This document shows positions 1 to 64,000 of a DNA stretch of 64,000 nucleotides, in pieces; position 1 is the stretch's first letter, and each line of letters starts with the position of its first letter. The notes under the pieces were generated by a model. That model did no database searches. It was not told the origin of the DNA and saw only the letters and a list, made by a program, of their open reading frames with translations. Both the position numbers and the translations under genes were made by a program. The DNA lies in NCBI RefSeq assembly GCF_015710575.1, contig NZ_CP065373.1:4774001-4838000 (forward strand), in the 5' to 3' direction. The DNA is from Mycolicibacterium mengxianglii. Lineage in GTDB: Bacteria; Actinomycetota; Actinomycetes; Mycobacteriales; Mycobacteriaceae.

Positions 1-316
1 TGGGCCGGATGACCCCCAGATGCGCGCGGAACAACGCCTCGAACTCGGTGATGTCTGCCGGTTGCGCCGCCAGTTCTTTGGCGACCATCTCGGTGACGTC
101 TTCGATGATGGCGGCGATCACCGCATCTTTGGTCGGGAAATAGCGACTGAACGTGCGCGGTGACACCTCGGCGGCAGCGGCGATCTGATCGACAGTGGTG
201 TTGTCATACCCCTGGCGCAGGCTCAACTCGGTCGCCACGTCGATGAGTGTCGATCTGGTGCGGAGTTTCTTGCGTTCCCGCAAGCCAGGTGTCCGGCTCG
301 CGGTGCCATCAGCCAC
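1..316 (-). CDS. TetR family regulator, C-terminus outside window
   Basis: The N-terminal 105 residues of a TetR-type repressor are visible, from a GTG at 316; the ligand-binding C-terminus lies beyond base 1. A basic stretch (LRERKKLRTRSTLID) leads into the helix-turn-helix with TTVDQIAAAAEVSPRTFSRY and FPTKDAV, the usual TetR DNA-recognition region. It is nearly the same in design and wording as the complete TetR gene immediately upstream on the same strand, so the two are tandem paralogues. Target and ligand are unknown. The family call is firm; the start could be a few codons off. Confidence 0.85.
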   Translation of the reverse strand, partial: MADGTASRTPGLRERKKLRTRSTLIDVATELSLRQGYDNTTVDQIAAAAEVSPRTFSRYFPTKDAVIAAIIEDVTEMVAKELAAQPADITEFEALFRAHLGVIRP

Positions 317-348
317 ACCACGAATGCTAGTCGTGCGCTGCGGTGCGG

Positions 349-990
349 TCAGCGGGTCAGCTCGCCGGTCAACTCCAGGAAATCGTCGAACATCGCGTCG
401 ATCCGCGACACCATCAAAGTCGAACCCAACTCGATTCCGGGACCGTCGACCACCAGGTCACCGCACGCGGAGACGATGATCGACGACCACAACGACATCA
501 CCAACCACACTCTGCGGTCGGCCACGTCGGAACCCATTCGCTCGGCGAGCGCGTGCACGGTGGTCATCGGCCGGAACTCGGTGGCGGCCACCCTCAGCGC
601 CGGGGTCGAGGTGATCAGCCGCAACATCAGCACGATCCGCTCGTTCGACAAACCGGGCACCGTGCCCGCCGACACCGCCCGCAGCACGTTGACGTGGGCG
701 CTGCGCAACGCCTCGAGCACGGGCACCGAAAACGGGATCCCCGCCAATTCGTCGGCGACCTCGGCCACCAGGTCTTCCAGCAACGTCAGCACCACGGCGT
801 CCTTGGTGGCAAAGTACCGGCTGAAGGTCCGCGGCGAGACATCGGCCGCCGCGGCGATCTGTTCGACGGTGGTGCGCTCGTAACCCTGAGCCAGGCAAAG
901 GCTTACAGCAGCATCGATCAATGTCGCCTTCGTGCGCTGCTTCTTGCGTTCCCGCAACCCCAGCCCGCGCACCCCACCCAATTCCACCAC
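349..990 (-). CDS. TetR family transcriptional regulator
   Basis: Complete TetR protein of 213 residues starting at tandem GTG codons (990 or 987). The N-terminal domain holds LRERKKQRTKATLIDAA and the helix-turn-helix TTVEQIAAAADVSPRTFSRY followed by FATKDAVV; the remaining ~150 residues are the helical ligand-binding domain, ending in a leucine-rich tail. It reads almost like a copy of the truncated TetR gene that follows 32 bases downstream on the same strand. The MFS exporter gene upstream on this strand stops about 70 bases away and is a plausible target, as TetR proteins often control efflux genes, but no operator was identified. Confidence 0.88.
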   Translation of the reverse strand: MVELGGVRGLGLRERKKQRTKATLIDAAVSLCLAQGYERTTVEQIAAAADVSPRTFSRYFATKDAVVLTLLEDLVAEVADELAGIPFSVPVLEALRSAHVNVLRAVSAGTVPGLSNERIVLMLRLITSTPALRVAATEFRPMTTVHALAERMGSDVADRRVWLVMSLWSSIIVSACGDLVVDGPGIELGSTLMVSRIDAMFDDFLELTGELTR

Positions 991-1057
991 GATCTTGAAT
1001 GCTAGTCCGGCATCGGATCAGTGCGTGGCTAACTGCGATATCCGCACTTCACCGCCG

Positions 1058-2362
1058 TCACACTTTGTCCGCTGCGCTTTCTTCCGTCTCCAGCCGGATG
1101 CCCACGCGGTAGCGCACGAAGGCCGGAACCACCAGTGCGGCAATCACTACGCCCACCACCACCAGCACGCCGCCGCCGGCAGCCGCAACCGCGGTGCCTG
1201 CCGACGCCGCGGCTGCACCGTGGAGCGCGTCAGCGATCCGCGGACCGCCGGCAACGACCACCAGGAAGACTCCCTGCAACCGGCCGCGCAGCTCGTCGGA
1301 AGCCGCCTGCAACAGAATCGTGTTGCGGAACGCCGACGACACCATGTCAGCGGCCCCACCGACCGCCAGACAGGCCACCGCCACCCACAGCAGTGCGCCG
1401 GCGCGGCCCGCGGCGAACCCGGCCGCGACACCGAACCCCGTGACTGCCAGCCCCCAGACGACGATGGCGGACACGACCGCCAACCCCTGCCTGCGGATCC
1501 GGGGCAGCCACCCGGAGAAGACTCCGCCGGCCACCGCACCCACCGACATCGCCGCGGCCAGCAGTGCCATCGTGGTACCGCCGTCGACCGGGCCGCCGAA
1601 GCTCTCATGCGCCATCTGCGGGAACAGTGCCCGGGGCATGCCGAAGATCATCGCGATCAGGTCCACCACGAACGACATCAACACCACGGTGTTTCCGGCC
1701 AGGTACCGGAACCCGTCCAGCACCGCGGCAAAACCCCACCGCGACGACCCCTGGACACCGGGACTCTCCGTCGCAGGCATCGCCGCCAGCCGGAAGGTGG
1801 CCCAGATCGGTAACAGGCATGTCAGCGCATCGAGCAGATAAAGCGTCGACAGATCCACCCAGGCGAGCATCAGCCCGGCCAGCAGCGGGCCCACGATCGC
1901 ACCGGCCTGGGCCACGGTCATGTTCAGCGAATTGGCTGCGGCGATCTGGTGAGCGGGCAGCATCCGCGGAATGGCGGCCGACCGGGTCGGCGAATTGACT
2001 GCGAAGAATGCCTGCTGCACCGCCAACAGGCTCAGCACCACCCACACGTTGTTCAGATGCAGCGCCGCCTGCCCCCACAGCAGCAGTGAGGACACCGCCA
2101 GGCCGCAGGACGCGATGATCAGCAGCAGGCGCCGGTCCATCGCGTCGGCCAGCGCGCCGCCCCACAGCCCGAACACGATCAGTGGCAACAGCGCGAACAG
2201 CCCCGCCAACCCGACGTAGGCCGAGCTGTGGGTGAGCGTGTAGACCTGCACCGGGACCGCGAAGATGGTGAGGTTGGCCCCGATGACGGTGGGAATCCCC
2301 GCCCACCACAGCCGGCGGAAATCTCGATGGCGTAAGGGCGTGGTGTCTGCGAACAGCCTCAC
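1058..2362 (-). CDS. MFS transporter, EntS/MFS_3-like
   Basis: Major facilitator permease of about 434 residues with twelve predicted hydrophobic segments. The first loop carries [16 protein letters not shown], a variant of the G-x-x-x-D-R/K-x-G-R-R motif between TM2 and TM3, and the fold starts with [13 protein letters not shown], typical of the EntS/MFS_3 group that exports siderophores or drugs. I choose the GTG at 2362: it overlaps the pdxH stop (GTGA), and the longer open frame upstream only reads through pdxH out of frame. Translational coupling to pdxH is likely. The substrate cannot be read from sequence. Confidence 0.85.
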
Positions 2363-3021
2363 GGCTGTAAACGCTCGATCCGCCCGTCCTGCGGTCTGAC
2401 CCGAATGCGGTTGTGTACCCGGTCTTCCCGGCCCTGCCAGAACTCCACCACCTCGGCGGTCAGCAGGTAGCCACCCCAGTTCGGCGGTGCGGGGATGTGC
2501 GACTGGTCGGCGAACCGTGCTGTGACCTCGGCAAGCTGGGCCATCAGCGCGGCCCGTGACTCGATCGGGTGCGACTGCTGGGACGCCCACGCTCCCAGCT
2601 GGGAGCCACGGGGCCGATGCGACCAGTAGTCCTCGGTGACCGCGCGCTCGACCTTGCTCACCGGTCCGCGGACGTGCACCTGCCGACCCAGCTGATACCA
2701 GGGAAAGGTGATCGCCGCGTAGGGCGTCGTGGCGAGCTCGTCACCCTTGTCGGAGTCGTAGTTGGTGAAGAACGTGACGCCAGTCTGGTCGACGCCTTTG
2801 CAGAGCACGGTCCGGCTCACCGGCCGTCCGGCGCGGACCGTGGCGAGCACCATGGCATTGGGCTCGGCGACCCCGGCGTTTTCGGCGTCGGCAATCCACT
2901 TGCGCAGCAAGGCAAGCCAACCGTTGTCGAGCCAGTTGCTGTCGAGATCCGGGCTTTTGTCCTTCTCCACCGACCCGTATTCCACCCGCATGGCCGCGAG
3001 GTGATCGCGTTCCCGTTCCAC
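2359..3021 (-). CDS. pdxH: Pyridoxamine/pyridoxine 5'-phosphate oxidase
   Basis: FMN-dependent PdxH, which oxidises pyridoxamine or pyridoxine 5'-phosphate to pyridoxal 5'-phosphate, the last step of vitamin B6 salvage. About 220 residues, normal for the family. Family signatures are visible in order: [20 protein letters not shown] (FMN site), [49 protein letters not shown], and the C-terminal [16 protein letters not shown] with GRIERLQP. No clear ribosome site marks the start; GTG at 3021 or 3024 gives the family length and keeps the conserved MRVEYG segment. It is divergent from citA with about 100 bases between them, and its stop overlaps the MFS start. Confidence 0.95.
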
Positions 3022-3120
3022 CACTGGGGTAACGGTACGCCTTCGAACGTTCAACGCAGTGTCGCCGATTGTTACCGGGCAGTAGCGACACCTCGGATGT
3101 GAGGTGCGACAATTCCGCGC

Positions 3121-4254
3121 ATGACTGAGGTGCCGAAGGACTTTGTGCCCGGCTTGGCGGGTGTCGTCGCGTTTTCCACCGAGATCGCCGAGCCCGACAA
3201 GGACGGTGGCGCCCTGCGGTATCGCGGCGTCGACATCGAAGACCTGGTCCGCGAACACGTCACCTTCGGGGATGTGTGGGCGTTGCTGGTCGACGGCGAG
3301 TTCGGTCGCGGGCTGCCGCCGGCAGAACCGTTTCCACTGCCTATCCACACCGGCGACGTCCGCGTCGATGTGCAGGCCGGCCTGGCGATGCTGGCCCCCA
3401 TCTGGGGCTACGCCCCGCTGCTGGACATCTCCGACGACACCGCCCGCGACCAGCTGGCCAGGTCATCGGCAATGGCCCTGTCGTATGTCGCGCAGTCGGC
3501 ACGCGGCATCTACCGGCCCGCGGTACCGCAGCGGGTGGTCGACGGATGCCAAACCGTCACAGCGCGTTTCATGACCCGTTGGCAGGGCGAGCCCGACCCC
3601 AAGCATGTCGAGGCCATCGACGCCTACTGGGTGTCGGCGGCCGAGCACGGCATGAATGCCTCCACGTTCACCGCCCGGGTCATCGCCTCGACCGGCGCCG
3701 ATGTGGCCGCCTCGTTGTCGGGTGCGATCGGCGCGATGAGCGGCCCGCTGCACGGCGGTGCCCCCGCCCGGGTGATCCCGATGATCGAAGAGGCCGAGCG
3801 CACCGGCGATGCGCGCGCCGTGGTCAAGGCGATTCTCGACGGTAACGAAAAGCTGATGGGCTTCGGGCACCGCGTGTACCGCGCCGAGGATCCCCGCGCC
3901 CGGGTGCTACGGGCCACCGCGCAACGTCTGGCTGCGCCGCGGTATGAGGTCGCCGCCGCGCTGGAACAGGCGGCGCTGGCCGAACTGCGGGAGCGCCGGC
4001 CCGATCGCGCCATCGAAACGAATGTCGAATTCTGGGCCGCGGTCATCCTCGATTTCGCAGGGGTGCCGCCGAAGATGATGCCGGCGATGTTCACCTGCGG
4101 CCGCACCGCCGGATGGTGTGCGCACATCCTCGAGCAGAAGCGGCTCGGCAAGTTGGTCCGGCCTTCGGCGATTTATGTCGGCCCGGATCCGCGCAGTCCG
4201 GAGGCGGTCACCGGCTGGGACTCCGTGGTGCGAGGGTCGTCGACACCGGCCTGA
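3121..4254 (+). CDS. citA: Citrate synthase (CitA type)
   Basis: Citrate synthase of 377 residues, condensing acetyl-CoA or a related acyl-CoA with oxaloacetate. The catalytic residues are present: the first histidine in GPLHGGAP, the second in MGFGHRVYR and the aspartate in [18 protein letters not shown]-terminal [15 protein letters not shown] is also family-typical. The short N-terminus and the pdxH neighbour fit the mycobacterial second citrate synthase (CitA, Rv0889c type) rather than the main GltA. A methylcitrate-synthase activity cannot be excluded from sequence alone. The ATG at 3121 is the first in-frame start downstream of the divergent pdxH promoter region. Confidence 0.92.
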
Positions 4255-4341
4255 GCGATGAGTTCTGCCGGCGCGACCGGTCTTTATGGAACGGGGCGGT
4301 ACCTCCACCGCGCCTGACCCAACTGACCCCGAGGAGCCGAC

Positions 4342-4497
4342 ATGGCGATCGACGTCCAGCCTGCGCTGTCCCCCAGTCTGATTGTCGACGACGGTGCAGC
4401 AGCGATCGACTTCTACGTGGCGGCGTTCGGCGCCACCGAGTTGGGCCGCGTCCCCGGCCCGGGCGGCAAGCTCGCGCACGCCGCCCTGCGGATCAAC
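4342..4497 (+). pseudogene. VOC/glyoxalase-fold protein, N-terminal half (interrupted gene)
   Basis: An ATG behind a good GAGGAG ribosome site (about 4331-4336) opens a reading frame whose first 52 residues (MAIDVQPALSPSLIVDD, AAIDFYVAAFGATELGRVPG, KLAHAALRIN) are the first half of a PhnB/glyoxalase-type VOC protein. After 4497 the homology stops; the frame runs on to 4554 through unrelated sequence. The matching second half lies in the same orientation at 12461-12763. Joining base 4497 directly to 12461 restores a 152-residue protein reading ALRIN-GDGFTVMLNDDFPE, so about 8 kb has been inserted into this gene. Confidence 0.85.
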
Positions 4498-4534
4498 GTC
4501 GACCACGACGCCGCGCGACGACCTATCTGGCCAA

Positions 4535-4574
4535 TGAAGCGGCGGCCGCAATGACCATTACGGCCGCCGCTTCA
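4535..4574. repeat. Perfect 14-bp inverted repeat (hairpin)
   Basis: Left arm tgaagcggcggccg (4535-4548) and right arm cggccgccgcttca (4561-4574) are exact reverse complements around a 12-base loop. It sits about 37 bases inside the left end of the island. No T-run follows, so it is not a canonical intrinsic terminator, although mycobacterial terminators often lack one. It could be a transcription stop protecting the interrupted VOC gene, a recombination site or a transposon end remnant. Confidence 0.7.
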
Positions 4575-4752
4575 CCCTGCGCACTTGACAGACTGTTCCC
4601 CGTATCAGAAGGGCGGGGCCGGCCTACCGGAGCGGGTGAGACGGCACTGTTGTTGATCCGAGTCTGTCGAGCCGCTGTAGCCGAGGGGGCTAAACCCGGT
4701 GGACGTCAACGGTCAGGTCTTGCGTGCCGATGACCGCCAGAAGAGACAGCTT

Positions 4753-5098
4753 CCACAACGAGGAACTCGTCGGCCGGGCCGTCAAAAGCCGACGTACCAA
4801 GTGGCCATCGCCACGAAATTCGGGGTCATCTCCCACACCGGCGGCGGACCAGGCGTCCTCGACAGCACACCAGCCAACATCGCTGTCGCAGTGAACGGTT
4901 CGTTGCGCCGCCTAGGCACCGACCACATCGATCTTTACTACCAACACCGGGTCGACCCCAACACTCCGATTGAAGACACCATCGGCGCACTGGCCGAACT
5001 CGTCACCTAAGGCAAGGTGCGCCACATCGGACTTTCCGAAGCCGGCAGAGACCATCCGCCGCGCCCATGCCGTCCACCCCGTCCAACGCCGGCAACGT
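4753..5098 (+). pseudogene. Aldo/keto reductase remnant
   Basis: Fragments of an NADPH-dependent aldo/keto reductase are spread over two or three frames. In order: [13 protein letters not shown], then after a frameshift [11 protein letters not shown] with [20 protein letters not shown] and [14 protein letters not shown], then a TAA where a CAA would be expected before GKVRHIGLSEAG, then another frameshift before TIRRAHAVHPVQ. The N-terminal catalytic region (Asp, Tyr) and the C-terminal coenzyme-binding part are missing. It is clearly non-functional. The longest open piece (4699-5010) should not be annotated as an intact protein. Confidence 0.8.
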
Positions 5099-5454
5099 CG
5101 TAGGCCTCTCGACGGGCGTTGTCTGTGACCAGTTCGGATATGCTCGGCGCGGCGCCGCCGCCCGATCACCTGGCCGGTCGAGGGATCGGTAACGAGTTCG
5201 TCCGCTGCGGTATCCGTCCCAGCTATGCCGCCGATCAGCTTGCTGGAGCTGAAGTGGTGGCTGTTCACTGTCCTCCGATTCGCATTGCGCTTGGCCATGG
5301 ACTTTGTGTTCTTTGCGTCGACTTGAAACGGATGTCTCAGGATAGTGATGTGGTCTCTTGTTCACCGACCGGAAGGGATAGCGCCAACATGCCACGCCGC
5401 GTAGGCAAAATCGCTTTTGGAGAATGTCAGGAAAACAGCTCAGCGACGCCGCGG

Positions 5455-5640
5455 CTTGATGCCGGTGAGCCAGTAATTATCTACGACCCGGTTGGTGTCG
5501 GGAAACCGCATATGGCACAAGCACTTGGTCACCAGGTCGCCAGACGCCGCGGCGATTCAAATCTCACACATGCTCGTCGACCTGGCAGGTGGTCTCGCTG
5601 ACAGCACCATAGGTCAACGCATGCGCGAATGCACCTATCT
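5455..5640 (+). pseudogene. IS21-family IstB ATPase remnant
   Basis: A short degenerate stretch resembles the ATP-binding helper protein of IS21 elements. AGEPVIIYDPVGVGKPHMAQALGHQVARR corresponds to the Walker A region, here damaged (GPVGVGKT has become DPVGVGKP); after a frameshift, SHMLVDLAGGLADSTIGQRMRE corresponds to the following segment. Nothing recognisable of the IstA transposase or of terminal repeats remains. It is evidence that an IS21-like element once sat in this island. Flanking sequence at 5100-5450 and 5640-5774 holds no gene I can identify. Confidence 0.7.
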
Positions 5641-5774
5641 ACTGGTGCTGATCGCCCAGCGGACGTTCTTTGTGCCTGTGCTGGCGCCTATCTGGGCAAT
5701 TTTTCCGATGATTGCGCCGGGGCCGCGACCGCGCGCCGCATCAGACATCCGCGGTGGTCGCCACATCGGTCTCG

Positions 5775-6671
5775 TCAACTCAGCTCTATCAGATGATGAT
5801 TGGCGCTGATTATCTCCCGCAGAGCAATAACGAACTCTTTGACGCGAGCAAGTCGCGCAAGGTCGCGGGGTATGACAAGCCAGTACTGCCTTGAGGCGAC
5901 AAATGAGTGGCTGAGAACCTCAACCAAACGGTCGTCAGATCCGCCGATGAAAGTGGGGAGCGGGGCGATACCCAGCCCGTGCTGGGCTGCCTGCAAATGA
6001 CCGGCAATGTTGTTAGCTTGCAGCCCGATTCGCACACCCGGCAAGAGCGTATCAGTGATCTGTAGTGGCTCGACATCTAGGAAGGCGTCGATGTACCAGA
6101 TCATTCTGTGTTGGTGTAAATCGTCTAGCGTGGCAGGTACGCCATGGGACGACAGATAGTTCCGCGAGGCATACAGTCGGAGTTCATAGCGCGCCAGGCG
6201 GTGGGTCAGCACCGATCGCGGCGATGGCCGTTCGAGCGTGATGCCGACATCGAAATCTCGTCCAGTAAGGAGATCGTGTGTAGTAGCAGTGGCTACCTCG
6301 ATTGAGAGGTTAGGGTGCGACGCCGCGAACTTGTGAAGGCCGGGGATCAACACAAACGAACCGAAACCGTCTGGAGCGAGCACTCTTAATGACCCGGTCA
6401 ACTGGCCATTGATACTTGCGTCAGCGTCCTCCAAGGCGACGATCAGGGTCGCCTCGATGGCTTCGGCGTGAGTGATCAAGCGGCGGCCGGCTTCAGTCAC
6501 AAGCCAACCGATCGGCGTGCGATCGAACAGGCGCTGCCCAAGATCCTTCTCAAGCTTGACGATCCGGCGAGAGACCGTTGTCTGATCGACGTTGAGGCGT
6601 CGTGCGGCTTCGCCGAGTCGAGTCGTCCTCGAGACCTCGAGGAAGAAACGGAGGTCGTCGGCACTGATCAT
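5775..6671 (-). CDS. LysR family transcriptional regulator
   Basis: LysR-type regulator of 298 residues. The N-terminal winged helix-turn-helix is clear (DDLRFFLEVSRTTRLGEAAR, LNVDQTTVSRRIVKLEKDLG, LFDRTPIGW), followed by a substrate-binding effector domain from about residue 90 (LRVLAPDGFGSFVLIPGLHKF) to the end. It is the first gene at the island's left side and is co-oriented with, and downstream of, the SnoaL, nitrilase and MFS genes on the minus strand. It is the most likely regulator of these genes, or of the plus-strand dehydrogenase set at 10522. Base composition is lower in GC than the core genes. Confidence 0.88.
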   Translation of the reverse strand: MISADDLRFFLEVSRTTRLGEAARRLNVDQTTVSRRIVKLEKDLGQRLFDRTPIGWLVTEAGRRLITHAEAIEATLIVALEDADASINGQLTGSLRVLAPDGFGSFVLIPGLHKFAASHPNLSIEVATATTHDLLTGRDFDVGITLERPSPRSVLTHRLARYELRLYASRNYLSSHGVPATLDDLHQHRMIWYIDAFLDVEPLQITDTLLPGVRIGLQANNIAGHLQAAQHGLGIAPLPTFIGGSDDRLVEVLSHSFVASRQYWLVIPRDLARLARVKEFVIALREIISANHHLIELS

Positions 6672-6698
6672 GGTGCCATCTGAACGCTGATCGAACCT

Positions 6699-7187
6699 CT
6701 ATGGCGAGAATTCAGAGCCAACAGTTCGTTCGTCTGCGCGGACGAGAAAGCCGTGGACGTCGCCGAGAACCCAAAGATCACGTACCTTGTCGCCGTCGAA
6801 GGTGAAGATTGGCGCGCCATACCACCAGACGTGGGCGCCTGATGGGGGTGTTCCAAAGAGTTCCTTGCGTTGAATACCGTGGAAAACCATTTTGCCGCAG
6901 ACCTTGTCCCCCTCTTCGATCATTTCGAGGATGTCAGACGTATAACCTTCAATCGTTTCGGTGACCCACTTGACGTACTCACCAAACTCGGCGTGGCCTA
7001 CCACTTGCGGTCCCAGCGATCCACGGAACGTGAAGTCAGGGTGAAAGATCTCGGGAATCAGAGCTAAGTTCGCCTTGTCCCACATCTCCTTGTAGAAGAT
7101 ACGGACGACATTTTTCCGAGCGGTCAGTCTCTCTGGATCGAGGTCAACTTCCACGCCCTGAGTTCCGTACTCGAGCTCGTTATTCAT
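6699..7187 (-). CDS. SnoaL-like / NTF2-fold protein
   Basis: A protein of 162 residues with features of the SnoaL-like polyketide-cyclase/ester-cyclase fold: an N-terminal helix (ARKNVVRIFYKEMWDKANLALI), PEIFHPDFTFRGSLGP, FGEYVKWVTETIEGYTSDI, and a strand-rich end with VWWYGAPIFTFDGDKVRDLWVLGD. Such proteins act as small hydrolases, isomerases or binding domains; the precise reaction here cannot be read. The start ATG at 7187 overlaps the nitrilase stop by 8 bases (7180-7187), so the two are translationally coupled and probably act in one pathway on a nitrile-derived compound. Confidence 0.72.
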   Translation of the reverse strand: MNNELEYGTQGVEVDLDPERLTARKNVVRIFYKEMWDKANLALIPEIFHPDFTFRGSLGPQVVGHAEFGEYVKWVTETIEGYTSDILEMIEEGDKVCGKMVFHGIQRKELFGTPPSGAHVWWYGAPIFTFDGDKVRDLWVLGDVHGFLVRADERTVGSEFSP

Positions 7188-8142
7188 GCTCGACCGCGCC
7201 TTTCCGCTTAGAGAACACCACAGACTCGGCAGGTGTCTCATTGACTATCAAGGTAAAGATGTCCGGCCTGGAGTAGTGGCCGGTGACATCGAGGTCGTAC
7301 TTGGTGCGTGCGATCTCGCCGAGGTCGATGTCTGCAGTCAAGATTCCTTCTTCGTTGAAGAGGGGACCTGCGAGGAACTCGCCGAACGGGTTGACGATGC
7401 AGCTACCTCCGGTCATGAGAATGGTTTCCGGATCGTCGCCTTGGACGCAGGCATAGTCGTCGGGGCAGTCCTCCCGCCGCAGGAACTGGCACGCCGACAG
7501 GACGAAACATCGCCCCTCCACCCCGATGTGTTGCATCGAGGGCGCCCAGCTGTCTCGATTATCTGCAGTGGGGGCGCAATACAGCTCAATGCCCTTCTTG
7601 TACATCGCCATCCGCATGGACGGCATGTAGTTTTCCCAACAGATTACCGCGCCTATTCGGCCGATAGAGGTGTCGAATACAGGCATGGTTGAACCGTCGC
7701 CGAACCCCCAGACCAACCGTTCGCCGCCGGTGGGCATGAGCTTTCGGTGTTTGCCGAGGTAGCCCTGTTCGGGATCGAAGAACACCGCTGTGCAGTACAG
7801 AGTCCCGCCGTCGCGCTCGATCACCCCGATGACGATGCTCATGTTCAGCTGGGTGGAGATCTCTGCCAGACGCTGAGTTTCAGTCCCCGGTACGGCGATC
7901 GAGCTTTCGTAGTAGCGTTGGTAGTCCTGTCGACCTGCGGGGGTGCGACCGCCGACTACGGAACCAAAATCTAGCCCTTTCGGATATGCCGATATGAAGG
8001 CCTCCGGGAATACTGCGAGTTGAACGCCGCGGGATGCAGCCCGGTTGGCGAGCTCTGCCACCTTGTCCAAGGTGCCAGCGGGATCGAACATCACTGGTGC
8101 CGATTGCACGACGGCTACCCGCAACTTTTGATTCGAGTTCAA
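7180..8142 (-). CDS. Nitrilase
   Basis: Carbon-nitrogen hydrolase of 320 residues, nitrilase branch: hydrolyses a nitrile to the carboxylic acid and ammonia. The Glu-Lys-Cys triad is readable as E47 in FPEAFISAYPKG, K134 in KHRKLMPTGGERLVWG and C168 in ICWENYMP; the YPKG and ERLVWGFGDG wording matches true aliphatic or aryl nitrilases better than amidases. I choose the TTG at 8142, which has AAAGGA eight bases upstream and leads straight into the family start LRVAVVQSAPV; the longer frame has no ribosome site. It is coupled to the SnoaL gene downstream and lies 49 bases after the MFS gene, suggesting import, hydrolysis and further processing of a nitrile. Confidence 0.9.
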   Translation of the reverse strand: MNSNQKLRVAVVQSAPVMFDPAGTLDKVAELANRAASRGVQLAVFPEAFISAYPKGLDFGSVVGGRTPAGRQDYQRYYESSIAVPGTETQRLAEISTQLNMSIVIGVIERDGGTLYCTAVFFDPEQGYLGKHRKLMPTGGERLVWGFGDGSTMPVFDTSIGRIGAVICWENYMPSMRMAMYKKGIELYCAPTADNRDSWAPSMQHIGVEGRCFVLSACQFLRREDCPDDYACVQGDDPETILMTGGSCIVNPFGEFLAGPLFNEEGILTADIDLGEIARTKYDLDVTGHYSRPDIFTLIVNETPAESVVFSKRKGAVEHE

Positions 8143-8191
8143 CCGAACGTTCCTTTCTGTGTCGACCAATTCAATACCAGGAGCGCCATAC

Positions 8192-9460
8192 TCAAGCCTC
8201 AGCGTGCTCTGGCCCCAACGCGTCGGAGTCGATGGACTTCGACCGCGTTTCCGGCAGTCCAAGGAGGGCGACAATTGCCACCGAGTACGCACCGACGGTG
8301 TAGATACCAATCGCGACACCTAACGAGAGGCTGGCACTGAGGAATCCGACCAGAGCTGGAAACAGTGCACCAACCCCGCGACCGAAGTTGTAACAGAAGC
8401 CCTGTCCGGTGCCGCGAACCTCGGTGGGGAAGAGTTCGGCGTAGAAAGCCCCGGTGGGCCCGAACATCGCGTTAGCACAGAAGCCCAACGGAAGCCCGAG
8501 CGCCATGAGGACCCAGTTTTCGACGTCGATGAACATGTACACCGATACGAGCAGGATTGACAGGAGCGCAAACAACATGAATGTGGGTTTGCGGCCTATG
8601 CGATCGGAAATGTAACCGCCGGAGATGAATCCGAAGAACGCGCCGGTGATGATGACAGCGAGGAATCCCGTCGTTCCCCCGACAGACAGTCCCTTTTCGG
8701 TGGCGAGATAGGTCGGAAGCCAAGTGACCACTGCGTAATAGCCGCCCTGGAGCCCAATCGAGAACATCGAAGCGAAGACCGTGTTCCGAATGAGATCCCG
8801 GTGGAAAATTCGAGTGAACGTAGCTACAGGGCTGCGCTTCTCGGTGAGTTGGGTTGTTGTTTCGAGGTATACATCGGATTCCTGCACATTTCGCCGAATG
8901 AACAGAATGAACACCGCCGGCAGTGCACCTGCCATGAACATCAGTCTCCAAGCAGTGCCGTTGTCGACCATCGAGAAGACGGCGTAGTAGAGGATCGCGG
9001 CCGCGCCCCAACCGACAGCGAAGCCGCTGTGGACGACTCCGGCGGCTCGACCGCGATACTTGGAGCGGATCACCTCCGACATGAGCACCGCCCCGGCCGC
9101 CCATTCAGCTCCGAAACCGAGTCCCTGAAGGCTGCGTAGCACCAAGAGCTGCTCATAGTTTTGGGCAAACCCGCAGAGCAACGTGAAAACCGAGAACCAG
9201 ACGATGGTGATCTTCAGAGTGCGGACTCTGCCGAATTTGTCTGCCAGTGCTCCGCCTAGCAGGCCTCCCAACGCCGAGAACAACAGAGCTGTGGTACCCA
9301 GCACACCCGCTTCTCCGCGACTGAATCCGAACGCCGCGATCAGGGCAGGGATGACGAAACTGAAGATCTGCACGTCAAACGCGTCGAGTGCCCAGCCCCC
9401 GAAACACGCTGTCATCGTTTTCTTTTCGCGCCTGTCAAGCTGTTTGAGCCAGATTGTCAT
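8192..9460 (-). CDS. MFS transporter, aromatic acid/sugar porter type
   Basis: Twelve-segment major facilitator of 422 residues. DAFDVQIFSFVIPAL in TM1, GALADKFGRVRTLKI between TM2 and TM3, and SDRIGRKPTFMLFAL in the second half are typical of the AAHS/sugar-porter group, whose TM1 aspartate is required for proton-coupled uptake of organic acids. It is first in the minus-strand series ahead of nitrilase and SnoaL, so it probably imports the nitrile or its acid. The ATG at 9460 is preceded by an AAGGACCTAG-like sequence. The substrate is unknown. Confidence 0.87.
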   Translation of the reverse strand: MTIWLKQLDRREKKTMTACFGGWALDAFDVQIFSFVIPALIAAFGFSRGEAGVLGTTALLFSALGGLLGGALADKFGRVRTLKITIVWFSVFTLLCGFAQNYEQLLVLRSLQGLGFGAEWAAGAVLMSEVIRSKYRGRAAGVVHSGFAVGWGAAAILYYAVFSMVDNGTAWRLMFMAGALPAVFILFIRRNVQESDVYLETTTQLTEKRSPVATFTRIFHRDLIRNTVFASMFSIGLQGGYYAVVTWLPTYLATEKGLSVGGTTGFLAVIITGAFFGFISGGYISDRIGRKPTFMLFALLSILLVSVYMFIDVENWVLMALGLPLGFCANAMFGPTGAFYAELFPTEVRGTGQGFCYNFGRGVGALFPALVGFLSASLSLGVAIGIYTVGAYSVAIVALLGLPETRSKSIDSDALGPEHAEA

Positions 9461-9966
9461 CTAGGTCCTTAGGTATCGTGGCCGAATATGGACTGCAGAC
9501 GTTTGGACGTGAGTGGCCGCGGGAGGGAACAATTCGCCAATGATGGCAGTTCCCTGAATGGAACCGGTGAAGAACTCGTCTAGCTGCTCCGCGGATCGTG
9601 ACGGGCCGAGATTATGGTTCACCGCATCTAACCGCGCATTTGCGCATTCAACAACCCGAGAATGTGCAGTTCTTCCTGCAGAAACGCATCTCTGCAGGTC
9701 GGTGGGGTTCGCTCCATTTTTTTCGAAGTTCAGCGACGACTTCTCGTCCACAAAGAGTGGTTGCTCGAGCCGGGCTGGATCGCGACCCTCGGGACTCTGC
9801 CCACCCCGCTGGTCTGTTGCTGCAAAAGTGCAGTGCGCTCTGCGTGGTCCTACATTGACTATCCAGATGTGTTGCAGAACAGTGACGTTCATGAGAAGTT
9901 TTGGTCTAATGATTCGCGCTGGATGAACCATAAACTCTTTGGCGGAATAGTGGTGCGAGTTTGTCT
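9461..9966. other. Divergent intergenic region, no gene identified
   Basis: About 500 bases separate the minus-strand MFS start from the plus-strand MmsA remnant. Open frames exist on both strands (for example 9461-9931 minus), but none has recognisable motifs, and codon composition does not favour any of them. The region should contain the promoters of the MFS-nitrilase-SnoaL-LysR series and of the plus-strand genes. I could not pick out a convincing LysR operator. Confidence 0.5.
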
Positions 9967-10532
9967 GTGACTAATCCGGCTACCGGTGCGGTCGCCCTGG
10001 CCTCTGTCTAGGACGCGCGTGCAGTGATCGACGCCGCGGCCGCAACGTTTCCGGACTGGCGGGGCACCTCGCCGGCCAAGTATTCGACCCCGACTTCTCG
10101 GGGCAGATTCAGTGCCTGAGGAACGCTGGCGGCCGATGCGCTGGCCGAGGTGTCTGGCGCAGCACAAGGCTCGGTCCGACTCTGATCGACCGAACGTCAC
10201 CACCGAGACGAGCGTCTACACCGACGATATCTTCGGCCCCACCCTGGGCCGTGATCCGTGTGAGACCTACGACCAGGCCCTCGAAATCATCAATGACAAC
10301 CCCTACGACACTCGGTATCAACGTGGACGTTCCCGTGTCCATCGCCTACTACAGCTTCGGCGGCTGGAAGGCCTCGTTGTTCGGCAGCTCGCACACCCAC
10401 GGCATGAACGGCGTCAACTTCTTCACCCGGGAGAAGGCCGTCACCCAACGCTGGCTGGCGCCCAGCCAGGTCGGCGTCGAACTCGGCTTTCCCCAGAGTA
10501 ATGAACACAGGAGACAATGCGATGACAGTTAA
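9967..10532 (+). pseudogene. mmsA: Methylmalonate-semialdehyde dehydrogenase remnant
   Basis: Two ends of a CoA-acylating MmsA-type aldehyde dehydrogenase are left. The N-terminal piece reads NPATGAVALASV, a stop (TAG at about 10009), then VIDAAAATFPDWRGTSPAK. After a large internal deletion and frame changes the C-terminus follows: FGPTLGRDPCETYDQALEIIN, then INVDVPVSIAYYSFGGWKAS, LFGSSHTHGMNGVNFFTREKA, VTQRW and GFPQ. The catalytic Glu/Cys core is missing, so the gene is dead. Its 3' end overlaps the start of the iron alcohol dehydrogenase, implying the two once formed an operon. Confidence 0.85.
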
Positions 10533-11688
10533 TTTGGCAATGCCGCGATTTTTGACCGTCGGCGCCGGCGCTCTCACTACTGCCGGTGGAGCGCTCATAA
10601 AGTTAGGTGTTTGCCGGCCACTTATCGTGACAGACAAGTACCTGGTCAGTAGTGGAGCAACCTCCAAACTTGAGAAGGTGTTGATCGACGCAGGCTGTGC
10701 CGTAGCCGTTTTCTCTGACACCGTTCCTGATCCGACCACGTCCTCATTGATCCCAGCCGTAGAAGCGGTGCGTCAGCACGGCGCTGATTGCGTAATCGGT
10801 TTCGGCGGCGGGAGTCCTATGGACACCGCCAAGGCAATTGCCGTTCTAGGGCAAGTCGATGAGCCGATGCGGCGGTTTAAGGCCCCGAGCACCTACGCTG
10901 GGCCTGCCCTTCCCATAGTCGCGATTCCGACGACATCCGGAAGTGGTTCAGAAGCAACACAATTCACCGTCATAACCGACGACGACTCCGACGAGAAGAT
11001 GCTTTGCTCGGGTCTGTCATTTCTGCCCAGTGTGGCGATCGTCGACTATCAGCTTTCAACGACAATGCCGCCACGGCTCACCGCAGATACTGGCGTCGAC
11101 GCGCTCACCCATGCCATCGAGGCATACGTGAGCCGGAAGGCCAATTGGCTCTCCGACAGCTTGGCTCTGGGCGCGATTGCGGCGATTGGAAAGTATCTAC
11201 GTCGCGCATATCGCGACGGCAACGACGCTGAAGCCCGAGAAGGCATGATGTTCGCGGCCACTCAGGCCGGGATTGCGTTCTCGAACAGCAGTGTGTGTCT
11301 GGTGCACGGGATGAGCCGCCCGATTGGTGGTCATTTTCGAGTCGCCCACGGGCTGTCGAACGCGATGCTGTTGCCTGCAGTAGCGGAGTACTCGGCGCAC
11401 GGCGCCGAGGCGCGCTATGCCGCCTGCGCGCGAGCCTATGGCGTGGCGCACGATACCGACGAAGACGCGGGGGCAACGCGAAAGCTCATCGGCGAACTGC
11501 GACAGTTGTGCTCCGACGTTGAGGTGCCGACGCCGGAAGACTACGGAATCGACAGGGCTAAGTGGGAAAGGCTACTACCGGTCATGGCTGAACAAGCCCT
11601 GGCGTCTGGATCGCCCGCAAACAATCCTGTCGTCCCCACGGCCGCGGAGATCGTCGAGTTATACGAGGCGATGTACGCGCGCGCATAA
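10522..11688 (+). CDS. Iron-containing alcohol dehydrogenase family protein
   Basis: Group III (iron-type) alcohol dehydrogenase of 388 residues, NAD(P)-dependent. The nucleotide-binding motif appears as IGFGGGSPMDTAKAIA, the conserved IPTTSGSGSEATQFTV follows, and the metal ligands are in TGVDALTHAIEAYVS (Asp and His), GMSRPIGGHFRVAHGLSNAM (two His). I start at ATG 10522 because CAGGAGA lies eight bases upstream; the in-frame ATG at 10501 has none. The family includes butanol dehydrogenases and maleylacetate reductases; the substrate is not readable. It follows the mmsA remnant and precedes the CMD-family gene, forming the plus-strand half of the island's catabolic set. Confidence 0.88.
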   Translation: MTVNLAMPRFLTVGAGALTTAGGALIKLGVCRPLIVTDKYLVSSGATSKLEKVLIDAGCAVAVFSDTVPDPTTSSLIPAVEAVRQHGADCVIGFGGGSPMDTAKAIAVLGQVDEPMRRFKAPSTYAGPALPIVAIPTTSGSGSEATQFTVITDDDSDEKMLCSGLSFLPSVAIVDYQLSTTMPPRLTADTGVDALTHAIEAYVSRKANWLSDSLALGAIAAIGKYLRRAYRDGNDAEAREGMMFAATQAGIAFSNSSVCLVHGMSRPIGGHFRVAHGLSNAMLLPAVAEYSAHGAEARYAACARAYGVAHDTDEDAGATRKLIGELRQLCSDVEVPTPEDYGIDRAKWERLLPVMAEQALASGSPANNPVVPTAAEIVELYEAMYARA

Positions 11689-11767
11689 CGACCCGACCCG
11701 TTTCTGTCATCCAATCCATCAAATCGCAACGTGTTGCGGAGTCACTTAGACAAGGAGCAGTCCGCCA

Positions 11768-12172
11768 GTGGGATCAGACAACCAGTCGCTCCAGGACATT
11801 TATCGCGAAGGCGAATCAACACGGCGCGCTGTGATGGGAGACGGTTACGTCAACGATGCCCTCGCCCGGGCGGCAGGAACACCGGCAGAAGGATTGCAGG
11901 AGCTCGTCACCACTCATTTATGGGGAGCAGTATGGGCACGACCCGGCCTGGACCGTCGAAGCCGCAGCCTCATCACCATCGGAGTTCTTGCTGCATTGCG
12001 AGCCGATCTCGAACCCGAACTCGAAGGTCATGTTCGCGGTGCATTACGGAACGGCCTTAGCCGGCGGGAGATTACCGAAGCCGTCATTCATACCGCCGGC
12101 TACTGCGGCGTTCCCGCTGCCCTGTCAGCTATGCGCACAGTTCAACGCATACTCGATGCTCAGGCCGAGTGA
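11768..12172 (+). CDS. Carboxymuconolactone decarboxylase family protein
   Basis: Small all-helical protein of 134 residues of the CMD/PcaC fold. The segment LWGAVWARPGLDRRSRSLIT followed by IGVLAALRADLEPELEGHV and GALRNGLSRREITEAVIHTA matches gamma-carboxymuconolactone decarboxylases closely. It lacks the CxxC pair of AhpD-type peroxidases, so decarboxylase or isomerase-like chemistry in aromatic degradation is more likely than peroxide reduction. The GTG start at 11768 has AAGGAG about ten bases upstream. It lies about 80 bases downstream of the iron alcohol dehydrogenase and is probably co-transcribed with it. Confidence 0.85.
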   Translation: MGSDNQSLQDIYREGESTRRAVMGDGYVNDALARAAGTPAEGLQELVTTHLWGAVWARPGLDRRSRSLITIGVLAALRADLEPELEGHVRGALRNGLSRREITEAVIHTAGYCGVPAALSAMRTVQRILDAQAE

Positions 12173-12460
12173 CGCGATGGGCCTGAGGAAACCCGCGGCA
12201 TGTGCTGGCCACTTCCGCCCGGATACCCGCACGGCTCTAAGCTTCGATCCACCGATGAGTTGACGAGGTTAAGGTGTCGGTATATCGATATCGCCCTTGA
12301 TCTGTGATGATGTGTTTCTACGCAACAACCGCGGAGTTGAGACAGGCACTTCCGGTGGGCAGCGATCGCGCGATGGCGGAGTCGAACACGGCATCTCGGA
12401 GAACGGCACGGCCCGTCGGCGGCTCGATCCTTGACCGTTCAATCGGAAGCACCTGTCCTC
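12173..12460. other. Right end of island, no gene identified
   Basis: The stretch between the CMD-family gene and the resumption of the VOC gene holds only short out-of-frame open stretches. No integrase, terminal repeat or target duplication is visible. A TTG at 12431 happens to be in frame with the VOC 3' half. Confidence 0.5.
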
Positions 12461-12763
12461 GGCGACGGTTTCACGGTGATGCTCAACGACGACTTCCCGG
12501 AGATGACGGACGGGAAGTCGATGACACCTCCGGCCCTGGGTGGCACCCCGGTCACCATCCACCTGACCGTTACCGACGTCGACAGCTGGTTCCAACGTGC
12601 GGTTGATGCCGGCGCGGCCGTGGTGGCCCCGCTGGAAGAACAGTTCTGGGGCGACCGTTACGGCGTCGTCCGGGATCCGTTCGGACATCTGTGGTCGCTG
12701 GGACAGCCGGTACGCGAGGTCAGCATGGACGAGGTCGTGGAGGCGATGCGCGAGCACCAGTGA
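12461..12763 (+). pseudogene. VOC/glyoxalase-fold protein, C-terminal half (interrupted gene)
   Basis: From base 12461 the frame reads GDGFTVMLNDDFPEMTDGKS, then LGGTPVTIHLTVTDVDSWFQ, PLEEQFWGDRYGVVRDPFGH and SLGQPVREVSMDEV: the second half of a PhnB-like VOC protein, including the conserved WGDRYGVVRDPFGHLW that carries the terminal metal or substrate ligand of this fold. It continues exactly the protein begun at 4342. An upstream in-frame TTG at 12431 could allow a short product, but no good ribosome site is present. It is best treated as the 3' part of a disrupted gene. Confidence 0.85.
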
Positions 12764-12783
12764 GCGTCTAGCAAGCTGGTGGC

Positions 12784-13578
12784 ATGCGAAACGTGATCGA
12801 ACTCCATGAGGTGACCTTCCGGCGAAACGGCAAGCAGATCCTCGACGGGATCTCGTTTGCCGTCGCCGAGGGGCAGCACTGGGCGCTGTTGGGACCCAAC
12901 GGCGCGGGCAAGACCACCATCCTCGGGATGTGCGGCGCCGAGACGTTTCCCACCGAAGGCACCGTGCGGGTGCTGGGTGAACAGATGGGCAAGGTCGAGC
13001 TCGCACGGCTGCGCCGGACCATCGGCCACGTCAACCCCCGGCATCCGCTGAGCACGCCGCTGACACTGCGCGAAGTGGTGCTCACCGGTGTCTCCGGAAC
13101 GATCGATCTCCCCATGCGCTGGGAGCCCCGCCCCGATGACGTGGACCAGGTGAACGCGCTGATCGACACCTTGGGCCTGAGCCGGCGCGCCGACGACCGG
13201 TGGCCCACATTGTCCCAGGGCGAACGCGGGCGGGCGCTGATCGCCCGGGCGCTGGTCTGCCAACCGCAGCTGCTGCTGCTCGACGAGCCGTCGACTGGAC
13301 TGGATCTGGCCGCCCGCGAACAACTGCTGGAGACGGTGGACACACTGGTACGCGCGCACCCCGAGTTGGCGTCGATCACCGTCACCCATCACCTCGAAGA
13401 ACTGCCCACCGCCACCACCCACGTGCTGCTCCTGGCCCAGGGCCGCATCGTCGCCCAGGGGCCGATCGAGACCACGCTGACCAGCGAGGCGGTGTCCGAG
13501 GCGTTCGCCCACCCGGTGGACGTCCAGTCCGACCGGGGCCGGTGGACCGCACGGGCGGCCAGCAGGGTCAGCCGCTAG
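12784..13578 (+). CDS. ABC transporter ATP-binding protein
   Basis: Stand-alone ABC ATPase of 264 residues. Walker A is LLGPNGAGKTTI, the signature is LSQGERGRALIARAL, Walker B is LLLLDEPSTGLD, and the switch histidine is in TVTHHLEELP. The signature has glutamate in place of the usual glycine (LSQGE rather than LSGGQ), as in several ModC-like ATPases. No membrane partner or binding protein is adjacent, so it may serve a permease elsewhere or a non-transport role. It begins about 20 bases after the end of the interrupted VOC gene and may once have been co-transcribed with it. Confidence 0.9.
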   Translation: MRNVIELHEVTFRRNGKQILDGISFAVAEGQHWALLGPNGAGKTTILGMCGAETFPTEGTVRVLGEQMGKVELARLRRTIGHVNPRHPLSTPLTLREVVLTGVSGTIDLPMRWEPRPDDVDQVNALIDTLGLSRRADDRWPTLSQGERGRALIARALVCQPQLLLLDEPSTGLDLAAREQLLETVDTLVRAHPELASITVTHHLEELPTATTHVLLLAQGRIVAQGPIETTLTSEAVSEAFAHPVDVQSDRGRWTARAASRVSR

Positions 13579-13721
13579 CCGGGTCGGCGGGGTGTCGGGC
13601 AGCGGCGTTTAGCGTGCCGGGGATTGGGCATCTACTTGCGGTGCAGTCCCAGCTGGGCGCCGGACAGCGCCAACATCAACACTCACCGACGTCCATCGCG
13701 GTTCCCCGCAAGCGCCGGCCT

Positions 13722-14894
13722 GTGGCCCTGGTGGGCGCGTACGCGGCCGGTTTTGCCACCGCAACGCTGACTCGCCGCAAGCGCGACCACGACCCGTCGC
13801 CGGCATCGCCGCCGCCACCGTCGCCGACGGAGGACGTCATCCCCGAACCACCGCCGGAATCCACGAATGCGGACCGGCCGGACCCCGACGACCCCCGCAA
13901 GCCCGACTCCCCCACCGATCTCACCAAGGCGTCATGGCGTTATGTGCTGCGCCAGACCATCGGTGAGTTCGGGCGTGACCAGTGCACGGATCTGGCTGCG
14001 GCACTGACGTATTACTCGGTGTTGTCCCTGTTCCCGGCGTTGGTGGTCGTCGTGTCACTGCTCGGGGTGATCGGTCAGGGACAGCAGACCGTGACGACGA
14101 TCCTGCAGCTCATCGAAGACATCAGCCCCGGCGAAGCCGCTGAGACCCTGCGCCAGCCGATCCAACAACTGGTCGACGCGCCCTCAGCGGGCTTTGCGCT
14201 GGTGATCGGCCTCGTCGGCGCGTTGTGGTCGGCTTCGGGATATGTGGGCGCGTTCGGGCGGGCGATGAACCGGATCTACGAGGTCGACGAGGGGCGCTCG
14301 ACGATCAAGCTGCGGGCTCAGCAGCTGCTGCTGACCTTCGCCAGCCTGATCGTCGCGGCGGCGGTGGTGCTGCTGCTGACCATCAGCGGGCCGGTGGCCA
14401 CGGCGATCGGCGGCTACGTCGGATTGGGCGAGACCGGACTGACCATCTGGAACATCGCCCGCTGGCCGGTGCTGCTGGCGTTGGTGGTGGTGGGCGTGGC
14501 TCTGCTCTATCACGCCAGCCCGAATGTGGAACAGCCTCGGCTCCGCTGGATCAGCGTGGGCGCGGCCATCGCGATCCTCACGTGGGTGATCGCCTCGGTG
14601 GCCTTCGGGTTGTACGTCGCGAACTTCAGCAGCTACAACAAGACTTTCGGGGCATTGGCGGGCGTCATCGTGTTCCTGTTGTGGTTGTGGATCACCAACC
14701 TGGCCTTGCTCTTCGGAGCCGAGGTCGACGCGGAGCTCGAACGAGGTCGTCAACTGCAGGCCGGCATCGCAGCCGAAGGCGACCTCAAGCTACCGCTGCG
14801 CGATACCAGCGCGATCGACAAGACCAACGCCAAAGAACACAAGGACCGGTTGGCGGCTCTCAGGCTGCGCCGCACCCACGGGCAACAGGACTGA
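13722..14894 (+). CDS. YihY/BrkB family integral membrane protein
   Basis: Inner-membrane protein of about 390 residues of the YihY (formerly mis-named RNase BN) family. After a charged, proline-rich cytosolic segment, the conserved start of the fold reads DQCTDLAAALTYYSVLSLFP; about six membrane spans follow, with SASGYVGAFGRAMNRIYEV and FSSYNKTFGALAGVIVFLLW as other landmarks. The start is uncertain: GTG 13722 is chosen because codon bias upstream (including the alternative GTG 13641) looks non-coding. Molecular role in the family is unsettled. It stands alone, ending six bases before the convergent fprB gene. Confidence 0.85.
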   Translation: MALVGAYAAGFATATLTRRKRDHDPSPASPPPPSPTEDVIPEPPPESTNADRPDPDDPRKPDSPTDLTKASWRYVLRQTIGEFGRDQCTDLAAALTYYSVLSLFPALVVVVSLLGVIGQGQQTVTTILQLIEDISPGEAAETLRQPIQQLVDAPSAGFALVIGLVGALWSASGYVGAFGRAMNRIYEVDEGRSTIKLRAQQLLLTFASLIVAAAVVLLLTISGPVATAIGGYVGLGETGLTIWNIARWPVLLALVVVGVALLYHASPNVEQPRLRWISVGAAIAILTWVIASVAFGLYVANFSSYNKTFGALAGVIVFLLWLWITNLALLFGAEVDAELERGRQLQAGIAAEGDLKLPLRDTSAIDKTNAKEHKDRLAALRLRRTHGQQD

Positions 14895-14900
14895 CCGGGG

Positions 14901-16565
14901 TCAGAGCGGCAGGCTCGCCAGAATCCGTTGTCGCACGGTTGGTTTCGGTGCGCTTGCGGCAACTGTCAGCATCTCCGCGACGTCGGTGAACTTGACCCGA
15001 GGACGGTCGGCCGCCTCGCCGCGGGCCACCTCGGCGTCATCGATCGCCCGCCAGCCGGCGTAGTCGACCACCTCGGGCTGCCGACTGCGCACCCACCGAT
15101 CCAGCTCCGAGCGCGACGCGGGGTCAGGCAGCACGCCGGCGTTGTAGTCGGCGACGAGTTGCTGCACCGTCTGCAGTGCGCAGGACTTGTTGGTCCCGAT
15201 GAACCCGGTGGGGCCGCGTTTGATCCAGCCGGCGACATAGGCGCCGGCCGAACCGGTGACCCGCCCACCGTCATTGGGCACCACCGCCGCCGCTTCGTCG
15301 AAGGGCAGCCCGTCAATGGGCTTGCCGCGGTAGCCGATCGAGGTCAGAAACAGTCCCGCGGAGATCCGGTGCACCTGGTCGGTTCCGGTGGCGACGAACT
15401 CCACACCGGCGACACCGCCGTCACCGAGCACGCGCCGGGGTGTCAGCTCGTAGGCCATCCGGACGCGGGGCCGCGAGATTGGTGCCGAGCTGTCGCCGAG
15501 TTTGGCGAGGAGCTCGAGCTTCGCCCGCGTCAGCGGATCCTGGGCCGTCTCGAGATCACGGCGCGCCCGCTCATGGTCGGCGGCGTCGAGCACCACCTCG
15601 GATCGTGTTGTCAGCCCGATCAATTCCGGCAGCGTGAACGCCGAATGCGCCGGACCCCGCCGTGCGACGACCACCACCTCGCGGATCCGGGAGGTGCGCA
15701 GCACAGCCAGCGCATGGTCGGCGATGTCGGTGCGGGCCAGCTCGTCAGGGTCGGTGGTCAGGATCCGGGCGACGTCCAGGGCGACGTTGCCGTTACCCAC
15801 GACGACAGCCCGCTCGTCACTGAGATCGACCGGTAGAGAAGCGAATTCGGGATGCCCGTTGAGCCAGGCGACCAGTTCGGTAGCCGTCGCGGTACCGGGG
15901 GTGTCCATCCCGGCGATCTCGAGCCTGCGGTCATTCGGTGCGCCGACGGCATAGAGCACGGCGTGGTGGTGGGCCAGCAGGTCCGCGTGCCCCAGGTGCT
16001 TGCCGACCTCAACGTTGAGGTACATGGTGAACCCGCCACGGCGGGCGATCCGGTCGAACAACGCCGTCACCTGTTTGGTGTTCTGATGATCCGGCGCCAC
16101 CCCGGCGCGCACCAAACCGTATGGAGTGGGCAACTTTTCGAACATGTTGACCCGCACCCCGGGTTGGGTGAGCAGCTCGTCGGCCGCATACATGGCGGCC
16201 GGGCCGGAACCCACGATCGCGACGGTGAGCGGACGCTGCCCCTGGCGCACGTTCGGCGCCGGGATGACCGGCGCCAGTTTGGATGTCGGCGGGACCTTCT
16301 CCCCGGGCCGGCGTGGCGGGTAGAAGGAGGCATTGAGCGGGATGAACGGCAGTTGCTCGGTTGTCAGCCGCGAGTCCGGGGCGATCGCCCCGACCGGGCA
16401 GGCACTGACACACGCCCCGCAGTCGACGCAGGCGTCCGGGTCGATGTAGAGCATCTCGGCGGTGGCGAAGCCCGGTTCGTCCGGAGACGGGTGGATGCAG
16501 TTGACCGGGCACGCGTAGACGCACGACCCGTCGCTGCAGCACGACTGGGTGATCACATGAGGCAT
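14901..16565 (-). CDS. fprB: Ferredoxin/ferredoxin-NADP reductase fusion, FprB-like
   Basis: A fusion of 554 residues: an N-terminal 2[4Fe-4S]/7Fe ferredoxin (CVYACPVNCIHP and CVDCGACVSACPVGAI, residues ~16-60) followed by a glutathione-reductase-like flavoprotein. FAD binding shows in AIVGSGPAAMYAADEL and NADP binding in VVVGNGNVALDVARIL; LPTPYGLVRAGVAPDHQNTK is characteristic of adrenodoxin-reductase-type FprA/FprB. It moves electrons between NADPH and iron-sulfur proteins. The matching M. tuberculosis gene is Rv0886 (fprB). It lies 18 bases downstream of the diiron oxygenase gene, to which it could supply electrons. Confidence 0.93.
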   Translation of the reverse strand: MPHVITQSCCSDGSCVYACPVNCIHPSPDEPGFATAEMLYIDPDACVDCGACVSACPVGAIAPDSRLTTEQLPFIPLNASFYPPRRPGEKVPPTSKLAPVIPAPNVRQGQRPLTVAIVGSGPAAMYAADELLTQPGVRVNMFEKLPTPYGLVRAGVAPDHQNTKQVTALFDRIARRGGFTMYLNVEVGKHLGHADLLAHHHAVLYAVGAPNDRRLEIAGMDTPGTATATELVAWLNGHPEFASLPVDLSDERAVVVGNGNVALDVARILTTDPDELARTDIADHALAVLRTSRIREVVVVARRGPAHSAFTLPELIGLTTRSEVVLDAADHERARRDLETAQDPLTRAKLELLAKLGDSSAPISRPRVRMAYELTPRRVLGDGGVAGVEFVATGTDQVHRISAGLFLTSIGYRGKPIDGLPFDEAAAVVPNDGGRVTGSAGAYVAGWIKRGPTGFIGTNKSCALQTVQQLVADYNAGVLPDPASRSELDRWVRSRQPEVVDYAGWRAIDDAEVARGEAADRPRVKFTDVAEMLTVAASAPKPTVRQRILASLPL

Positions 16566-16583
16566 AGCTGCGCGACGATTCGC

Positions 16584-17600
16584 TCAGGCGACCGCGGCCA
16601 CGTGCGCCCGCTGCGGTTCGCTGCGGTAGCGCGAGGGCCTGCCGTTGATCTTGCAGAGCCGCCACATCACCTTGGCCGCCGGATTCATCAGCCCGGTGTC
16701 ATGGCACAGCATCCGCACGTCGGCGAACATGTCGGTCAGCATCTGGCGGGACTCCGGGGCCCGGAAGAACACCTCACGCTTGACCGAGCGGGGGATGTCG
16801 AATTCCTTCCAGAAACTGCGCGGCGGCACGAGGATCGCCTGGCACAGCACCCGCATGATGATCGGCACGTGCAGCGACAGCCAGAAGCGCTTGCGTGTCC
16901 GCAGGTGCGGCACCCGCTTGCGCAGGTACTCGTGGGCGAACGAGATGTGCCGCGCTTCCTCGGCCACGTGAATGGCCATCACGCGCTCCATGATCGGATG
17001 CAGGGCTTTACCCTCGCGCAGCACGCTCTTCTGCGTGTGATCGATCGGCTCCTCGCCGGCGAGCACACCGAAGAAGAACACGATGGGCAGCGGACCGGCC
17101 GCCAGCGGGATGACCTGCGAGAGCCATTTGAGCACCCGCGGCATACCGGGCACGTCGGCCCCGATACGGTTCACCATCTCCTGGAACATCATGGTGTGGT
17201 TGCACTCTTCAACCGACTCGTGCAGGCAGTACCGATACTCCGGCGAGCCGTTGGGCACCCAGAACGCGTAGTTCATCAGGCCCCGGATGAGGATCGATTC
17301 GAAGTGCAGACCGACCTTGGCGACGTTGGCCTGACGCCACATCCCGATCTCGATCTGCCGCTCGCGCGGCTGTGCCTGATACCAGGGGTGCCGGCCGAAC
17401 GGATCGGTTGCCGGCAGGATCCACCGGTCGTCATCGGGGATCACCGCGAACTCCGGGGAGTCCCAGTCGATGTCGGTGTACGGGTTGAAGTTGCGTCGCA
17501 CCGACCCCTCGGACAGTGTGGTGAGCATGTCGACATACTGCTGGTCATCGCGCACTTCCATGTTGCGCTGCCAGCGTCGGATCATCTTCGTGCGAGCCAT
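16584..17600 (-). CDS. Diiron oxygenase, AurF/Rv0885-like
   Basis: Protein of 338 residues resembling AurF-type non-haem diiron N-oxygenases and mycobacterial Rv0885. Helices with possible iron ligands are visible: ILIRGLMNYAFWVPNGSPEY, LHESVEECNHTMMFQEMVNR and MERVMAIHVAEEARHISFAH (E-x-x-H and E-x-x-R-H patterns). The ATG at 17600 follows a strong GGAGGTCTGG ribosome site; the longer open frame upstream runs through the divergent map promoter. Operon with fprB downstream suggests a monooxygenase/reductase pair. Substrate unknown. Confidence 0.85.
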   Translation of the reverse strand: MARTKMIRRWQRNMEVRDDQQYVDMLTTLSEGSVRRNFNPYTDIDWDSPEFAVIPDDDRWILPATDPFGRHPWYQAQPRERQIEIGMWRQANVAKVGLHFESILIRGLMNYAFWVPNGSPEYRYCLHESVEECNHTMMFQEMVNRIGADVPGMPRVLKWLSQVIPLAAGPLPIVFFFGVLAGEEPIDHTQKSVLREGKALHPIMERVMAIHVAEEARHISFAHEYLRKRVPHLRTRKRFWLSLHVPIIMRVLCQAILVPPRSFWKEFDIPRSVKREVFFRAPESRQMLTDMFADVRMLCHDTGLMNPAAKVMWRLCKINGRPSRYRSEPQRAHVAAVA

Positions 17601-17726
17601 TCCAGACCTCCGGATTGCATCGTGAGGTTTACATTCGGCCACTTGATGTACAACGGTACCGCAGGTATCGCATAAAACCAATACCCTTTCCCGGGTCGAT
17701 TTAGACATTTGCTGGAAGCAGGTCAG

Positions 17727-18491
17727 ATGGTCGAGCTGAAGTCCCCCGCCGAGGTCGAGGCCATGGCCGGAGCCGGCGCTGTCGTTGCCGAGGCGCTCAC
17801 GGCCGTCGCCGGGCTCGCCGAACCCGGCCGGACCACCGCCGACCTCGACCGCGTCGCCGCCGATGTCCTGGCCGCCCACGGCGCCACCTCGCCGTTCCTC
17901 AACTACCACCCACGGTGGGCCTCCTCACCGTTTCCCGCGGTGCTGTGTGTATCGGTCAACGACGCCGTGGTGCACGGCATCCCCACCGACCAGGTGCTTG
18001 CCGACGGCGACCTGGTATCGGTGGACTTCGGGGCTGTCCTGGACGGATGGTGCGGAGACGCCGCGCGCAGCTTCATCGTGGGCACCCCCCGCCCCGCCGA
18101 TGCGGACCTGATCGCCGCCACCGACCGGGCGCTGTTCGCCGGAATCGCTGCGGTCAAGCCCGATAACACCCTGGGAGACATTGGTTTCGCCATCGCCGCC
18201 TCGGTGCGCCGCGACGGTTACGGCCTGCTGGCCGACCACGGCGGGCACGGCATCGGACGGACCATGCACGAAGCCCCGCACGTCCCCAACGAGGGCAGGC
18301 GCGGTAAAGGCATGAAGCTGCGGCCCGGCCTGGTGATCGCCATCGAGCCCATGCTCATCGGCGACGGAACCGAGGACTACGTGCACGATCCCGACGGCTG
18401 GACGCTGCGCACAGCCAGCGGCGCGCGGGCCGCGCACAGCGAGCACACAGTGGCCGTGACTGATGACGGAGCACGCCTACTGACGCTTTAG
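17727..18491 (+). CDS. map: Type I methionine aminopeptidase
   Basis: Removes the initiator methionine from nascent proteins. The metal ligands of the pita-bread fold are all present: Asp in VSVDFGAVLDGWCGDAAR (two), His in GHGIGRTMHEAPHVPN, Glu in VIAIEPM and Glu in AHSEHTVAV. From the ATG at 17727 (GGAAG upstream) the protein has 254 residues; a TTG at 17709 would add six. It lacks the N-terminal zinc-finger or SH3-binding extension of longer forms. It is divergent from the diiron gene and followed after 9 bases by serC. It may be one of two paralogues in the genome. Confidence 0.92.
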   Translation: MVELKSPAEVEAMAGAGAVVAEALTAVAGLAEPGRTTADLDRVAADVLAAHGATSPFLNYHPRWASSPFPAVLCVSVNDAVVHGIPTDQVLADGDLVSVDFGAVLDGWCGDAARSFIVGTPRPADADLIAATDRALFAGIAAVKPDNTLGDIGFAIAASVRRDGYGLLADHGGHGIGRTMHEAPHVPNEGRRGKGMKLRPGLVIAIEPMLIGDGTEDYVHDPDGWTLRTASGARAAHSEHTVAVTDDGARLLTL

Positions 18492-18497
18492 GCTTGA

Positions 18498-19619
<1,122 letters not shown>

Positions 19620-19722
19620 ATTCCGGTTCGGGCAACGCCAGCGTGTCATCGCAGCAGGCGTCGCGAACTGCCGTAAGGTGCCCAACAATCGGGCCCGGCG
19701 CTGTGGTCCCAAGGAGGTCGCC

Positions 19723-20553
19723 ATGCGAGATCTGAAAGTCGTTGGACTCGATGTCGATGGCAGGCACATCCTGTTGGAATCCGAGGAATCGTCTTCGGGC
19801 CCCGGGTCCACGTTCCGGCTGCGGGTCGACGAGAAGTTGCGCGCGGCCGTCCGGGGCGACAAGGCCCGGCTGGACCAAACCCAAATGGATATCGAGGTCA
19901 CCAGCGTGCTGCGCCCCAGGGATATTCAAGCCAGGATCCGTGCCGGAGCCTCGGTTGAACAGCTCGCCAAGAGCGCGGGAGCGGACATCACCCGGGTGGA
20001 GCGCTTCGCCCACCCGGTGCTGCTGGAGCGGGCCCGTGCCGCCGAGCTGGCCACGGCCGCCCACCCCGTGCTCGCCGACGGCCCCTCGGTGCTGACGCTG
20101 CTGGAGGCCGTTACCGCATCACTGGTGGCTCGCGGGTTGAACCCGGACTCCACCACGTGGGATGCCTGGCGCAACGAGGACGGTCGCTGGACCGTTCAGC
20201 TGGGGTGGAAGGCCGGCCGGTCTGACAACATCGCGCACTTCCGGTTTGCGCCGGGGGCCCACGGCGGCACGGTGACCGCGGTGGACGAGGCCGCCACCGA
20301 GCTCGTTGATCCCGACTTCGACCGGCCGCTGCGCTCCGTCGCCCCGCTGGCCCAGCTGGACTTCGAAACCCCGGTTGCACCGCCTGCCCCCCGCAAGCCT
20401 GCCCCGGCCCCGGCGCCCAAGGCGGCGCAACCGCCGCAGGCACCACAACAGCCGGAGCGCACTGAACGGCCCGCCCGCGCACGCAAGGCGAAGCCGTCGG
20501 TGCCCGCCTGGGAGGACGTCCTGCTCGGCGTCCGTTCCAGCGGCGACCGCTAA
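19723..20553 (+). CDS. sepH: Cell division protein SepH
   Basis: Protein of 276 residues matching the actinobacterial DUF3071 family, SepH, which in Streptomyces and mycobacteria binds FtsZ and promotes its assembly. The N-terminal domain MRDLKVVGLDVDGRHILLE and the helix-turn-helix-like IQARIRAGASVEQLAKSAGA with VERFAHPVLLERARAAELA are clear; the C-terminus is a Pro/Ala-rich linker followed by a short conserved end, SVPAWEDVLLGVR. The start ATG follows AAGGAGGTCGCC. Its stop overlaps the stop of the convergent small membrane protein gene by four bases. Confidence 0.9.
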   Translation: MRDLKVVGLDVDGRHILLESEESSSGPGSTFRLRVDEKLRAAVRGDKARLDQTQMDIEVTSVLRPRDIQARIRAGASVEQLAKSAGADITRVERFAHPVLLERARAAELATAAHPVLADGPSVLTLLEAVTASLVARGLNPDSTTWDAWRNEDGRWTVQLGWKAGRSDNIAHFRFAPGAHGGTVTAVDEAATELVDPDFDRPLRSVAPLAQLDFETPVAPPAPRKPAPAPAPKAAQPPQAPQQPERTERPARARKAKPSVPAWEDVLLGVRSSGDR

Positions 20554-20825
20554 GCCGTCGACGCCACCAGGGCCAGTAGCGCGATCCAAGACACTGCGAC
20601 GCCGACGGCGAAGCCCAGTGCGAACCACCGCACCACCGGTTTGTCACGCCAGTCCCAGACCGTCGGGGCCAGGCCGCCGACTGCCACCAGGTTGAGTCCC
20701 ACCGCCAGCAGCGGGTGCACCCGGATCAGGCCCATGCTCAACACCACCACAGCAGCGCCGGTGACGGCGGCGACGAATGCAGCGACGGTGAGTCCCGTGC
20801 CCCAGGGGGTGGAGTCGTCGGTCAC
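20550..20825 (-). CDS. Small membrane protein (DUF2537-like)
   Basis: Protein of 91 residues with three hydrophobic segments (TVAAFVAAVTGAAVVVLSM, AVGLNLVAVGG, ALGFAVGVAVSWIALLALVA) and a short charged loop with APTVWDWRDKPVVRW. This layout and the position between sepH and the SpoU methyltransferase gene match the mycobacterial protein Rv0882. Function unknown. It is convergent with sepH with overlapping stop codons. Confidence 0.75.
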   Translation of the reverse strand: MTDDSTPWGTGLTVAAFVAAVTGAAVVVLSMGLIRVHPLLAVGLNLVAVGGLAPTVWDWRDKPVVRWFALGFAVGVAVSWIALLALVASTA

Positions 20826-20846
20826 GGCGACGAGCCTAGCGACAAA

Positions 20847-21677
20847 TCAGACGCCATCCCGCGCCCGTTCGTAAAAGGCCAGCGCTGCCGCCGTGGCCAC
20901 GTTGAGCGAGTCGGTACCCCTCGTCATCGGGATGCGCACCCGCACATCACTGGCACGCATGGTCGACTCCCGCAGCCCCGGCCCTTCGGCGCCGACCAGC
21001 ATCGCCACCCGCTGCTCAGCCAACGGCGGCAATGCTTGCGCCAGGGGCATCGCCTGCGGGTCAGGTGTCATCGAGATCAACCGAAACCCTTTGTCCCGCA
21101 ATATATTCAGATCAGCAGGCCAGGACTGCGCCTTTGCGAACGGCACCAGCAGCGCGTGTCCCATCGACACCCGGACGGCCCGGCGGTACAGCGGGTCCGC
21201 ACAGCCCGCCCCAAACACCACGGCGTCGACACCCAGACCGGCCGCATTTCGGAAGATGGACCCCAGGTTCTCGTGATCGTTGACGCCTTCGAGCACCGCA
21301 ATGGTGCGCGCATCGGCGATCACGTCGGAGACCGCGAGCTCGGGCGCGCGCCGGGCGGCGGCCAGCACCCCGCGGTTGAGGTGGAATCCGACGGCCTCGG
21401 CCATCACCTCGGCGTTGACCCGGTAGTACGGCACGTCCACCCCGGCGAGATCAGCGGCCAGTTCGTCGTGGCGACGGGCGGTGCCCAGCAATGCGTGCGG
21501 CACAAACCGGGATGCCAGCATCCGCTGCACCACCAACACGCCTTCGGCGATCACCAGCCCCTTTCCGCTCGGGAGATCGGGACGGCGGTCGATGCTGTTG
21601 AGATCGCGGAAGTCGTCGAGGCGGGGATCAGCGGGGTCGTCGACGTCGACGGGTTCGACGCAGGTTCGGGCGCTCAC
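20847..21677 (-). CDS. SpoU/TrmH family RNA 2'-O-methyltransferase
   Basis: SPOUT-class methyltransferase of 276 residues that would methylate ribose 2'-OH groups of rRNA or tRNA. The knot motifs are present: motif 1 [20 protein letters not shown], motif 2 [12 protein letters not shown], motif 3 [20 protein letters not shown]. An N-terminal L30e-like substrate-binding part spans about residues 30-110 ([19 protein letters not shown]). Corresponds in context to Rv0881. It overlaps the upstream marR stop by four bases, so the two are co-translated. The RNA target is not determinable from sequence. Confidence 0.9.
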
Positions 21678-22105
21678 GCGCTTTCGTCGACAATGGCTGA
21701 GAGCAGGTCGGCCGCACGTTTGAGGGTCACCCGTTCATCATGGTCCAACTCGGCGAGCTTGCGTCGCAGCCACTCCTGACTTGCCCGGCGTTCGGATTCC
21801 ACCAGGTCGACGCCCGCGTCGGACACCGACACCAGCACCTGGCGGCCGTCCACCGGATGCGCGCTGCGCGCCACCAGCCCCAACTCGGCCAGAGAGGCCA
21901 CCACCCTGGTCATCGACGGCGGCCGGACCCGCTCGCGGATCGCGAGTGCGCCGGGTGTCATCGCCCCCTCCTTGTGCAGCGTGGACAGGGCGGACAGCTG
22001 GGACATCGACACCGGCGAGTTGGGGCGCCGAAACCGCAACTGACGGGCCATCCGGACAACCGCGAGAGACAGATCACTGGCGAGTCGAGTATCGACATCC
22101 TTCAC
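21674..22105 (-). CDS. MarR family transcriptional regulator
   Basis: Winged-helix MarR protein of 143 residues, Rv0880-like by context. The DNA-binding region reads [58 protein letters not shown], with the DGRQ wing typical of the family; short helices at both ends form the dimer interface. It is divergent from the DUF2530 gene with about 90 bases between starts, and overlaps the downstream methyltransferase gene. Ligand and operator were not identified. Confidence 0.88.
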
Positions 22106-22192
22106 ATCGCAAACGATACGACAGGCCCGTCAATTACCGCGGGCAAACCCGTGTGGCGCGCGGCATTCGTCAATCCACTACGTTGGACGGCA

Positions 22193-22468
22193 ATGACCCC
22201 CGACCCCACCGGCGCTCCGAAACCACCGCCGCTGCCGCCCGGACTACTCGAGCCGTGGCGCGTCATCGCGGTCGGCGCGGTCGCCTGGGTGGTGGTGCTC
22301 GTCCTGGCGTTCACCGTGCCGGCCCTCGAGGGCTGGCGTCCGATCAGCATCGCCGGGTTGGCCACCGGGCTGCTGGGCACCTCGGTCTTCCTGTGGCAGC
22401 GAAGCGCCGCCCGCCGGGGTGCCCGTGGGGCACAGACCGGGCTCACTTTCGGTGACGACCGCAGCTAG
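22193..22468 (+). CDS. DUF2530 small membrane protein
   Basis: Protein of 91 residues with a proline-rich N-terminus (PTGAPKPPPLPPGLLEPWRV) and two membrane spans (AVGAVAWVVVLVLAFTV and ISIAGLATGLLGTSVFLW), ending in a charged tail. Length, layout and position match the mycobacterial DUF2530 gene (Rv0879c). Function unknown. Unusually, almost its whole length is overlapped on the other strand by the extended 3' end of the convergent DUF3027 gene. Confidence 0.78.
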   Translation: MTPDPTGAPKPPPLPPGLLEPWRVIAVGAVAWVVVLVLAFTVPALEGWRPISIAGLATGLLGTSVFLWQRSAARRGARGAQTGLTFGDDRS

Positions 22469-23308
22469 CTGCTGACCGGCGTCCTGCGCGGTGTCATCCT
22501 GCGCCGGGACGGCCTGTGCGGTGACAGGGTTGTGGGCGATATCCAGGACACCATCGTCGTAGGGGTCGTACAACGGCGAGCCTGCACCGGCCGGGGCCGG
22601 GGTGTCCGAGTGGGCGCCGCAGCCGTACATGAAATCGACGACGTGCCCGTCGGCGGCCAGCTCGTTGGCGCAGACGCCGAACATCGGGCCCAGCGCTCCG
22701 GCCAGCGGCAGGAAGAAGCCGCAGTCGCGGCACACCCGTTTGGTCGACCGCGCCATGGCCGAATTGGGCCCGTACTCGCCGTCGTGCCAGCGCTGCGCCG
22801 CGTCGTCGCGGCCCCACAGGCTGAGTACCTGGCGCCGCCCCAGGCCGATCTCGGCGGCGGTCTCGTCGACTTCCGGGTCACCGCTGAGCAGATAACCCGG
22901 CACCAGCCGAGGGTCGTCGGCCGCCGGGGCGAGCAGGTCGCCTGGACTCAGGTCGCCGGGTTTGACCCGCTGGTCCCACGGCAGCCACTCGGGCGCCAGC
23001 AACGCTGTGGGTCCCGGTACCAGCACCACCTCGCTAATCGTGACGTGGTCGGCGCCGGGGTAGGCAGCCACCACGACGGCCCACTGCCAGCCCCGGTAAC
23101 CGGGCAGGTCGGCGAGAAAGCGGTGCGTCGCCGAGGTGGGGTCCTCACAGGTGGCGCCGAGATACTCGCCCACGTGGCCGTCGCTGAACTCGACGACTGC
23201 GGTACGGGCGGCATCGACGGCACCGGTGAGCAGCGACACCAAAGCGTCGTCGGTCGCCTCGTCGGTGGTTTCGGCCGGTGATCCGGTGGATTCGGTCATG
23301 CTCTCCAT
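22244..23308 (-). CDS. DUF3027 protein with extended C-terminus
   Basis: The first ~270 residues match the actinobacterial DUF3027 family (Rv0877-like): VGEYLGATCEDPTSATHRFL, GYRGWQWAVVVAAYPGADHV, VPGPTALLAPEWLPWDQRVK, KRVCRDCGFFLPLAGALGPM and YGCGAHSDTP, with a cysteine set (CRDCGF, CGAH) that could bind metal. The reading frame then continues for about 80 residues of Gly/Gln/Asp/His-rich sequence that is simply the antisense of DUF2530, giving 354 residues in total. Loss of the original stop codon is the likely cause. Start is ATG 23308 or 23299. Function unknown. Confidence 0.75.
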   Translation of the reverse strand: MESMTESTGSPAETTDEATDDALVSLLTGAVDAARTAVVEFSDGHVGEYLGATCEDPTSATHRFLADLPGYRGWQWAVVVAAYPGADHVTISEVVLVPGPTALLAPEWLPWDQRVKPGDLSPGDLLAPAADDPRLVPGYLLSGDPEVDETAAEIGLGRRQVLSLWGRDDAAQRWHDGEYGPNSAMARSTKRVCRDCGFFLPLAGALGPMFGVCANELAADGHVVDFMYGCGAHSDTPAPAGAGSPLYDPYDDGVLDIAHNPVTAQAVPAQDDTAQDAGQQLAAVVTESEPGLCPTGTPAGGASLPQEDRGAQQPGGQPGDADRTPALEGRHGERQDEHHHPGDRADRDDAPRLE

Positions 23309-23395
23309 CGCCCTTCATAGTGCCTGAGCCAGCAGACATGAGCCACACCGGTCGCCTGTACGACCGCGGCAGTGCCGATAGGGAACAATCGAGCT

Positions 23396-25087
23396 GTGTC
23401 AGAACGGCGGCGTGATCACCCGACCCCGGGCCGGGGTACCGGGACGGGCCGTCCCCGACCGCAGAACTCCGGCGAACACCCGGGGACGGCGAATTACCCC
23501 AGCGATGAGCCCGGGTACCGCAGAGCCCGGCGCGACTCCCCCACCCCGAGCGCCAATCGTTATCTGCCGCCCCTGCACGAGGACCACGACGACGGACGTG
23601 GCACCGACCCGTCCCAGCGGCGGATCGACGCGGAGGCGGCACACCGCATCACCGTCACCCGCGCCGCGGCTCTGCGCAGCCGTGAGATGGGTTCCCGGAT
23701 GTACGGGCTGGTGCACCGGGCCGCCACTGCCGACGGCGCCGACAAGTCCGGGTTGACCGCGCTGACCTGGCCGGTGGTCGCCAACTTCGCGGTGGACGCG
23801 GCCATGGCCGTCGCGCTGGCCAACACATTGTTCTTCGCGGCGGCCTCAGCGGAGAGCAAGAGCAAGGTCGCGCTCTATCTGTTGATCACCATCGCACCGT
23901 TCGCGGTGATCGCCCCGCTGATCGGGCCCGCGCTGGACCGCCTGCAGCATGGCCGACGGGTGGCGCTGGCCGCGTCGTTCGGGTTGCGCACGGTACTGGC
24001 ACTGGTGCTGATCATGAACTACGACAGCGCCACCGGCAGCTACCCGTCCTGGGTGCTCTATCCGTGTGCCCTCGGGATGATGGTGCTGTCGAAGTCGTTC
24101 TCGGTGCTGCGCAGCGCGGTCACCCCCCGGGTGATGCCGCCCACCATCGATCTGGTGCGGGTGAACTCACGATTGACCATGTTCGGGTTGCTGGGCGGCA
24201 CCATCGTCGGCGGCGGCATCGCAGCCGGGGTGGAGTATGCGATGACCAACCTGTTCCGCCAGCCCGGCGCGGTGTACGTGATCATCGCGATGAGTGTGGC
24301 GGGGGCCTGGCTGGCCATGCAGATCCCCCGGTGGGTCGAGGTCACCGCCGGTGAGGTGCCGGCGACGCTGAGCTACCACGATCACAGCGGGCAGCCGCGC
24401 CGCATGCACGAGCCGCTGCGCGGAGCCACCAGTGCGCTCAGGCAACCACTGGGCCGCAACATCATCACCTCGCTGTGGGGCAACTGCACCATCAAGGCGA
24501 TGGTCGGGTTCCTGTTCCTGTATCCGGCGTTCGTGGCCAAATCGCACGACGCCACCGGGTGGGAGCAGCTGGCGATGCTGGGCCTGATCGGTGCTGCCGC
24601 CGGCATCGGTAACTTCGCCGGTAACTTCACCGCGGCCCGGCTCAAGCTCGGTCGCCCCTCGGCGCTGGTGGTCCGGTGCACCATCGCGGTCAGCGCGGCC
24701 GCGCTGGTGGCGGCCGTTGCCGGCACGCTGGTGGTGGTCGCGGTCGCCGCCTTGATCACCTCCGGCGCAAGCGCCATCGCCAAGGCCTCCCTGGACGCCT
24801 CTCTGCAGGACGACCTACCCGAGGAGTCCCGGGCGTCGGCCTTCGGCCGATCGGAGTCGGTGCTGCAGTTGGCCTGGGTGCTCGGGGGTGCCGTCGGCGT
24901 GCTGGTGTACACCGAGCTGTGGGTCGGGTTCACCGCGATCACCGCGCTGCTGATCCCCCTGCTCGCCCAGACGATCGTCAGCTTCCGGGGAGACTCGCTG
25001 ATCCCGGGCTTCGGCGGTAACCGGCCGGTGATGGTCGAGCAGGAGCCGGTGGATCACACCGTGAGCTCGGTGGTGACCGGGAAGTGA
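23396..25087 (+). CDS. MFS-type membrane transporter, Rv0876c-like
   Basis: Integral membrane protein of about 563 residues. A long hydrophilic N-terminus rich in Arg, Pro and Asp (~100 residues) precedes twelve hydrophobic segments of MFS type, with GPALDRLQHGRRVALAASFG as the TM2-TM3 loop. The layout and the DUF2771 gene directly behind it match Rv0876c/Rv0875c. GTG 23396 (GGGAA upstream) is the chosen start; GTG 23372 is an alternative. Substrate unknown. The stop overlaps the start of the next gene (GTGA). Confidence 0.83.
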   Translation: MSERRRDHPTPGRGTGTGRPRPQNSGEHPGTANYPSDEPGYRRARRDSPTPSANRYLPPLHEDHDDGRGTDPSQRRIDAEAAHRITVTRAAALRSREMGSRMYGLVHRAATADGADKSGLTALTWPVVANFAVDAAMAVALANTLFFAAASAESKSKVALYLLITIAPFAVIAPLIGPALDRLQHGRRVALAASFGLRTVLALVLIMNYDSATGSYPSWVLYPCALGMMVLSKSFSVLRSAVTPRVMPPTIDLVRVNSRLTMFGLLGGTIVGGGIAAGVEYAMTNLFRQPGAVYVIIAMSVAGAWLAMQIPRWVEVTAGEVPATLSYHDHSGQPRRMHEPLRGATSALRQPLGRNIITSLWGNCTIKAMVGFLFLYPAFVAKSHDATGWEQLAMLGLIGAAAGIGNFAGNFTAARLKLGRPSALVVRCTIAVSAAALVAAVAGTLVVVAVAALITSGASAIAKASLDASLQDDLPEESRASAFGRSESVLQLAWVLGGAVGVLVYTELWVGFTAITALLIPLLAQTIVSFRGDSLIPGFGGNRPVMVEQEPVDHTVSSVVTGK

Positions 25088-25593
25088 AACGGATCATCGC
25101 CGCGGGCGCGGCGGCTGCGGTTGTGCTCGCGTCCGCGGGTACCGGCACGCTGGCCTGGGCCCTGACCCGCAACGACGACAGCCACCTGCCGGAGATCAGT
25201 GCCTACACCGGTGGACAGCTCACCCGGGTGGGGCCGTTCTTGTATTGCAATGTGTTGGATCTCAACGACTGTGAGACCCCGCAGGCCCAGGGCGAGCTGC
25301 GCGCCAACGAACGCGACGCCGTACAGCTGTCGGTGCCCTCGGCGATCGCGTCGGCGCCCTGGCGGCTCGTGCTGGTCTATGAGGATCCCGACAACGCCAC
25401 GATCAGCACCTTCCGCCCCGATACCCGGCTGGCGGTCACCGTCCCGTCGGTGGATCCGCAGCGCGGTCGGTTGACGGGAGTGGCGGTGCAGTTGCTGACA
25501 CTGGTGACCGACGGCACCGACGAGATTCGCGAGGTGCCACATGCCGAGTGGTCGATCCGGGTGGTTTGGGCGAACGGCGAACAATCCGGGTAG
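25084..25593 (+). CDS. DUF2771 probable exported protein
   Basis: Protein of 169 residues starting with a signal-peptide-like sequence (MKRIIAAGAAAAVVLASAGT) that could be a cleaved signal or a membrane anchor. The rest is a small extracytoplasmic domain containing the family's conserved cysteine pair (YCNVLDLNDCE) and GELRANERDAVQLSVPSAIA. It matches DUF2771 (Rv0875c) in length and context. The GTG start overlaps the stop of the MFS gene, so the two are translationally coupled and probably work together. Biochemical role unknown. Confidence 0.78.
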   Translation: MKRIIAAGAAAAVVLASAGTGTLAWALTRNDDSHLPEISAYTGGQLTRVGPFLYCNVLDLNDCETPQAQGELRANERDAVQLSVPSAIASAPWRLVLVYEDPDNATISTFRPDTRLAVTVPSVDPQRGRLTGVAVQLLTLVTDGTDEIREVPHAEWSIRVVWANGEQSG

Positions 25594-25674
25594 TTGGCAA
25601 GCACGTCGAGGAAGCCGAGCTGGAACGTCGCACCGAGCGCGAGATCGTCTCGAACAACAAGTAGCACAACGGTT

Positions 25675-26445
25675 TCAGTGCACGTGTTTGCGCAGGAACT
25701 CCAGATCAGATACGTGGCCCTCACCCGGGGTCTCGATCACCACGTCACAACCTGCAGATCGGCAGATGTCGGCGATGAACTGCGAATCAAACGATCCCGC
25801 ATCGAAATTGGCGTGCCGGTCCGCTCCGGAGTCAAAGGCGTCACGAGAGTTGTTGGCGTGGATCAGGTCGATGCGGCCGGTGATGGCCTTGACCCGGTCG
25901 ACGATGTCGTCGAGTTCTTCGCCGCCGGCCCAGGCGTGGCAGGTGTCGAGCACGAACCCCGGCCCGTACTGGCCCACCGCGTCCCACAACATGGCGAGCC
26001 GATCGAACTTGCGGGCCATCGCGTTCTCACCGCCGGCGGTGTTCTCGATCAGGATCGGCACCGGGAAACCGCCGGCCTCCTCCTGACGTTCGAACGCCTT
26101 GCGCCAGTTCTCGACACCGACGGCCGGATCATCTTTGGCGGTGACGTGTCCGCCGTGCACGATGAGCCCCTTGGCGCCGATACCGGCGGCGGCCTCAGCG
26201 TGCTGGAGCATGATCTTGCGGCTGGGAATGCGGATTTTGTTGTTGGTACTGGCTACGTTGATCAGGTACGGCGCATGGATGTAGATGCTCAGATCGCTCT
26301 CGCGCAGCGCATCGGCGTGTGGATGCGGCGGCGGCTTCTTCCAGCCCTGCGGGTCGCCCATGAAGAACTGGATGGTTTCGGCGCCGATCGCCTCGGCCGC
26401 CGTCAAGGGATCGGTGGAATCGACATGCGCACCCAGTAAAGCCAT
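25675..26445 (-). CDS. nfo: Endonuclease IV (deoxyribonuclease IV)
   Basis: AP endonuclease of the xylose-isomerase-like TIM-barrel family, 256 residues, acting in base excision repair on abasic sites with a three-zinc centre. Zinc-ligand motifs are in order: GAHVDSTDPL, IYIHAPYLINVAS, GLIVHGGHVTAKDD, ILIENTAGGEN, FVLDTCHAWAGGEEL, DLIHANNSRDAFDSGADRHA and VVIETPGEG. Corresponds to the mycobacterial end/nfo gene. It is convergent with the DUF2771 gene and divergent from the lipoprotein gene. Confidence 0.94.
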   Translation of the reverse strand: MALLGAHVDSTDPLTAAEAIGAETIQFFMGDPQGWKKPPPHPHADALRESDLSIYIHAPYLINVASTNNKIRIPSRKIMLQHAEAAAGIGAKGLIVHGGHVTAKDDPAVGVENWRKAFERQEEAGGFPVPILIENTAGGENAMARKFDRLAMLWDAVGQYGPGFVLDTCHAWAGGEELDDIVDRVKAITGRIDLIHANNSRDAFDSGADRHANFDAGSFDSQFIADICRSAGCDVVIETPGEGHVSDLEFLRKHVH

Positions 26446-26575
26446 GACGCCAGCCTAATCCGTGGTGGTGACACCGAGTGGACGCCTGGGCGTCACCGGC
26501 CGTTCACCACCAGCCTGCAGACAGCTCACCTGAGGCCGGGACCCTCACTCGACCGCACTGGCATCGGAGGAACAG

Positions 26576-28909
26576 TTGTTGAAGTTGTCGTACCCGGGAC
26601 GCGTGACGGCCCTGGCCACTCTGACGCTGCTGGCCGCGGCGTGCTCGTCAGAGGCACCGGAAGCACCGGAGAGCGTGCAGCGGCCCGACAATCCTCGGGC
26701 CACCTCACCGATCGACTGGAACGTGCCGGGCGCGCAGCGGTACCACCGCCTGGCCACCTACCCGGTTTATGCGAACCGCCCGCCCGGCGAGCCGATCGGG
26801 AACGAGACGGTGGCGGAGATCGCCGCGGTCAGCGACGACGGCAACATCGTCGTCCACACCGACGCACCGGCCAAGCGCATCGGCTTCATCGATATCACCG
26901 ATGCGACCAAACCCACCGGGCTGGGCACACTGTCGCTGGCCGAGTTGGGTGACGCCGACGACCAACCGACATCGGTGATCGTGCACGGCGAGTATGTGCT
27001 TGTGGTGGTCGACACCACCGGCGGCGATTTCGCGAACCCGGGTGGCCGTGTCGACGTGGTGCGCCTGAGCGACCGCACCCGGGTGCGCAGCATCGACCTG
27101 CAGGGGCAACCGGATTCCATTGCGCTGAGCAAGGATCGCGGCTTCGCTGCAATCGCCATGGAGAACCAGCGGGACGAGGAATTCACCCCCGAGGGGTCCG
27201 AGGAAGGCGACTTACCGCAACCGCCAACGGGTTTCGTACAGATCATCGATCTCGAAGGGCCGCCCGACTCCTGGTCTCTGCGACGTGTCGACTTCGACGT
27301 CGAGGCGGCCCGGGCCGCGGGGCTCGACACACCCGAGGATCTCGAACCCGAGTACGTCAGCATCAACTCGCGCGGCCAGATCGCGGTCACCTTGCAGGAG
27401 AACAACGGCATCGCGATCATCGACGGCCGTACCGGCGAGGTGAGCTCCATCTTCAGCGCAGGTTCGGAGTCGGTGACGGGTATCGACACCGCCGAGGACG
27501 GCACCATCGACCAGACCGGCGCGATCGAAAAGACACCCCGCGAACCCGATGCCATCGGCTGGATCGGTGACGACCACCTTGCGACGGCCAACGAAGGCGA
27601 CTGGAAGGGCGGCACCCGCGGCTGGACCATCTTCGACGCGGCGACCGGCGACGTGGTGTGGGACGCGGGCAATACCGTCGAACAACTCGCCGTGCGCACC
27701 GGTTTGCACACCGAAAGCCGTGCTGAGTCAAAGGGACCCGAGCCGGAGGGCCTGGCGATCACCGAGCTCGACGGCACCCCGGTGGCTCTCGTTGCCTCCG
27801 AACGCAGCAACTTCGTTGCGGTTTACGACGTCACTGATGTCGCCGCACCGAAATTCCGTCAGTTGCTGCCGACGACTCCCGGCCCGGAGGGCCTCCTGCC
27901 GGTGCCGCAGCGGGACCTGCTGGTGGTGTCGTCGGAGACCGACGACGCCGAAGCGCAGGTGCGCGCCACCGTCGGCATCTACGGCTACGGCGAAGCGTTC
28001 GCCGGCGCCGGCACGCCGTTCCCGTCCATCGTGTCCGGCGACGTAGCCGGTGCACCGATCCCGTGGGGCGCGCTCAGCGCGCTCAGCGCCGACCCGGTCG
28101 ACGAGAACCGCCTGCTGACCACCACCGACATTGCGTACGGCCCCACCAGGGTGCTGGGCGTGGACGTCGCCCAGTCGCCCGCGCTGATCGACAGCGAGAT
28201 CGTCGTCACCGAGAACGGCTCCCCGGTCACGCTGGACGTGGAAGGGATCGCGGGCCGGCCCGACGGCGGGTTTGTCCTGGCTGTCGAGGGTGAGGAAGGG
28301 TCAGGCAACGAGCTGGTCCGGGTGGCCGCCGACGGCACCGTCGAGGAGCACGTCGCCTTGCCCGAGGACATCGCCGGAGCACTCGGCGGTCAGGGCCTGG
28401 AAGGTGTTGCACTACAAGGCGACACAGTCTGGGTGGCGCTGCAGCGCGAATTGTCCACCGACCCGGCAGGGGTGACCCGCATCGGGCGGCACACGCCGGG
28501 GAGCGGGTGGGAATGGTTCGGCTACCCGCTGGAGAGCACCAGTGCCGACGGTGACTGGATCGGCCTGTCGGAGATCACGGTCTACAACAACGAGCTGCTG
28601 GTGCTCGAACGCGACAAGCGCAACGGCCCCGACGCCCGCCTGAAGGCCGTCTACCGCGTCGGGCTGCCCGACGACGCCGGGGTGGGCTCGGCAGCTGAGA
28701 CTCCGCCGATGTTGACGAAAACCCTGGCGCGCGACCTGCTTCCGGATCTGCGGGCAACCAACGGTTGGGTACAGGAGAAGGTCGAGGGAATGACCGTCGG
28801 TGGCAACGGGAATCTCTACGTCGTCACCGACAACGACGGACTCGACGACGCGAACGGCGAGACGGTGTTCCTGGATCTCGGACCGGCGGACACCGCACTG
28901 GGCGGCTGA
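26576..28909 (+). CDS. Lipoprotein, esterase-like activity of phytase family
   Basis: Secreted lipoprotein of 777 residues. The N-terminus is a lipoprotein signal with lipobox LAAACSS (lipidated Cys about residue 22). The remainder is a long beta-propeller-like protein with choice-of-anchor/LVIVD-type strands in the first half (VHGEYVLVVVDTTGGDF, GRVDVVRLSDRTRVRSIDLQ) and, towards the end, the DUF4394/phytase-like part with LDVEGIAGRPDGGFVLAVEG, KVEGMTVGGNGNLYVVTDND. TTG at 26576 is chosen because GGAGGAACAG precedes it. It probably hydrolyses or binds a phosphorylated or ester substrate at the cell surface; the substrate is not evident. Confidence 0.8.
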   Translation: MLKLSYPGRVTALATLTLLAAACSSEAPEAPESVQRPDNPRATSPIDWNVPGAQRYHRLATYPVYANRPPGEPIGNETVAEIAAVSDDGNIVVHTDAPAKRIGFIDITDATKPTGLGTLSLAELGDADDQPTSVIVHGEYVLVVVDTTGGDFANPGGRVDVVRLSDRTRVRSIDLQGQPDSIALSKDRGFAAIAMENQRDEEFTPEGSEEGDLPQPPTGFVQIIDLEGPPDSWSLRRVDFDVEAARAAGLDTPEDLEPEYVSINSRGQIAVTLQENNGIAIIDGRTGEVSSIFSAGSESVTGIDTAEDGTIDQTGAIEKTPREPDAIGWIGDDHLATANEGDWKGGTRGWTIFDAATGDVVWDAGNTVEQLAVRTGLHTESRAESKGPEPEGLAITELDGTPVALVASERSNFVAVYDVTDVAAPKFRQLLPTTPGPEGLLPVPQRDLLVVSSETDDAEAQVRATVGIYGYGEAFAGAGTPFPSIVSGDVAGAPIPWGALSALSADPVDENRLLTTTDIAYGPTRVLGVDVAQSPALIDSEIVVTENGSPVTLDVEGIAGRPDGGFVLAVEGEEGSGNELVRVAADGTVEEHVALPEDIAGALGGQGLEGVALQGDTVWVALQRELSTDPAGVTRIGRHTPGSGWEWFGYPLESTSADGDWIGLSEITVYNNELLVLERDKRNGPDARLKAVYRVGLPDDAGVGSAAETPPMLTKTLARDLLPDLRATNGWVQEKVEGMTVGGNGNLYVVTDNDGLDDANGETVFLDLGPADTALGG

Positions 28910-28937
28910 CCTCCGCGAAGTCTCGGCATTGGGTCCA

Positions 28938-29942
28938 CTACGCTCCGTGCCCGGCCGGGACCCGCTCGTCCCGGCGGGTGGGGCCCGGCGGGGTGCCGTC
29001 ACCGAATGGCCTGCCGCCCAAAGAATCCCGACCGTGCGACGTGAGCCAGTTGGTCAGATCCGGCCCCTTCGGCACGACCCGCGTCGGGTTGATGTCGGTA
29101 TGCACCATGTAGTAGTGCTGCTTGATCTGGACGAAGTCGATGGTGTCGCCGAAACCTGGGGTCTGGAAGAGGTCCCGGGCGTAGGCCCACAACGCGGGCA
29201 TCTCGGTCAGCTTGGTCCGATTGCATTTGAAGTGGCCGTGATACACCGGGTCGAAACGAGCCAGGGTGGTGAACAGCCGGACGTCGGCCTCGGTGATGGT
29301 GTCCCCGACGAGATACCGCTGTTTGGCCAAGCGGTCTTCCAGCCAGTCCAGCGCGGAGAACAACCGGTCGTAGGCCGCCTCGTACGCCTCCTGCGTGCCG
29401 GCGAACCCGCACCGGTACACCCCGTTGTTCACTTCGGTGTAGACGCGCCGGGCCACCTCGTCTATCTCGGCACGCAACGGCTCGGGATACAGCTGCGGGG
29501 CGCCCTCGCGGTGGTAGGCCGCCCACTCCGTGGAGAAGTCCAGCGACATCTGCGCGAAGTCGTTGGTGACCACCTGACCGGTCGCGACCTCGACGATCGC
29601 AGGTACGGTGATGCCCTTCGGATAGTCCGGGAACCGGGCGAAGTACGCGTCCTGGAGCCGGGGGATCTTCAACACCGGGTCCACTCCCCCGGGATCGAGA
29701 TCGAAGGTCCAGCTGCGTTCGTCGTGGGTGGGCCCGCAGAAACCGATGGACATCACGTCCTCGAGTCCGAGAAGGCGTCGCACGATGATCATCCGGTTCG
29801 CCCACGGACATGCCCGCGCCACGATCAGCCGATAGCGGCCAGGCTCCACCGGATAGCCGTCACGACCGTCGGCGGTGATTCGAGTGGTGATGTAGTCGGT
29901 GTCCCGATCGAACTCACCGGAACCGGCGACGTATCCAGCCAT
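28938..29942 (-). CDS. Glutathionyl-hydroquinone reductase-like thiol transferase
   Basis: Omega-class glutathione-transferase-like protein of 334 residues, YqjG/ECM4 family. The catalytic cysteine sits in VARACPWANRMIIVRRLLGL; FPDYPKGITVPAIVEVATGQ forms the thioredoxin-like half, and the C-terminal helical half carries FVQIKQHYYMVHTDINPTRV, a strong family marker. Mycobacteria make mycothiol rather than glutathione, so the physiological partner is probably mycothiol, with reductive removal of thiol conjugates from quinones as the likely role. Convergent with the lipoprotein gene. Confidence 0.87.
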   Translation of the reverse strand: MAGYVAGSGEFDRDTDYITTRITADGRDGYPVEPGRYRLIVARACPWANRMIIVRRLLGLEDVMSIGFCGPTHDERSWTFDLDPGGVDPVLKIPRLQDAYFARFPDYPKGITVPAIVEVATGQVVTNDFAQMSLDFSTEWAAYHREGAPQLYPEPLRAEIDEVARRVYTEVNNGVYRCGFAGTQEAYEAAYDRLFSALDWLEDRLAKQRYLVGDTITEADVRLFTTLARFDPVYHGHFKCNRTKLTEMPALWAYARDLFQTPGFGDTIDFVQIKQHYYMVHTDINPTRVVPKGPDLTNWLTSHGRDSLGGRPFGDGTPPGPTRRDERVPAGHGA

Positions 29943-30002
29943 GGGTACAGCTTGCCTGTTCGGGCTGCGGTTCCGGCGGGATTGCCCGACGTCTGAGCAG
30001 GC

Positions 30003-30416
30003 TCAGGCGTCGAGTTCCCGCGCGACGGCCTTGACCACCTCGGACACCCGACGCGCCACCTTGCGGTCCGGGTACTTGCCCTTGCGCAGCTCGGGCTGCA
30101 CGGTGCCTTCGAGCAGGGTGATCATGTCCTCGACCATGCCGTGCAGCTCGTCGGGGCTGTGCTTGTGCTCGGCCGGCCCCGCGGCTTCGCGCCGGGTGCG
30201 CGACAGGCTCGGCGGCGGGTCCAGCAGCTTGACGCTGAGCGCCTGGGGCCCGCGACGGCCGGCGGCGACGCCGAACTCGACCTTCTGACCAGCTTTGAGA
30301 CCTTCAACTCCCGCAGGCAGCGCCGAGGAACGGACGTAGACGTCCTCCCCCTCTTCCTGGGAAAGGAAGCCGAAGCCCTTCTCGGCGTCGTACCACTTCA
30401 CCTTGCCGGTCGGCAC
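30003..30416 (-). CDS. cspB: Cold-shock domain protein, CspB type
   Basis: Protein of 137 residues: an N-terminal cold-shock OB domain ([20 protein letters not shown], then [11 protein letters not shown]) with the RNP1 motif KGFGFL and an RNP2-like VYVRS, and a C-terminal mycobacterial extension ([40 protein letters not shown]). This longer form matches Rv0871. It would bind single-stranded RNA or DNA. GTG at 30416 is taken as start, giving the family beginning MPTGKVKW, with AGGTGAG about eight bases upstream; an in-frame GTG at 30425 is possible. Confidence 0.92.
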
Positions 30417-30564
30417 TGGTCTCACCTGCTTGTCTGACGGAGTCTTGGCAACATAAGGAAGCGTCCTGCCTGCGCAGGACGCAATGACAGCTGATCCTAC
30501 TCGGCTGGTCGCCGAGCCAGCATCCCCGTTAACTCGGTAGGCTTGCCGTACCCCTGGAGGAGCT

Positions 30565-30978
30565 ATGCGCCTGATATTGAACGTGATCTGGCTGATCTTC
30601 GGCGGCCTCTGGTTGGCACTGGGCTACCTGTTGGCCGCGCTGATCTGTTTCGTGCTGATCATCACCATCCCATTCGGCTTCGCGTCGCTGCGTATCGCGT
30701 CCTACGCGCTGTGGCCGTTTGGTCGCACCATCGTCGACAAACCGGGCCCGCGACCCGGTGCGCTGATCGGCAACGTCATCTGGGTGATCGTGGCGGGCGT
30801 CTGGCTGGCGATCGGGCATCTGGTGAGCGCCGTCGCGATGGCCATCACCATCGTCGGGATCCCGCTGGCGCTGGCCAATCTGAAGATGATCCCGGTCTCG
30901 TTGTTCCCGCTGGGCAAGGAGATCGTCCCCGCCGACGAGGTCCGCCCGGTTCGCGACACTGCGGGGGCTCCTCGTTGA
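30565..30978 (+). CDS. YccF domain membrane protein
   Basis: Inner-membrane protein of 137 residues with two copies of the YccF domain: [20 protein letters not shown] with [18 protein letters not shown], and [20 protein letters not shown] with [20 protein letters not shown]. Four membrane spans are expected. Corresponds to Rv0870c. Function unknown. The ATG follows TGGAGGAGCT, a strong ribosome site, and the stop overlaps the TTG start of moaA, so they are co-translated. Confidence 0.88.
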
Positions 30979-32039
30979 CTGTCATCGGATTAGGTGTTCC
31001 TTCTATTCGGGGACCGGCCGCCGGTTCGTCCGGTCCGGCCCCCGTCACCGGGCCGCTGATCGACACATTCGGCAGGGTGGCCACCGACCTGCGGGTATCG
31101 CTGACAGATCGTTGCAACCTGCGCTGCACCTACTGCATGCCCGCCGAGGGGCTGGACTGGATGCCGCGGTCGGAGATGCTCTCCGCCGACGAGCTGGTCC
31201 GGCTGCTGCGTATCGCCGTGACGCGGCTGGGAATCACCACTGTCCGGTTCACCGGCGGCGAGCCGCTGCTGGTGCCGCACCTGGAGGATGTGGTGGCGGG
31301 GACCGCAGCGCTGCGGCCCCGTCCGGAGATGGCAGTGACGACCAACGGTCTGGGCCTGGCGCGACGGGCTGAGAGTCTGGCCGCCGCGGGGCTGAATCGC
31401 GTCAACGTCTCCCTCGACACGGTGGATGCGGCCCACTTCGCGGCGATCACCCGCCGCGACCGACTCGACGACGTCGTAGTCGGCCTGGCCGCGGCGCAGC
31501 GCGCGGGGCTGGGTCCGGTGAAGGTGAACGCCGTCTTGGATCCGGTGACCGGGCGCGATGACGTGGTGGCGCTGCTGACCTTCTGTCTCGAGCACGATTA
31601 CCAGTTGCGCGTCATCGAGCAGATGCCGCTGGATGCCGGTCACCAGTGGCGCCGCGGCGAAGTCCTGACCGGCGCGGAAATCTTGGAGATCCTGCGCGGC
31701 CACTTCACGCTGACGGCTGATCCCGCGCCGCGCGGGTCGGCGCCGGCCGAGGTGTGGCGCGTCAACGGCGGGCCGGGCACCGTCGGGGTGATCGCGTCGG
31801 TGTCGCAGGCTTTCTGTGCAGCGTGTGACCGCAGCCGTCTCACTGCCGACGGGCAGGTGCGCAACTGCCTCTTCGCGCGCGATGAGACGGACTTGCGGGT
31901 ACTGCTGCGCAGCGGTGCTGATGATGATGCGATCGAGTCGACCTGGCGCAGCGCCATGTGGAGCAAGGCAGCCGGGCACGGTATCAACGACCCGGGTTTC
32001 GTCCAGCCCGCCCGGCCGATGAGTTCCATCGGTGGCTGA
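30975..32039 (+). CDS. moaA: GTP 3',8-cyclase MoaA
   Basis: Radical-SAM enzyme of 354 residues catalysing the first step of molybdenum-cofactor synthesis, GTP to 3',8-cyclo-H2GTP, together with MoaC. The SAM cluster is CNLRCTYC (C47, C51, C54); the second cluster is in FCAACDRSRLTADGQVRNCL; TGGEPLL and the C-terminal Gly-Gly (SSIGG) needed for activity are present. The TTG at 30975 overlaps the yccF stop and gives an N-terminus like mycobacterial MoaA2 (Rv0869c). The stop overlaps the moaD start. Confidence 0.95.
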   Translation: MTVIGLGVPSIRGPAAGSSGPAPVTGPLIDTFGRVATDLRVSLTDRCNLRCTYCMPAEGLDWMPRSEMLSADELVRLLRIAVTRLGITTVRFTGGEPLLVPHLEDVVAGTAALRPRPEMAVTTNGLGLARRAESLAAAGLNRVNVSLDTVDAAHFAAITRRDRLDDVVVGLAAAQRAGLGPVKVNAVLDPVTGRDDVVALLTFCLEHDYQLRVIEQMPLDAGHQWRRGEVLTGAEILEILRGHFTLTADPAPRGSAPAEVWRVNGGPGTVGVIASVSQAFCAACDRSRLTADGQVRNCLFARDETDLRVLLRSGADDDAIESTWRSAMWSKAAGHGINDPGFVQPARPMSSIGG

Positions 32040-32310
32040 GGTGACCGGTGTGCGCGCCCAGATCGCCATCAGGGTGCGCTATTTTGCCGCCGCACGTGCC
32101 GCCGCAGGCGCCGAGGAAGAAGTGGTGCATCTGTCGGCCGGGAGCACCCTCGCAGACCTGGTGGCCACGCTCAGCGGGCGAGGTCTCGAGCTGGATCGGG
32201 TGCTGCAACGGTGTTCCTATCTTTGTGACAGCTTCGCAGTTCGCGACCCCCAAACCGTCATCGAATCGGGACAAACTGTCGACGTGCTACCCCCTTTCGC
32301 AGGCGGGTGA
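32032..32310 (+). CDS. moaD: Molybdopterin synthase small subunit MoaD
   Basis: Ubiquitin-fold sulfur carrier of 92 residues ending in the required Gly-Gly (VLPPFAGG), whose thiocarboxylate supplies sulfur to molybdopterin together with MoaE. VRYFAAARAAAGAEEEVV is the family's opening strand. GTG at 32032 overlaps the moaA stop; a GTG at 32041 is also possible. Corresponds to moaD2 (Rv0868c). The partner moaE lies on the other strand beyond rpfA. Confidence 0.92.
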   Translation: MAEVTGVRAQIAIRVRYFAAARAAAGAEEEVVHLSAGSTLADLVATLSGRGLELDRVLQRCSYLCDSFAVRDPQTVIESGQTVDVLPPFAGG

Positions 32311-32539
32311 CCGTGAGTTACATCACATAACGATCCGGTAACGAGCTGGCTGATGCGGAATACGTAGGGGTTCGGACCAGCGAAAACGTCATTCTGAAAT
32401 GGCGTTTTAGAGCTTTATTAGAATTTGCCGATACGCAAAACGCCAGGACAGGGCGGACGTGACGGGGTGGTCGACACGCGTTACCGTTCACTCCCAAGCG
32501 AGCCGAGATCTTCCGAGCGGCAGGCCCATCCCGCTTCCA

Positions 32540-34086
<1,547 letters not shown>

Positions 34087-34093
34087 CAGAACC

Positions 34094-34164
34094 AAACGTC
34101 GAGACTGCACACAGGGTCGTGTCCACCCGGACACAACGGCCCTGGATGCAGTCTCGACGTGTTT
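34094..34164. terminator. Long imperfect hairpin after rpfA
   Basis: The arm aaacgtcgagactgca (34094-34109) is complementary to tgcagtctcgacgtgttt (34147-34164), and an inner pair, cagggtcgtgtcc with ggacacaacggccctg, extends the stem. It starts eight bases after the rpfA stop and lacks a T-run, as is common for mycobacterial terminators. Together with the following direct repeats it separates the convergent rpfA and moaE genes. Confidence 0.6.
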
Positions 34165-34165
34165 C

Positions 34166-34290
34166 CAGGCTGAGTGCATTGCCCACTCCTCAGCGGGCCT
34201 CGTCCCTCGGCCCGCCTCGGTCAGGCTGAGTGCATTGCCCACTCCTCAGCGGGCCTCGTCCCTCGGCCCGCATCGGTCGTCAGGCTGAGT
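34166..34290. repeat. 56-bp direct repeats between rpfA and moaE
   Basis: Two nearly identical 56-base units begin caggctgagtgcattgcc at 34166 and 34222; a third, short copy (caggctgagt) at 34281 coincides with the end of moaE. Each unit contains gggcctcgtccctcggccc, which can fold on itself. The arrangement suggests duplication of the moaE 3' end together with its terminator-like hairpin. Confidence 0.85.
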
Positions 34291-34705
34291 TGACCCATTC
34301 ATCGGTGCCGTCACCGAAGAACTGGTGCTTCCACACCGGCAGGCGCTCCTTCACGACGTCCACCAGCAGTGCGCAGGTGTCGAACGCGGCCTTGCGATGG
34401 TCGGCGGCCACCGCGGCCACCAGGGCGGCATCACCGATGGCCAAGGGCCCGATCCGGTGACTCGCCGCGATGGCCCGCACCCCGACCGCCTGCGCAGCGA
34501 TTTCCGCCAGCACTTCGGCCAGTGTCTGTTCGGCCAGCGGGTGGGCGGAATACTCCAGCCGCAGCACGTGCTTGCCGCCGTCGTGGTCACGCACCACTCC
34601 GGAGAAGCCGACCACCGCGCCGGCGGCCTCATGCGCCACCAGGGCTTCGTGCTCGGTCAGTGAGATGGGCTGCTCGGTGAGCGCCGCCCGCAGCACCACT
34701 GTCAT
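34280..34705 (-). CDS. moaE: Molybdopterin synthase catalytic subunit MoaE
   Basis: Protein of 141 residues that, with MoaD, converts precursor Z (cPMP) to molybdopterin. [53 protein letters not shown] and [20 protein letters not shown] are family landmarks, including the active-site lysines (KERLPVWK). First of three overlapping or abutting Mo-cofactor genes as read leftward; the start overlaps the mog stop by four bases. Corresponds to moaE2 (Rv0866). Confidence 0.94.
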
Positions 34706-35196
34706 CGCTGATGGTCCTCTCCGGCGAGCTGATCCAAGGCGTGGTGCACCACGTCGGCCAATACCCCGAGTCCGTCGCGGACCCCGCCGGGGGAACCCGG
34801 GAGGTTGACGATCAACGTCCGCCCCGCCACCCCACAGACCCCACGCGAGAGCACCGCCGTGGGAACCTTCGGCAGCCCGGACCGGCGGATCGCTTCAGCC
34901 AGGCCCGGCACCTCGTAGTCGAGCACCGCTGCGGTTTGCGCGGGGGTGGCATCGGTCGGCGAGATACCGGTGCCACCAGAGGTGATCACCAGGTCCACCT
35001 GCGCTTCGACGGCCGACCGCAATGCCGCGCCGACGGCTTCCCCGTCGGGCACCACGTCGATCTCAGGTTGTGAAAGTCCTTGTTGCACAAGCCAGTCGGA
35101 GATGATTGGCCCGCAGCGGTCGTCGTACACCCCCGCCGCGGCCCGGGTGGAGGCAATCACCACCCGCGCTGTGCGCCGGTGCGGTTTCGACGTCAC
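34702..35196 (-). CDS. mog: Mog/MoaB-type molybdopterin adenylyltransferase
   Basis: MogA/MoaB-fold protein of 164 residues, which adenylylates molybdopterin before molybdate insertion. The conserved [20 protein letters not shown] and [20 protein letters not shown] are present, with the acidic and Gly-rich loops intact. It overlaps both neighbours by four bases (moaC upstream, moaE downstream), forming a tightly coupled moaC-mog-moaE operon. Corresponds to Rv0865. Confidence 0.93.
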
Positions 35197-35678
35197 CGCG
35201 TCCAGGTTCCGGTGCGCCCACCAGCTTTGCTGAGCACGCGTATGTCATGGATGCTCGCGGCCGGGTCGACCGCCTTGATCATGTCGTACACCGTCAGCGC
35301 CGCCACACTGACCGCCGTCAGCGATTCCATCTCCACCCCGGTGCGATCAGTGGTGCGCACGGTGGCGGTGATGTCCACCTGTTCCGCACCGACTTCGAAC
35401 TCGATGTCGACACCGGTCAGCGCCAGGTGGTGGCAGAGCGGGATCAGGTCGCTGGTGCGTTTGGCCGCGAGAATCCCTGCCACCCGTGCGGTAGCCAGCG
35501 CGTCACCTTTGGGCAGCCCGCCCGAGGAGATCAGGCCGACGACCTCGGCGGTGGTCCGCAGGGTTCCCGCCGCCACCGCGGTGCGCTTGGTGACCGATTT
35601 GTCCGAGACGTCGACCATGTGCGCCGCGCCCCGTTCGTCGAGGTGCGAGAGCGGATTGGGCCCAGCGCTGCGTGCCAC
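35193..35678 (-). CDS. moaC: Cyclic pyranopterin monophosphate synthase MoaC
   Basis: Protein of 161 residues that converts 3',8-cyclo-H2GTP (product of MoaA) to cPMP. Family motifs present: [16 protein letters not shown] at the start, [20 protein letters not shown] with the catalytic Lys and His pair, and [20 protein letters not shown] with [20 protein letters not shown]. Corresponds to moaC2 (Rv0864). It lies two bases downstream of a small conserved gene and overlaps mog. Confidence 0.95.
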
Positions 35679-35680
35679 CG

Positions 35681-35878
35681 CTACCGATTGACGACGGTGA
35701 CGGGGTGCACGTATGGCAGCTCAGACGCGGGCAACGGGAACTCGATGTCACCGAACGGAGACAGTGATCCGGTGCGGTCGGAGACCAGCTCACTCACCGC
35801 GTGATCGTCGGGCCCGACCTCCGGCCAGCCGTTGTCGACATACTTCTTCTTGTCAGCGTTGTCAGCCACGGGAGCCAT
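35681..35878 (-). CDS. Small conserved protein, Rv0863-like
   Basis: Protein of 65 residues, acidic and polar, with no membrane segment: [40 protein letters not shown] and [12 protein letters not shown]. Its place directly upstream of moaC, with a two-base gap, matches the small mycobacterial gene Rv0863. Start is ATG 35878, with CGGGAG-like sequence in the complement upstream. Function unknown; co-transcription with the Mo-cofactor genes is likely but a role there is not shown. Confidence 0.65.
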
Positions 35879-35934
35879 TCTGTCAGGTGCTCGCCGAATG
35901 GCGCGCACGAGAACCTGTTTTACGCTGGTCACCG

Positions 35935-38205
35935 ATGACCAAGCACACCCCGGGAATGCCGCTGGGCGCCTGGCTGGCCGAGTTGCCGGACGAGCGGCTC
36001 ATTCGCCTCCTGGAATTGCGGCCCGATCTCGCCCAACCGCCGCCGGGCAGCATCTCGGCCCTGGCTGCCCGGGCGCAGGCACGGCAATCGGTCAAAGCCG
36101 CCACCGATGAGCTGGATTTCCTGCGGCTGGCGGTGCTCGACGCGCTGCTGGTGCTGCACGCCGACACCACGGAAGTGCCGGTGACGAAGCTGGTGGAACT
36201 GGTCGAGGGCCGGGCTCCCGCGGCGGTGGTGCTCGAAGCGCTCGACGATCTGCGCCTGCGTGCTCTGGCGTGGGGGGACACCTCGGTCCGGGTGTCCGCA
36301 GAGGCCGCTGCCGGGCTGCCCTGGTATCCCGGGCAGGTCATCTTGGAGGATCCGACGCGCACGGCCGACGAGATCGCCGCGATGCTGGCGGAGCTCGACG
36401 ATGCGCAACGTGACCTGTTGGAGCGCCTGCTCGACGGGTCCCCGGTGGGTCGCACCCGCGACGCCGCCCCCGGTGCCCCCGCTGATCGGCCGGTGCCGCG
36501 ACTGCTGGCCGCGGGGCTGCTGCGCCAGGTCGACGACGAGACAGTGATCCTGCCCCGGCAGGTGGGTCAGGTGATGCGCGGTGAGGAGCCCGGCCCGCTG
36601 CATCTGGTGGCGCCGGAACCCACGGTGGCCACCAACCCGATCAGCAACGTCGATGCCGTAGCGGCGGGCGCGGTGATCGACCTGATGCGCGACATCGACG
36701 TGCTGCTCGAGACGCTCAGCGGCACCCCGATCCCCGAACTGCGCAGCGGCGGGCTCGGGGTGCGCGATATGAAGCGGCTGACCAAGCTGACCGGCATCGG
36801 CGAGCCGCGCCTCGGACTGACACTGGAAGTCAGCGCCGCTTCGGGACTGATCGCCAGTGGCATCCCCGATCCCGATCCGGGCGACGGCTCGGGAACGTTC
36901 TGGGCCCCCACGGTCGCCGCGGACCGGTTCGCCGAGATGTCGTTGGCCGAACGCTGGCAACTGATCGCCGGCACGTGGCTCGGCCTGCCGGCACGTCCCA
37001 GCCTGATCGGTCATCGCGGACCGGACGGCAAGCCGTACGCGGCTCTGTCAGACGCGCTGTATTCGACCGCGGCGCCGCTGGACCGGCGGCTGCTGCTCAG
37101 TGTGTTGGCCTCGATGCCCGAGGGCGCCGGGGTGGATGCGACGTCGGCGTCCCGGGCGATGATCTGGCGGCGCCCACGCTGGGCGGTCCGGTTGCAGCCC
37201 GAACCCGTCGGGCAATTGCTGGAGGAGGCCCATGCGCTCGGCTTGATCGGCCGTGGCGCCCTCACCACGCCCACCCGGGTACTGATCGACGGCGACGACA
37301 CCGCTGATGCGGCGATCGCCGCGATGACCAAGGTGCTGCCGGCGCCGATCGATTATTTCCTCGTGCAGGCTGACCTGACGGTGGTGGTTCCGGGCCCGCT
37401 GGAACGCGACCTGGCCGACGAGCTCGCCTCGCTGGCGACGGTCGAGTCGGCGGGCGCGGCCATGGTGTACCGGGTCAGCGAGCAGTCGATCCGCCACGCC
37501 CTCGACACCGGCCGCACCGCAGGCGCGCTGCACACCTTCTTCGCCAAGCACTCCAAGACACCGGTGCCGCAGGGGCTGACGTATCTGATCGACGACGTGG
37601 CCCGCCGGCACGGCCAGCTGCGGATCGGGATGGCGTCGTCGTTCATCCGGTGTGACGACCCCTCACTGCTCACCCAGGCCATGGCGCTTCCCAGCGCGGC
37701 GCCATTGGAGCTGCGGTTGGTGGCGCCGACCGTCGCGGTGTCGCAGGCCGCCATCTCCGACGTGCTGGAGGTACTGCGCGGCGCCGGTCTGGCGCCGGCT
37801 GCAGAAGACTCCTCCGGCGCCATCGTCGACCTGCGCTCCCGGGGCGCCCGGGTGCCCACACCGCAGCACCGCCGCTTCTTCCGGCCTTTGCCCGGTGGCC
37901 CCAACCACGACACCCTGGCGGCCGTGGTTTCGATGCTGCGCAAGGTCGTCGCACTGCCGGTTCCGAGCGCCGGCGGCGACCGGGTGGACCCGGCCCGGGC
38001 CATGGCATTGCTCCAGCAAGCGGCCTATCACCAGGCTAGTGTCGTGATCGGCTACATCGACCCGGCCGGAGTGGCCACCCAGCGGGTGGTCTCCCCCATC
38101 TCGGTTCGCGGCGGGCAGTTGATGGCGTTCGATCCCGCGTCCGGCCGTGTCCGCGACTTTGCTATTCACCGCGTCACCTCGGTGGTGTCGGCCGAAGACG
38201 GATAA
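35935..38205 (+). CDS. Helicase-associated-domain protein (Rv0862c-like)
   Basis: Protein of 756 residues of the mycobacterial/actinobacterial family containing a C-terminal XPB/Ssl2-like N-terminal-type domain ([31 protein letters not shown]) and a WYL-like end ([20 protein letters not shown] with [13 protein letters not shown]). The N-terminal half is helical, with winged-helix-like segments such as [20 protein letters not shown]. It has no helicase motifs of its own. It lies about 70 bases upstream of the XPB helicase gene on the same strand and may regulate or load it. Start ATG 35935; upstream frame is out of family. Confidence 0.78.
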
Positions 38206-38272
38206 TGGACTGATGACCCGCGCCGATCACCGGTGCAAAGCGGGGCATGAGCAATGAGGAGAACTGGCACGC

Positions 38273-39922
38273 ATGACTGACGGACCCCTGATCGTCCAGT
38301 CCGACAAAACGGTGCTGCTCGAGGTCGACCACGAGCTGGCGGGCGCTGCCCGCGCCGCCATCGCCCCGTTCGCCGAGCTGGAGCGGGCCCCCGAGCACAT
38401 CCACACCTACCGGATCACCCCACTGGCGCTGTGGAATGCGCGCGCCGCCGGCCATGACGCCGAGCAGGTGGTCGACGCGCTGGTGAGCTTCTCCCGGTAC
38501 GCCGTGCCCCAGCCTCTGCTCGTCGACATCGTCGACACCATGGCCCGCTACGGCCGGCTGCAGCTGGTCAAGAGCCCAGTGCACGGGCTGGTCCTGGTGA
38601 GCCTGGATCGCGCGGTGCTCGAAGAGGTGATGCGCAACAAGAAGATCGCGCCCATGCTGGGTGCCCGCATCGACGACGACACCGTGATTGTGCATGCCAG
38701 CGAGCGCGGCCACATCAAGCAGATCCTGTTGAAGATCGGCTGGCCCGCTGAGGACCTCGCCGGCTACGTCAACGGCGAAGCCCACCCGATCACGCTGGCT
38801 CAGGACGGCTGGCACCTGCGCGATTACCAGGAGATGGCTGCCGATTCGTTCTGGGCGGGTGGCTCCGGTGTGGTGGTGCTGCCCTGTGGGGCGGGCAAGA
38901 CGCTGGTGGGTGCGGCGGCCATGGCCAAGGCCGGCGCGACGACGCTGATCCTGGTCACCAATACGGTGGCCGGGCGGCAGTGGAAGCGTGAGCTGATCGC
39001 GCGCACGTCGTTGACCGAGGAGGAGATCGGCGAGTATTCCGGTGAGCGTAAGGAGATCCGACCGGTCACCATTGCGACCTATCAGGTGATCACCCGCCGC
39101 ACCAAGGGCGAGTACAAGCACCTGGAGCTGTTCGACAGCCGCGACTGGGGTCTGATCATCTACGACGAGGTGCACCTGCTTCCCGCACCGGTGTTCCGGA
39201 TGACCGCCGACCTGCAGTCCCGGCGCCGTCTCGGACTCACGGCCACGCTGATCCGGGAGGACGGCCGCGAAGGTGACGTGTTCTCCCTCATCGGCCCCAA
39301 GCGCTACGACGCACCGTGGAAGGACATCGAAGCGCAGGGCTGGATCGCCCCGGCCGAGTGCATCGAAGTCCGCGTCACGATGACCGAGAACGAGCGGATG
39401 CTCTACGCCGTGGCCGAACCCGAGGAGCGCTACAAGCTCTGTGCCACCGCGCATTCCAAGATCGCAGTGATCAAGTCCATCCTGGAACGTCACCCGAGCG
39501 AGCCCACGCTGGTGATCGGCGCCTATCTCGATCAGCTCGACGAACTCGGCACCGAACTGAACGCCCCGGTGATCCAGGGCTCGACCAAGAACGCCGAACG
39601 CGAGATCCTGTTCGACCAGTTCCGGCGCGGCGAGATCCGCACCCTGGTGGTGTCCAAGGTCGCCAACTTCTCCATTGATCTGCCGGAAGCCTCAGTGGCG
39701 GTTCAGGTTTCAGGCACCTTCGGGTCTCGGCAGGAGGAGGCCCAGCGGCTGGGCCGGCTGCTACGCCCCAAGGCCGACGGCGGTGGTGCGGTGTTCTATA
39801 GCGTGGTCGCCCGCGACAGCCTCGATGCGGAGTATGCCGCGCACCGCCAGCGCTTCCTGGCCGAGCAGGGCTACGGCTACGTGATCAAGGACGCCGACGA
39901 CCTGCTGGGCCCGGCGATCTAG
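38273..39922 (+). CDS. XPB-type DNA repair helicase
   Basis: Superfamily 2 helicase of 549 residues, bacterial homologue of eukaryotic XPB/ERCC3 (Rv0861c). An N-terminal helicase-C-like damage-recognition region (PFAELERAPEHIHTYRITPL) precedes the motor: Q-like RDYQEMAADSFW, Walker A LPCGAGKTLVG (about residues 203-213), DEVH box LIIYDEVHLLPAP, motif III LTATLIREDGREGDV, and VI RQEEAQRLGRLLRPK. It would unwind DNA 3' to 5' at lesions. The upstream helicase-associated gene is probably its partner. Confidence 0.93.
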   Translation: MTDGPLIVQSDKTVLLEVDHELAGAARAAIAPFAELERAPEHIHTYRITPLALWNARAAGHDAEQVVDALVSFSRYAVPQPLLVDIVDTMARYGRLQLVKSPVHGLVLVSLDRAVLEEVMRNKKIAPMLGARIDDDTVIVHASERGHIKQILLKIGWPAEDLAGYVNGEAHPITLAQDGWHLRDYQEMAADSFWAGGSGVVVLPCGAGKTLVGAAAMAKAGATTLILVTNTVAGRQWKRELIARTSLTEEEIGEYSGERKEIRPVTIATYQVITRRTKGEYKHLELFDSRDWGLIIYDEVHLLPAPVFRMTADLQSRRRLGLTATLIREDGREGDVFSLIGPKRYDAPWKDIEAQGWIAPAECIEVRVTMTENERMLYAVAEPEERYKLCATAHSKIAVIKSILERHPSEPTLVIGAYLDQLDELGTELNAPVIQGSTKNAEREILFDQFRRGEIRTLVVSKVANFSIDLPEASVAVQVSGTFGSRQEEAQRLGRLLRPKADGGGAVFYSVVARDSLDAEYAAHRQRFLAEQGYGYVIKDADDLLGPAI

Positions 39923-39938
39923 GAGTCGTGCGGCGCCG

Positions 39939-40415
39939 TCAGACGGCGGCGACCGCGGCCTCCAGCTCAGCCACCACGATCTTGCGCATGCCCATCATCG
40001 CGGCGGTCGCCGCGGCGGACCGCGCTGGGTCCGGATCCTCGATCAGCTCGTACAACCGTTCCGGCACGATCTGCCAACTCAACCCGTAGCGATCCTTGAG
40101 CCAGCCGCACTGGGACTCCTCGCCGCCGTCGACCAAGGCGGACCAGTAGTGGTCCACCTCGTCCTGATCGGCGCAGCGCACCTCGAAGGACACCGCCTCG
40201 GTGAAGCGGAACTCCGATCCCCCGTTGATGCCGAGGAACCGGTTGCCGTCGAGCACGAATGTCCCGTAGACGACCTCGCCGGAGCGGTCGGGGCCCGCAT
40301 CGGTCAGTCGGGTGAACCCCTCGATCTCGGAGTTCTGAAAGACCGTGGTGTAGAACTGTGCGGCTTCTTCGAGGTTGTTGTCGAACCACAGGCAGGGAGT
40401 GATCGTTGTCGTCAT
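39939..40415 (-). CDS. PhnB-like VOC family protein
   Basis: Protein of 158 residues of the 3-demethylubiquinone-9 3-methyltransferase-like (PhnB) VOC group: ITPCLWFDNNLEEAAQFYTT, VFQNSEIEG, EVRCADQDEVDHYWSALVDG, and GWLKDRYGLSWQIVPERL, all typical. Enzymatic activity in this group is mostly undefined. It is convergent with the XPB helicase gene. A decayed relative of the same family lies beyond the MFS gene at 42045-42145, so this segment was probably duplicated or interrupted. The 175 bases upstream to 40591 hold no gene I can identify. Confidence 0.85.
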   Translation of the reverse strand: MTTTITPCLWFDNNLEEAAQFYTTVFQNSEIEGFTRLTDAGPDRSGEVVYGTFVLDGNRFLGINGGSEFRFTEAVSFEVRCADQDEVDHYWSALVDGGEESQCGWLKDRYGLSWQIVPERLYELIEDPDPARSAAATAAMMGMRKIVVAELEAAVAAV

Positions 40416-40591
40416 ACCCGGGCAGACCTCCGCCGGGATACAAAGTCATCGCAGCCTGGACCTGACTAGCTCAGCGCTTGGTGACCATCTCGATCCAGGC
40501 GTCCCCGACGCCCACCAGAGCGACAGCAGCCCGAGGAAATGACGGCGGTTGGCGTCCACCCCGCGGTTGTATCCGGTCATCGCGATGAAGG

Positions 40592-41953
40592 TCAGGCCGG
40601 CGTCGTCACGTCTTCCAGGGACGTGTCCTTGGTCTCGTGCATCAGGAGCAAGGCGATGAAGGTCAGCACCGCGGCCGACATCAGGTAAACCCCCACCCAG
40701 CCGACCCCGTAGCTGGTGGCCAGCCAGGTCGCGATGAACGGCGCGACCGCGGCACCCAGAATGCTGGCCACGTTGTAGGAGATCCCTGACCCGGTGTAGC
40801 GGACATTGGTGGGGAACAGTTCCGGCAGCACGGCACTCATCGGCCCGAACGTCAGCCCCATCAACGTCATCCCGATCACCAGGAACAGCAGCGTCTTGCC
40901 TTCGCTGGCCTCCCCGGACCCGAGCAGCAGCCCGAACGAGGCACCGAAGACGATGATCCCCCCGGTGACCACCAGCAGCGTGCGGCGGCGCCCGAACTTG
41001 TCGGCCAGCAGACCCGTCACCGGAAGAGCGCCGGCGAAGAACAGCACGCTGATGAGCTGCAGGTAGAGGAAGTCGACGTAGCCGAAGCCCAACCCGGTCC
41101 CTTCAGGTGGACGCTTGCCGGTGCCGTAGCTCAGTGCCCAGGTCGTGACGATGTAGAACAAGGTGTACGTCGCCAGCATGACAAAGGTGCCGATGATGAG
41201 CTGGCGCCAGTTGTTGCGGAACACCTGGGTCACAGGCGCTTTCACCCGTTCCCCGCGCTCGACCGCGCGGGCGAACACCGGTGTCTCGGTGAGGCGCAAT
41301 CGAACGTAGAGGCCGATCGCGACCATGATCGAGCTGAGCAGGAACGGAACGCGCCAGCCCCACGTGAGGAACGCGCCGTCCAGGTCGGGCTTGGTGTTGC
41401 TGTGCCCCAGGGTGATGATGAGGATCAGGAACAGGCCGTTGGCGAGCAGGAACCCGAATGGCGCGCCGAGCTGTGGCCACATCGCCGCCCAGGCCCGTCG
41501 ACCGGGCTTCGCGGTTTCTGTGGCCAGCAGCGCCGCGCCACTCCACTCACCGCCGAGGGCCAGCCCCTGGGCGAACCGCATCACTGCCAGTAAGGCCGGC
41601 GCCAGCACCCCGATCTGGGCGTAGGTGGGCAGCAGCCCGATCGCGAAGGTGGCGATGCCCATCGTGAGCAGCGACCCGACCAGCGTGGCCTTGCGGCCCA
41701 CCCGATCGCCGAAATGCCCGAACAGGATGGACCCGAGAGGGCGTGCGACGAACGCCAGCCCGAACGTGGCCAGCGATGCCAGCAGGGCCGCGGTGCCGTC
41801 GCCCTTCGGGAAGAACAGATGCGGGAACACCGACACCGCCGCGGTGGCATAGATGTAGAAGTCGAAGAACTCAATGGTGGTGCCCACCATCGAGGCCACG
41901 ACGATGCGGCTGCGCGGAACCCCGTCGACCACATTCGCTTCGGTCGTGCTCAT
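40592..41953 (-). CDS. MFS transporter, metabolite:H+ symporter (ShiA-like)
   Basis: Permease of 453 residues and twelve spans in the MHS subfamily of MFS (ShiA/ProP/KgtP type), taking up organic acids or compatible solutes with protons. Marker sequences: MVGTTIEFFDFYIYATAAV in TM1, FGHFGDRVGRKATLVGSLL, RFAQGLALGGEWSGAALLAT, and a second-half LADKFGRRRTLLV. ATG 41953 is taken as start because MHS proteins begin just before the RSRIVVASMVGTT segment. It has no evident operon partner. Substrate unknown. Confidence 0.88.
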   Translation of the reverse strand: MSTTEANVVDGVPRSRIVVASMVGTTIEFFDFYIYATAAVSVFPHLFFPKGDGTAALLASLATFGLAFVARPLGSILFGHFGDRVGRKATLVGSLLTMGIATFAIGLLPTYAQIGVLAPALLAVMRFAQGLALGGEWSGAALLATETAKPGRRAWAAMWPQLGAPFGFLLANGLFLILIITLGHSNTKPDLDGAFLTWGWRVPFLLSSIMVAIGLYVRLRLTETPVFARAVERGERVKAPVTQVFRNNWRQLIIGTFVMLATYTLFYIVTTWALSYGTGKRPPEGTGLGFGYVDFLYLQLISVLFFAGALPVTGLLADKFGRRRTLLVVTGGIIVFGASFGLLLGSGEASEGKTLLFLVIGMTLMGLTFGPMSAVLPELFPTNVRYTGSGISYNVASILGAAVAPFIATWLATSYGVGWVGVYLMSAAVLTFIALLLMHETKDTSLEDVTTPA

Positions 41954-42044
41954 CAGCCCTCGTCCCTGTCCGGTCACTTTCCGACCAAGGCATCCTGGCA
42001 GGTGGCCCAATCAGAAGGGTTGTCGGGTCACGCCTTCGCGACGG

Positions 42045-42145
42045 CTGACTTTGAGCCAACCGCACCGCGTTTCCTCGCCACCCCGGTCAGCGGTGACCAG
42101 TAGTAGTCGACTTCGGCCTGGTCGGGCGCAGCGCACCTCGATCAG
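42045..42145 (-). pseudogene. PhnB-like VOC gene fragment
   Basis: Reading the minus strand, EVRCA, then (one base shifted) AEVDYYWSPL, then GGEETRCGWLK reproduce in order the middle of the intact PhnB-like protein at 39939 (EVRCADQDEVDHYWSALVDG and GGEESQCGWLK). Both reading-frame changes and loss of both ends show it is dead. It lies between the MFS start and the thiolase stop. Confidence 0.7.
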
Positions 42146-42160
42146 GGGCTCAACTCATCG

Positions 42161-43306
42161 CTAGAGGCTGACGATGGTCGCCGAGGCGGTGCCGGGTGCA
42201 CCGTAGACCTGCGCCAGCCCGACTCGCGGCGAGCCGGGCACCTGACGCTCGCCGGCTTCCCCTCGGAGCTGGCGAACGAGTTCGTGCATCTGCCGCAGAC
42301 CCGACGCGCCGATGGGCTCGCCGTTGGCGATCAGGCCGCCGTCGGTGTTGACCGGGATCCGCCCGTTGATCTCGGTGGCACCGTCGATCAGCAGCTTCTC
42401 CTGCTCGCCGTCGGCGCACAGCCCGGTCTCGGCCATGTGGATCACCTCAGCACCGGCGTCGGTGTCCTGCAGCTGTGCGATGTCGACGTCCTCGGGTCCG
42501 ATCCCGGCGGCTTCGTAGGCGGCCTTCGCCGCATACACCGTCGGCGAGGGGTCCTCGTCGAGCGGCGCGGACGTGGCGTGCACCTCGTAGGCGCCGAAGG
42601 TGCGGGTGCGAATCTCGCTGGCGCGCACGTAGACCGGCTTGTCGGTGTACTTGTGCGCGATATCGGCGCGGCACATGATGACCGCGGCCGCGCCCTCGTC
42701 CGGCGCGCAGAACATGTACTGCCGCAGCGGGTAGTTCAGCACCGGCGAGGCCATGATCTCGTCGACGGATATTTCCTTGCGCCGGAACGCATTCGGATTC
42801 AGCTCACCATTGCGGAAGTTCTTGTTGGCCACCCGCGCCAGCGTCTCCTCGGAGATGTTGTGCTTGTGGATGTAGTGGTTGGCCTTCATCCCGAAGAATT
42901 TGGTGGTGACGAACTGGCCGTTCTCGGCATACCACTGCGGCAGCGCCAACTTCGCCGGGTCGTCGGTGAACGCACCACGCGGGTGCTTGTCCAGACCGAT
43001 GGCAATGCCGATGTCGTATTTGCCCAGCCTGATGGTGTCGGCGGTCTGCTGGATGGCGCTGGCCGAGGTGGCGCAGGCGTTGAAGACGTTGGTGAAGGTG
43101 ATGCCGGTCAGGCCGACCAGGCGGGTGACCGCATCGGGGTTGGACACCTCGTAGCTGCCACCGAAGCCGAACTGGATGTCCTTCCAGCTCACTCCCGCGT
43201 CCTTGAGCGCCAGCTGAATCGCCTCGGCGCCCATCTGCATGGCCGTCTTGTCGAACCGGCCGAACGGGTGCAGGCCGACACCGATGATCGCGACGTCATT
43301 CGTCAT
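42161..43306 (-). CDS. SCP2/lipid-transfer-type thiolase
   Basis: Thiolase-superfamily protein of 381 residues of the SCPx/lipid-transfer group: VAIIGVGLHPFGRFDKTAMQ, the nucleophile-loop sequence NVFNACATSASAIQQTADTI with Cys, and the C-terminal NTDGGLIANGEPIGASGLRQ in place of the classical thiolase GGGMG arrangement. This group acts in side-chain degradation of sterols or other branched acyl-CoAs, often as a thiolase or retro-aldolase with a DUF35 partner. Such a partner precedes it here with a four-base ATGA overlap, which supports a hetero-complex. Confidence 0.87.
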   Translation of the reverse strand: MTNDVAIIGVGLHPFGRFDKTAMQMGAEAIQLALKDAGVSWKDIQFGFGGSYEVSNPDAVTRLVGLTGITFTNVFNACATSASAIQQTADTIRLGKYDIGIAIGLDKHPRGAFTDDPAKLALPQWYAENGQFVTTKFFGMKANHYIHKHNISEETLARVANKNFRNGELNPNAFRRKEISVDEIMASPVLNYPLRQYMFCAPDEGAAAVIMCRADIAHKYTDKPVYVRASEIRTRTFGAYEVHATSAPLDEDPSPTVYAAKAAYEAAGIGPEDVDIAQLQDTDAGAEVIHMAETGLCADGEQEKLLIDGATEINGRIPVNTDGGLIANGEPIGASGLRQMHELVRQLRGEAGERQVPGSPRVGLAQVYGAPGTASATIVSL

Positions 43307-43731
43307 CGAAGTTCCCCTTGAACCGGCTGGAACGCGAAGGTGACGACCTCGGTGCCGTCAGCGTCAGTGGTGAACGGGATCATCGTCAGCTCGACCTCCT
43401 GGCCGAACTGCAGCTTGGCCGGGTCGTTCTCGGTGAGCCGACCCTCCACGCGAATGATGTCCCCTAGCTGGACGAGTCCCACCCCGAACGGCACGAAGTC
43501 CTTGCCGGTGGGGCCGGCGTACGGCGCCCCGGGCGGGAAGCCCTGGGTGGTCCAGGCGATGACGGTTCCGCGGCGCGGCAGCAACAACTCCGACATCTGG
43601 TCACTACTGCACTTCGGGCAATAGTCCTGCACGGGAAATGTTGTGGCTGAGCAGCTTTCACACCTGCTACCGATCAGCTGGGGGTTCTCATCCGGCCAGG
43701 TCGAGATCTCTGGCGCGAGGGCCTTCTGCAT
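43303..43731 (-). CDS. DUF35 OB-fold/zinc-ribbon protein
   Basis: Protein of 142 residues: an N-terminal rubredoxin-like zinc ribbon (GSRCESCSATTFPVQDYCPK followed by C) and a C-terminal OB-fold (GTVIAWTTQGFPPGAPYAGP, PFGVGLVQLGD, VEGRLTENDP). DUF35 proteins bind CoA or acyl groups and are partners of SCP2-type thiolases and aldolases (for example Ltp2/ChsH2 in sterol breakdown). ATG 43731 has GGAGG five bases upstream. Its stop overlaps the start of the thiolase gene. Confidence 0.87.
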   Translation of the reverse strand: MQKALAPEISTWPDENPQLIGSRCESCSATTFPVQDYCPKCSSDQMSELLLPRRGTVIAWTTQGFPPGAPYAGPTGKDFVPFGVGLVQLGDIIRVEGRLTENDPAKLQFGQEVELTMIPFTTDADGTEVVTFAFQPVQGELR

Positions 43732-43851
43732 CGAGCATCCTCCGCACTGCGAAACCAATAATCCGCTTTCGAAATCGTACAATACAGTTTCCTCAACCGA
43801 AAATGGCATTCTCATACGGACGTGGGGTCGTCGCGAGTGCCTCGGTAGGTG

Positions 43852-44844
43852 TTACTGCAGCGCGGGGATGACCTCGCGTTCAAAGAGTTCGATACCCGAG
43901 CGGTCATACGCCGCTTCGGGGAAGTAGCAGATCACGTATTCGCAGCCCAGGCCCTTCAACCGCTGCAGGGTCTCGATCACCTGCTCGGTGGTACCGGCGC
44001 CGGACGCCGGCGTGCTCATCGAGGACACCATGGCGTCGGTCGCCTCGTCCCCGGCGACCCCACTGAGGCGGGCGCGCACCCGCTCGAGGCGTCGTTTGAC
44101 CTCGGCCTCGGACTCCCCGATCACGGTGTTGAGGTTGGCCGACCGCACGATCGCGTCGAAGTCGGTGCCCACATCGCGGCAGTGCCCGGCCAGTATTTGC
44201 GACTTGTGCTCGAAACCGTCGGGCTCAGAGGTGAAGTTGGTGTACTGCGCGTACTTCGCCGCGATCCGCAGTGTCACCTTCTCCCCGCCACCGGCGATCC
44301 ACAGCGGGATCCCGCCGTCCTGCAGCGGCCTGGGGGCCACGATCGCGCCGTCCACCTGATAGTGCTCACCGGCGAAGGTGACCACCCCGTCCCGCCAGGC
44401 ATCGCGCATGATCTGCACACCCTCGTCGAGCCGGGCCAACCGCACCCCTGCCGACGGGAAACCGTAACCGTAGGCGCGCCACTCGTGTTCGTACCAGCCG
44501 CCGCCGATGCCCATCTGGATGCGTCCGCCGGAGATGATGTCGGCGGTAGCGGCGACCTTGGCCAGGTACGCGGGGTTGCGATAGCTCATCGCAGTGCACA
44601 TCTGCCCGAGCTTGATGCGGGAGGTCGTCGCCGCATATGCCGACATCAGTGACCAGGCTTCGTGGGTGGCCTCCCCCGTGGGCACCGGCACCGTGTGGAA
44701 ATGGTCGTAGACCCATAGCGAATCCCAGGCGTCCCCGCCGTCGGCGTAGGAGGCCAGGCCACTCATCACCGCCCACTGTTCTGCGGGGTCGATTCCGACC
44801 AGATCCAGACGCCAGCCTTGCGGGATGAACAATCCGAAGCGCAT
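43852..44844 (-). CDS. LLM class F420-dependent oxidoreductase
   Basis: Luciferase-like TIM-barrel protein of 330 residues. MRFGLFIPQGWRLDL, YADGGDAWDSLWVYDHFHTV, RIKLGQMCTAMSYRNPAYLA, ATADIISGGRIQMGIGGGWY and PLWIAGGGEKVTLRIAAKYA are typical of the actinobacterial F420-dependent subgroup; the substrate cannot be inferred. ATG 44844 starts directly at the first barrel strand; upstream sequence in frame is not coding-like. It lies about 120 bases upstream of the DUF35-thiolase pair on the same strand and may belong to the same transcript. Confidence 0.85.
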   Translation of the reverse strand: MRFGLFIPQGWRLDLVGIDPAEQWAVMSGLASYADGGDAWDSLWVYDHFHTVPVPTGEATHEAWSLMSAYAATTSRIKLGQMCTAMSYRNPAYLAKVAATADIISGGRIQMGIGGGWYEHEWRAYGYGFPSAGVRLARLDEGVQIMRDAWRDGVVTFAGEHYQVDGAIVAPRPLQDGGIPLWIAGGGEKVTLRIAAKYAQYTNFTSEPDGFEHKSQILAGHCRDVGTDFDAIVRSANLNTVIGESEAEVKRRLERVRARLSGVAGDEATDAMVSSMSTPASGAGTTEQVIETLQRLKGLGCEYVICYFPEAAYDRSGIELFEREVIPALQ

Positions 44845-45290
44845 GGCTGTCGACTCTAGCGCCGCAAACCGTCTCCACAACAGCACCCGGTCGGTAATTC
44901 GCCAGAGTTCGCGGCGCAAGTGAGTATTGATCAACAGCGACTGGCAGGTCGACTCTGCGGCAGGGGCGGCTATGAAGACGCGATGGGCTACGGCCTGTCG
45001 CTGACCCGCACCCCGATGGGTCCCGCAGGAGGTGCTGCGTCGTCATCCACACCGGAGATGGCGCCACCGTGATCGCCAAGCCGGGCAAGGGCCCAATAAC
45101 CGTGGGTACGAATGCTGGTGTTCTCGGATGCCACTGGTGCCACCGATTACGCCAATCACGTTGCGGCGCTGAACATATTCACCACGCAGGGCGGGGTGTT
45201 CGACGCACACGCCCCAAGCATCGAGGCGTTCGGCCGGCTGCGTTGCGCGGGGTCCGAAATATTGTCGGAACCCTCTGTGATGATGGGGTC
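44845..45290. other. Intergenic region, no gene identified
   Basis: About 445 bases between the divergent LLM and 13E12 genes. Short open pieces with coding-like composition exist (for example plus strand near 45112-45250, reading FSDATGATDYANHVAALNIF), but I do not recognise any family and frames change. It may hold debris from insertion of the 13E12 element plus promoters for both genes. Confidence 0.4.
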
Positions 45291-46562
45291 ATGTCTTCGA
45301 CCGCAACATCTTTCGCCGACGCTGGGGTGTCCCCAGCGCAGCGGCTCGAGGTGTTGTTCGACGAGCTCGCGGAATTGACCGGACAGCGCAACGCTATCGA
45401 CGGCCGGATTGTGGAGATCGTCGCCGAGGTCGACCGCGACGGATTGTGGGGTAACACCGGCGCGCGGTCGGTGGCGGCGTTGGTGGCCTGGAAGGCCGGG
45501 GTATCCCCGAACACCGCCAAGATGATCACAAGTGTCGCGCGCCGCCTCGAAGAGTTCCCACGCTGCGTCGCCGGCATGCGGGAAGGGCGCTTGTCGTTGG
45601 ATCAGATCGGCGTCATCGCCGACCGCGCCGCCCACGGATCCGACGCCCACTACGCCGAATTGGCGGCCAGCGCGACCGTCAATCAATTGCGTACCGCGGT
45701 CAAGTTGGAACCGCGGCCCCAACCCGAACTCGACACCGAACACGACACCGAACCCGCGCCGCGACCGGAACCGCCGCGGTCGATCACCCAGACCTCCGAT
45801 GACCAGTCGACCACCTGGCACATCACCTTGCCCCATGACGAAGCGGCCACCTTCGACGCCGCGCTGCAGTCACACCAGGATGCGCTGGTCGCCGCCTGGA
45901 AGCGTGACCACGAAGGCGGGTCGCAGACCACCCCGCCGTTGCCCAACGCTGTCGATGGCTTCATGAGTCTGGTACGGGCGGGGTGGGACTCCGACGTCGC
46001 TGCCCGGCCGCACGGGCAGCGCACCACCGTCGTCGTGCACCTCGATGTCGAGAAGCGGGTCGCCGCGCTGCACCTGGGGCCGCTGCTCACCGACGACGAA
46101 CGCCGGTATCTGACTTGCGATGCCACCTGCGAGGTTTGGTTCGAACGACACGGACAGCTCATCGGATCCGGGCGGGAAACCCGGTCGATCAGCCGTCGCC
46201 TGCGCCGGGCCCTCGAGCACCGCGACCGCTGCTGCGTGGTGCCCGGCTGCGGCGCCACCCGCGGTCTGCACGCCCATCACATCCGGCACTGGGAAGACGG
46301 TGGACACACTGAACTGTCCAACCTGGTGCTGCTGTGCCCCTACCACCACCGACTGCATCACGCCGGTGCCATCACCATCACCGGACCCGCCGGGGACCTG
46401 GTGGTCACCGATGCTGCGGGCCGGCAGCTCACCGCGGGATCGCTGGCACGTCCCCCGACCACACCCCCACCCGACGTTGCGCCGTGTTCCGGACCTACCG
46501 GAGAACGCGCCGACTGGTGGTGGTACCAGCCTTTCCAACCGCAGCCACCGCCGACGGACTAA
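45291..46562 (+). CDS. HNH endonuclease domain protein, 13E12 repeat family
   Basis: Protein of 423 residues of the mycobacterial REP13E12/DUF222 family. The N-terminal DUF222 domain spans roughly residues 10-330 (LEVLFDELAELTGQRNAIDG, VAALVAWKAGVSPNTAKMIT, RCVAGMREGRLSLDQIGVIA); the C-terminal HNH nuclease motif is complete: CCVVPGCG, then LHAHHIRHWEDGGHTELSNL and CPYHHRLHH. These genes occur in multiple copies in mycobacterial genomes and are associated with phage-like integration sites; their function is unsettled. ATG 45291 gives the family start. Confidence 0.9.
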   Translation: MSSTATSFADAGVSPAQRLEVLFDELAELTGQRNAIDGRIVEIVAEVDRDGLWGNTGARSVAALVAWKAGVSPNTAKMITSVARRLEEFPRCVAGMREGRLSLDQIGVIADRAAHGSDAHYAELAASATVNQLRTAVKLEPRPQPELDTEHDTEPAPRPEPPRSITQTSDDQSTTWHITLPHDEAATFDAALQSHQDALVAAWKRDHEGGSQTTPPLPNAVDGFMSLVRAGWDSDVAARPHGQRTTVVVHLDVEKRVAALHLGPLLTDDERRYLTCDATCEVWFERHGQLIGSGRETRSISRRLRRALEHRDRCCVVPGCGATRGLHAHHIRHWEDGGHTELSNLVLLCPYHHRLHHAGAITITGPAGDLVVTDAAGRQLTAGSLARPPTTPPPDVAPCSGPTGERADWWWYQPFQPQPPPTD

Positions 46563-46680
46563 CTGTTCACGCCGAGGGTGGCGAGGCCCGCCCGTGACGG
46601 CGGCGCTGCGCAGGTTGTATGACGCGATTCGGATGCCCGACTATCCCGTGCCTGCCGGTCGACGTGGCTAGCCTGGCCCC

Positions 46681-47106
46681 ATGGCACTTTCGAAGGACGA
46701 ACGGGAACAGTTCCTCGCCGAACCGCACATCGCGGCGTTGTCGGTGTACGCCGGTGACACCCGCGGCCCGCTGACAGTGCCGATCTGGTATCAGTACAGC
46801 CCCGGCGGTGAGCCATGGGTGCTCACCGGCGCGGGATCCCGCAAGGCCCGACTCATCGAGGCCACCGGGTTCTTCTCGCTCATGGTGGAACGTCTGGAGC
46901 CCACCACGAGGTACGTCGCTGTGGACGGAGCGGTCAGCCGCATCGAACCGGGTACCGACGCGCAGATGGAGGAGCTGGCGTACCGGTATCTCGACGACGT
47001 GGCCGCGCAGCGGTACCTGGAATTCGCCAAGGCGAATTTCGAGGACCACGTCGCGATCTATCTGCAGCCGCAGCACTGGGTGTCTGCGGATATGGGCAGC
47101 TTCTGA
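46681..47106 (+). CDS. PPOX-class flavin/F420-binding protein
   Basis: Protein of 141 residues with the split beta-barrel fold of pyridoxamine-phosphate-oxidase-like proteins: LAEPHIAALSVYAGDTRGPL, TVPIWYQYSPGGEPWVLTGA, GSRKARLIEATGFFSLMVER, YVAVDGAVSRIEPGTD. In mycobacteria many such proteins bind F420 or FMN and act as reductases or cofactor-storage proteins. The gene starts about 120 bases after the 13E12 gene. Specific substrate unknown. Confidence 0.8.
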   Translation: MALSKDEREQFLAEPHIAALSVYAGDTRGPLTVPIWYQYSPGGEPWVLTGAGSRKARLIEATGFFSLMVERLEPTTRYVAVDGAVSRIEPGTDAQMEELAYRYLDDVAAQRYLEFAKANFEDHVAIYLQPQHWVSADMGSF

Positions 47107-47143
47107 CGCGGACGTCGTCGCGGCGGCGGTTGTTCCGGGTGCT

Positions 47144-47307
47144 CTATCGCTTGGGCTTTTCGCCGTATTCGCGGTAGAGATCCGGGGTCCACGCGCACAC
47201 CGACCCGGCGAACTCCTCGCCCCGTATGCCGTCAAAAACGATATGCCATAACGTGTTTCGAACTCGTCATGGGTTTCGGGATCCAATGGTCCGGACGCGC
47301 AGACCAT
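47144..47307 (-). pseudogene. Acyl-CoA synthetase (AMP-binding) fragment
   Basis: The minus strand reads ASGPLDPETHDEFETRYGIS, FLTAYGA, then after a one-base frame change EEFAGSVCAWTPDLYREYGE and a stop at KPKR. This is the middle of an AMP-binding acyl-CoA synthetase around the conserved TAYGATEFAG motif. Everything before and after is missing. The surrounding 47107-47380 contains no other recognisable gene. Confidence 0.65.
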
Positions 47308-47382
47308 GGGACTGCAACGAACTCAGCCCGCTGCAAAGGTTCCGATAAAGCTTTCGGTCACTGCCGCATTGTGCACAGACAA

Positions 47383-47417
47383 CAAAGTCCCCGACACGCA
47401 TTGTGTCGGGGACTTTG
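47383..47417 (-). terminator. Perfect 15-bp stem hairpin after fadB
   Basis: caaagtccccgacac (47383-47397) and gtgtcggggactttg (47403-47417) pair perfectly around the five-base loop gcatt, nine bases past the fadB stop. This is the transcription terminator of the fadA-fadB operon by position and strength, although it has no T-run. Confidence 0.85.
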
Positions 47418-47425
47418 AGGTTCTG

Positions 47426-49573
47426 CTAGCTGCTCAGCGAGACCGGCGGATTGAAGCGGTCGCCGTAACGCTCGGCCAACTGCTTGGCCCGGGCGACAAA
47501 CGCCTCCTTGCCGACACCCAGCTCGCCTTCGTAACCGACGATGAACTGGGCGCTGCCACCGGTGTACGGCGGGTAGCCGATGCCCATGATGGAGCCGATG
47601 TTGGCGTCGGCGGTCGAGGTGAGCACACCCTCGTCGAGGCACTTCTGCGTCTCGATGGCTTCGGCGAACAGCATCCGGTCGATCATGTCCTGCAGCGGGA
47701 TATCCGCTTTACCGGAACCGAACGTCTCGGCGAGACCCTCCCACAGACCGGTGCGCTTGCCGTCGACGTAGGAGTAGAAACCGGCGCCCTTGAGCCGCGA
47801 CGGCCGGCCGATCTCGATCATCTTGTTGACGACGGCCTCGGCCGGGTGCGGGGTGTAGGTGCCGCCCTCGTCCTCGACACCCTTGCGGGAGGCGACGGCG
47901 ATCTTCTGCATCAGCTCCAGGTTGAGCTCATCGGAGAGCTGCAGCGGCGGTGCCGGGTAACCGGCCTGCGAGCCGGCCTGCTCGATGCTGGCCGGGGCCA
48001 CACCCTCGCCCAGCATGGCCAGCGCCTCGTTGACGAAGGTGCCGATGACGCGGCTGGTGAAGAAGCCGCGGCTGTCGTTGACCACGATCGGGGTCTTGCC
48101 GATGGCCAGCGTGTAATCGAACACCCGGGCCAGCGCCTCGTCGGAGGTCTTCTCGCCCTTGATGATCTCGACCAGCGGCATCTTGTCCACCGGTGAGAAG
48201 AAGTGGATGCCGATGAAATCCTCTTGCCGCTTCACACCGGTCGCCAGACCCGTGATCGGCAGCGTGGAGGTGTTGGAGCCCAGCAGTGCGTTGGGTTCGA
48301 CGATGTCCTCGATCTCCTGGAACACCTTGTGCTTGAGTTCCTGGCTCTCGAACACGGCCTCGATCACGAAGTCGACGCCCTTGAAGTCCGCGGCGTCGGC
48401 TGACGGGGTGATCCGGCCCAGCAGCGCGTCACTGCGCTCCTGCGTGGTGCGACCCCGCTCGAGCGCCTTGGCCTCGATCTTCTCGGAGTAGGCCTTGCCC
48501 TTCTGCGCGGCCTCGATGCTGACATCCTTGAGCACCACGTCGAATCCGGCCTTGGCCGAGACGTAGGCGATGCCGGCGCCCATCATGCCCGCGCCCAGCA
48601 CACCGATCTTCTTGATCTCCTGCTTGGCGATGCCGTCGGGGCGGGAGCCACCGGAGTTGATGTACTGCAGGTCCAGGAAGAACGCCTGGATCATGTTCTT
48701 GGCGACCTGACCGGTGACCAGCGAGACGAAGTAGCGGCTCTCGATGCGGGTGGCGGTGTCGAAGTCGACCTGCGCGCCCTCGACAGCTGCATCGAGGATG
48801 GCCCGCGGTGCGGGCATCGGCGCACCCTTGAGCTGCTTCTTGAGCAGCGCCGGGAACGACGGCAGGATCGCCGCCAGCGCCGGGTGCGACGGGGTGCCGC
48901 CGGGCATCTTGTAGCCCTTGGCATCCCACGGCTGGGTGTGCGCTTCAGGATTCGCTTTGATCCACGCCTTGGCTGCGGGCACCAATTCGTCGACGCTGGA
49001 GACCAATTCGTCGACCAGTCCGATTTCCAGCGCCTTGCCGGGCTTGAAACGGGTGCCCTGGCTCAGCACCTCCATGAATGCCTTCTGGATGCCGAACATC
49101 CGCACGGTGCGGGCGACGCCGCCACCGCCGGGCAGCAGACCGAGGGTGACCTCGGGCAGACCGATCACCACACCCTTGACGTCGGCGGCGATGCGGTGGT
49201 GGGTAGCCAGCGCGATCTCCAGGCCACCACCGAGGGCGGCACCGTTGATGGCGGCCACAACGGGCTTGCCCAGGGTCTCCAGCTTGCGCAGGTCGGCCTT
49301 GATCGACTCGACCTCGGCGAACGACTCGGCGGCGTTGTCGGGGCCGACGTTGATCATCGCCTTGAGGTCACCGCCGGCGAAGAAGGTCTTCTTCGCGCTG
49401 GCGATCACCACACCGGTGATCGAATCCTTCTCCGCCACAAGCTTTTCTACGGCATTGTGCATCGACTCTTTGTAGTGGGCGTTCATCACGTTGGCCGAAC
49501 CTGTCGGATCGTCCAACGTCAGGGTGACGATGCCGTCGGCATCCTTGTCCCACTTGATGGTGTTCTCAGCCAT
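47426..49573 (-). CDS. fadB: Fatty acid oxidation enzyme FadB (hydratase/dehydrogenase)
   Basis: Bifunctional beta-oxidation protein of 715 residues. The N-terminal enoyl-CoA hydratase domain ([59 protein letters not shown]) is followed by an L-3-hydroxyacyl-CoA dehydrogenase with NAD-binding [53 protein letters not shown] and [19 protein letters not shown]. It forms the trifunctional complex with the thiolase FadA encoded one base upstream. Corresponds to Rv0860. A strong hairpin follows its stop. Confidence 0.96.
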
Positions 49574-49574
49574 G

Positions 49575-50786
<1,212 letters not shown>

Positions 50787-50917
50787 GTGTTGACTCCAGG
50801 TCCTGTTCAGGGTCGGTTTCACGGGCAGAACCCGTGCGGAGGAGGTGAGTCCTCCATCCCGCGAGCCTAGCAGCCTCGCCCAACCACTTGGTTGGGATGC
50901 CGGTCACCTTCCAATGC

Positions 50918-50975
50918 CGAGCAGACGCAAACTCACCCAGTTCCGGGCGGATTTGGGTGAATTTGCGTCTGCTCG
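50918..50975. terminator. 22-bp inverted repeat between fadA and nitrile hydratase locus
   Basis: cgagcagacgcaaactcacc (from 50918) and ggtgaatttgcgtctgctcg (to 50975) form a 22-bp stem with one mismatch and a 14-base loop. It lies downstream of the nitrile hydratase operon, which ends at 51037, and upstream of fadA, so it is probably the operon's terminator. The cgagcagacgcaaa word is, to my knowledge, a recurrent intergenic palindrome in mycobacteria. Confidence 0.7.
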
Positions 50976-51036
50976 CGGTAGGAGGAGTGCGGGTTGGCAG
51001 GCCCAGCCGAGCCGACGTGCGGTCCGCGAGCCGCCC

Positions 51037-51507
51037 TCAGACCGTCGTGGCGGAGCGCTCGCCGTACACCGCGATGGGCTTGATCCTGTCGCGGATCTCA
51101 GCCAGCGGGGTCATCGGATGATCGTGATCGTGATCATGGGCAGGAGTGGGGCAATCCGGCTGAACTCGAATATGGTTCGCCAGCTCCACGGGCTGTCCGT
51201 GCGGGGTCCCCAGATACGCCAGGCGCCACTCTTCCTGACGTTCGTCCACCATGTCGTCGGACAACCCGGCGTGCCGGTCGATCATCCGGCTGACGGTCGT
51301 CAACCACTGTCGGTAGTAGGACTCGGTGACGGTCTCGTCGGCGCGCCGCGGTGCACCGTTGATCTCCGCGGAGAACTCGCTCACCCACTCTCCCCAGCTG
51401 AACAACTGCTGACGTGTCAGTGCCACCACGATCGCGAAAGCCTCGACCTGCCAAGGCTCTTCGAAGGAGACTTCCGGATCCTCGTTCGGCGACAGCAGCG
51501 CGTTCAT
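51037..51507 (-). CDS. Nitrile hydratase accessory protein with His-rich tail
   Basis: Protein of 156 residues. Residues ~10-75 (FEEPWQVEAFAIVVALTRQQ, LFSWGEWVSEFSAEINGA, SYYRQWLTTVSRMI) match the nitrile hydratase activator/accessory family, itself related to the N-terminal half of the beta subunit; such activators insert cobalt or iron and exchange subunits during maturation. The C-terminal part contains AHDHDHDHP, a striking His-Asp repeat that could bind cobalt or nickel. The ATG overlaps the stop of the beta-C gene (ATGA), so it is the last gene of the operon. Confidence 0.85.
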   Translation of the reverse strand: MNALLSPNEDPEVSFEEPWQVEAFAIVVALTRQQLFSWGEWVSEFSAEINGAPRRADETVTESYYRQWLTTVSRMIDRHAGLSDDMVDERQEEWRLAYLGTPHGQPVELANHIRVQPDCPTPAHDHDHDHPMTPLAEIRDRIKPIAVYGERSATTV

Positions 51508-51863
51508 GACGCCTGCGACGGGTCGAGGTAGCTGTCCCACAGGTCGATGTAGATCCATGAGTTGGGGGTCCCGCGGTCACCGAACAGCTCGCTGCTGCTG
51601 AACTTGATGCTGTAGAGGTGTTCGGGGTTTTCTCCGAGGCCGTGCGCCATGGTGTCGGGGTAGACGAAGAACCCATGATGTCGGTCGACGACGCCGACGT
51701 GCCCTTTGGCGTAGCCGGGTAGCCGGGTGTGCCCGACCGGATTGTGGTTGCGCACCAAGACGGTGTCCCCCATGGTGAAGCGAGGTTCGACGGTGACGGG
51801 CCGGGTGAAGTCGCCGGGTGTCCGAATCGCGCCGAACACCTCGGCAGGCGCCAGTTTCTGCAT
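51504..51863 (-). CDS. Nitrile hydratase beta subunit, C-terminal-half protein
   Basis: Protein of 119 residues equal to the SH3-like C-terminal half of nitrile hydratase beta: RFTMGDTVLVRNHNPVGHTR, LPGYAKGHVGVVDRHHGFFV, YPDTMAHGLGENPEHLYSIK and WIYIDLWDSYLDP. It has its own ATG and an AAAGGA ribosome site, one base after the stop of the beta-N gene and in a different frame. In toyocamycin nitrile hydratase (ToyJKL) and thiocyanate hydrolase the beta chain is likewise made as two polypeptides, so this is probably a genuine subunit rather than an artefact. Confidence 0.88.
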   Translation of the reverse strand: MQKLAPAEVFGAIRTPGDFTRPVTVEPRFTMGDTVLVRNHNPVGHTRLPGYAKGHVGVVDRHHGFFVYPDTMAHGLGENPEHLYSIKFSSSELFGDRGTPNSWIYIDLWDSYLDPSQAS

Positions 51864-51864
51864 G

Positions 51865-52179
51865 TCAGACGATTTCCTTTGCTTCGAGTTCGGCGATTCG
51901 GTCCGCCAGCTCTTCCCTGGTGAACAGTCCGTTGGCGAAAGCGAGGTTCTCCGCGGCGCGCAGCCAGTGCACGTAGTACGGGGTGCCCAGGTATTCGGCG
52001 GGGTCCATGATCTCGATGGAGTGCCGGAACTCGTCCAGCGGGCACAGCCCGGCGGCGAAATACATTCCGATGACCGAGAAGACGTCCTTCTCCCAGGGAC
52101 CGTGGAACACCACTTCGTTGTCCTCGGTCTTGACGGTGCCCATACCGTCTCTGCCACCGACGTCGTGAATTCCGTTCAC
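51865..52179 (-). CDS. Nitrile hydratase beta subunit, N-terminal-half protein
   Basis: Protein of 104 residues equal to the helical N-terminal half of nitrile hydratase beta: it begins MNGIHDVGGRDGMGTVKTED, as beta subunits do, then FHGPWEKDVFSVIGMYFAAG, RHSIEIMDPAEYLGTPYYVH and FTREELADRIAELE. The GTG at 52179 overlaps the alpha-subunit stop (GTGA); a much longer open frame upstream is antisense-like noise. A normal beta subunit is about 220-230 residues; this gene plus the next (104 + 119) add up to exactly that. Confidence 0.88.
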   Translation of the reverse strand: MNGIHDVGGRDGMGTVKTEDNEVVFHGPWEKDVFSVIGMYFAAGLCPLDEFRHSIEIMDPAEYLGTPYYVHWLRAAENLAFANGLFTREELADRIAELEAKEIV

Positions 52180-52802
52180 GCAGCGGCTCCTTCGGGGGTG
52201 GCGGCCAGTTTGGTGCCGATCATGGCGTCGCGGCTCACCAGCTCGGCCAGTTGTTCGATGCTGAATCCTGCTGTCCCGGCGGGACGTTGCGGGATGACGA
52301 CGTAGCGGATCTCCGCGGTGCTGTCCCACACCCGGATCTCGATGTCCTCGGGCAGCGTCGTTCCGAACTCGCCCAGCACCACCCGCGGCTCGAAAACCAC
52401 CCGGGAACGGTATTGCGGGGCCTTGTACCAAGCCGGCGGCAGTCCCAGGACGGCCCAGGGATAACACGAGCACAGTGTGCACACCACGACGTTGTGCACC
52501 TCGTCGGTGTTCTCGACGAAGATGACGTGCGCCCCCTCGAAGCCGGTCATGCCGAGCTCGGCGAGTGTCGAGGTACCGTCGGCGACCAGTTTCGCCTTGA
52601 ATTCTGGTTCCGCCCATGCCCGGGCGATCACCGCAGCGCCGTCCTTGGGTCCGATGCGGTTCTCGTAGATGTCGACCACTTCGTTGAAGGAGTCGGGATC
52701 GATGATGCCCTTCTCCACAAGTAGTGACTGCATCGCTTTGATCCGTAGCTGGGCATAGGGCGGAGGCGCGGTGTAGCCGTCACTGCGCGTGATTTCTTCC
52801 AT
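52176..52802 (-). CDS. Nitrile hydratase alpha subunit, cobalt type
   Basis: Alpha subunit of 208 residues of a nitrile hydratase-family enzyme, which hydrates a nitrile to the amide. The metal claw is VCTLCSCYPW with C108, C111 and C113; threonine in the second position (CTLCSC) is the signature of cobalt enzymes, whereas iron enzymes have CSLCSC. IGPKDGAAVIARAWAEPEFK, PPAWYKAPQYRSRVV and RVWDSTAEIRYVVIPQRPAG are also standard. It stands 30 bases after the double-nitrilase gene and overlaps the beta-N gene. A thiocyanate-hydrolase-like substrate cannot be excluded, because that enzyme has the same architecture. Confidence 0.93.
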   Translation of the reverse strand: MEEITRSDGYTAPPPYAQLRIKAMQSLLVEKGIIDPDSFNEVVDIYENRIGPKDGAAVIARAWAEPEFKAKLVADGTSTLAELGMTGFEGAHVIFVENTDEVHNVVVCTLCSCYPWAVLGLPPAWYKAPQYRSRVVFEPRVVLGEFGTTLPEDIEIRVWDSTAEIRYVVIPQRPAGTAGFSIEQLAELVSRDAMIGTKLAATPEGAAA

Positions 52803-52832
52803 CGGTGTTGTGATTCCTTTCCTCGGTCGGTG

Positions 52833-54616
52833 TCAGCCGACGCCGGCGAGCGTGACGCCGGTTGTGACCTCGACGGTTGCGGGCCGGTCCGGCGCGGACA
52901 GCGTGCGGTAGTGGTGCGGCAGGCGCATGGTGACCAGGTCCTTGCGCCGCACCACATTCGCGTTGTACGGGCCGGGGCCGTCGCTGGTGTCGATGGCTGC
53001 CACCAGCACCTCTGCAGCGGTGCCTGCCACGCGCTCCCGGCGGGGGAACTCGAAGGTGTCGGGGCCGAATAGTCCACTGCGACCGCCGAATTCAGGCGGG
53101 TTGGCGTAGGCGAGGTACACGTTGTTCTCCCCGGCCCGCACCCGCATGTGGTGCCAGTGCAGGTGGCTGGCGCCTCGGGGGATCGGATAGTTCAGCGGCA
53201 CCGTCGTGCCCGGGTGCCCGTGATGCAGCGGTGCGGCGATCCGGGCGGGCACGGCGATCACGTCACATCCACGCAGGGCTGCCACCCGGCCGGACTCGGG
53301 GCGCAGCACGTCGTCTCCGTGTAACAGCGCGACCCGGCCCACCGGGATATCGGCGTGCGTCCAACAATCCCCTGCCGCGAAGTACATCTCGTCGTCCTCG
53401 CTGAGGTGGATCTTGCGATGGACGGCGACGATGCCCTCGGGGCCGATGAGCACGGCACTGTTGTACGGGGCCGTCCCCACGTCACCGCGCTCGGCGATCC
53501 CGACCACCAGATAGCTCCCGCAGCCGGCGGCAGAATCCAGCAGTGGTTGCAGAATACCGTCCACAGCAATACTTTCCGCGTAGTCAACCGCGGCACTGGG
53601 TGGACCCGAGACGCTGAGTTCCGGAAACACCACCAGGTCAGCACCGGCGTCGACGGCGTCGAGAAAAGCTCTTCGGATCTGCGCGACGTTGGCTGCGCTG
53701 TCTGAGGTGGCATCCTGCTGGACGGCGGCGAGAACCGAGGGCCGACCGACTGGAATGGGGTTATTGCCGTAGAGGCTGAAGAAATCTCGTGGATTCCACA
53801 GGTAGGTGTTGATCTGTAGGTCGCGGTACAACTCGGGCCTGCGTCCGGACAGGCCCGAGGCCGATGACGCCTTGGCCGCGCGCACCGCGGTCAGATCGAT
53901 CTCGGCAGTGATCACTCCGTCGCCCCCGTCCTGGGAGGCCAGGATCTCCGAATCCGGTGCGATGATGCAGGATCCGCCGCTGAACTGCACGCCGCGTTCC
54001 AAACCCCAACGGTTGCTTTCGATCAGGTAGCAGGAGTTCTCGTAGGCCCGGCTGATCCAGTATGGCGCCGGCGTGCGCTCGGCGAGCCAGTTGCTGATGT
54101 GGCAGATCACGTCGGCGCCGTCGAGTGCCACCACTCTGGCCGTCTCCACGAAGTGGATGTCCATGCAGATCAGCAACGCGATCCGGCCCAGGGCGGTGTC
54201 GAAGACCTGATGCCCCCGGTCTCCCGGTGTGGCCCATTTCGGTTCGGCGATGTAGCCGTGCGTCTTTCGGTGGGTGCCGATGACCCCCCCGGACCGATGA
54301 GAACGGCGGAGTTGTACAGCAGGCCGGTGTCGGGGTCGCGTTCCGGCATGCCGATCACGATGTGGCAGTCGTGGATGGCGGCGAGTTCGGCGAACACGTC
54401 GGTAGCGGGACCCGGCACCGGCTCGGCCATGGTCTCCGCCTCGGCGGGGCCGAAGAAGCAATAGCCGGAGATGGCCATCTCCGGGGTGGTGATCAGCTTG
54501 GCTCCCCCGGCGGCGGCCTGGGTCACCAGTTCGGCAAGGCGGGTGATGTTGCCTGGTTTGTCGAACAACACCGGTTCGAACTGGATCGCCGAAGCCAGGT
54601 ACGTCGTCTCCGACAC
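52833..54616 (-). CDS. Double nitrilase-superfamily protein (frameshifted; second domain lacks Cys)
   Basis: Two carbon-nitrogen hydrolase domains in tandem, about 594 residues if read through. Domain 1 starts at ATG 54616 (MSETTYLASAIQFEPVLFDK) with Glu in TTPEMAISGY, Lys in THRKTHGYI and Cys in LLICMDIHFVETA: a full triad. Between GPGG and VIGTHRK the frame changes at a run of seven Cs (54284-54290; G7 on the coding strand). Domain 2 has Glu in FPELSVSG and Lys in VHRKIHLSEDDEMYF, but the cysteine position reads ALLHGDD, so the nucleophile is lost. It precedes the nitrile hydratase genes and may be the amidase of the pathway. Pseudogene, sequencing error and slippage are all possible explanations of the shift. 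Confidence 0.8.
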
Positions 54617-54711
54617 TGTTGTCCTTCCATCGTCCTCACTGTCACCACTCAGATGCGACCGGTGACGGCTTGAACGCTAGGAATCTCGCGTGTCGCCGAG
54701 TTACAGCTGCG

Positions 54712-54757
54712 GTTTCGTTGGTGTTAACGAACTCCGATTCATGTTTCGTTTGTGTTA
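54712..54757. promoter_or_regulatory. Paired 15-bp direct repeats upstream of nitrile hydratase operon
   Basis: gtttcgttggtgtta (54712-54726) and gtttcgtttgtgtta (54743-54757) differ at one base and are 31 bp apart, about three helical turns. They lie about 100 bases upstream of the double-nitrilase start; the second copy overlaps the last codons of the marR gene. This geometry suits an activator or repressor site for the operon, with the MarR or AmiC-like protein as candidate ligand-responsive regulators. Confidence 0.5.
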
Positions 54758-55239
54758 CCTGCGACGCTCTGAACTGCGTAGTTGATGGTCCAAAAAAGGT
54801 TGTCGTCGGAAACTGATTCCGCCGATTCGAGCACGTCGAGCGCGTTGCCGACGGCCACCTGCAGCGACGTGAGCGCGTCGCGCACGCCGGTGTCGAGGTG
54901 CGCGTCAGCACGGTCGAGCACGTCGGCGCAGGACCGGTGTACTGCGGTGCCGCGGTTGGTCAGGTGGATGTTGATGCGCCGCCGGTCGGCGGGGTCGATG
55001 CGGCGGTACAGCAGGTTGTTGGTGACCATCCGGTCCACCAGTTTCGACAGCACCGACGGCGCCAGGCCCACATCCTTGCCGATCTTCGACATCACCGAAG
55101 GTCCGTTGGTCGCCACGTGGTCCAGGACCCGCCACTCGTCGAGAGCGCAGCCCTGGACTGCCAGCAGTGCCTCCAGCCGACTGCGCAACCTACGGACGAG
55201 CGCATCGGCCTGCAGCGCGACCTGCGATGCCGTTCCCAT
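54739..55239 (-). CDS. MarR family regulator, NhhD-like
   Basis: Winged-helix MarR protein of 166 residues. DNA-binding segment: LDEWRVLDHVATNGPSVMSK, IGKDVGLAPSVLSKLVDRMV, NNLLYRRIDPADRRRINIHL, with the DRR wing. It lies immediately upstream of the nitrile hydratase locus on the same strand and divergent from an AmiC-like gene. In Rhodococcus rhodochrous J1 the high-molecular-mass nitrile hydratase is controlled by NhhD (MarR-like) with NhhC (AmiC-like); the same pair here argues for amide- or nitrile-inducible control. Specific operator unproven. Confidence 0.83.
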   Translation of the reverse strand: MGTASQVALQADALVRRLRSRLEALLAVQGCALDEWRVLDHVATNGPSVMSKIGKDVGLAPSVLSKLVDRMVTNNLLYRRIDPADRRRINIHLTNRGTAVHRSCADVLDRADAHLDTGVRDALTSLQVAVGNALDVLESAESVSDDNLFWTINYAVQSVAGNTNET

Positions 55240-55364
55240 TGCCGGGTCCCTTCCATCGGTCTACCGTGGGCGCCGGTGGCGCACCACCGTCGGTGGCGAC
55301 CCTAGTCGCCCGATCCGGTAAGGGGCCGACTGAAAACCGTGACGCTCGTCGAAAGTCGGCCGCA

Positions 55365-56447
55365 ATGAACACTTCCGCCCACGACGACGCATTCAGTGTC
55401 GCCGTGGTCAACCCGCTGCAGGGGCCGCTGGGAATCATCGGCCCACCGGCTCAGCTGTGCGCACAGTTGGCGGCCGAGGAGATCAATGCGGCGGGCGGCA
55501 TCCTGGGCCGTGAGCTCCGTCTGCTGACGGTCGACGGTGGGCTCCCGCCCGCAGTCATCGCCGCCCGGGTGGACGCGCTGGTGTCCAGCGGGCAGGCGCA
55601 TTCGGTGATCGGCACTCACACCTCATCGGTGCGCAAGGCGGTTGCCCCCACCCTGGCAGGACGGGTGCCCTACGTGTACACCTCGTTGTACGAGGGCGGT
55701 GAACGCGATCCCGGCGTGTTCATCACCGGCGAGACACCCGATACCCAGCTGCTTCCGGCGCTCACCATGCTCGACGAAGAGTTCCGGGTCCGCGAATGGT
55801 TCGTGGTGGGCAACGACTACATCTGGCCGCGGTCGACCGCGCAGCAGATCCGCAGACACCTGGCCAACGACAACCGGGCACTCGCCGGGCAGGCTTATGT
55901 TCCCTTGGGCTGCAACGATTTCACCGTGGTGCTGGACGGCCTGGAGCGGTCAAATGCGACAGGCGTCGTGGTTCTGCTCGTCGGCCAGGATGCCGTCGAT
56001 TTCCATCGCCAGTTCGCCGAGCGTGGACTACACCATCAGATGGTGCGGCTGAGTCCCCTGATGGACGAGAACATGCTCCTGGCTGCCGGTGCGGCGGCCT
56101 CCGAGCAGCTGTACGTCGGCGCCGCCTACTTCTCGACGCTGCCGACCCAGGGCAGCCTGGATTTCACTGCCCGTTACTCGCGGCGTTTCGGCCCCGAAGC
56201 TCCCATGGTGGGCACCATGGCCGAATCCTGTTACGAGGGTTTGCATCTGCTGGCAGCACTGACAAAAACGGCTGGCAGCGCGGCGGTTTCGGAGTTGTGC
56301 CGGGTGGCCGATGACGTCGAATTCGAGGGCCCGCGTGGTGCGCAGCGTCTCACCGCACACCACACGTCCCAGTTGAACTACCTGGCCAAGGCCTCCGGGC
56401 TCGATTTCGACGTGCTTGCCTCGCTGAGCTCGGCCAAGGTCGGGTAG
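55365..56447 (+). CDS. AmiC/NhhC-like amide sensor protein
   Basis: Periplasmic-binding-protein fold of 360 residues without a signal peptide, so cytosolic, like the amide sensor AmiC of Pseudomonas and NhhC of Rhodococcus. FSVAVVNPLQGPLGIIGPPA, QLAAEEINAAGGILGRELRL, SVIGTHTSSVRKAVAPTLAG, VPYVYTSLYEGGERDPGVFI and REWFVVGNDYIWPRSTAQQI are the landmarks; YTSLYEGGE and NDYIWPR are typical of the urea/amide-binding branch. ATG 55365 is the family start; upstream in-frame sequence is not. Divergent from marR by about 125 bases. Its 3' end overlaps the convergent OYE gene by 70 bases. Confidence 0.85.
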   Translation: MNTSAHDDAFSVAVVNPLQGPLGIIGPPAQLCAQLAAEEINAAGGILGRELRLLTVDGGLPPAVIAARVDALVSSGQAHSVIGTHTSSVRKAVAPTLAGRVPYVYTSLYEGGERDPGVFITGETPDTQLLPALTMLDEEFRVREWFVVGNDYIWPRSTAQQIRRHLANDNRALAGQAYVPLGCNDFTVVLDGLERSNATGVVVLLVGQDAVDFHRQFAERGLHHQMVRLSPLMDENMLLAAGAAASEQLYVGAAYFSTLPTQGSLDFTARYSRRFGPEAPMVGTMAESCYEGLHLLAALTKTAGSAAVSELCRVADDVEFEGPRGAQRLTAHHTSQLNYLAKASGLDFDVLASLSSAKVG

Positions 56448-57511
56448 TCCGTGTAACCCGCTGGACCGGGTGCGTAGAAGGTCGTCACATCCGGCTCGTT
56501 GAGCTCGGCCCCCTCCTTCAGGCGTTCGATCAGATCTGGGTTGGCCAGGAAAGCCCGCCCGACCGCGGCGGCGCTGATCACTCCCCAATCGGCCAGCTCT
56601 TCGAGTTGGCAGAAGCTGGTGTCCACCTCACGACCGGTATTGAGCACCACCGGTCCCGACCACAGGGTGCGCAACGCTCCGAAAGCGGCGTCAGCAGGAT
56701 TGATCAGGAAGTGCAGATACGCCAGGCCCAGCGAATCGATCCGGTTCAGCAGGGCCTCGTACGCGCTCACCTTGTCGTTCTCCTGTATGTCGCCCGCAGT
56801 GTTCCCGGGTGAGATCCGCAGCCCGACGCGCCCGGCGCCGATCTCGGCGCTGACGGCCTCGACCACCTCAGCGGTCAGCCGGGCCCGATTCTCCGGCGAG
56901 CCACCGTAGGTGTCGGTGCGCTGGTTGACGACATCAGAGAGGAATTGGTGCAGCAGATACCCGTTGGCGCCATGGATTTCGACACCGTCCGCGCCGGCGT
57001 CGACAGCACGCCGAGCGGCCGCGCGGAATTGGTCGACGATCTGGCGAATCTCCGATTCCTCGAGTGCCCGGGGCGCCGGCAAGGACTGCTTGCCCGAGTG
57101 GGTGTGAGTGGTCGTATCGGCTGCGATCGCCGAGGGTGCCACCGATTCCACACCGCTGATCTCCGGGTGGCCCATCCGGCCGACGTGCCACAGCTGCACG
57201 AATATGGTGCCGCCGGCATCGTGCACGGCCGCTGCCACCTCGGCCCACTTGAGCTGGTGGTTGTCGGTGTAGATGCCGGGGGTGTTCAGGTAGGCGCCGT
57301 TGGCCTGCTGCGAGATCGCCGTGGCCTCGGTGATGATGACTCCGGCTCCCGCGCGCTGGGCGTAATACTGCGCGGCCAGCGGCGACGGGGTGCCGTCGGC
57401 ATCGGCGCGCGACCTCGTCAGAGGCGCCATGAAGATCCGATTCGCGGCGGCGGTGTCACCGACCTGGATGGGCTTGAGCAGTGCGGCATCGCTGGCCAGT
57501 TTGAAGGTCAC
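56378..57511 (-). CDS. Old yellow enzyme family alkene reductase
   Basis: FMN-dependent ene-reductase of 377 residues (NemA/OYE type), reducing activated C=C bonds with NAD(P)H. Landmarks: NRIFMAPLTRSRADADGTPS, FVQLWHVGRMGHPEISG, VEIHGANGYLLHQFLSDVVN (His/Asn pair), RTDTYGGSPENRARLTAEVV and RAFLANPDLIERLKEGAELN. GTG 57511 follows TTAGGAG and is preferred to the upstream frame. The last ~23 codons overlap antisense with the end of the AmiC-like gene, leaving no room for separate terminators. Confidence 0.92.
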   Translation of the reverse strand: MTFKLASDAALLKPIQVGDTAAANRIFMAPLTRSRADADGTPSPLAAQYYAQRAGAGVIITEATAISQQANGAYLNTPGIYTDNHQLKWAEVAAAVHDAGGTIFVQLWHVGRMGHPEISGVESVAPSAIAADTTTHTHSGKQSLPAPRALEESEIRQIVDQFRAAARRAVDAGADGVEIHGANGYLLHQFLSDVVNQRTDTYGGSPENRARLTAEVVEAVSAEIGAGRVGLRISPGNTAGDIQENDKVSAYEALLNRIDSLGLAYLHFLINPADAAFGALRTLWSGPVVLNTGREVDTSFCQLEELADWGVISAAAVGRAFLANPDLIERLKEGAELNEPDVTTFYAPGPAGYTDYPTLAELSEASTSKSSPEALAR

Positions 57512-57604
57512 GACTCCTAAGAGCGCCCGGCGGAGCCGTTTCATTCCCGACTGATACCGGTCGGATCCGTGGCGGCGACATCACGGTTGTGAAACCTGCT
57601 GATA

Positions 57605-57652
57605 CTGCGGACTTTAACTACTGCGGACGTTAACTACTGCGGGCTTTAACGC
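57605..57652. repeat. Three 16-bp direct repeats (operator-like)
   Basis: ctgcggactttaacta (57605), ctgcggacgttaacta (57621) and ctgcgggctttaacgc (57637) follow each other without gaps between the divergent OYE and phytanoyl-CoA-dioxygenase-family genes. A period of 16 bp is about one and a half helical turns. Iterated sites of this kind typically bind a cooperative regulator; which protein is unknown. Confidence 0.8.
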
Positions 57653-57691
57653 GATCGTGACCACGCTTTACCGCGACGACACCAGGAGGAG

Positions 57692-58453
57692 GTGGCGCCG
57701 TTCATCGCGGCCACCCCGATCGGCTACAACGCGATTCTGGGCAGGAAGACTCGACGCACCGGTGCGCTCGTCGCCCGCTCGCCCTCGTGCCGCACGCTCA
57801 TCCAGGACCCGACGATTCTCGGCGTGTGCGGGTCATTCCTGAGCCACGCCAGCGCATTTCAACTGATGTTGACGCAGATCATCTCGATCGAGCCTGGTGA
57901 ATCCGCGCAGGGCCTTCATCGCGACCAGAACGCCTGGGACTATTTTCCGTTCCCGGACGACTATCACGTGCAGTGCAACATGCTCTGGGCACTGTCGGAC
58001 TACACCGCCGAAATGGGGGCCACGCGGATCGTCCCCGGTAGCCACCTCCCAGACGCCCTCCTGCCGAAGGAGTACACCGACGCCGACTGCCAACAAGCCG
58101 AGATGTCACGCGTCTCGGTGCTCATCTACAGCGGGAAGATCGTGCACAGCGGTGGGGCCAACACCTCACAGCAGGTGCGGCGGGCGATCAACATCAATTA
58201 TTCGGTTGGCTGGGTGAGACAGGAAGAGAACCAATACCTTTCGGTGCCACTGGAGATCGCCGAAACTCTTGATGACGACCTGCTCAAATTGATGGGCTAT
58301 CAGGAGGGCGCCTTCGCGATGGGCTACATCCGCGACTTCGAGGACCCGCTACGCGCAGTACGCGGTGACCAGATCGCCTACGGTTTCGACCCGGACAGGG
58401 TGCGAGCCGAGGCGACCCCGGAGTTCACCGCGTTCCTGGCCGCCAGCGAGTAA
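57692..58453 (+). CDS. Phytanoyl-CoA dioxygenase family protein, N-terminus short
   Basis: Fe(II)/2-oxoglutarate-type oxygenase of 253 residues, shorter than the usual 280-300. The metal triad is present: HxD in GLHRDQNAWDYFPFPDDYHV and the distal His in SGKIVHSGGAN, with GATRIVPGSHLPDALLP between. The frame begins at a GTG almost touching its AGGAGG; homology starts at once at PFIAATPIG, so about 35-40 N-terminal residues, including the first helices, appear to be missing. Either the gene is 5'-truncated or the start is displaced. It lies behind the 16-bp repeats and ends eight bases before the convergent ridA. Confidence 0.78.
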   Translation: MAPFIAATPIGYNAILGRKTRRTGALVARSPSCRTLIQDPTILGVCGSFLSHASAFQLMLTQIISIEPGESAQGLHRDQNAWDYFPFPDDYHVQCNMLWALSDYTAEMGATRIVPGSHLPDALLPKEYTDADCQQAEMSRVSVLIYSGKIVHSGGANTSQQVRRAININYSVGWVRQEENQYLSVPLEIAETLDDDLLKLMGYQEGAFAMGYIRDFEDPLRAVRGDQIAYGFDPDRVRAEATPEFTAFLAASE

Positions 58454-58461
58454 TCCCCACT

Positions 58462-58890
58462 TCAGCCGACGGTGGCGCTGTCGACGACCGCGGTGACGCG
58501 GATTTCCACGCGCATCTTCGGCGCTCCGAGAACGGTCACGCCCGTTTGGGTCCAAATGGGGGCCCGTTCTCCCATCCGCTTGCGAAACTGGTCGACCATG
58601 ACGCGATTATGGGCGTCTCCGATCGAGTCTGCGTCCTCAGCGACATGGTAGGAATTCACGGCGATGACGTCGCGCCAGCCGGCTCCGGCTGTCGCGAGGG
58701 TTCGCTCTACGTTCTCGAAGGCCTGGGTGATCTCCTCCTCGAGCGAATCGGGGAAGTTGAACTCGTCATCCCATCCCCCTTGGCCCGAGGTGTCCACCCG
58801 ATCACCGATCCGGACGGCCTGGCTGTAGTGCATATTCGCCAGTTGTGTCTCGCCGTACCCAGGCGTGGCGAAAAATTTGACGGCTGACAT
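58462..58890 (-). CDS. RidA family (YjgF/L-PSP) protein
   Basis: Protein of 142 residues of the YjgF/YER057c/UK114 family: YSQAVRIGDRVDTSGQGGWD, QAFENVERTLATAGAGWRDV and FRKRMGERAPIWTQTGVTVL, followed by RVEIRVTAVVDS. The arginine of the RVEIRVTA segment is where RidA deaminases bind the imine carboxylate. Family members remove reactive enamine or imine intermediates or act in catabolic pathways. Divergent from a marR gene across two palindromes, so its expression is probably under that regulator. Confidence 0.85.
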   Translation of the reverse strand: MSAVKFFATPGYGETQLANMHYSQAVRIGDRVDTSGQGGWDDEFNFPDSLEEEITQAFENVERTLATAGAGWRDVIAVNSYHVAEDADSIGDAHNRVMVDQFRKRMGERAPIWTQTGVTVLGAPKMRVEIRVTAVVDSATVG

Positions 58891-58906
58891 GACTTGCCCT
58901 TTCGTT

Positions 58907-58957
58907 ACTTCATGCGTGAAGTGACGACAGTACGCGCCATTACTTCACGCGTAAAGT
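58907..58957. promoter_or_regulatory. Twin palindromic operators between ridA and marR
   Basis: acttcatgcgtgaagt (58907-58922) is a perfect palindrome in its 6-bp arms, and acttcacgcgtaaagt (58942-58957) is a near-identical second copy, centred 35 bp away. They lie in the 88-base gap between the divergent ridA and marR starts, the classical position for autoregulation by a MarR dimer. Confidence 0.8.
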
Positions 58958-58978
58958 CATGCGCGATAAGGTGACGTC

Positions 58979-59440
58979 ATGGCCGATGACCCACAGTGGC
59001 TGACCCCCAGCGAGAAAGAAGCCTGGACAGGGTTGGTCTCGCTGGTCCTGCTGCTCCCCGGGCGCCTCGAGGCACCGTTGCGGCAGGTCGACCTGACACT
59101 CTTCGAATACTTGACCCTCAGTCACATCTCGGAGGCACCTGAGCGCCGGATCAGGATGAGCGAGCTGGCTTACCTCGCCAATGGCTCGTTGTCTCGGCTG
59201 TCCAACGTCGTCAAGCGGTTCGAGCAACGCGGGTGGGTCACCCGCTCACCGGACCCGGAGGACGGGCGCTACACCATCGCCGCACTCACCGACGTCGGCT
59301 ACCGCCTGGTCGTGGTCGCCGCGCCCATTCACATGCGCGCGGTGCGCGAGTTGGTTCTCGATCCGCTCACGCCCGCCGATCAACAGGCGCTCGCGCGCAT
59401 CGCCGCCAAACTGCGGACCCGGCCCGCCGACCTGGCATAA
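58979..59440 (+). CDS. MarR family regulator
   Basis: MarR winged-helix protein of 153 residues: QVDLTLFEYLTLSHISEAPE, RIRMSELAYLANGSLSRLSN, VVKRFEQRGWVTRSPDPEDG with the DGR wing, and a C-terminal dimerisation helix. It is divergent from ridA; the two shared palindromes 22-70 bases upstream of its start are its likely operators. The aminotransferase gene follows about 50 bases downstream. Confidence 0.88.
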   Translation: MADDPQWLTPSEKEAWTGLVSLVLLLPGRLEAPLRQVDLTLFEYLTLSHISEAPERRIRMSELAYLANGSLSRLSNVVKRFEQRGWVTRSPDPEDGRYTIAALTDVGYRLVVVAAPIHMRAVRELVLDPLTPADQQALARIAAKLRTRPADLA

Positions 59441-59487
59441 GGGACTCAGCGCAGGCATCCCAGCCGCCCTTACTACGCTCATCACCT

Positions 59488-60657
59488 ATGACGGTTCACC
59501 GGCTGAGGCCCTACACGACCACGGTGTTCGCCGAGATGTCGGCGTTGGCGGCGCGCATCGGTGCGGTCAACCTCGGTCAGGGCTTTCCTGACGAGGACGG
59601 TCCCCCGGCGATGCTGCGGGCGGCCCAGAACGCCATCGCCGACGGCGTTAACCAGTACCCGCCGGGCCCGGGCATCGCCATGCTGCGCCAGGCGGTGGTG
59701 CGGCAGCGCAAGCGTCACTTCGGCGTGGAGTACGACCCCGATACCGAAGTACTCATCACCGTCGGCGCCACCGAGGCCATCGCTGCGACGGTGCTCGGTC
59801 TGATCGAGCCGGGCTCAGAGGTCATCCTGATCGAGCCGTTCTACGACTCCTACTCCCCGGTTCTGGCGATGGCCGGCTGCCACCGCGTCACTGTGCCGCT
59901 GGTTCCCGACGGGCGCGGCTTCGCACTCGACGTCGACGCGTTGCGACGCGCGGTGACGCCGCGGACCAAAGCGCTGATCGTGAACTCCCCGCACAACCCG
60001 ACCGGGCTGGTGTTCAGTGACCGCGAGCTCAAGGCGATCGCCGAGATCGCTGCCGCTGCCGATCTGCTGGTGCTCACCGATGAGGTGTATGAGCACCTGG
60101 TATTCGACGGCCGTGCCCACCTGCCTTTGGCGGCCTACCCCGGGATGGCCGAACGGACGGTGACCATCTCCGGTGCTTCGAAGATGTTCAACGTCACCGG
60201 GTGGAAGATCGGATGGGCTTGCGGCCCAGCTGATCTCATTGCCGGCATCCGCGCGGCCAAACAGTTCCTGACCTATGTCAGCGGCGCCCCGTTCCAGCCG
60301 GCGGTGGCCCAGGCACTCGACACCGAGGATGCCTGGGTGGCCGAACTGCGGGGTTCGCTGCAGACAAAGCGGGACAAGCTGGCATCAGCGCTCACCGATA
60401 TCGGTTTCGACGTGCACGCCAGCGCGGGCACCTACTTCCTGTGCGCAGACCCGCGCCCGCTCGGTTACCAAGACGGCACACAGTTCTGCGCTGAGCTTCC
60501 GCACCGCGCCGGGGTCGCCGCGATTCCGTTGTCGGCGTTCTGCGACACCGGTGGGCCGTCCGCTGCGGACTGGAATCACCTGGTGCGGTTTGCTTTCTGC
60601 AAACGTGATGACACCCTGGACGAAGCCGTCAGACGGCTACAGGTTCTGCGCCGCTGA
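59488..60657 (+). CDS. dapC: PLP-dependent aminotransferase, Rv0858c (DapC)-like
   Basis: Class I/II aminotransferase of 389 residues. Landmarks: AVNLGQGFPDEDGPPAMLRA, NQYPPGPGIAMLRQAV, NSPHNPTGLVFSDREL, LTDEVYEHLVFDG, and the PLP lysine in ISGASKMFNVTGWKIGWACG; the C-terminal Arg is in HLVRFAFCKRDD. The order fadA, then this gene, matches Rv0858c, annotated as N-succinyldiaminopimelate aminotransferase of lysine/peptidoglycan synthesis; a kynurenine or methionine transaminase role is also possible. In this genome about 8.7 kb of accessory genes separates it from fadA. ATG 59488 gives the family start. Confidence 0.87.
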   Translation: MTVHRLRPYTTTVFAEMSALAARIGAVNLGQGFPDEDGPPAMLRAAQNAIADGVNQYPPGPGIAMLRQAVVRQRKRHFGVEYDPDTEVLITVGATEAIAATVLGLIEPGSEVILIEPFYDSYSPVLAMAGCHRVTVPLVPDGRGFALDVDALRRAVTPRTKALIVNSPHNPTGLVFSDRELKAIAEIAAAADLLVLTDEVYEHLVFDGRAHLPLAAYPGMAERTVTISGASKMFNVTGWKIGWACGPADLIAGIRAAKQFLTYVSGAPFQPAVAQALDTEDAWVAELRGSLQTKRDKLASALTDIGFDVHASAGTYFLCADPRPLGYQDGTQFCAELPHRAGVAAIPLSAFCDTGGPSAADWNHLVRFAFCKRDDTLDEAVRRLQVLRR

Positions 60658-60834
60658 TCGTCGAGGACGGAACCCCGCCACTCAAAGCACCCAGAGCGTC
60701 GGCGCGGTGTTGCTTGACAGCGACATCATCAAGGTCGGCGCGCGACCGGCAACTCATCGAACTACCAGCGATACTGCGGACACCCACCGACAAAACCGGG
60801 AATTCGACGGTGCCCCAGCACAATTAGGCCACAT

Positions 60835-61749
60835 CTAGAGCGAAGCGGCGACCGCCCAGCTCGCTTCCGCATCACCAGGTTCGGTACGCAGCGGGCTCAG
60901 CACGACGTCGGTGGCGCCGGCGTCGAGGTAGCGCTGCAACGCTCTGCGCACCTCGGCTTCGGAACCCACCACCGCGAGGTCAGCCACGCTGTCCACCCCT
61001 TCCCGGGCGACCACCTTCTGATACGACGGGATCGTTCCGTAGAAAGCCAATTGCTCTGCCGCCCACGCCTTTCCCGCTTCGACGTCATCAGTGACCACCA
61101 CCGGGACCATGGCGATGATCGCCGGCTCCGGCCGGCCGGCCTCGGCAGCGGCCCTGCCGATGGTGGGCGCGATGAACTCGCCCACCGTGCGCGGTCCCGC
61201 GAGGTACGGCAAGGTCCCGTCAGCCAATTCGCCGGTCACCTGTAACGCCTTGGGTCCCATCGCCGCCACGTAGATCGGGATGGCCCCTCCACCGGGGACA
61301 GTCACCGGCCACTGCGGGCTGGTGCTGATCTCTTCGCCATGGAAGTCAACCGCCCCGTCGTCGAAGATGGACCGCAACACCGTCAGATGCTCACGCAGCC
61401 GCGTGATGGTGTTCGGCAAGGAGGTGCCGAATGCGGCCCGCTCCACCGCAGGAGCCCCCAGTCCGAGACCAAGACTGAAATTCCCGTGCGAGGCCGCTTG
61501 GGCCGTCTGCGCCGCCGACGAGATCAGCAACGGGTGCCGCGGGTTGATCGGGACCACCGCCGTCCCGACACCGAGGCCGGGCACCGCCGCGCCGACCAAT
61601 CCAGCGAGGCCGATCGCATCGATGTCCACGCGTTGCGCCACCCACACGCGGCGCACTCCTGCGGCATGGGCCCGTCGCGCCTGGTCGATGGCCTCATCGA
61701 CGGTGTTGTCCGCAGAGAGGTTCGGAGTGAGCATTACTGAGGAAGCCAT
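60835..61749 (-). CDS. LLM class F420-dependent oxidoreductase
   Basis: Luciferase-like protein of 304 residues: VDEAIDQARRAHAAGVRRVW, VPGLGVGTAVVPINPRHPLL, ASHGNFSLGLGLGAPAVERA, IPIYVAAMGPKALQVTGELA and ADGTLPYLAGPRTVGEFIAP are typical of actinobacterial F420-dependent reductases, such as the TIGR03564-like group. Substrate unknown. ATG 61749 is preferred (GAAGG upstream); an in-frame TTG at 61761 would add four residues. The ~175 bases between it and the aminotransferase stop show no gene. Confidence 0.85.
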   Translation of the reverse strand: MASSVMLTPNLSADNTVDEAIDQARRAHAAGVRRVWVAQRVDIDAIGLAGLVGAAVPGLGVGTAVVPINPRHPLLISSAAQTAQAASHGNFSLGLGLGAPAVERAAFGTSLPNTITRLREHLTVLRSIFDDGAVDFHGEEISTSPQWPVTVPGGGAIPIYVAAMGPKALQVTGELADGTLPYLAGPRTVGEFIAPTIGRAAAEAGRPEPAIIAMVPVVVTDDVEAGKAWAAEQLAFYGTIPSYQKVVAREGVDSVADLAVVGSEAEVRRALQRYLDAGATDVVLSPLRTEPGDAEASWAVAASL

Positions 61750-61943
61750 ACCTTCGACCAACCACGCCTCTTTGCCGAGATATTCCGATCTGCTGACCGT
61801 GAGTTCAACCGTTGCGATTTCCGAGTCGATGGTCTCGGCACGACGCGGGACACCGAACTGAGGTAGCGAACTACATTGCCGAGCTGGACGGCGACGAGTA
61901 CGACGAGCTCGAAGGCATTCTCGACATGCCCACCTGACCCGGC

Positions 61944-62399
61944 TTACCGGCCCGGCGAACCCTGGCGCGCCAGCACCCGCCCCCGGAGACCGCGCGTCGC
62001 AGAGTCCAGCACGGTTTTGCTGGCCCGCTTGACCAGGAAATGCGGCAGGGGCGCGGCCGGCTCAACGGTGATGTCGACCCGCACGCGGGTGGTGTCGGTG
62101 AGGGGTTCGGGTTTGAGGGTGTACTCCACATGCTGGGCGTACTGCTGGGAGGTTCGGCCCGCGTCCCACACCAATGAGTTTGGGCCCCAATGGTATTCAA
62201 GAATCTCTTCGTCGACCAGACCGAGCACCCGTACCGCCACCCGCACGTGGTGGGGCCGCCCGTCGTCGTAGCGGTCGATCACCTCGGCACGCTTGTGCAC
62301 CGCCGACCAGTCGGGGATGGACTCGACGTCGGCCAACGCCGCCAGTATCTCCGCCGGCGGCGCCTCGATCACGATCTCCCTGGACGCGCGGATCGCCAC
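61944..62399 (-). CDS. SRPBCC family protein, Rv0857-like
   Basis: START/Bet v1-like protein of 151 residues: SREIVIEAPPAEILAALADV, ESIPDWSAVHKRAEVIDRYD, GRPHHVRVAVRVLGLVDEEI and a C-terminal helix PLPHFLVKRASKTVLDSATR. It forms a hydrophobic pocket that could bind lipids or polyketides. It is a paralogue of the next gene upstream; the pair matches Rv0857-Rv0856 of M. tuberculosis. Function unknown. Confidence 0.85.
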   Translation of the reverse strand: MAIRASREIVIEAPPAEILAALADVESIPDWSAVHKRAEVIDRYDDGRPHHVRVAVRVLGLVDEEILEYHWGPNSLVWDAGRTSQQYAQHVEYTLKPEPLTDTTRVRVDITVEPAAPLPHFLVKRASKTVLDSATRGLRGRVLARQGSPGR

Positions 62400-62568
62400 G
62401 CCTTCAACCTAGTAATCCACCACGGTCGCCGCAGCGTATTGGCGCTACCAGCCGTATCGGTCAACGCCGTGGTGTGCTGCGGCACCTCGGACCGGGGCCG
62501 ATACCACCGAGCTCGATGACCGTGACCCCGGCCAAGGGGCCCTCAGTCGTCACCGGGGTGCAACGACG

Positions 62569-63009
62569 TCAGCCGTTCTTGACCTTGAGTACCTGCTTGC
62601 GCAGACCGTCGGTCGCGGTCTCCATGCCGCCCTTGAGCGTGCGTTTGATGATGAAGCCGGGCAGCGGCACCGACAGGTCCAATGACATGTCGAACTTCAC
62701 CCTGGTCTTGTCTCCGGAGGGGCTCAGTGTGTAACCCGCGTCCTGCGCCTTGAGCTGGCCGGAGGACACCAGAGTCCAGTTGACCCCGCTGTCGGTCCAG
62801 GTGTACTCGATCACCTGTTCGTCGGTCAGTCCTGCGGCCTTGACCGTCATCTTCACCTGTTTGGGCCTGCCGTCGGGGTAGCTCTCGAGGATCTCGGCGC
62901 GCTGATACTGCGGCGACCAGGTGGGGGTGGACTCGACGTCGGCAATGACATCGAGGATCTCCTCGGGTGTTGCTTCGATGACCACTTCGCGCGAATCGTT
63001 GACTGCCAT
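62569..63009 (-). CDS. SRPBCC family protein, Rv0856-like
   Basis: Second START-like protein, 146 residues, with the same plan as its neighbour: SREVVIEATPEEILDVIADV, ESTPTWSPQYQRAEILESYP, KQVKMTVKAAGLTDEQVIEY, VKFDMSLDLSVPLPGFIIKR and a C-terminal helix. The two genes are tandem duplicates on the same strand, about 170 bases apart. Bound ligand unknown; a role in lipid handling is inferred only from the fold. Confidence 0.85.
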   Translation of the reverse strand: MAVNDSREVVIEATPEEILDVIADVESTPTWSPQYQRAEILESYPDGRPKQVKMTVKAAGLTDEQVIEYTWTDSGVNWTLVSSGQLKAQDAGYTLSPSGDKTRVKFDMSLDLSVPLPGFIIKRTLKGGMETATDGLRKQVLKVKNG

Positions 63010-63077
63010 GGCCGAACCCTAGCGACCCGACGCCGGACCGGGTCGCATTTCCTGTATCGCCAGTAGGCTCAGCCGCT

Positions 63078-63431
63078 ATGAGTACCGAGATCGATCCGGC
63101 TGCGGTCCCCAGTGGCACCGGTTGCCTGGAATGTGACGCCGCAGGCGGTTGGTGGGTCCATCTGCGCCGCTGCGCGGCCTGCGGTCACATCGGGTGCTGC
63201 GACGATTCGCCGCGACGACACGCCAGCGCACACTGGCGCGAAACGGGCCATCCGATCATCCAGTCGTTCGAGCCGGGCGAGGACTGGTTCTGGGACTTCG
63301 ACTCCGACGACTACTACGCGGGACCGCAGTTGGCTCCGCCGGACTCACGGCCCGCCGACGAGACAGTGCCCGGCCCTCGCGGCCGGGTGCCCGCCGACTG
63401 GTACGAGCAGCTTCAGCACCGCAGCGACTGA
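63078..63431 (+). CDS. UBP-type zinc finger protein
   Basis: Protein of 117 residues with a ZnF-UBP domain in residues ~14-65: GCLECDAAGGWWVHLRRCAA, CGHIGCCDDSPRRHASAHWR and ETGHPIIQSFEPGEDWFWDF. The cysteines and histidines for zinc (CLEC, CAAC, C, H, H) are in place. In bacteria this domain occurs alone in small proteins of unknown function. The C-terminus is acidic and Pro-rich with DWYEQLQHR. Divergent from the SRPBCC gene. Confidence 0.87.
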   Translation: MSTEIDPAAVPSGTGCLECDAAGGWWVHLRRCAACGHIGCCDDSPRRHASAHWRETGHPIIQSFEPGEDWFWDFDSDDYYAGPQLAPPDSRPADETVPGPRGRVPADWYEQLQHRSD

Positions 63432-63502
63432 GCCGGGGTGCGCTGCTCCGCCTCGGAAGTGTGTGCACGGTCTCGCACCCGGGCCGCACCACGATCCGCT
63501 TC

Positions 63503-63916
63503 TTACGCCTTGTCCTGCTGCATGGCCTCCATGGCCTTGGCGAACTCGACACTCATCTTCTCTGCGAATGCGTTGACCGCCTTGAGCGGCCGCAGCATGA
63601 CCGTGAATTCGTCGATCAGACCGTCGGCTCCGGTGTGCAGGAAGTCGCAGCCGTTGATCTCCAGATCGCCGACGCGGGCGGTGAAGACCAGGGCGTGGTC
63701 GGCTTCATGTCCCTTCTCTGGTGAAGCACCGCCGATCTCGCGGACGTAGGTCAGATCCTCGAACACCCGCGACACCGCCTGCAGGATCACCGCGAGGGTG
63801 TCCCGGCCCCGATAGGGCTTGTGCGCGATCGGGCTTCGGAACACGACGTCCTCGGCGAAGAGCGCGGGAAGGGAGTCAAAATCACCGGCTTCGACGGCGG
63901 CTCGAAAAGTGTGCAC
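63503..63916 (-). CDS. SnoaL/NTF2-like protein
   Basis: Protein of 137 residues with the NTF2-like cone fold: FRAAVEAGDFDSLPALFAED, VVFRSPIAHKPYRGRDTLAV, ILQAVSRVFEDLTYVREIGG, ALVFTARVGDLEINGCDFLH and DEFTVMLRPLKAVNAFAEKM. Members serve as small isomerases, hydrolases or binding proteins. The GTG start at 63916 gives the family length. Convergent with the UBP zinc-finger gene, with about 70 bases between stops. Confidence 0.82.
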   Translation of the reverse strand: MHTFRAAVEAGDFDSLPALFAEDVVFRSPIAHKPYRGRDTLAVILQAVSRVFEDLTYVREIGGASPEKGHEADHALVFTARVGDLEINGCDFLHTGADGLIDEFTVMLRPLKAVNAFAEKMSVEFAKAMEAMQQDKA

Positions 63917-63937
63917 GGACCCAGTGAACCAGACGGG

Positions 63938-63961
63938 CCGGCCACCCGAAGGTGACCGGCC
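63938..63961 (-). terminator. Hairpin, probable terminator of the gene entering from the right
   Basis: gccggccacc and ggtgaccggc form a 10-bp stem with one mismatch and a cgaa tetraloop. It sits 19 bases past a minus-strand stop at 63980 and about 20 bases before the start of the NTF2-like gene. Confidence 0.5.
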
Positions 63962-63979
63962 GCTGTGGCTTTGGAACTG

Positions 63980-64000
63980 TCAGATCATGGTGCCGTCTGG
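63980..64000 (-). CDS. C-terminal end of an unidentified gene (partial)
   Basis: The last bases read on the minus strand give a frame ending DGTMI and TGA at 63982-63980, followed by a hairpin. Only about six codons are inside the window, so no family can be assigned. The spacing and the terminator-like hairpin make it likely that a minus-strand gene ends here. Confidence 0.35.
   Translation of the reverse strand, partial: PDGTMI

Follow-up and report, generated by a model that had tools for sequence, protein, structure and literature searches.

A predicted cobalt-type nitrile hydratase with its beta subunit encoded as two adjacent genes in Mycolicibacterium mengxianglii

Four consecutive genes of Mycolicibacterium mengxianglii, all on the minus strand and in the order alpha, beta-N, beta-C, activator, very probably encode a cobalt-type nitrile hydratase in which two adjacent chains, divided at the linker between the two halves, make up the beta subunit. 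The families of the chains, the conserved split, purifying selection, the presence of an activator, and the retention of beta residues across the two chains all support this assignment. Enzymes of this build are already known; the split itself is real and conserved.

Gene layout and family assignment

The window analysed here is a stretch of 64,000 nucleotides (contig NZ_CP065373.1, positions 4,774,001 to 4,838,000). It contains the following features:

52176..52802, minus strand: nitrile hydratase alpha, 208 aa, with CTLCSC at residues 108-113 (PF02979, TIGR01323, PDB 4ob1_A)
51865..52179, minus strand: beta-N, 104 aa, with a GTG start inside the alpha stop (GTGA) (PF21006, 3qxe_B)
51861..51880, minus strand: beta-N/beta-C junction, consisting of AAAGGA, the beta-N stop TGA, one base, and the beta-C ATG
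51504..51863, minus strand: beta-C, the SH3-like half, 119 aa, with an ATG start (PF02211, 3qyh_B)
51037..51507, minus strand: nitrile hydratase activator (accessory) protein, 156 aa, overlapping the beta-C stop (TIGR03889)
52833..54616, minus strand: two-domain CN-hydrolase of the nitrilase superfamily, frame-broken in the first domain, with PF00795 in both pieces
54739..55239, minus strand: MarR-type regulator adjoining the operon (PF01047, 7.7e-9)
55167..56447, plus strand: divergent UrtA-like substrate-binding protein (PF13458, 2.1e-69; TIGR03407 below its cut-off)

The positions, lengths, frames and motifs that a preliminary description of this DNA had reported for the three chains were confirmed, as were the separate starts of the two halves (GTG in the GTGA overlap for beta-N; ATG with AAAGGA upstream for beta-C). 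The activator gene (51507-51037) and the frame-broken nitrilase-family gene upstream were absent from that description. The activator carries a His/Asp-rich stretch, HDHDHDHP, near its end. The genome, a single contig of 5.96 Mb, has only one alpha match. An Rfam search of positions 50800-55400 with 4227 families gave no match at the gathering threshold.

Each chain falls in the expected Pfam family: NHase_alpha (PF02979) for alpha at 2.9e-83, NHase_beta_N (PF21006) for beta-N at 9.8e-30, and NHase_beta_C (PF02211) for beta-C at 2.9e-35. At these E-values, the observation is far beyond chance. Alpha scores 289.9 bits against TIGR01323 (nitrile hydratase alpha), above the cut-off of 249.85, and 179.9 bits against TIGR03887 (the alpha-like gamma chain of thiocyanate hydrolase), below the cut-off of 291.45. 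TIGR03888 describes the whole beta chain and has a cut-off of 152.2; the two halves score 98.3 and 124.5, both below it, and they match adjoining stretches of the nitrile hydratase beta model (2-98 and 122-225 of 226). The activator passes TIGR03889 (72 bits against a cut-off of 46) and is itself weakly homologous to beta-N, matching PF21006 at 2.5e-6. Such a protein usually, though not always, accompanies cobalt-type nitrile hydratases. The CTLCSC motif is that of the cobalt site of Ensifer PnhA and CnhA, according to the available extracts of PMC8278588.

Searches of the PDB agree with these families. The best match of alpha is 4ob1_A (2.4e-89), while the halves find their best sequence matches in the beta chain of Pseudomonas putida nitrile hydratase: beta-N in residues 1-93 of 3qxe_B (2.7e-23), and beta-C in residues 106-219 of 3qyh_B (1.6e-31). 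In the searches with all three chains, the weakest enzyme matches are thiocyanate hydrolase chains (E 0.0014 for beta-N and 0.003 for beta-C). An AlphaFold model of beta-C (mean pLDDT 78.0) has its best match in the P. putida beta chain 3qyg_B (E 7.1e-12); the beta-N model is poor (mean pLDDT 63.8), though it too matches nitrile hydratase beta chains best.

Five beta residues are named in the titles of PDB mutant structures (Arg52, Glu56, His71, Arg157 and Tyr215), and all are retained across the two chains, with positions read from PDB sequence alignments and ranges. Three lie in beta-N, aligned to P. putida beta-Arg52, Glu56 and His71. The other two lie in beta-C, where Arg47 corresponds to beta-Arg157 of P. 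thermophila (residue 149 in P. putida) and Tyr112 to P. putida beta-Tyr215. A non-classical substrate had been suggested in the preliminary description; nothing was found in its favour, and the full set of these residues is kept.

Neighbouring genes and the proposed pathway

The neighbouring genes fit a putative route from nitrile to amide, and from amide to acid and ammonia, with a supply of cobalt; both substrate and pathway are read from gene content. The activator would load cobalt and drive maturation of the alpha claw. Alpha would then swap onto beta-N and beta-C, and the resulting (alpha, beta-N, beta-C)2 enzyme would hydrate nitriles to amides. Acid and ammonia would be released from the amide by an amidase of the nitrilase family, the gene for which is broken in this genome. 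The tight stop-start spacing at the junction would keep beta-N and beta-C near 1:1.

The upstream CN-hydrolase is open as a 581-aa frame in Mycobacterium sp. MBM (L032, 3603-5348) and is also open in Prauserella (L033); in the window, its first domain is broken into two frames. In MBM and Prauserella, the first domain has a Cys (ICMD), which we take to be the nitrilase nucleophile. Since LLHGDD or IAHGED replaces the Cys motif in the second domain, that domain is probably non-catalytic. A homologue of the UrtA-like protein stands at the corresponding place in L032 (1777-2859). Directly after the activator, MBM has a DUF1097 gene and then the cobalt-import genes CbiM, CbiN and CbiQ (L032, 7246-9469), with Pfam matches above cut-off, although the NCBIfam model for CbiQ is just under its own cut-off. 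The genome of M. mengxianglii has a single CbiM match at 3.45 Mb, about 1.4 Mb from the operon at 4.83 Mb. A second nitrilase-like gene is found elsewhere in the window (7180-8319, minus strand); it is 27.5% identical to the L032 hydrolase over the first domain and is flanked by MFS-transporter-like and SnoaL-like genes, both named from sequence reading only.

Some observations count against the assignment as a working cobalt nitrile hydratase. The adjacent hydrolase is frame-broken, so that the pathway, or the assembly at this point, may be damaged; the cobalt importer is not adjacent in this genome; the beta-N model is poor; and beta-C is looser in the comparison with Prauserella.

The published descriptions of two actinomycete enzymes invite a different reading, in which the operon would encode a direct relative of ToyJKL or of Streptomyces canus AnhDEA, acting on a dedicated substrate that is bulky or a secondary metabolite. 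Those accounts describe the same three-chain plan in actinomycetes (PMC12648386, PMC7329996). ToyJKL is the three-chain toyocamycin nitrile hydratase of an actinomycete (PMC12648386), and alpha alone is reported to be sufficient in that enzyme (PMC7329996, citing Nelp 2014). By description, it shares its three chains with the enzyme considered here, but it belongs to an antibiotic cluster, whereas no antibiotic genes are among the neighbours identified in the window, which code for a hydrolase of the nitrilase family, a regulator of the MarR type and a substrate-binding protein. In S. canus, as far as its published description goes, anhD lies upstream of anhE and anhA without an activator gene, whereas here alpha comes first and an activator is encoded. 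Such a direct relationship is judged very unlikely.

The frame break in the hydrolase could also mean that the operon is decaying, the hydratase genes surviving in this strain as relics. However, the reading frames of all four are open and their dN/dS against mycobacterial relatives is low, which leaves decay only a slim chance.

Conservation and frequency of the split

For the nitrile hydratase with a split beta, the same four-gene order recurs in three other mycobacteria (L003, L004, L005) and in Prauserella halophila (L033). It is also present in Mycobacterium sp. MBM (L032), where beta-N and beta-C are identical to those of one of the three mycobacteria. A scan of 396 genomes of the genus found beta-N at 84-100% identity in four (that of the window and three others), the next-highest identity being 52% among the matches listed. 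When a collection of 84,980 species genomes was scanned with a beta-N alignment, nine loci were found, seven with a single beta and two split (Mycobacterium sp. MBM and Prauserella halophila). In an order-wide sample of 397 genomes, 12 matched at E up to 1e-24, and the split was found only in the genome of the window and in a Prauserella-like genome (G1162), which has one fused locus besides its split locus. In a phylum-wide sample of 396 genomes, 8 matched at E up to 1e-20, with the split only in the genome of the window.

The junction reads TGA-C-ATG in all four mycobacterial species compared, and is a TGATG overlap in Prauserella and Aminobacter. Across six mycobacterial pairs, dN/dS (Nei-Gojobori) is 0.058-0.083 for alpha, 0.052-0.189 for beta-N, 0.069-0.139 for beta-C and 0.101-0.168 for the activator. 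Purifying selection acts on both beta halves. In the comparison with Prauserella, beta-C is much less conserved than alpha, with 57-58% identity to that of the window and a dN/dS of 0.42-0.45. Because the same gene order is found in other species and both halves are under purifying selection, the split is not a sequencing error.

A split beta is not rare in kind. Single-query searches returned 13 free-standing beta-N and 13 free-standing beta-C relatives. Despite these small numbers, rarity is ruled out by a profile search with beta-C, which matched 3457 proteins; 117 of the best 120 of these 3457 are 113-123 aa long, a count that gives lengths without gene context, in which the length filter drops most full-length betas and some proteins may be fragments.

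Some of the relatives are found on plasmids. On pUSP2 of Aminobacter sp. MSH1, nthA is followed by two proteins of 103 and 118 aa, both annotated as "SH3-like domain-containing protein", and by an activator, with TGATG between the halves. Plasmids of Agrobacterium vitis (L055, 4265-4914) and Rhizobium sp. NIBRBAC000502774 (L067, 2657-3309) have a beta in two frames with TGATG and TAATG junctions, respectively. These two betas are absent from the PLSDB gene table, from which pseudogenes are omitted, and a single locus-tag number is missing from each, which may mean that the source annotation has one broken gene there. In Rhizobium leguminosarum, Azospirillum brasilense and Agrobacterium pusense (L058, L066, L071), the order is beta-C, alpha, beta-N, and an activator was not detected in these loci; CbtA/CbtB genes lie near L058 and L071. 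Many plasmid relatives have ordinary single betas. Nitrile hydratase loci with alpha or other parts in pieces occur on plasmids of Caballeronia, Pseudomonas silvicola and Rhizobium leguminosarum (L063, L064, L069).

Trees and repeated splitting or re-fusion

Trees were built from aligned alpha, beta-N and beta-C domains of 90 loci, leaving out duplicates (L001, L002, L072, L032, L080) and broken loci (L014, L063, L064, L069). In a quick tree of all 90 rows, the window groups with L003, L004, L005 and Prauserella in a single clade (SH-aLRT 100). This clade lies within a larger group (93, not starred) that consists of the 19 alpha-first rows; in 11 of these, beta is fused. A more careful tree was made from 33 of the 90 rows, with near-copies, long branches and the thiocyanate hydrolase row dropped. 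The same clade was recovered (100/100); the wider group has modest support (82/92) and includes two beta-first rows.

The AU test rejects the eight sampled alpha-first split loci as one clade, with p 0.0003 on the 33-row careful tree and p 0.044 on the 90-row quick tree. On this result, separation of the two halves at that linker, or their re-fusion, seems to have happened repeatedly within the group; two of the eight loci (the Agrobacterium vitis and Rhizobium sp. plasmids), however, may be annotated as broken genes.

A His-rich activator tail was considered as a mark of split enzymes. At least five His within some 20 activator residues occur in 8/8 split alpha-first loci, 3/11 fused alpha-first loci and 19/66 fused beta-first loci, counting only activator matches of 45 bits or more, with three of the dropped broken loci lacking any. 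Since fused loci carry such tails too, this candidate was ruled out.

The trees also bear on whether the enzyme could be a thiocyanate hydrolase or belong to its subfamily. In thiocyanate hydrolase (ScnABC, 2DD4), the beta halves are likewise separate chains accompanied by an activator, the gene order being alpha, beta, gamma, activator in the available text of PMC7193024, and the beta-C model matches its separate chain 2dd4_A with a TM of 0.74. The AU test also tolerates a tree in which the rhizobial loci of order beta-C, alpha, beta-N join the split clade of actinobacteria (p 0.109 with 33 rows); with 90 rows, which include a Roseomonas thiocyanate hydrolase, p is 0.634 and the joined tree is slightly better. 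Against this, the NCBI cut-offs place alpha inside TIGR01323 and far under TIGR03887, outside the alpha-like (gamma) family of ScnABC, which rules out identity with thiocyanate hydrolase, and both halves match thiocyanate hydrolase chains far less well than P. putida nitrile hydratase. Membership of that subfamily is, thus, extremely unlikely. The preliminary description had proposed a nitrile- or thiocyanate-hydrating enzyme of three subunits; a nitrile hydratase with a truly split beta stands, and the thiocyanate alternative falls with the failed TIGR03887 match and the weak PDB matches.

There is next to no chance that a sequencing error, or a recent frameshift peculiar to this strain, has made two genes out of an ordinary single-chain beta, for although the beta-C frame stays open upstream of its ATG and the neighbouring hydrolase is frame-broken, the split lies at the same place in five species with its starts kept, databases contain free-standing relatives of beta-N (104-107 aa) and of beta-C (113-122 aa), both free-standing halves of Mycobacterium sp. 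21AC1 lie on one contig of 469618 bases, and dN/dS among mycobacteria is low on both halves. Conservation across five species, with start codons kept, rules out sequencing error and bears out the earlier claim that beta is encoded as two genes; the recent frameshift that had been named as its possible refutation is excluded as a recent event, even though the trees place the clade amid fused relatives.

Known systems and the possible meaning of a free beta-N beside an activator

The nearest solved beta by sequence for both halves of the predicted nitrile hydratase is that of the P. putida cobalt enzyme (3QXE), whose mutant-structure residues are kept; it differs in having a single beta chain of 219 aa. 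Its gene order, like that of the window, is alpha-first. The nthA locus of Aminobacter sp. MSH1 pUSP2 (NZ_CP028970.1, L056) has the same gene order as the window and similar halves with a stop-start overlap. It is, however, alphaproteobacterial, has CbtB/CbtA after it and an amidase upstream rather than a two-domain CN-hydrolase, and falls in a separate part of the tree. Through this record, the order alpha, beta-N, beta-C, activator is already in public annotation. It does not appear as such among the six gene orders in the available part of a review (PMC7193024), and a literature search of open-licence PMC papers found neither a mycobacterial split enzyme nor this order. The Microvirga flocculans plasmid nitrile hydratase has, by its published description, an alpha gene between two beta genes (PMC11573777). 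Like L058, L066 and L071, it resembles the window in having two beta pieces and differs in that alpha lies between them; the latter three loci differ further in that no activator was detected.

A published split-beta cobalt enzyme is AnhD-AnhE-AnhA of S. canus CGMCC 13662, which is active as AnhD2E2A2 (PMC7329996, PMC13243292). A split-beta enzyme can, thus, be active, on the evidence of the available text of PMC7329996. By that description, the enzyme resembles the one proposed here in its N-like and C-like beta chains, its cobalt, and its actinomycete host. The same source gives S. canus no activator gene, the work of the chaperone being done by AnhD.

One point of fresh interest is that, unlike S. 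canus as published, the mycobacterial and Prauserella clade has retained an activator alongside a free beta-N. Because the activator is itself a relative of beta-N, the freed beta-N could act as a second swapping chaperone, like AnhD. The clade might then be a living intermediate between activator-dependent and activator-free three-chain enzymes, and the recurrent split might have been selected for maturation rather than for substrate. This proposal is tentative and, on balance, unlikely.

The pieces of such enzymes are labelled "SH3-like domain-containing protein" in several public records and are, thus, easily missed when genomes are mined for biocatalysts. The case also suggests that two beta halves can stay separate for a long time. 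With a free beta-N and an activator side by side, this clade is a place to ask directly whether beta-N could stand in for the activator on its own.
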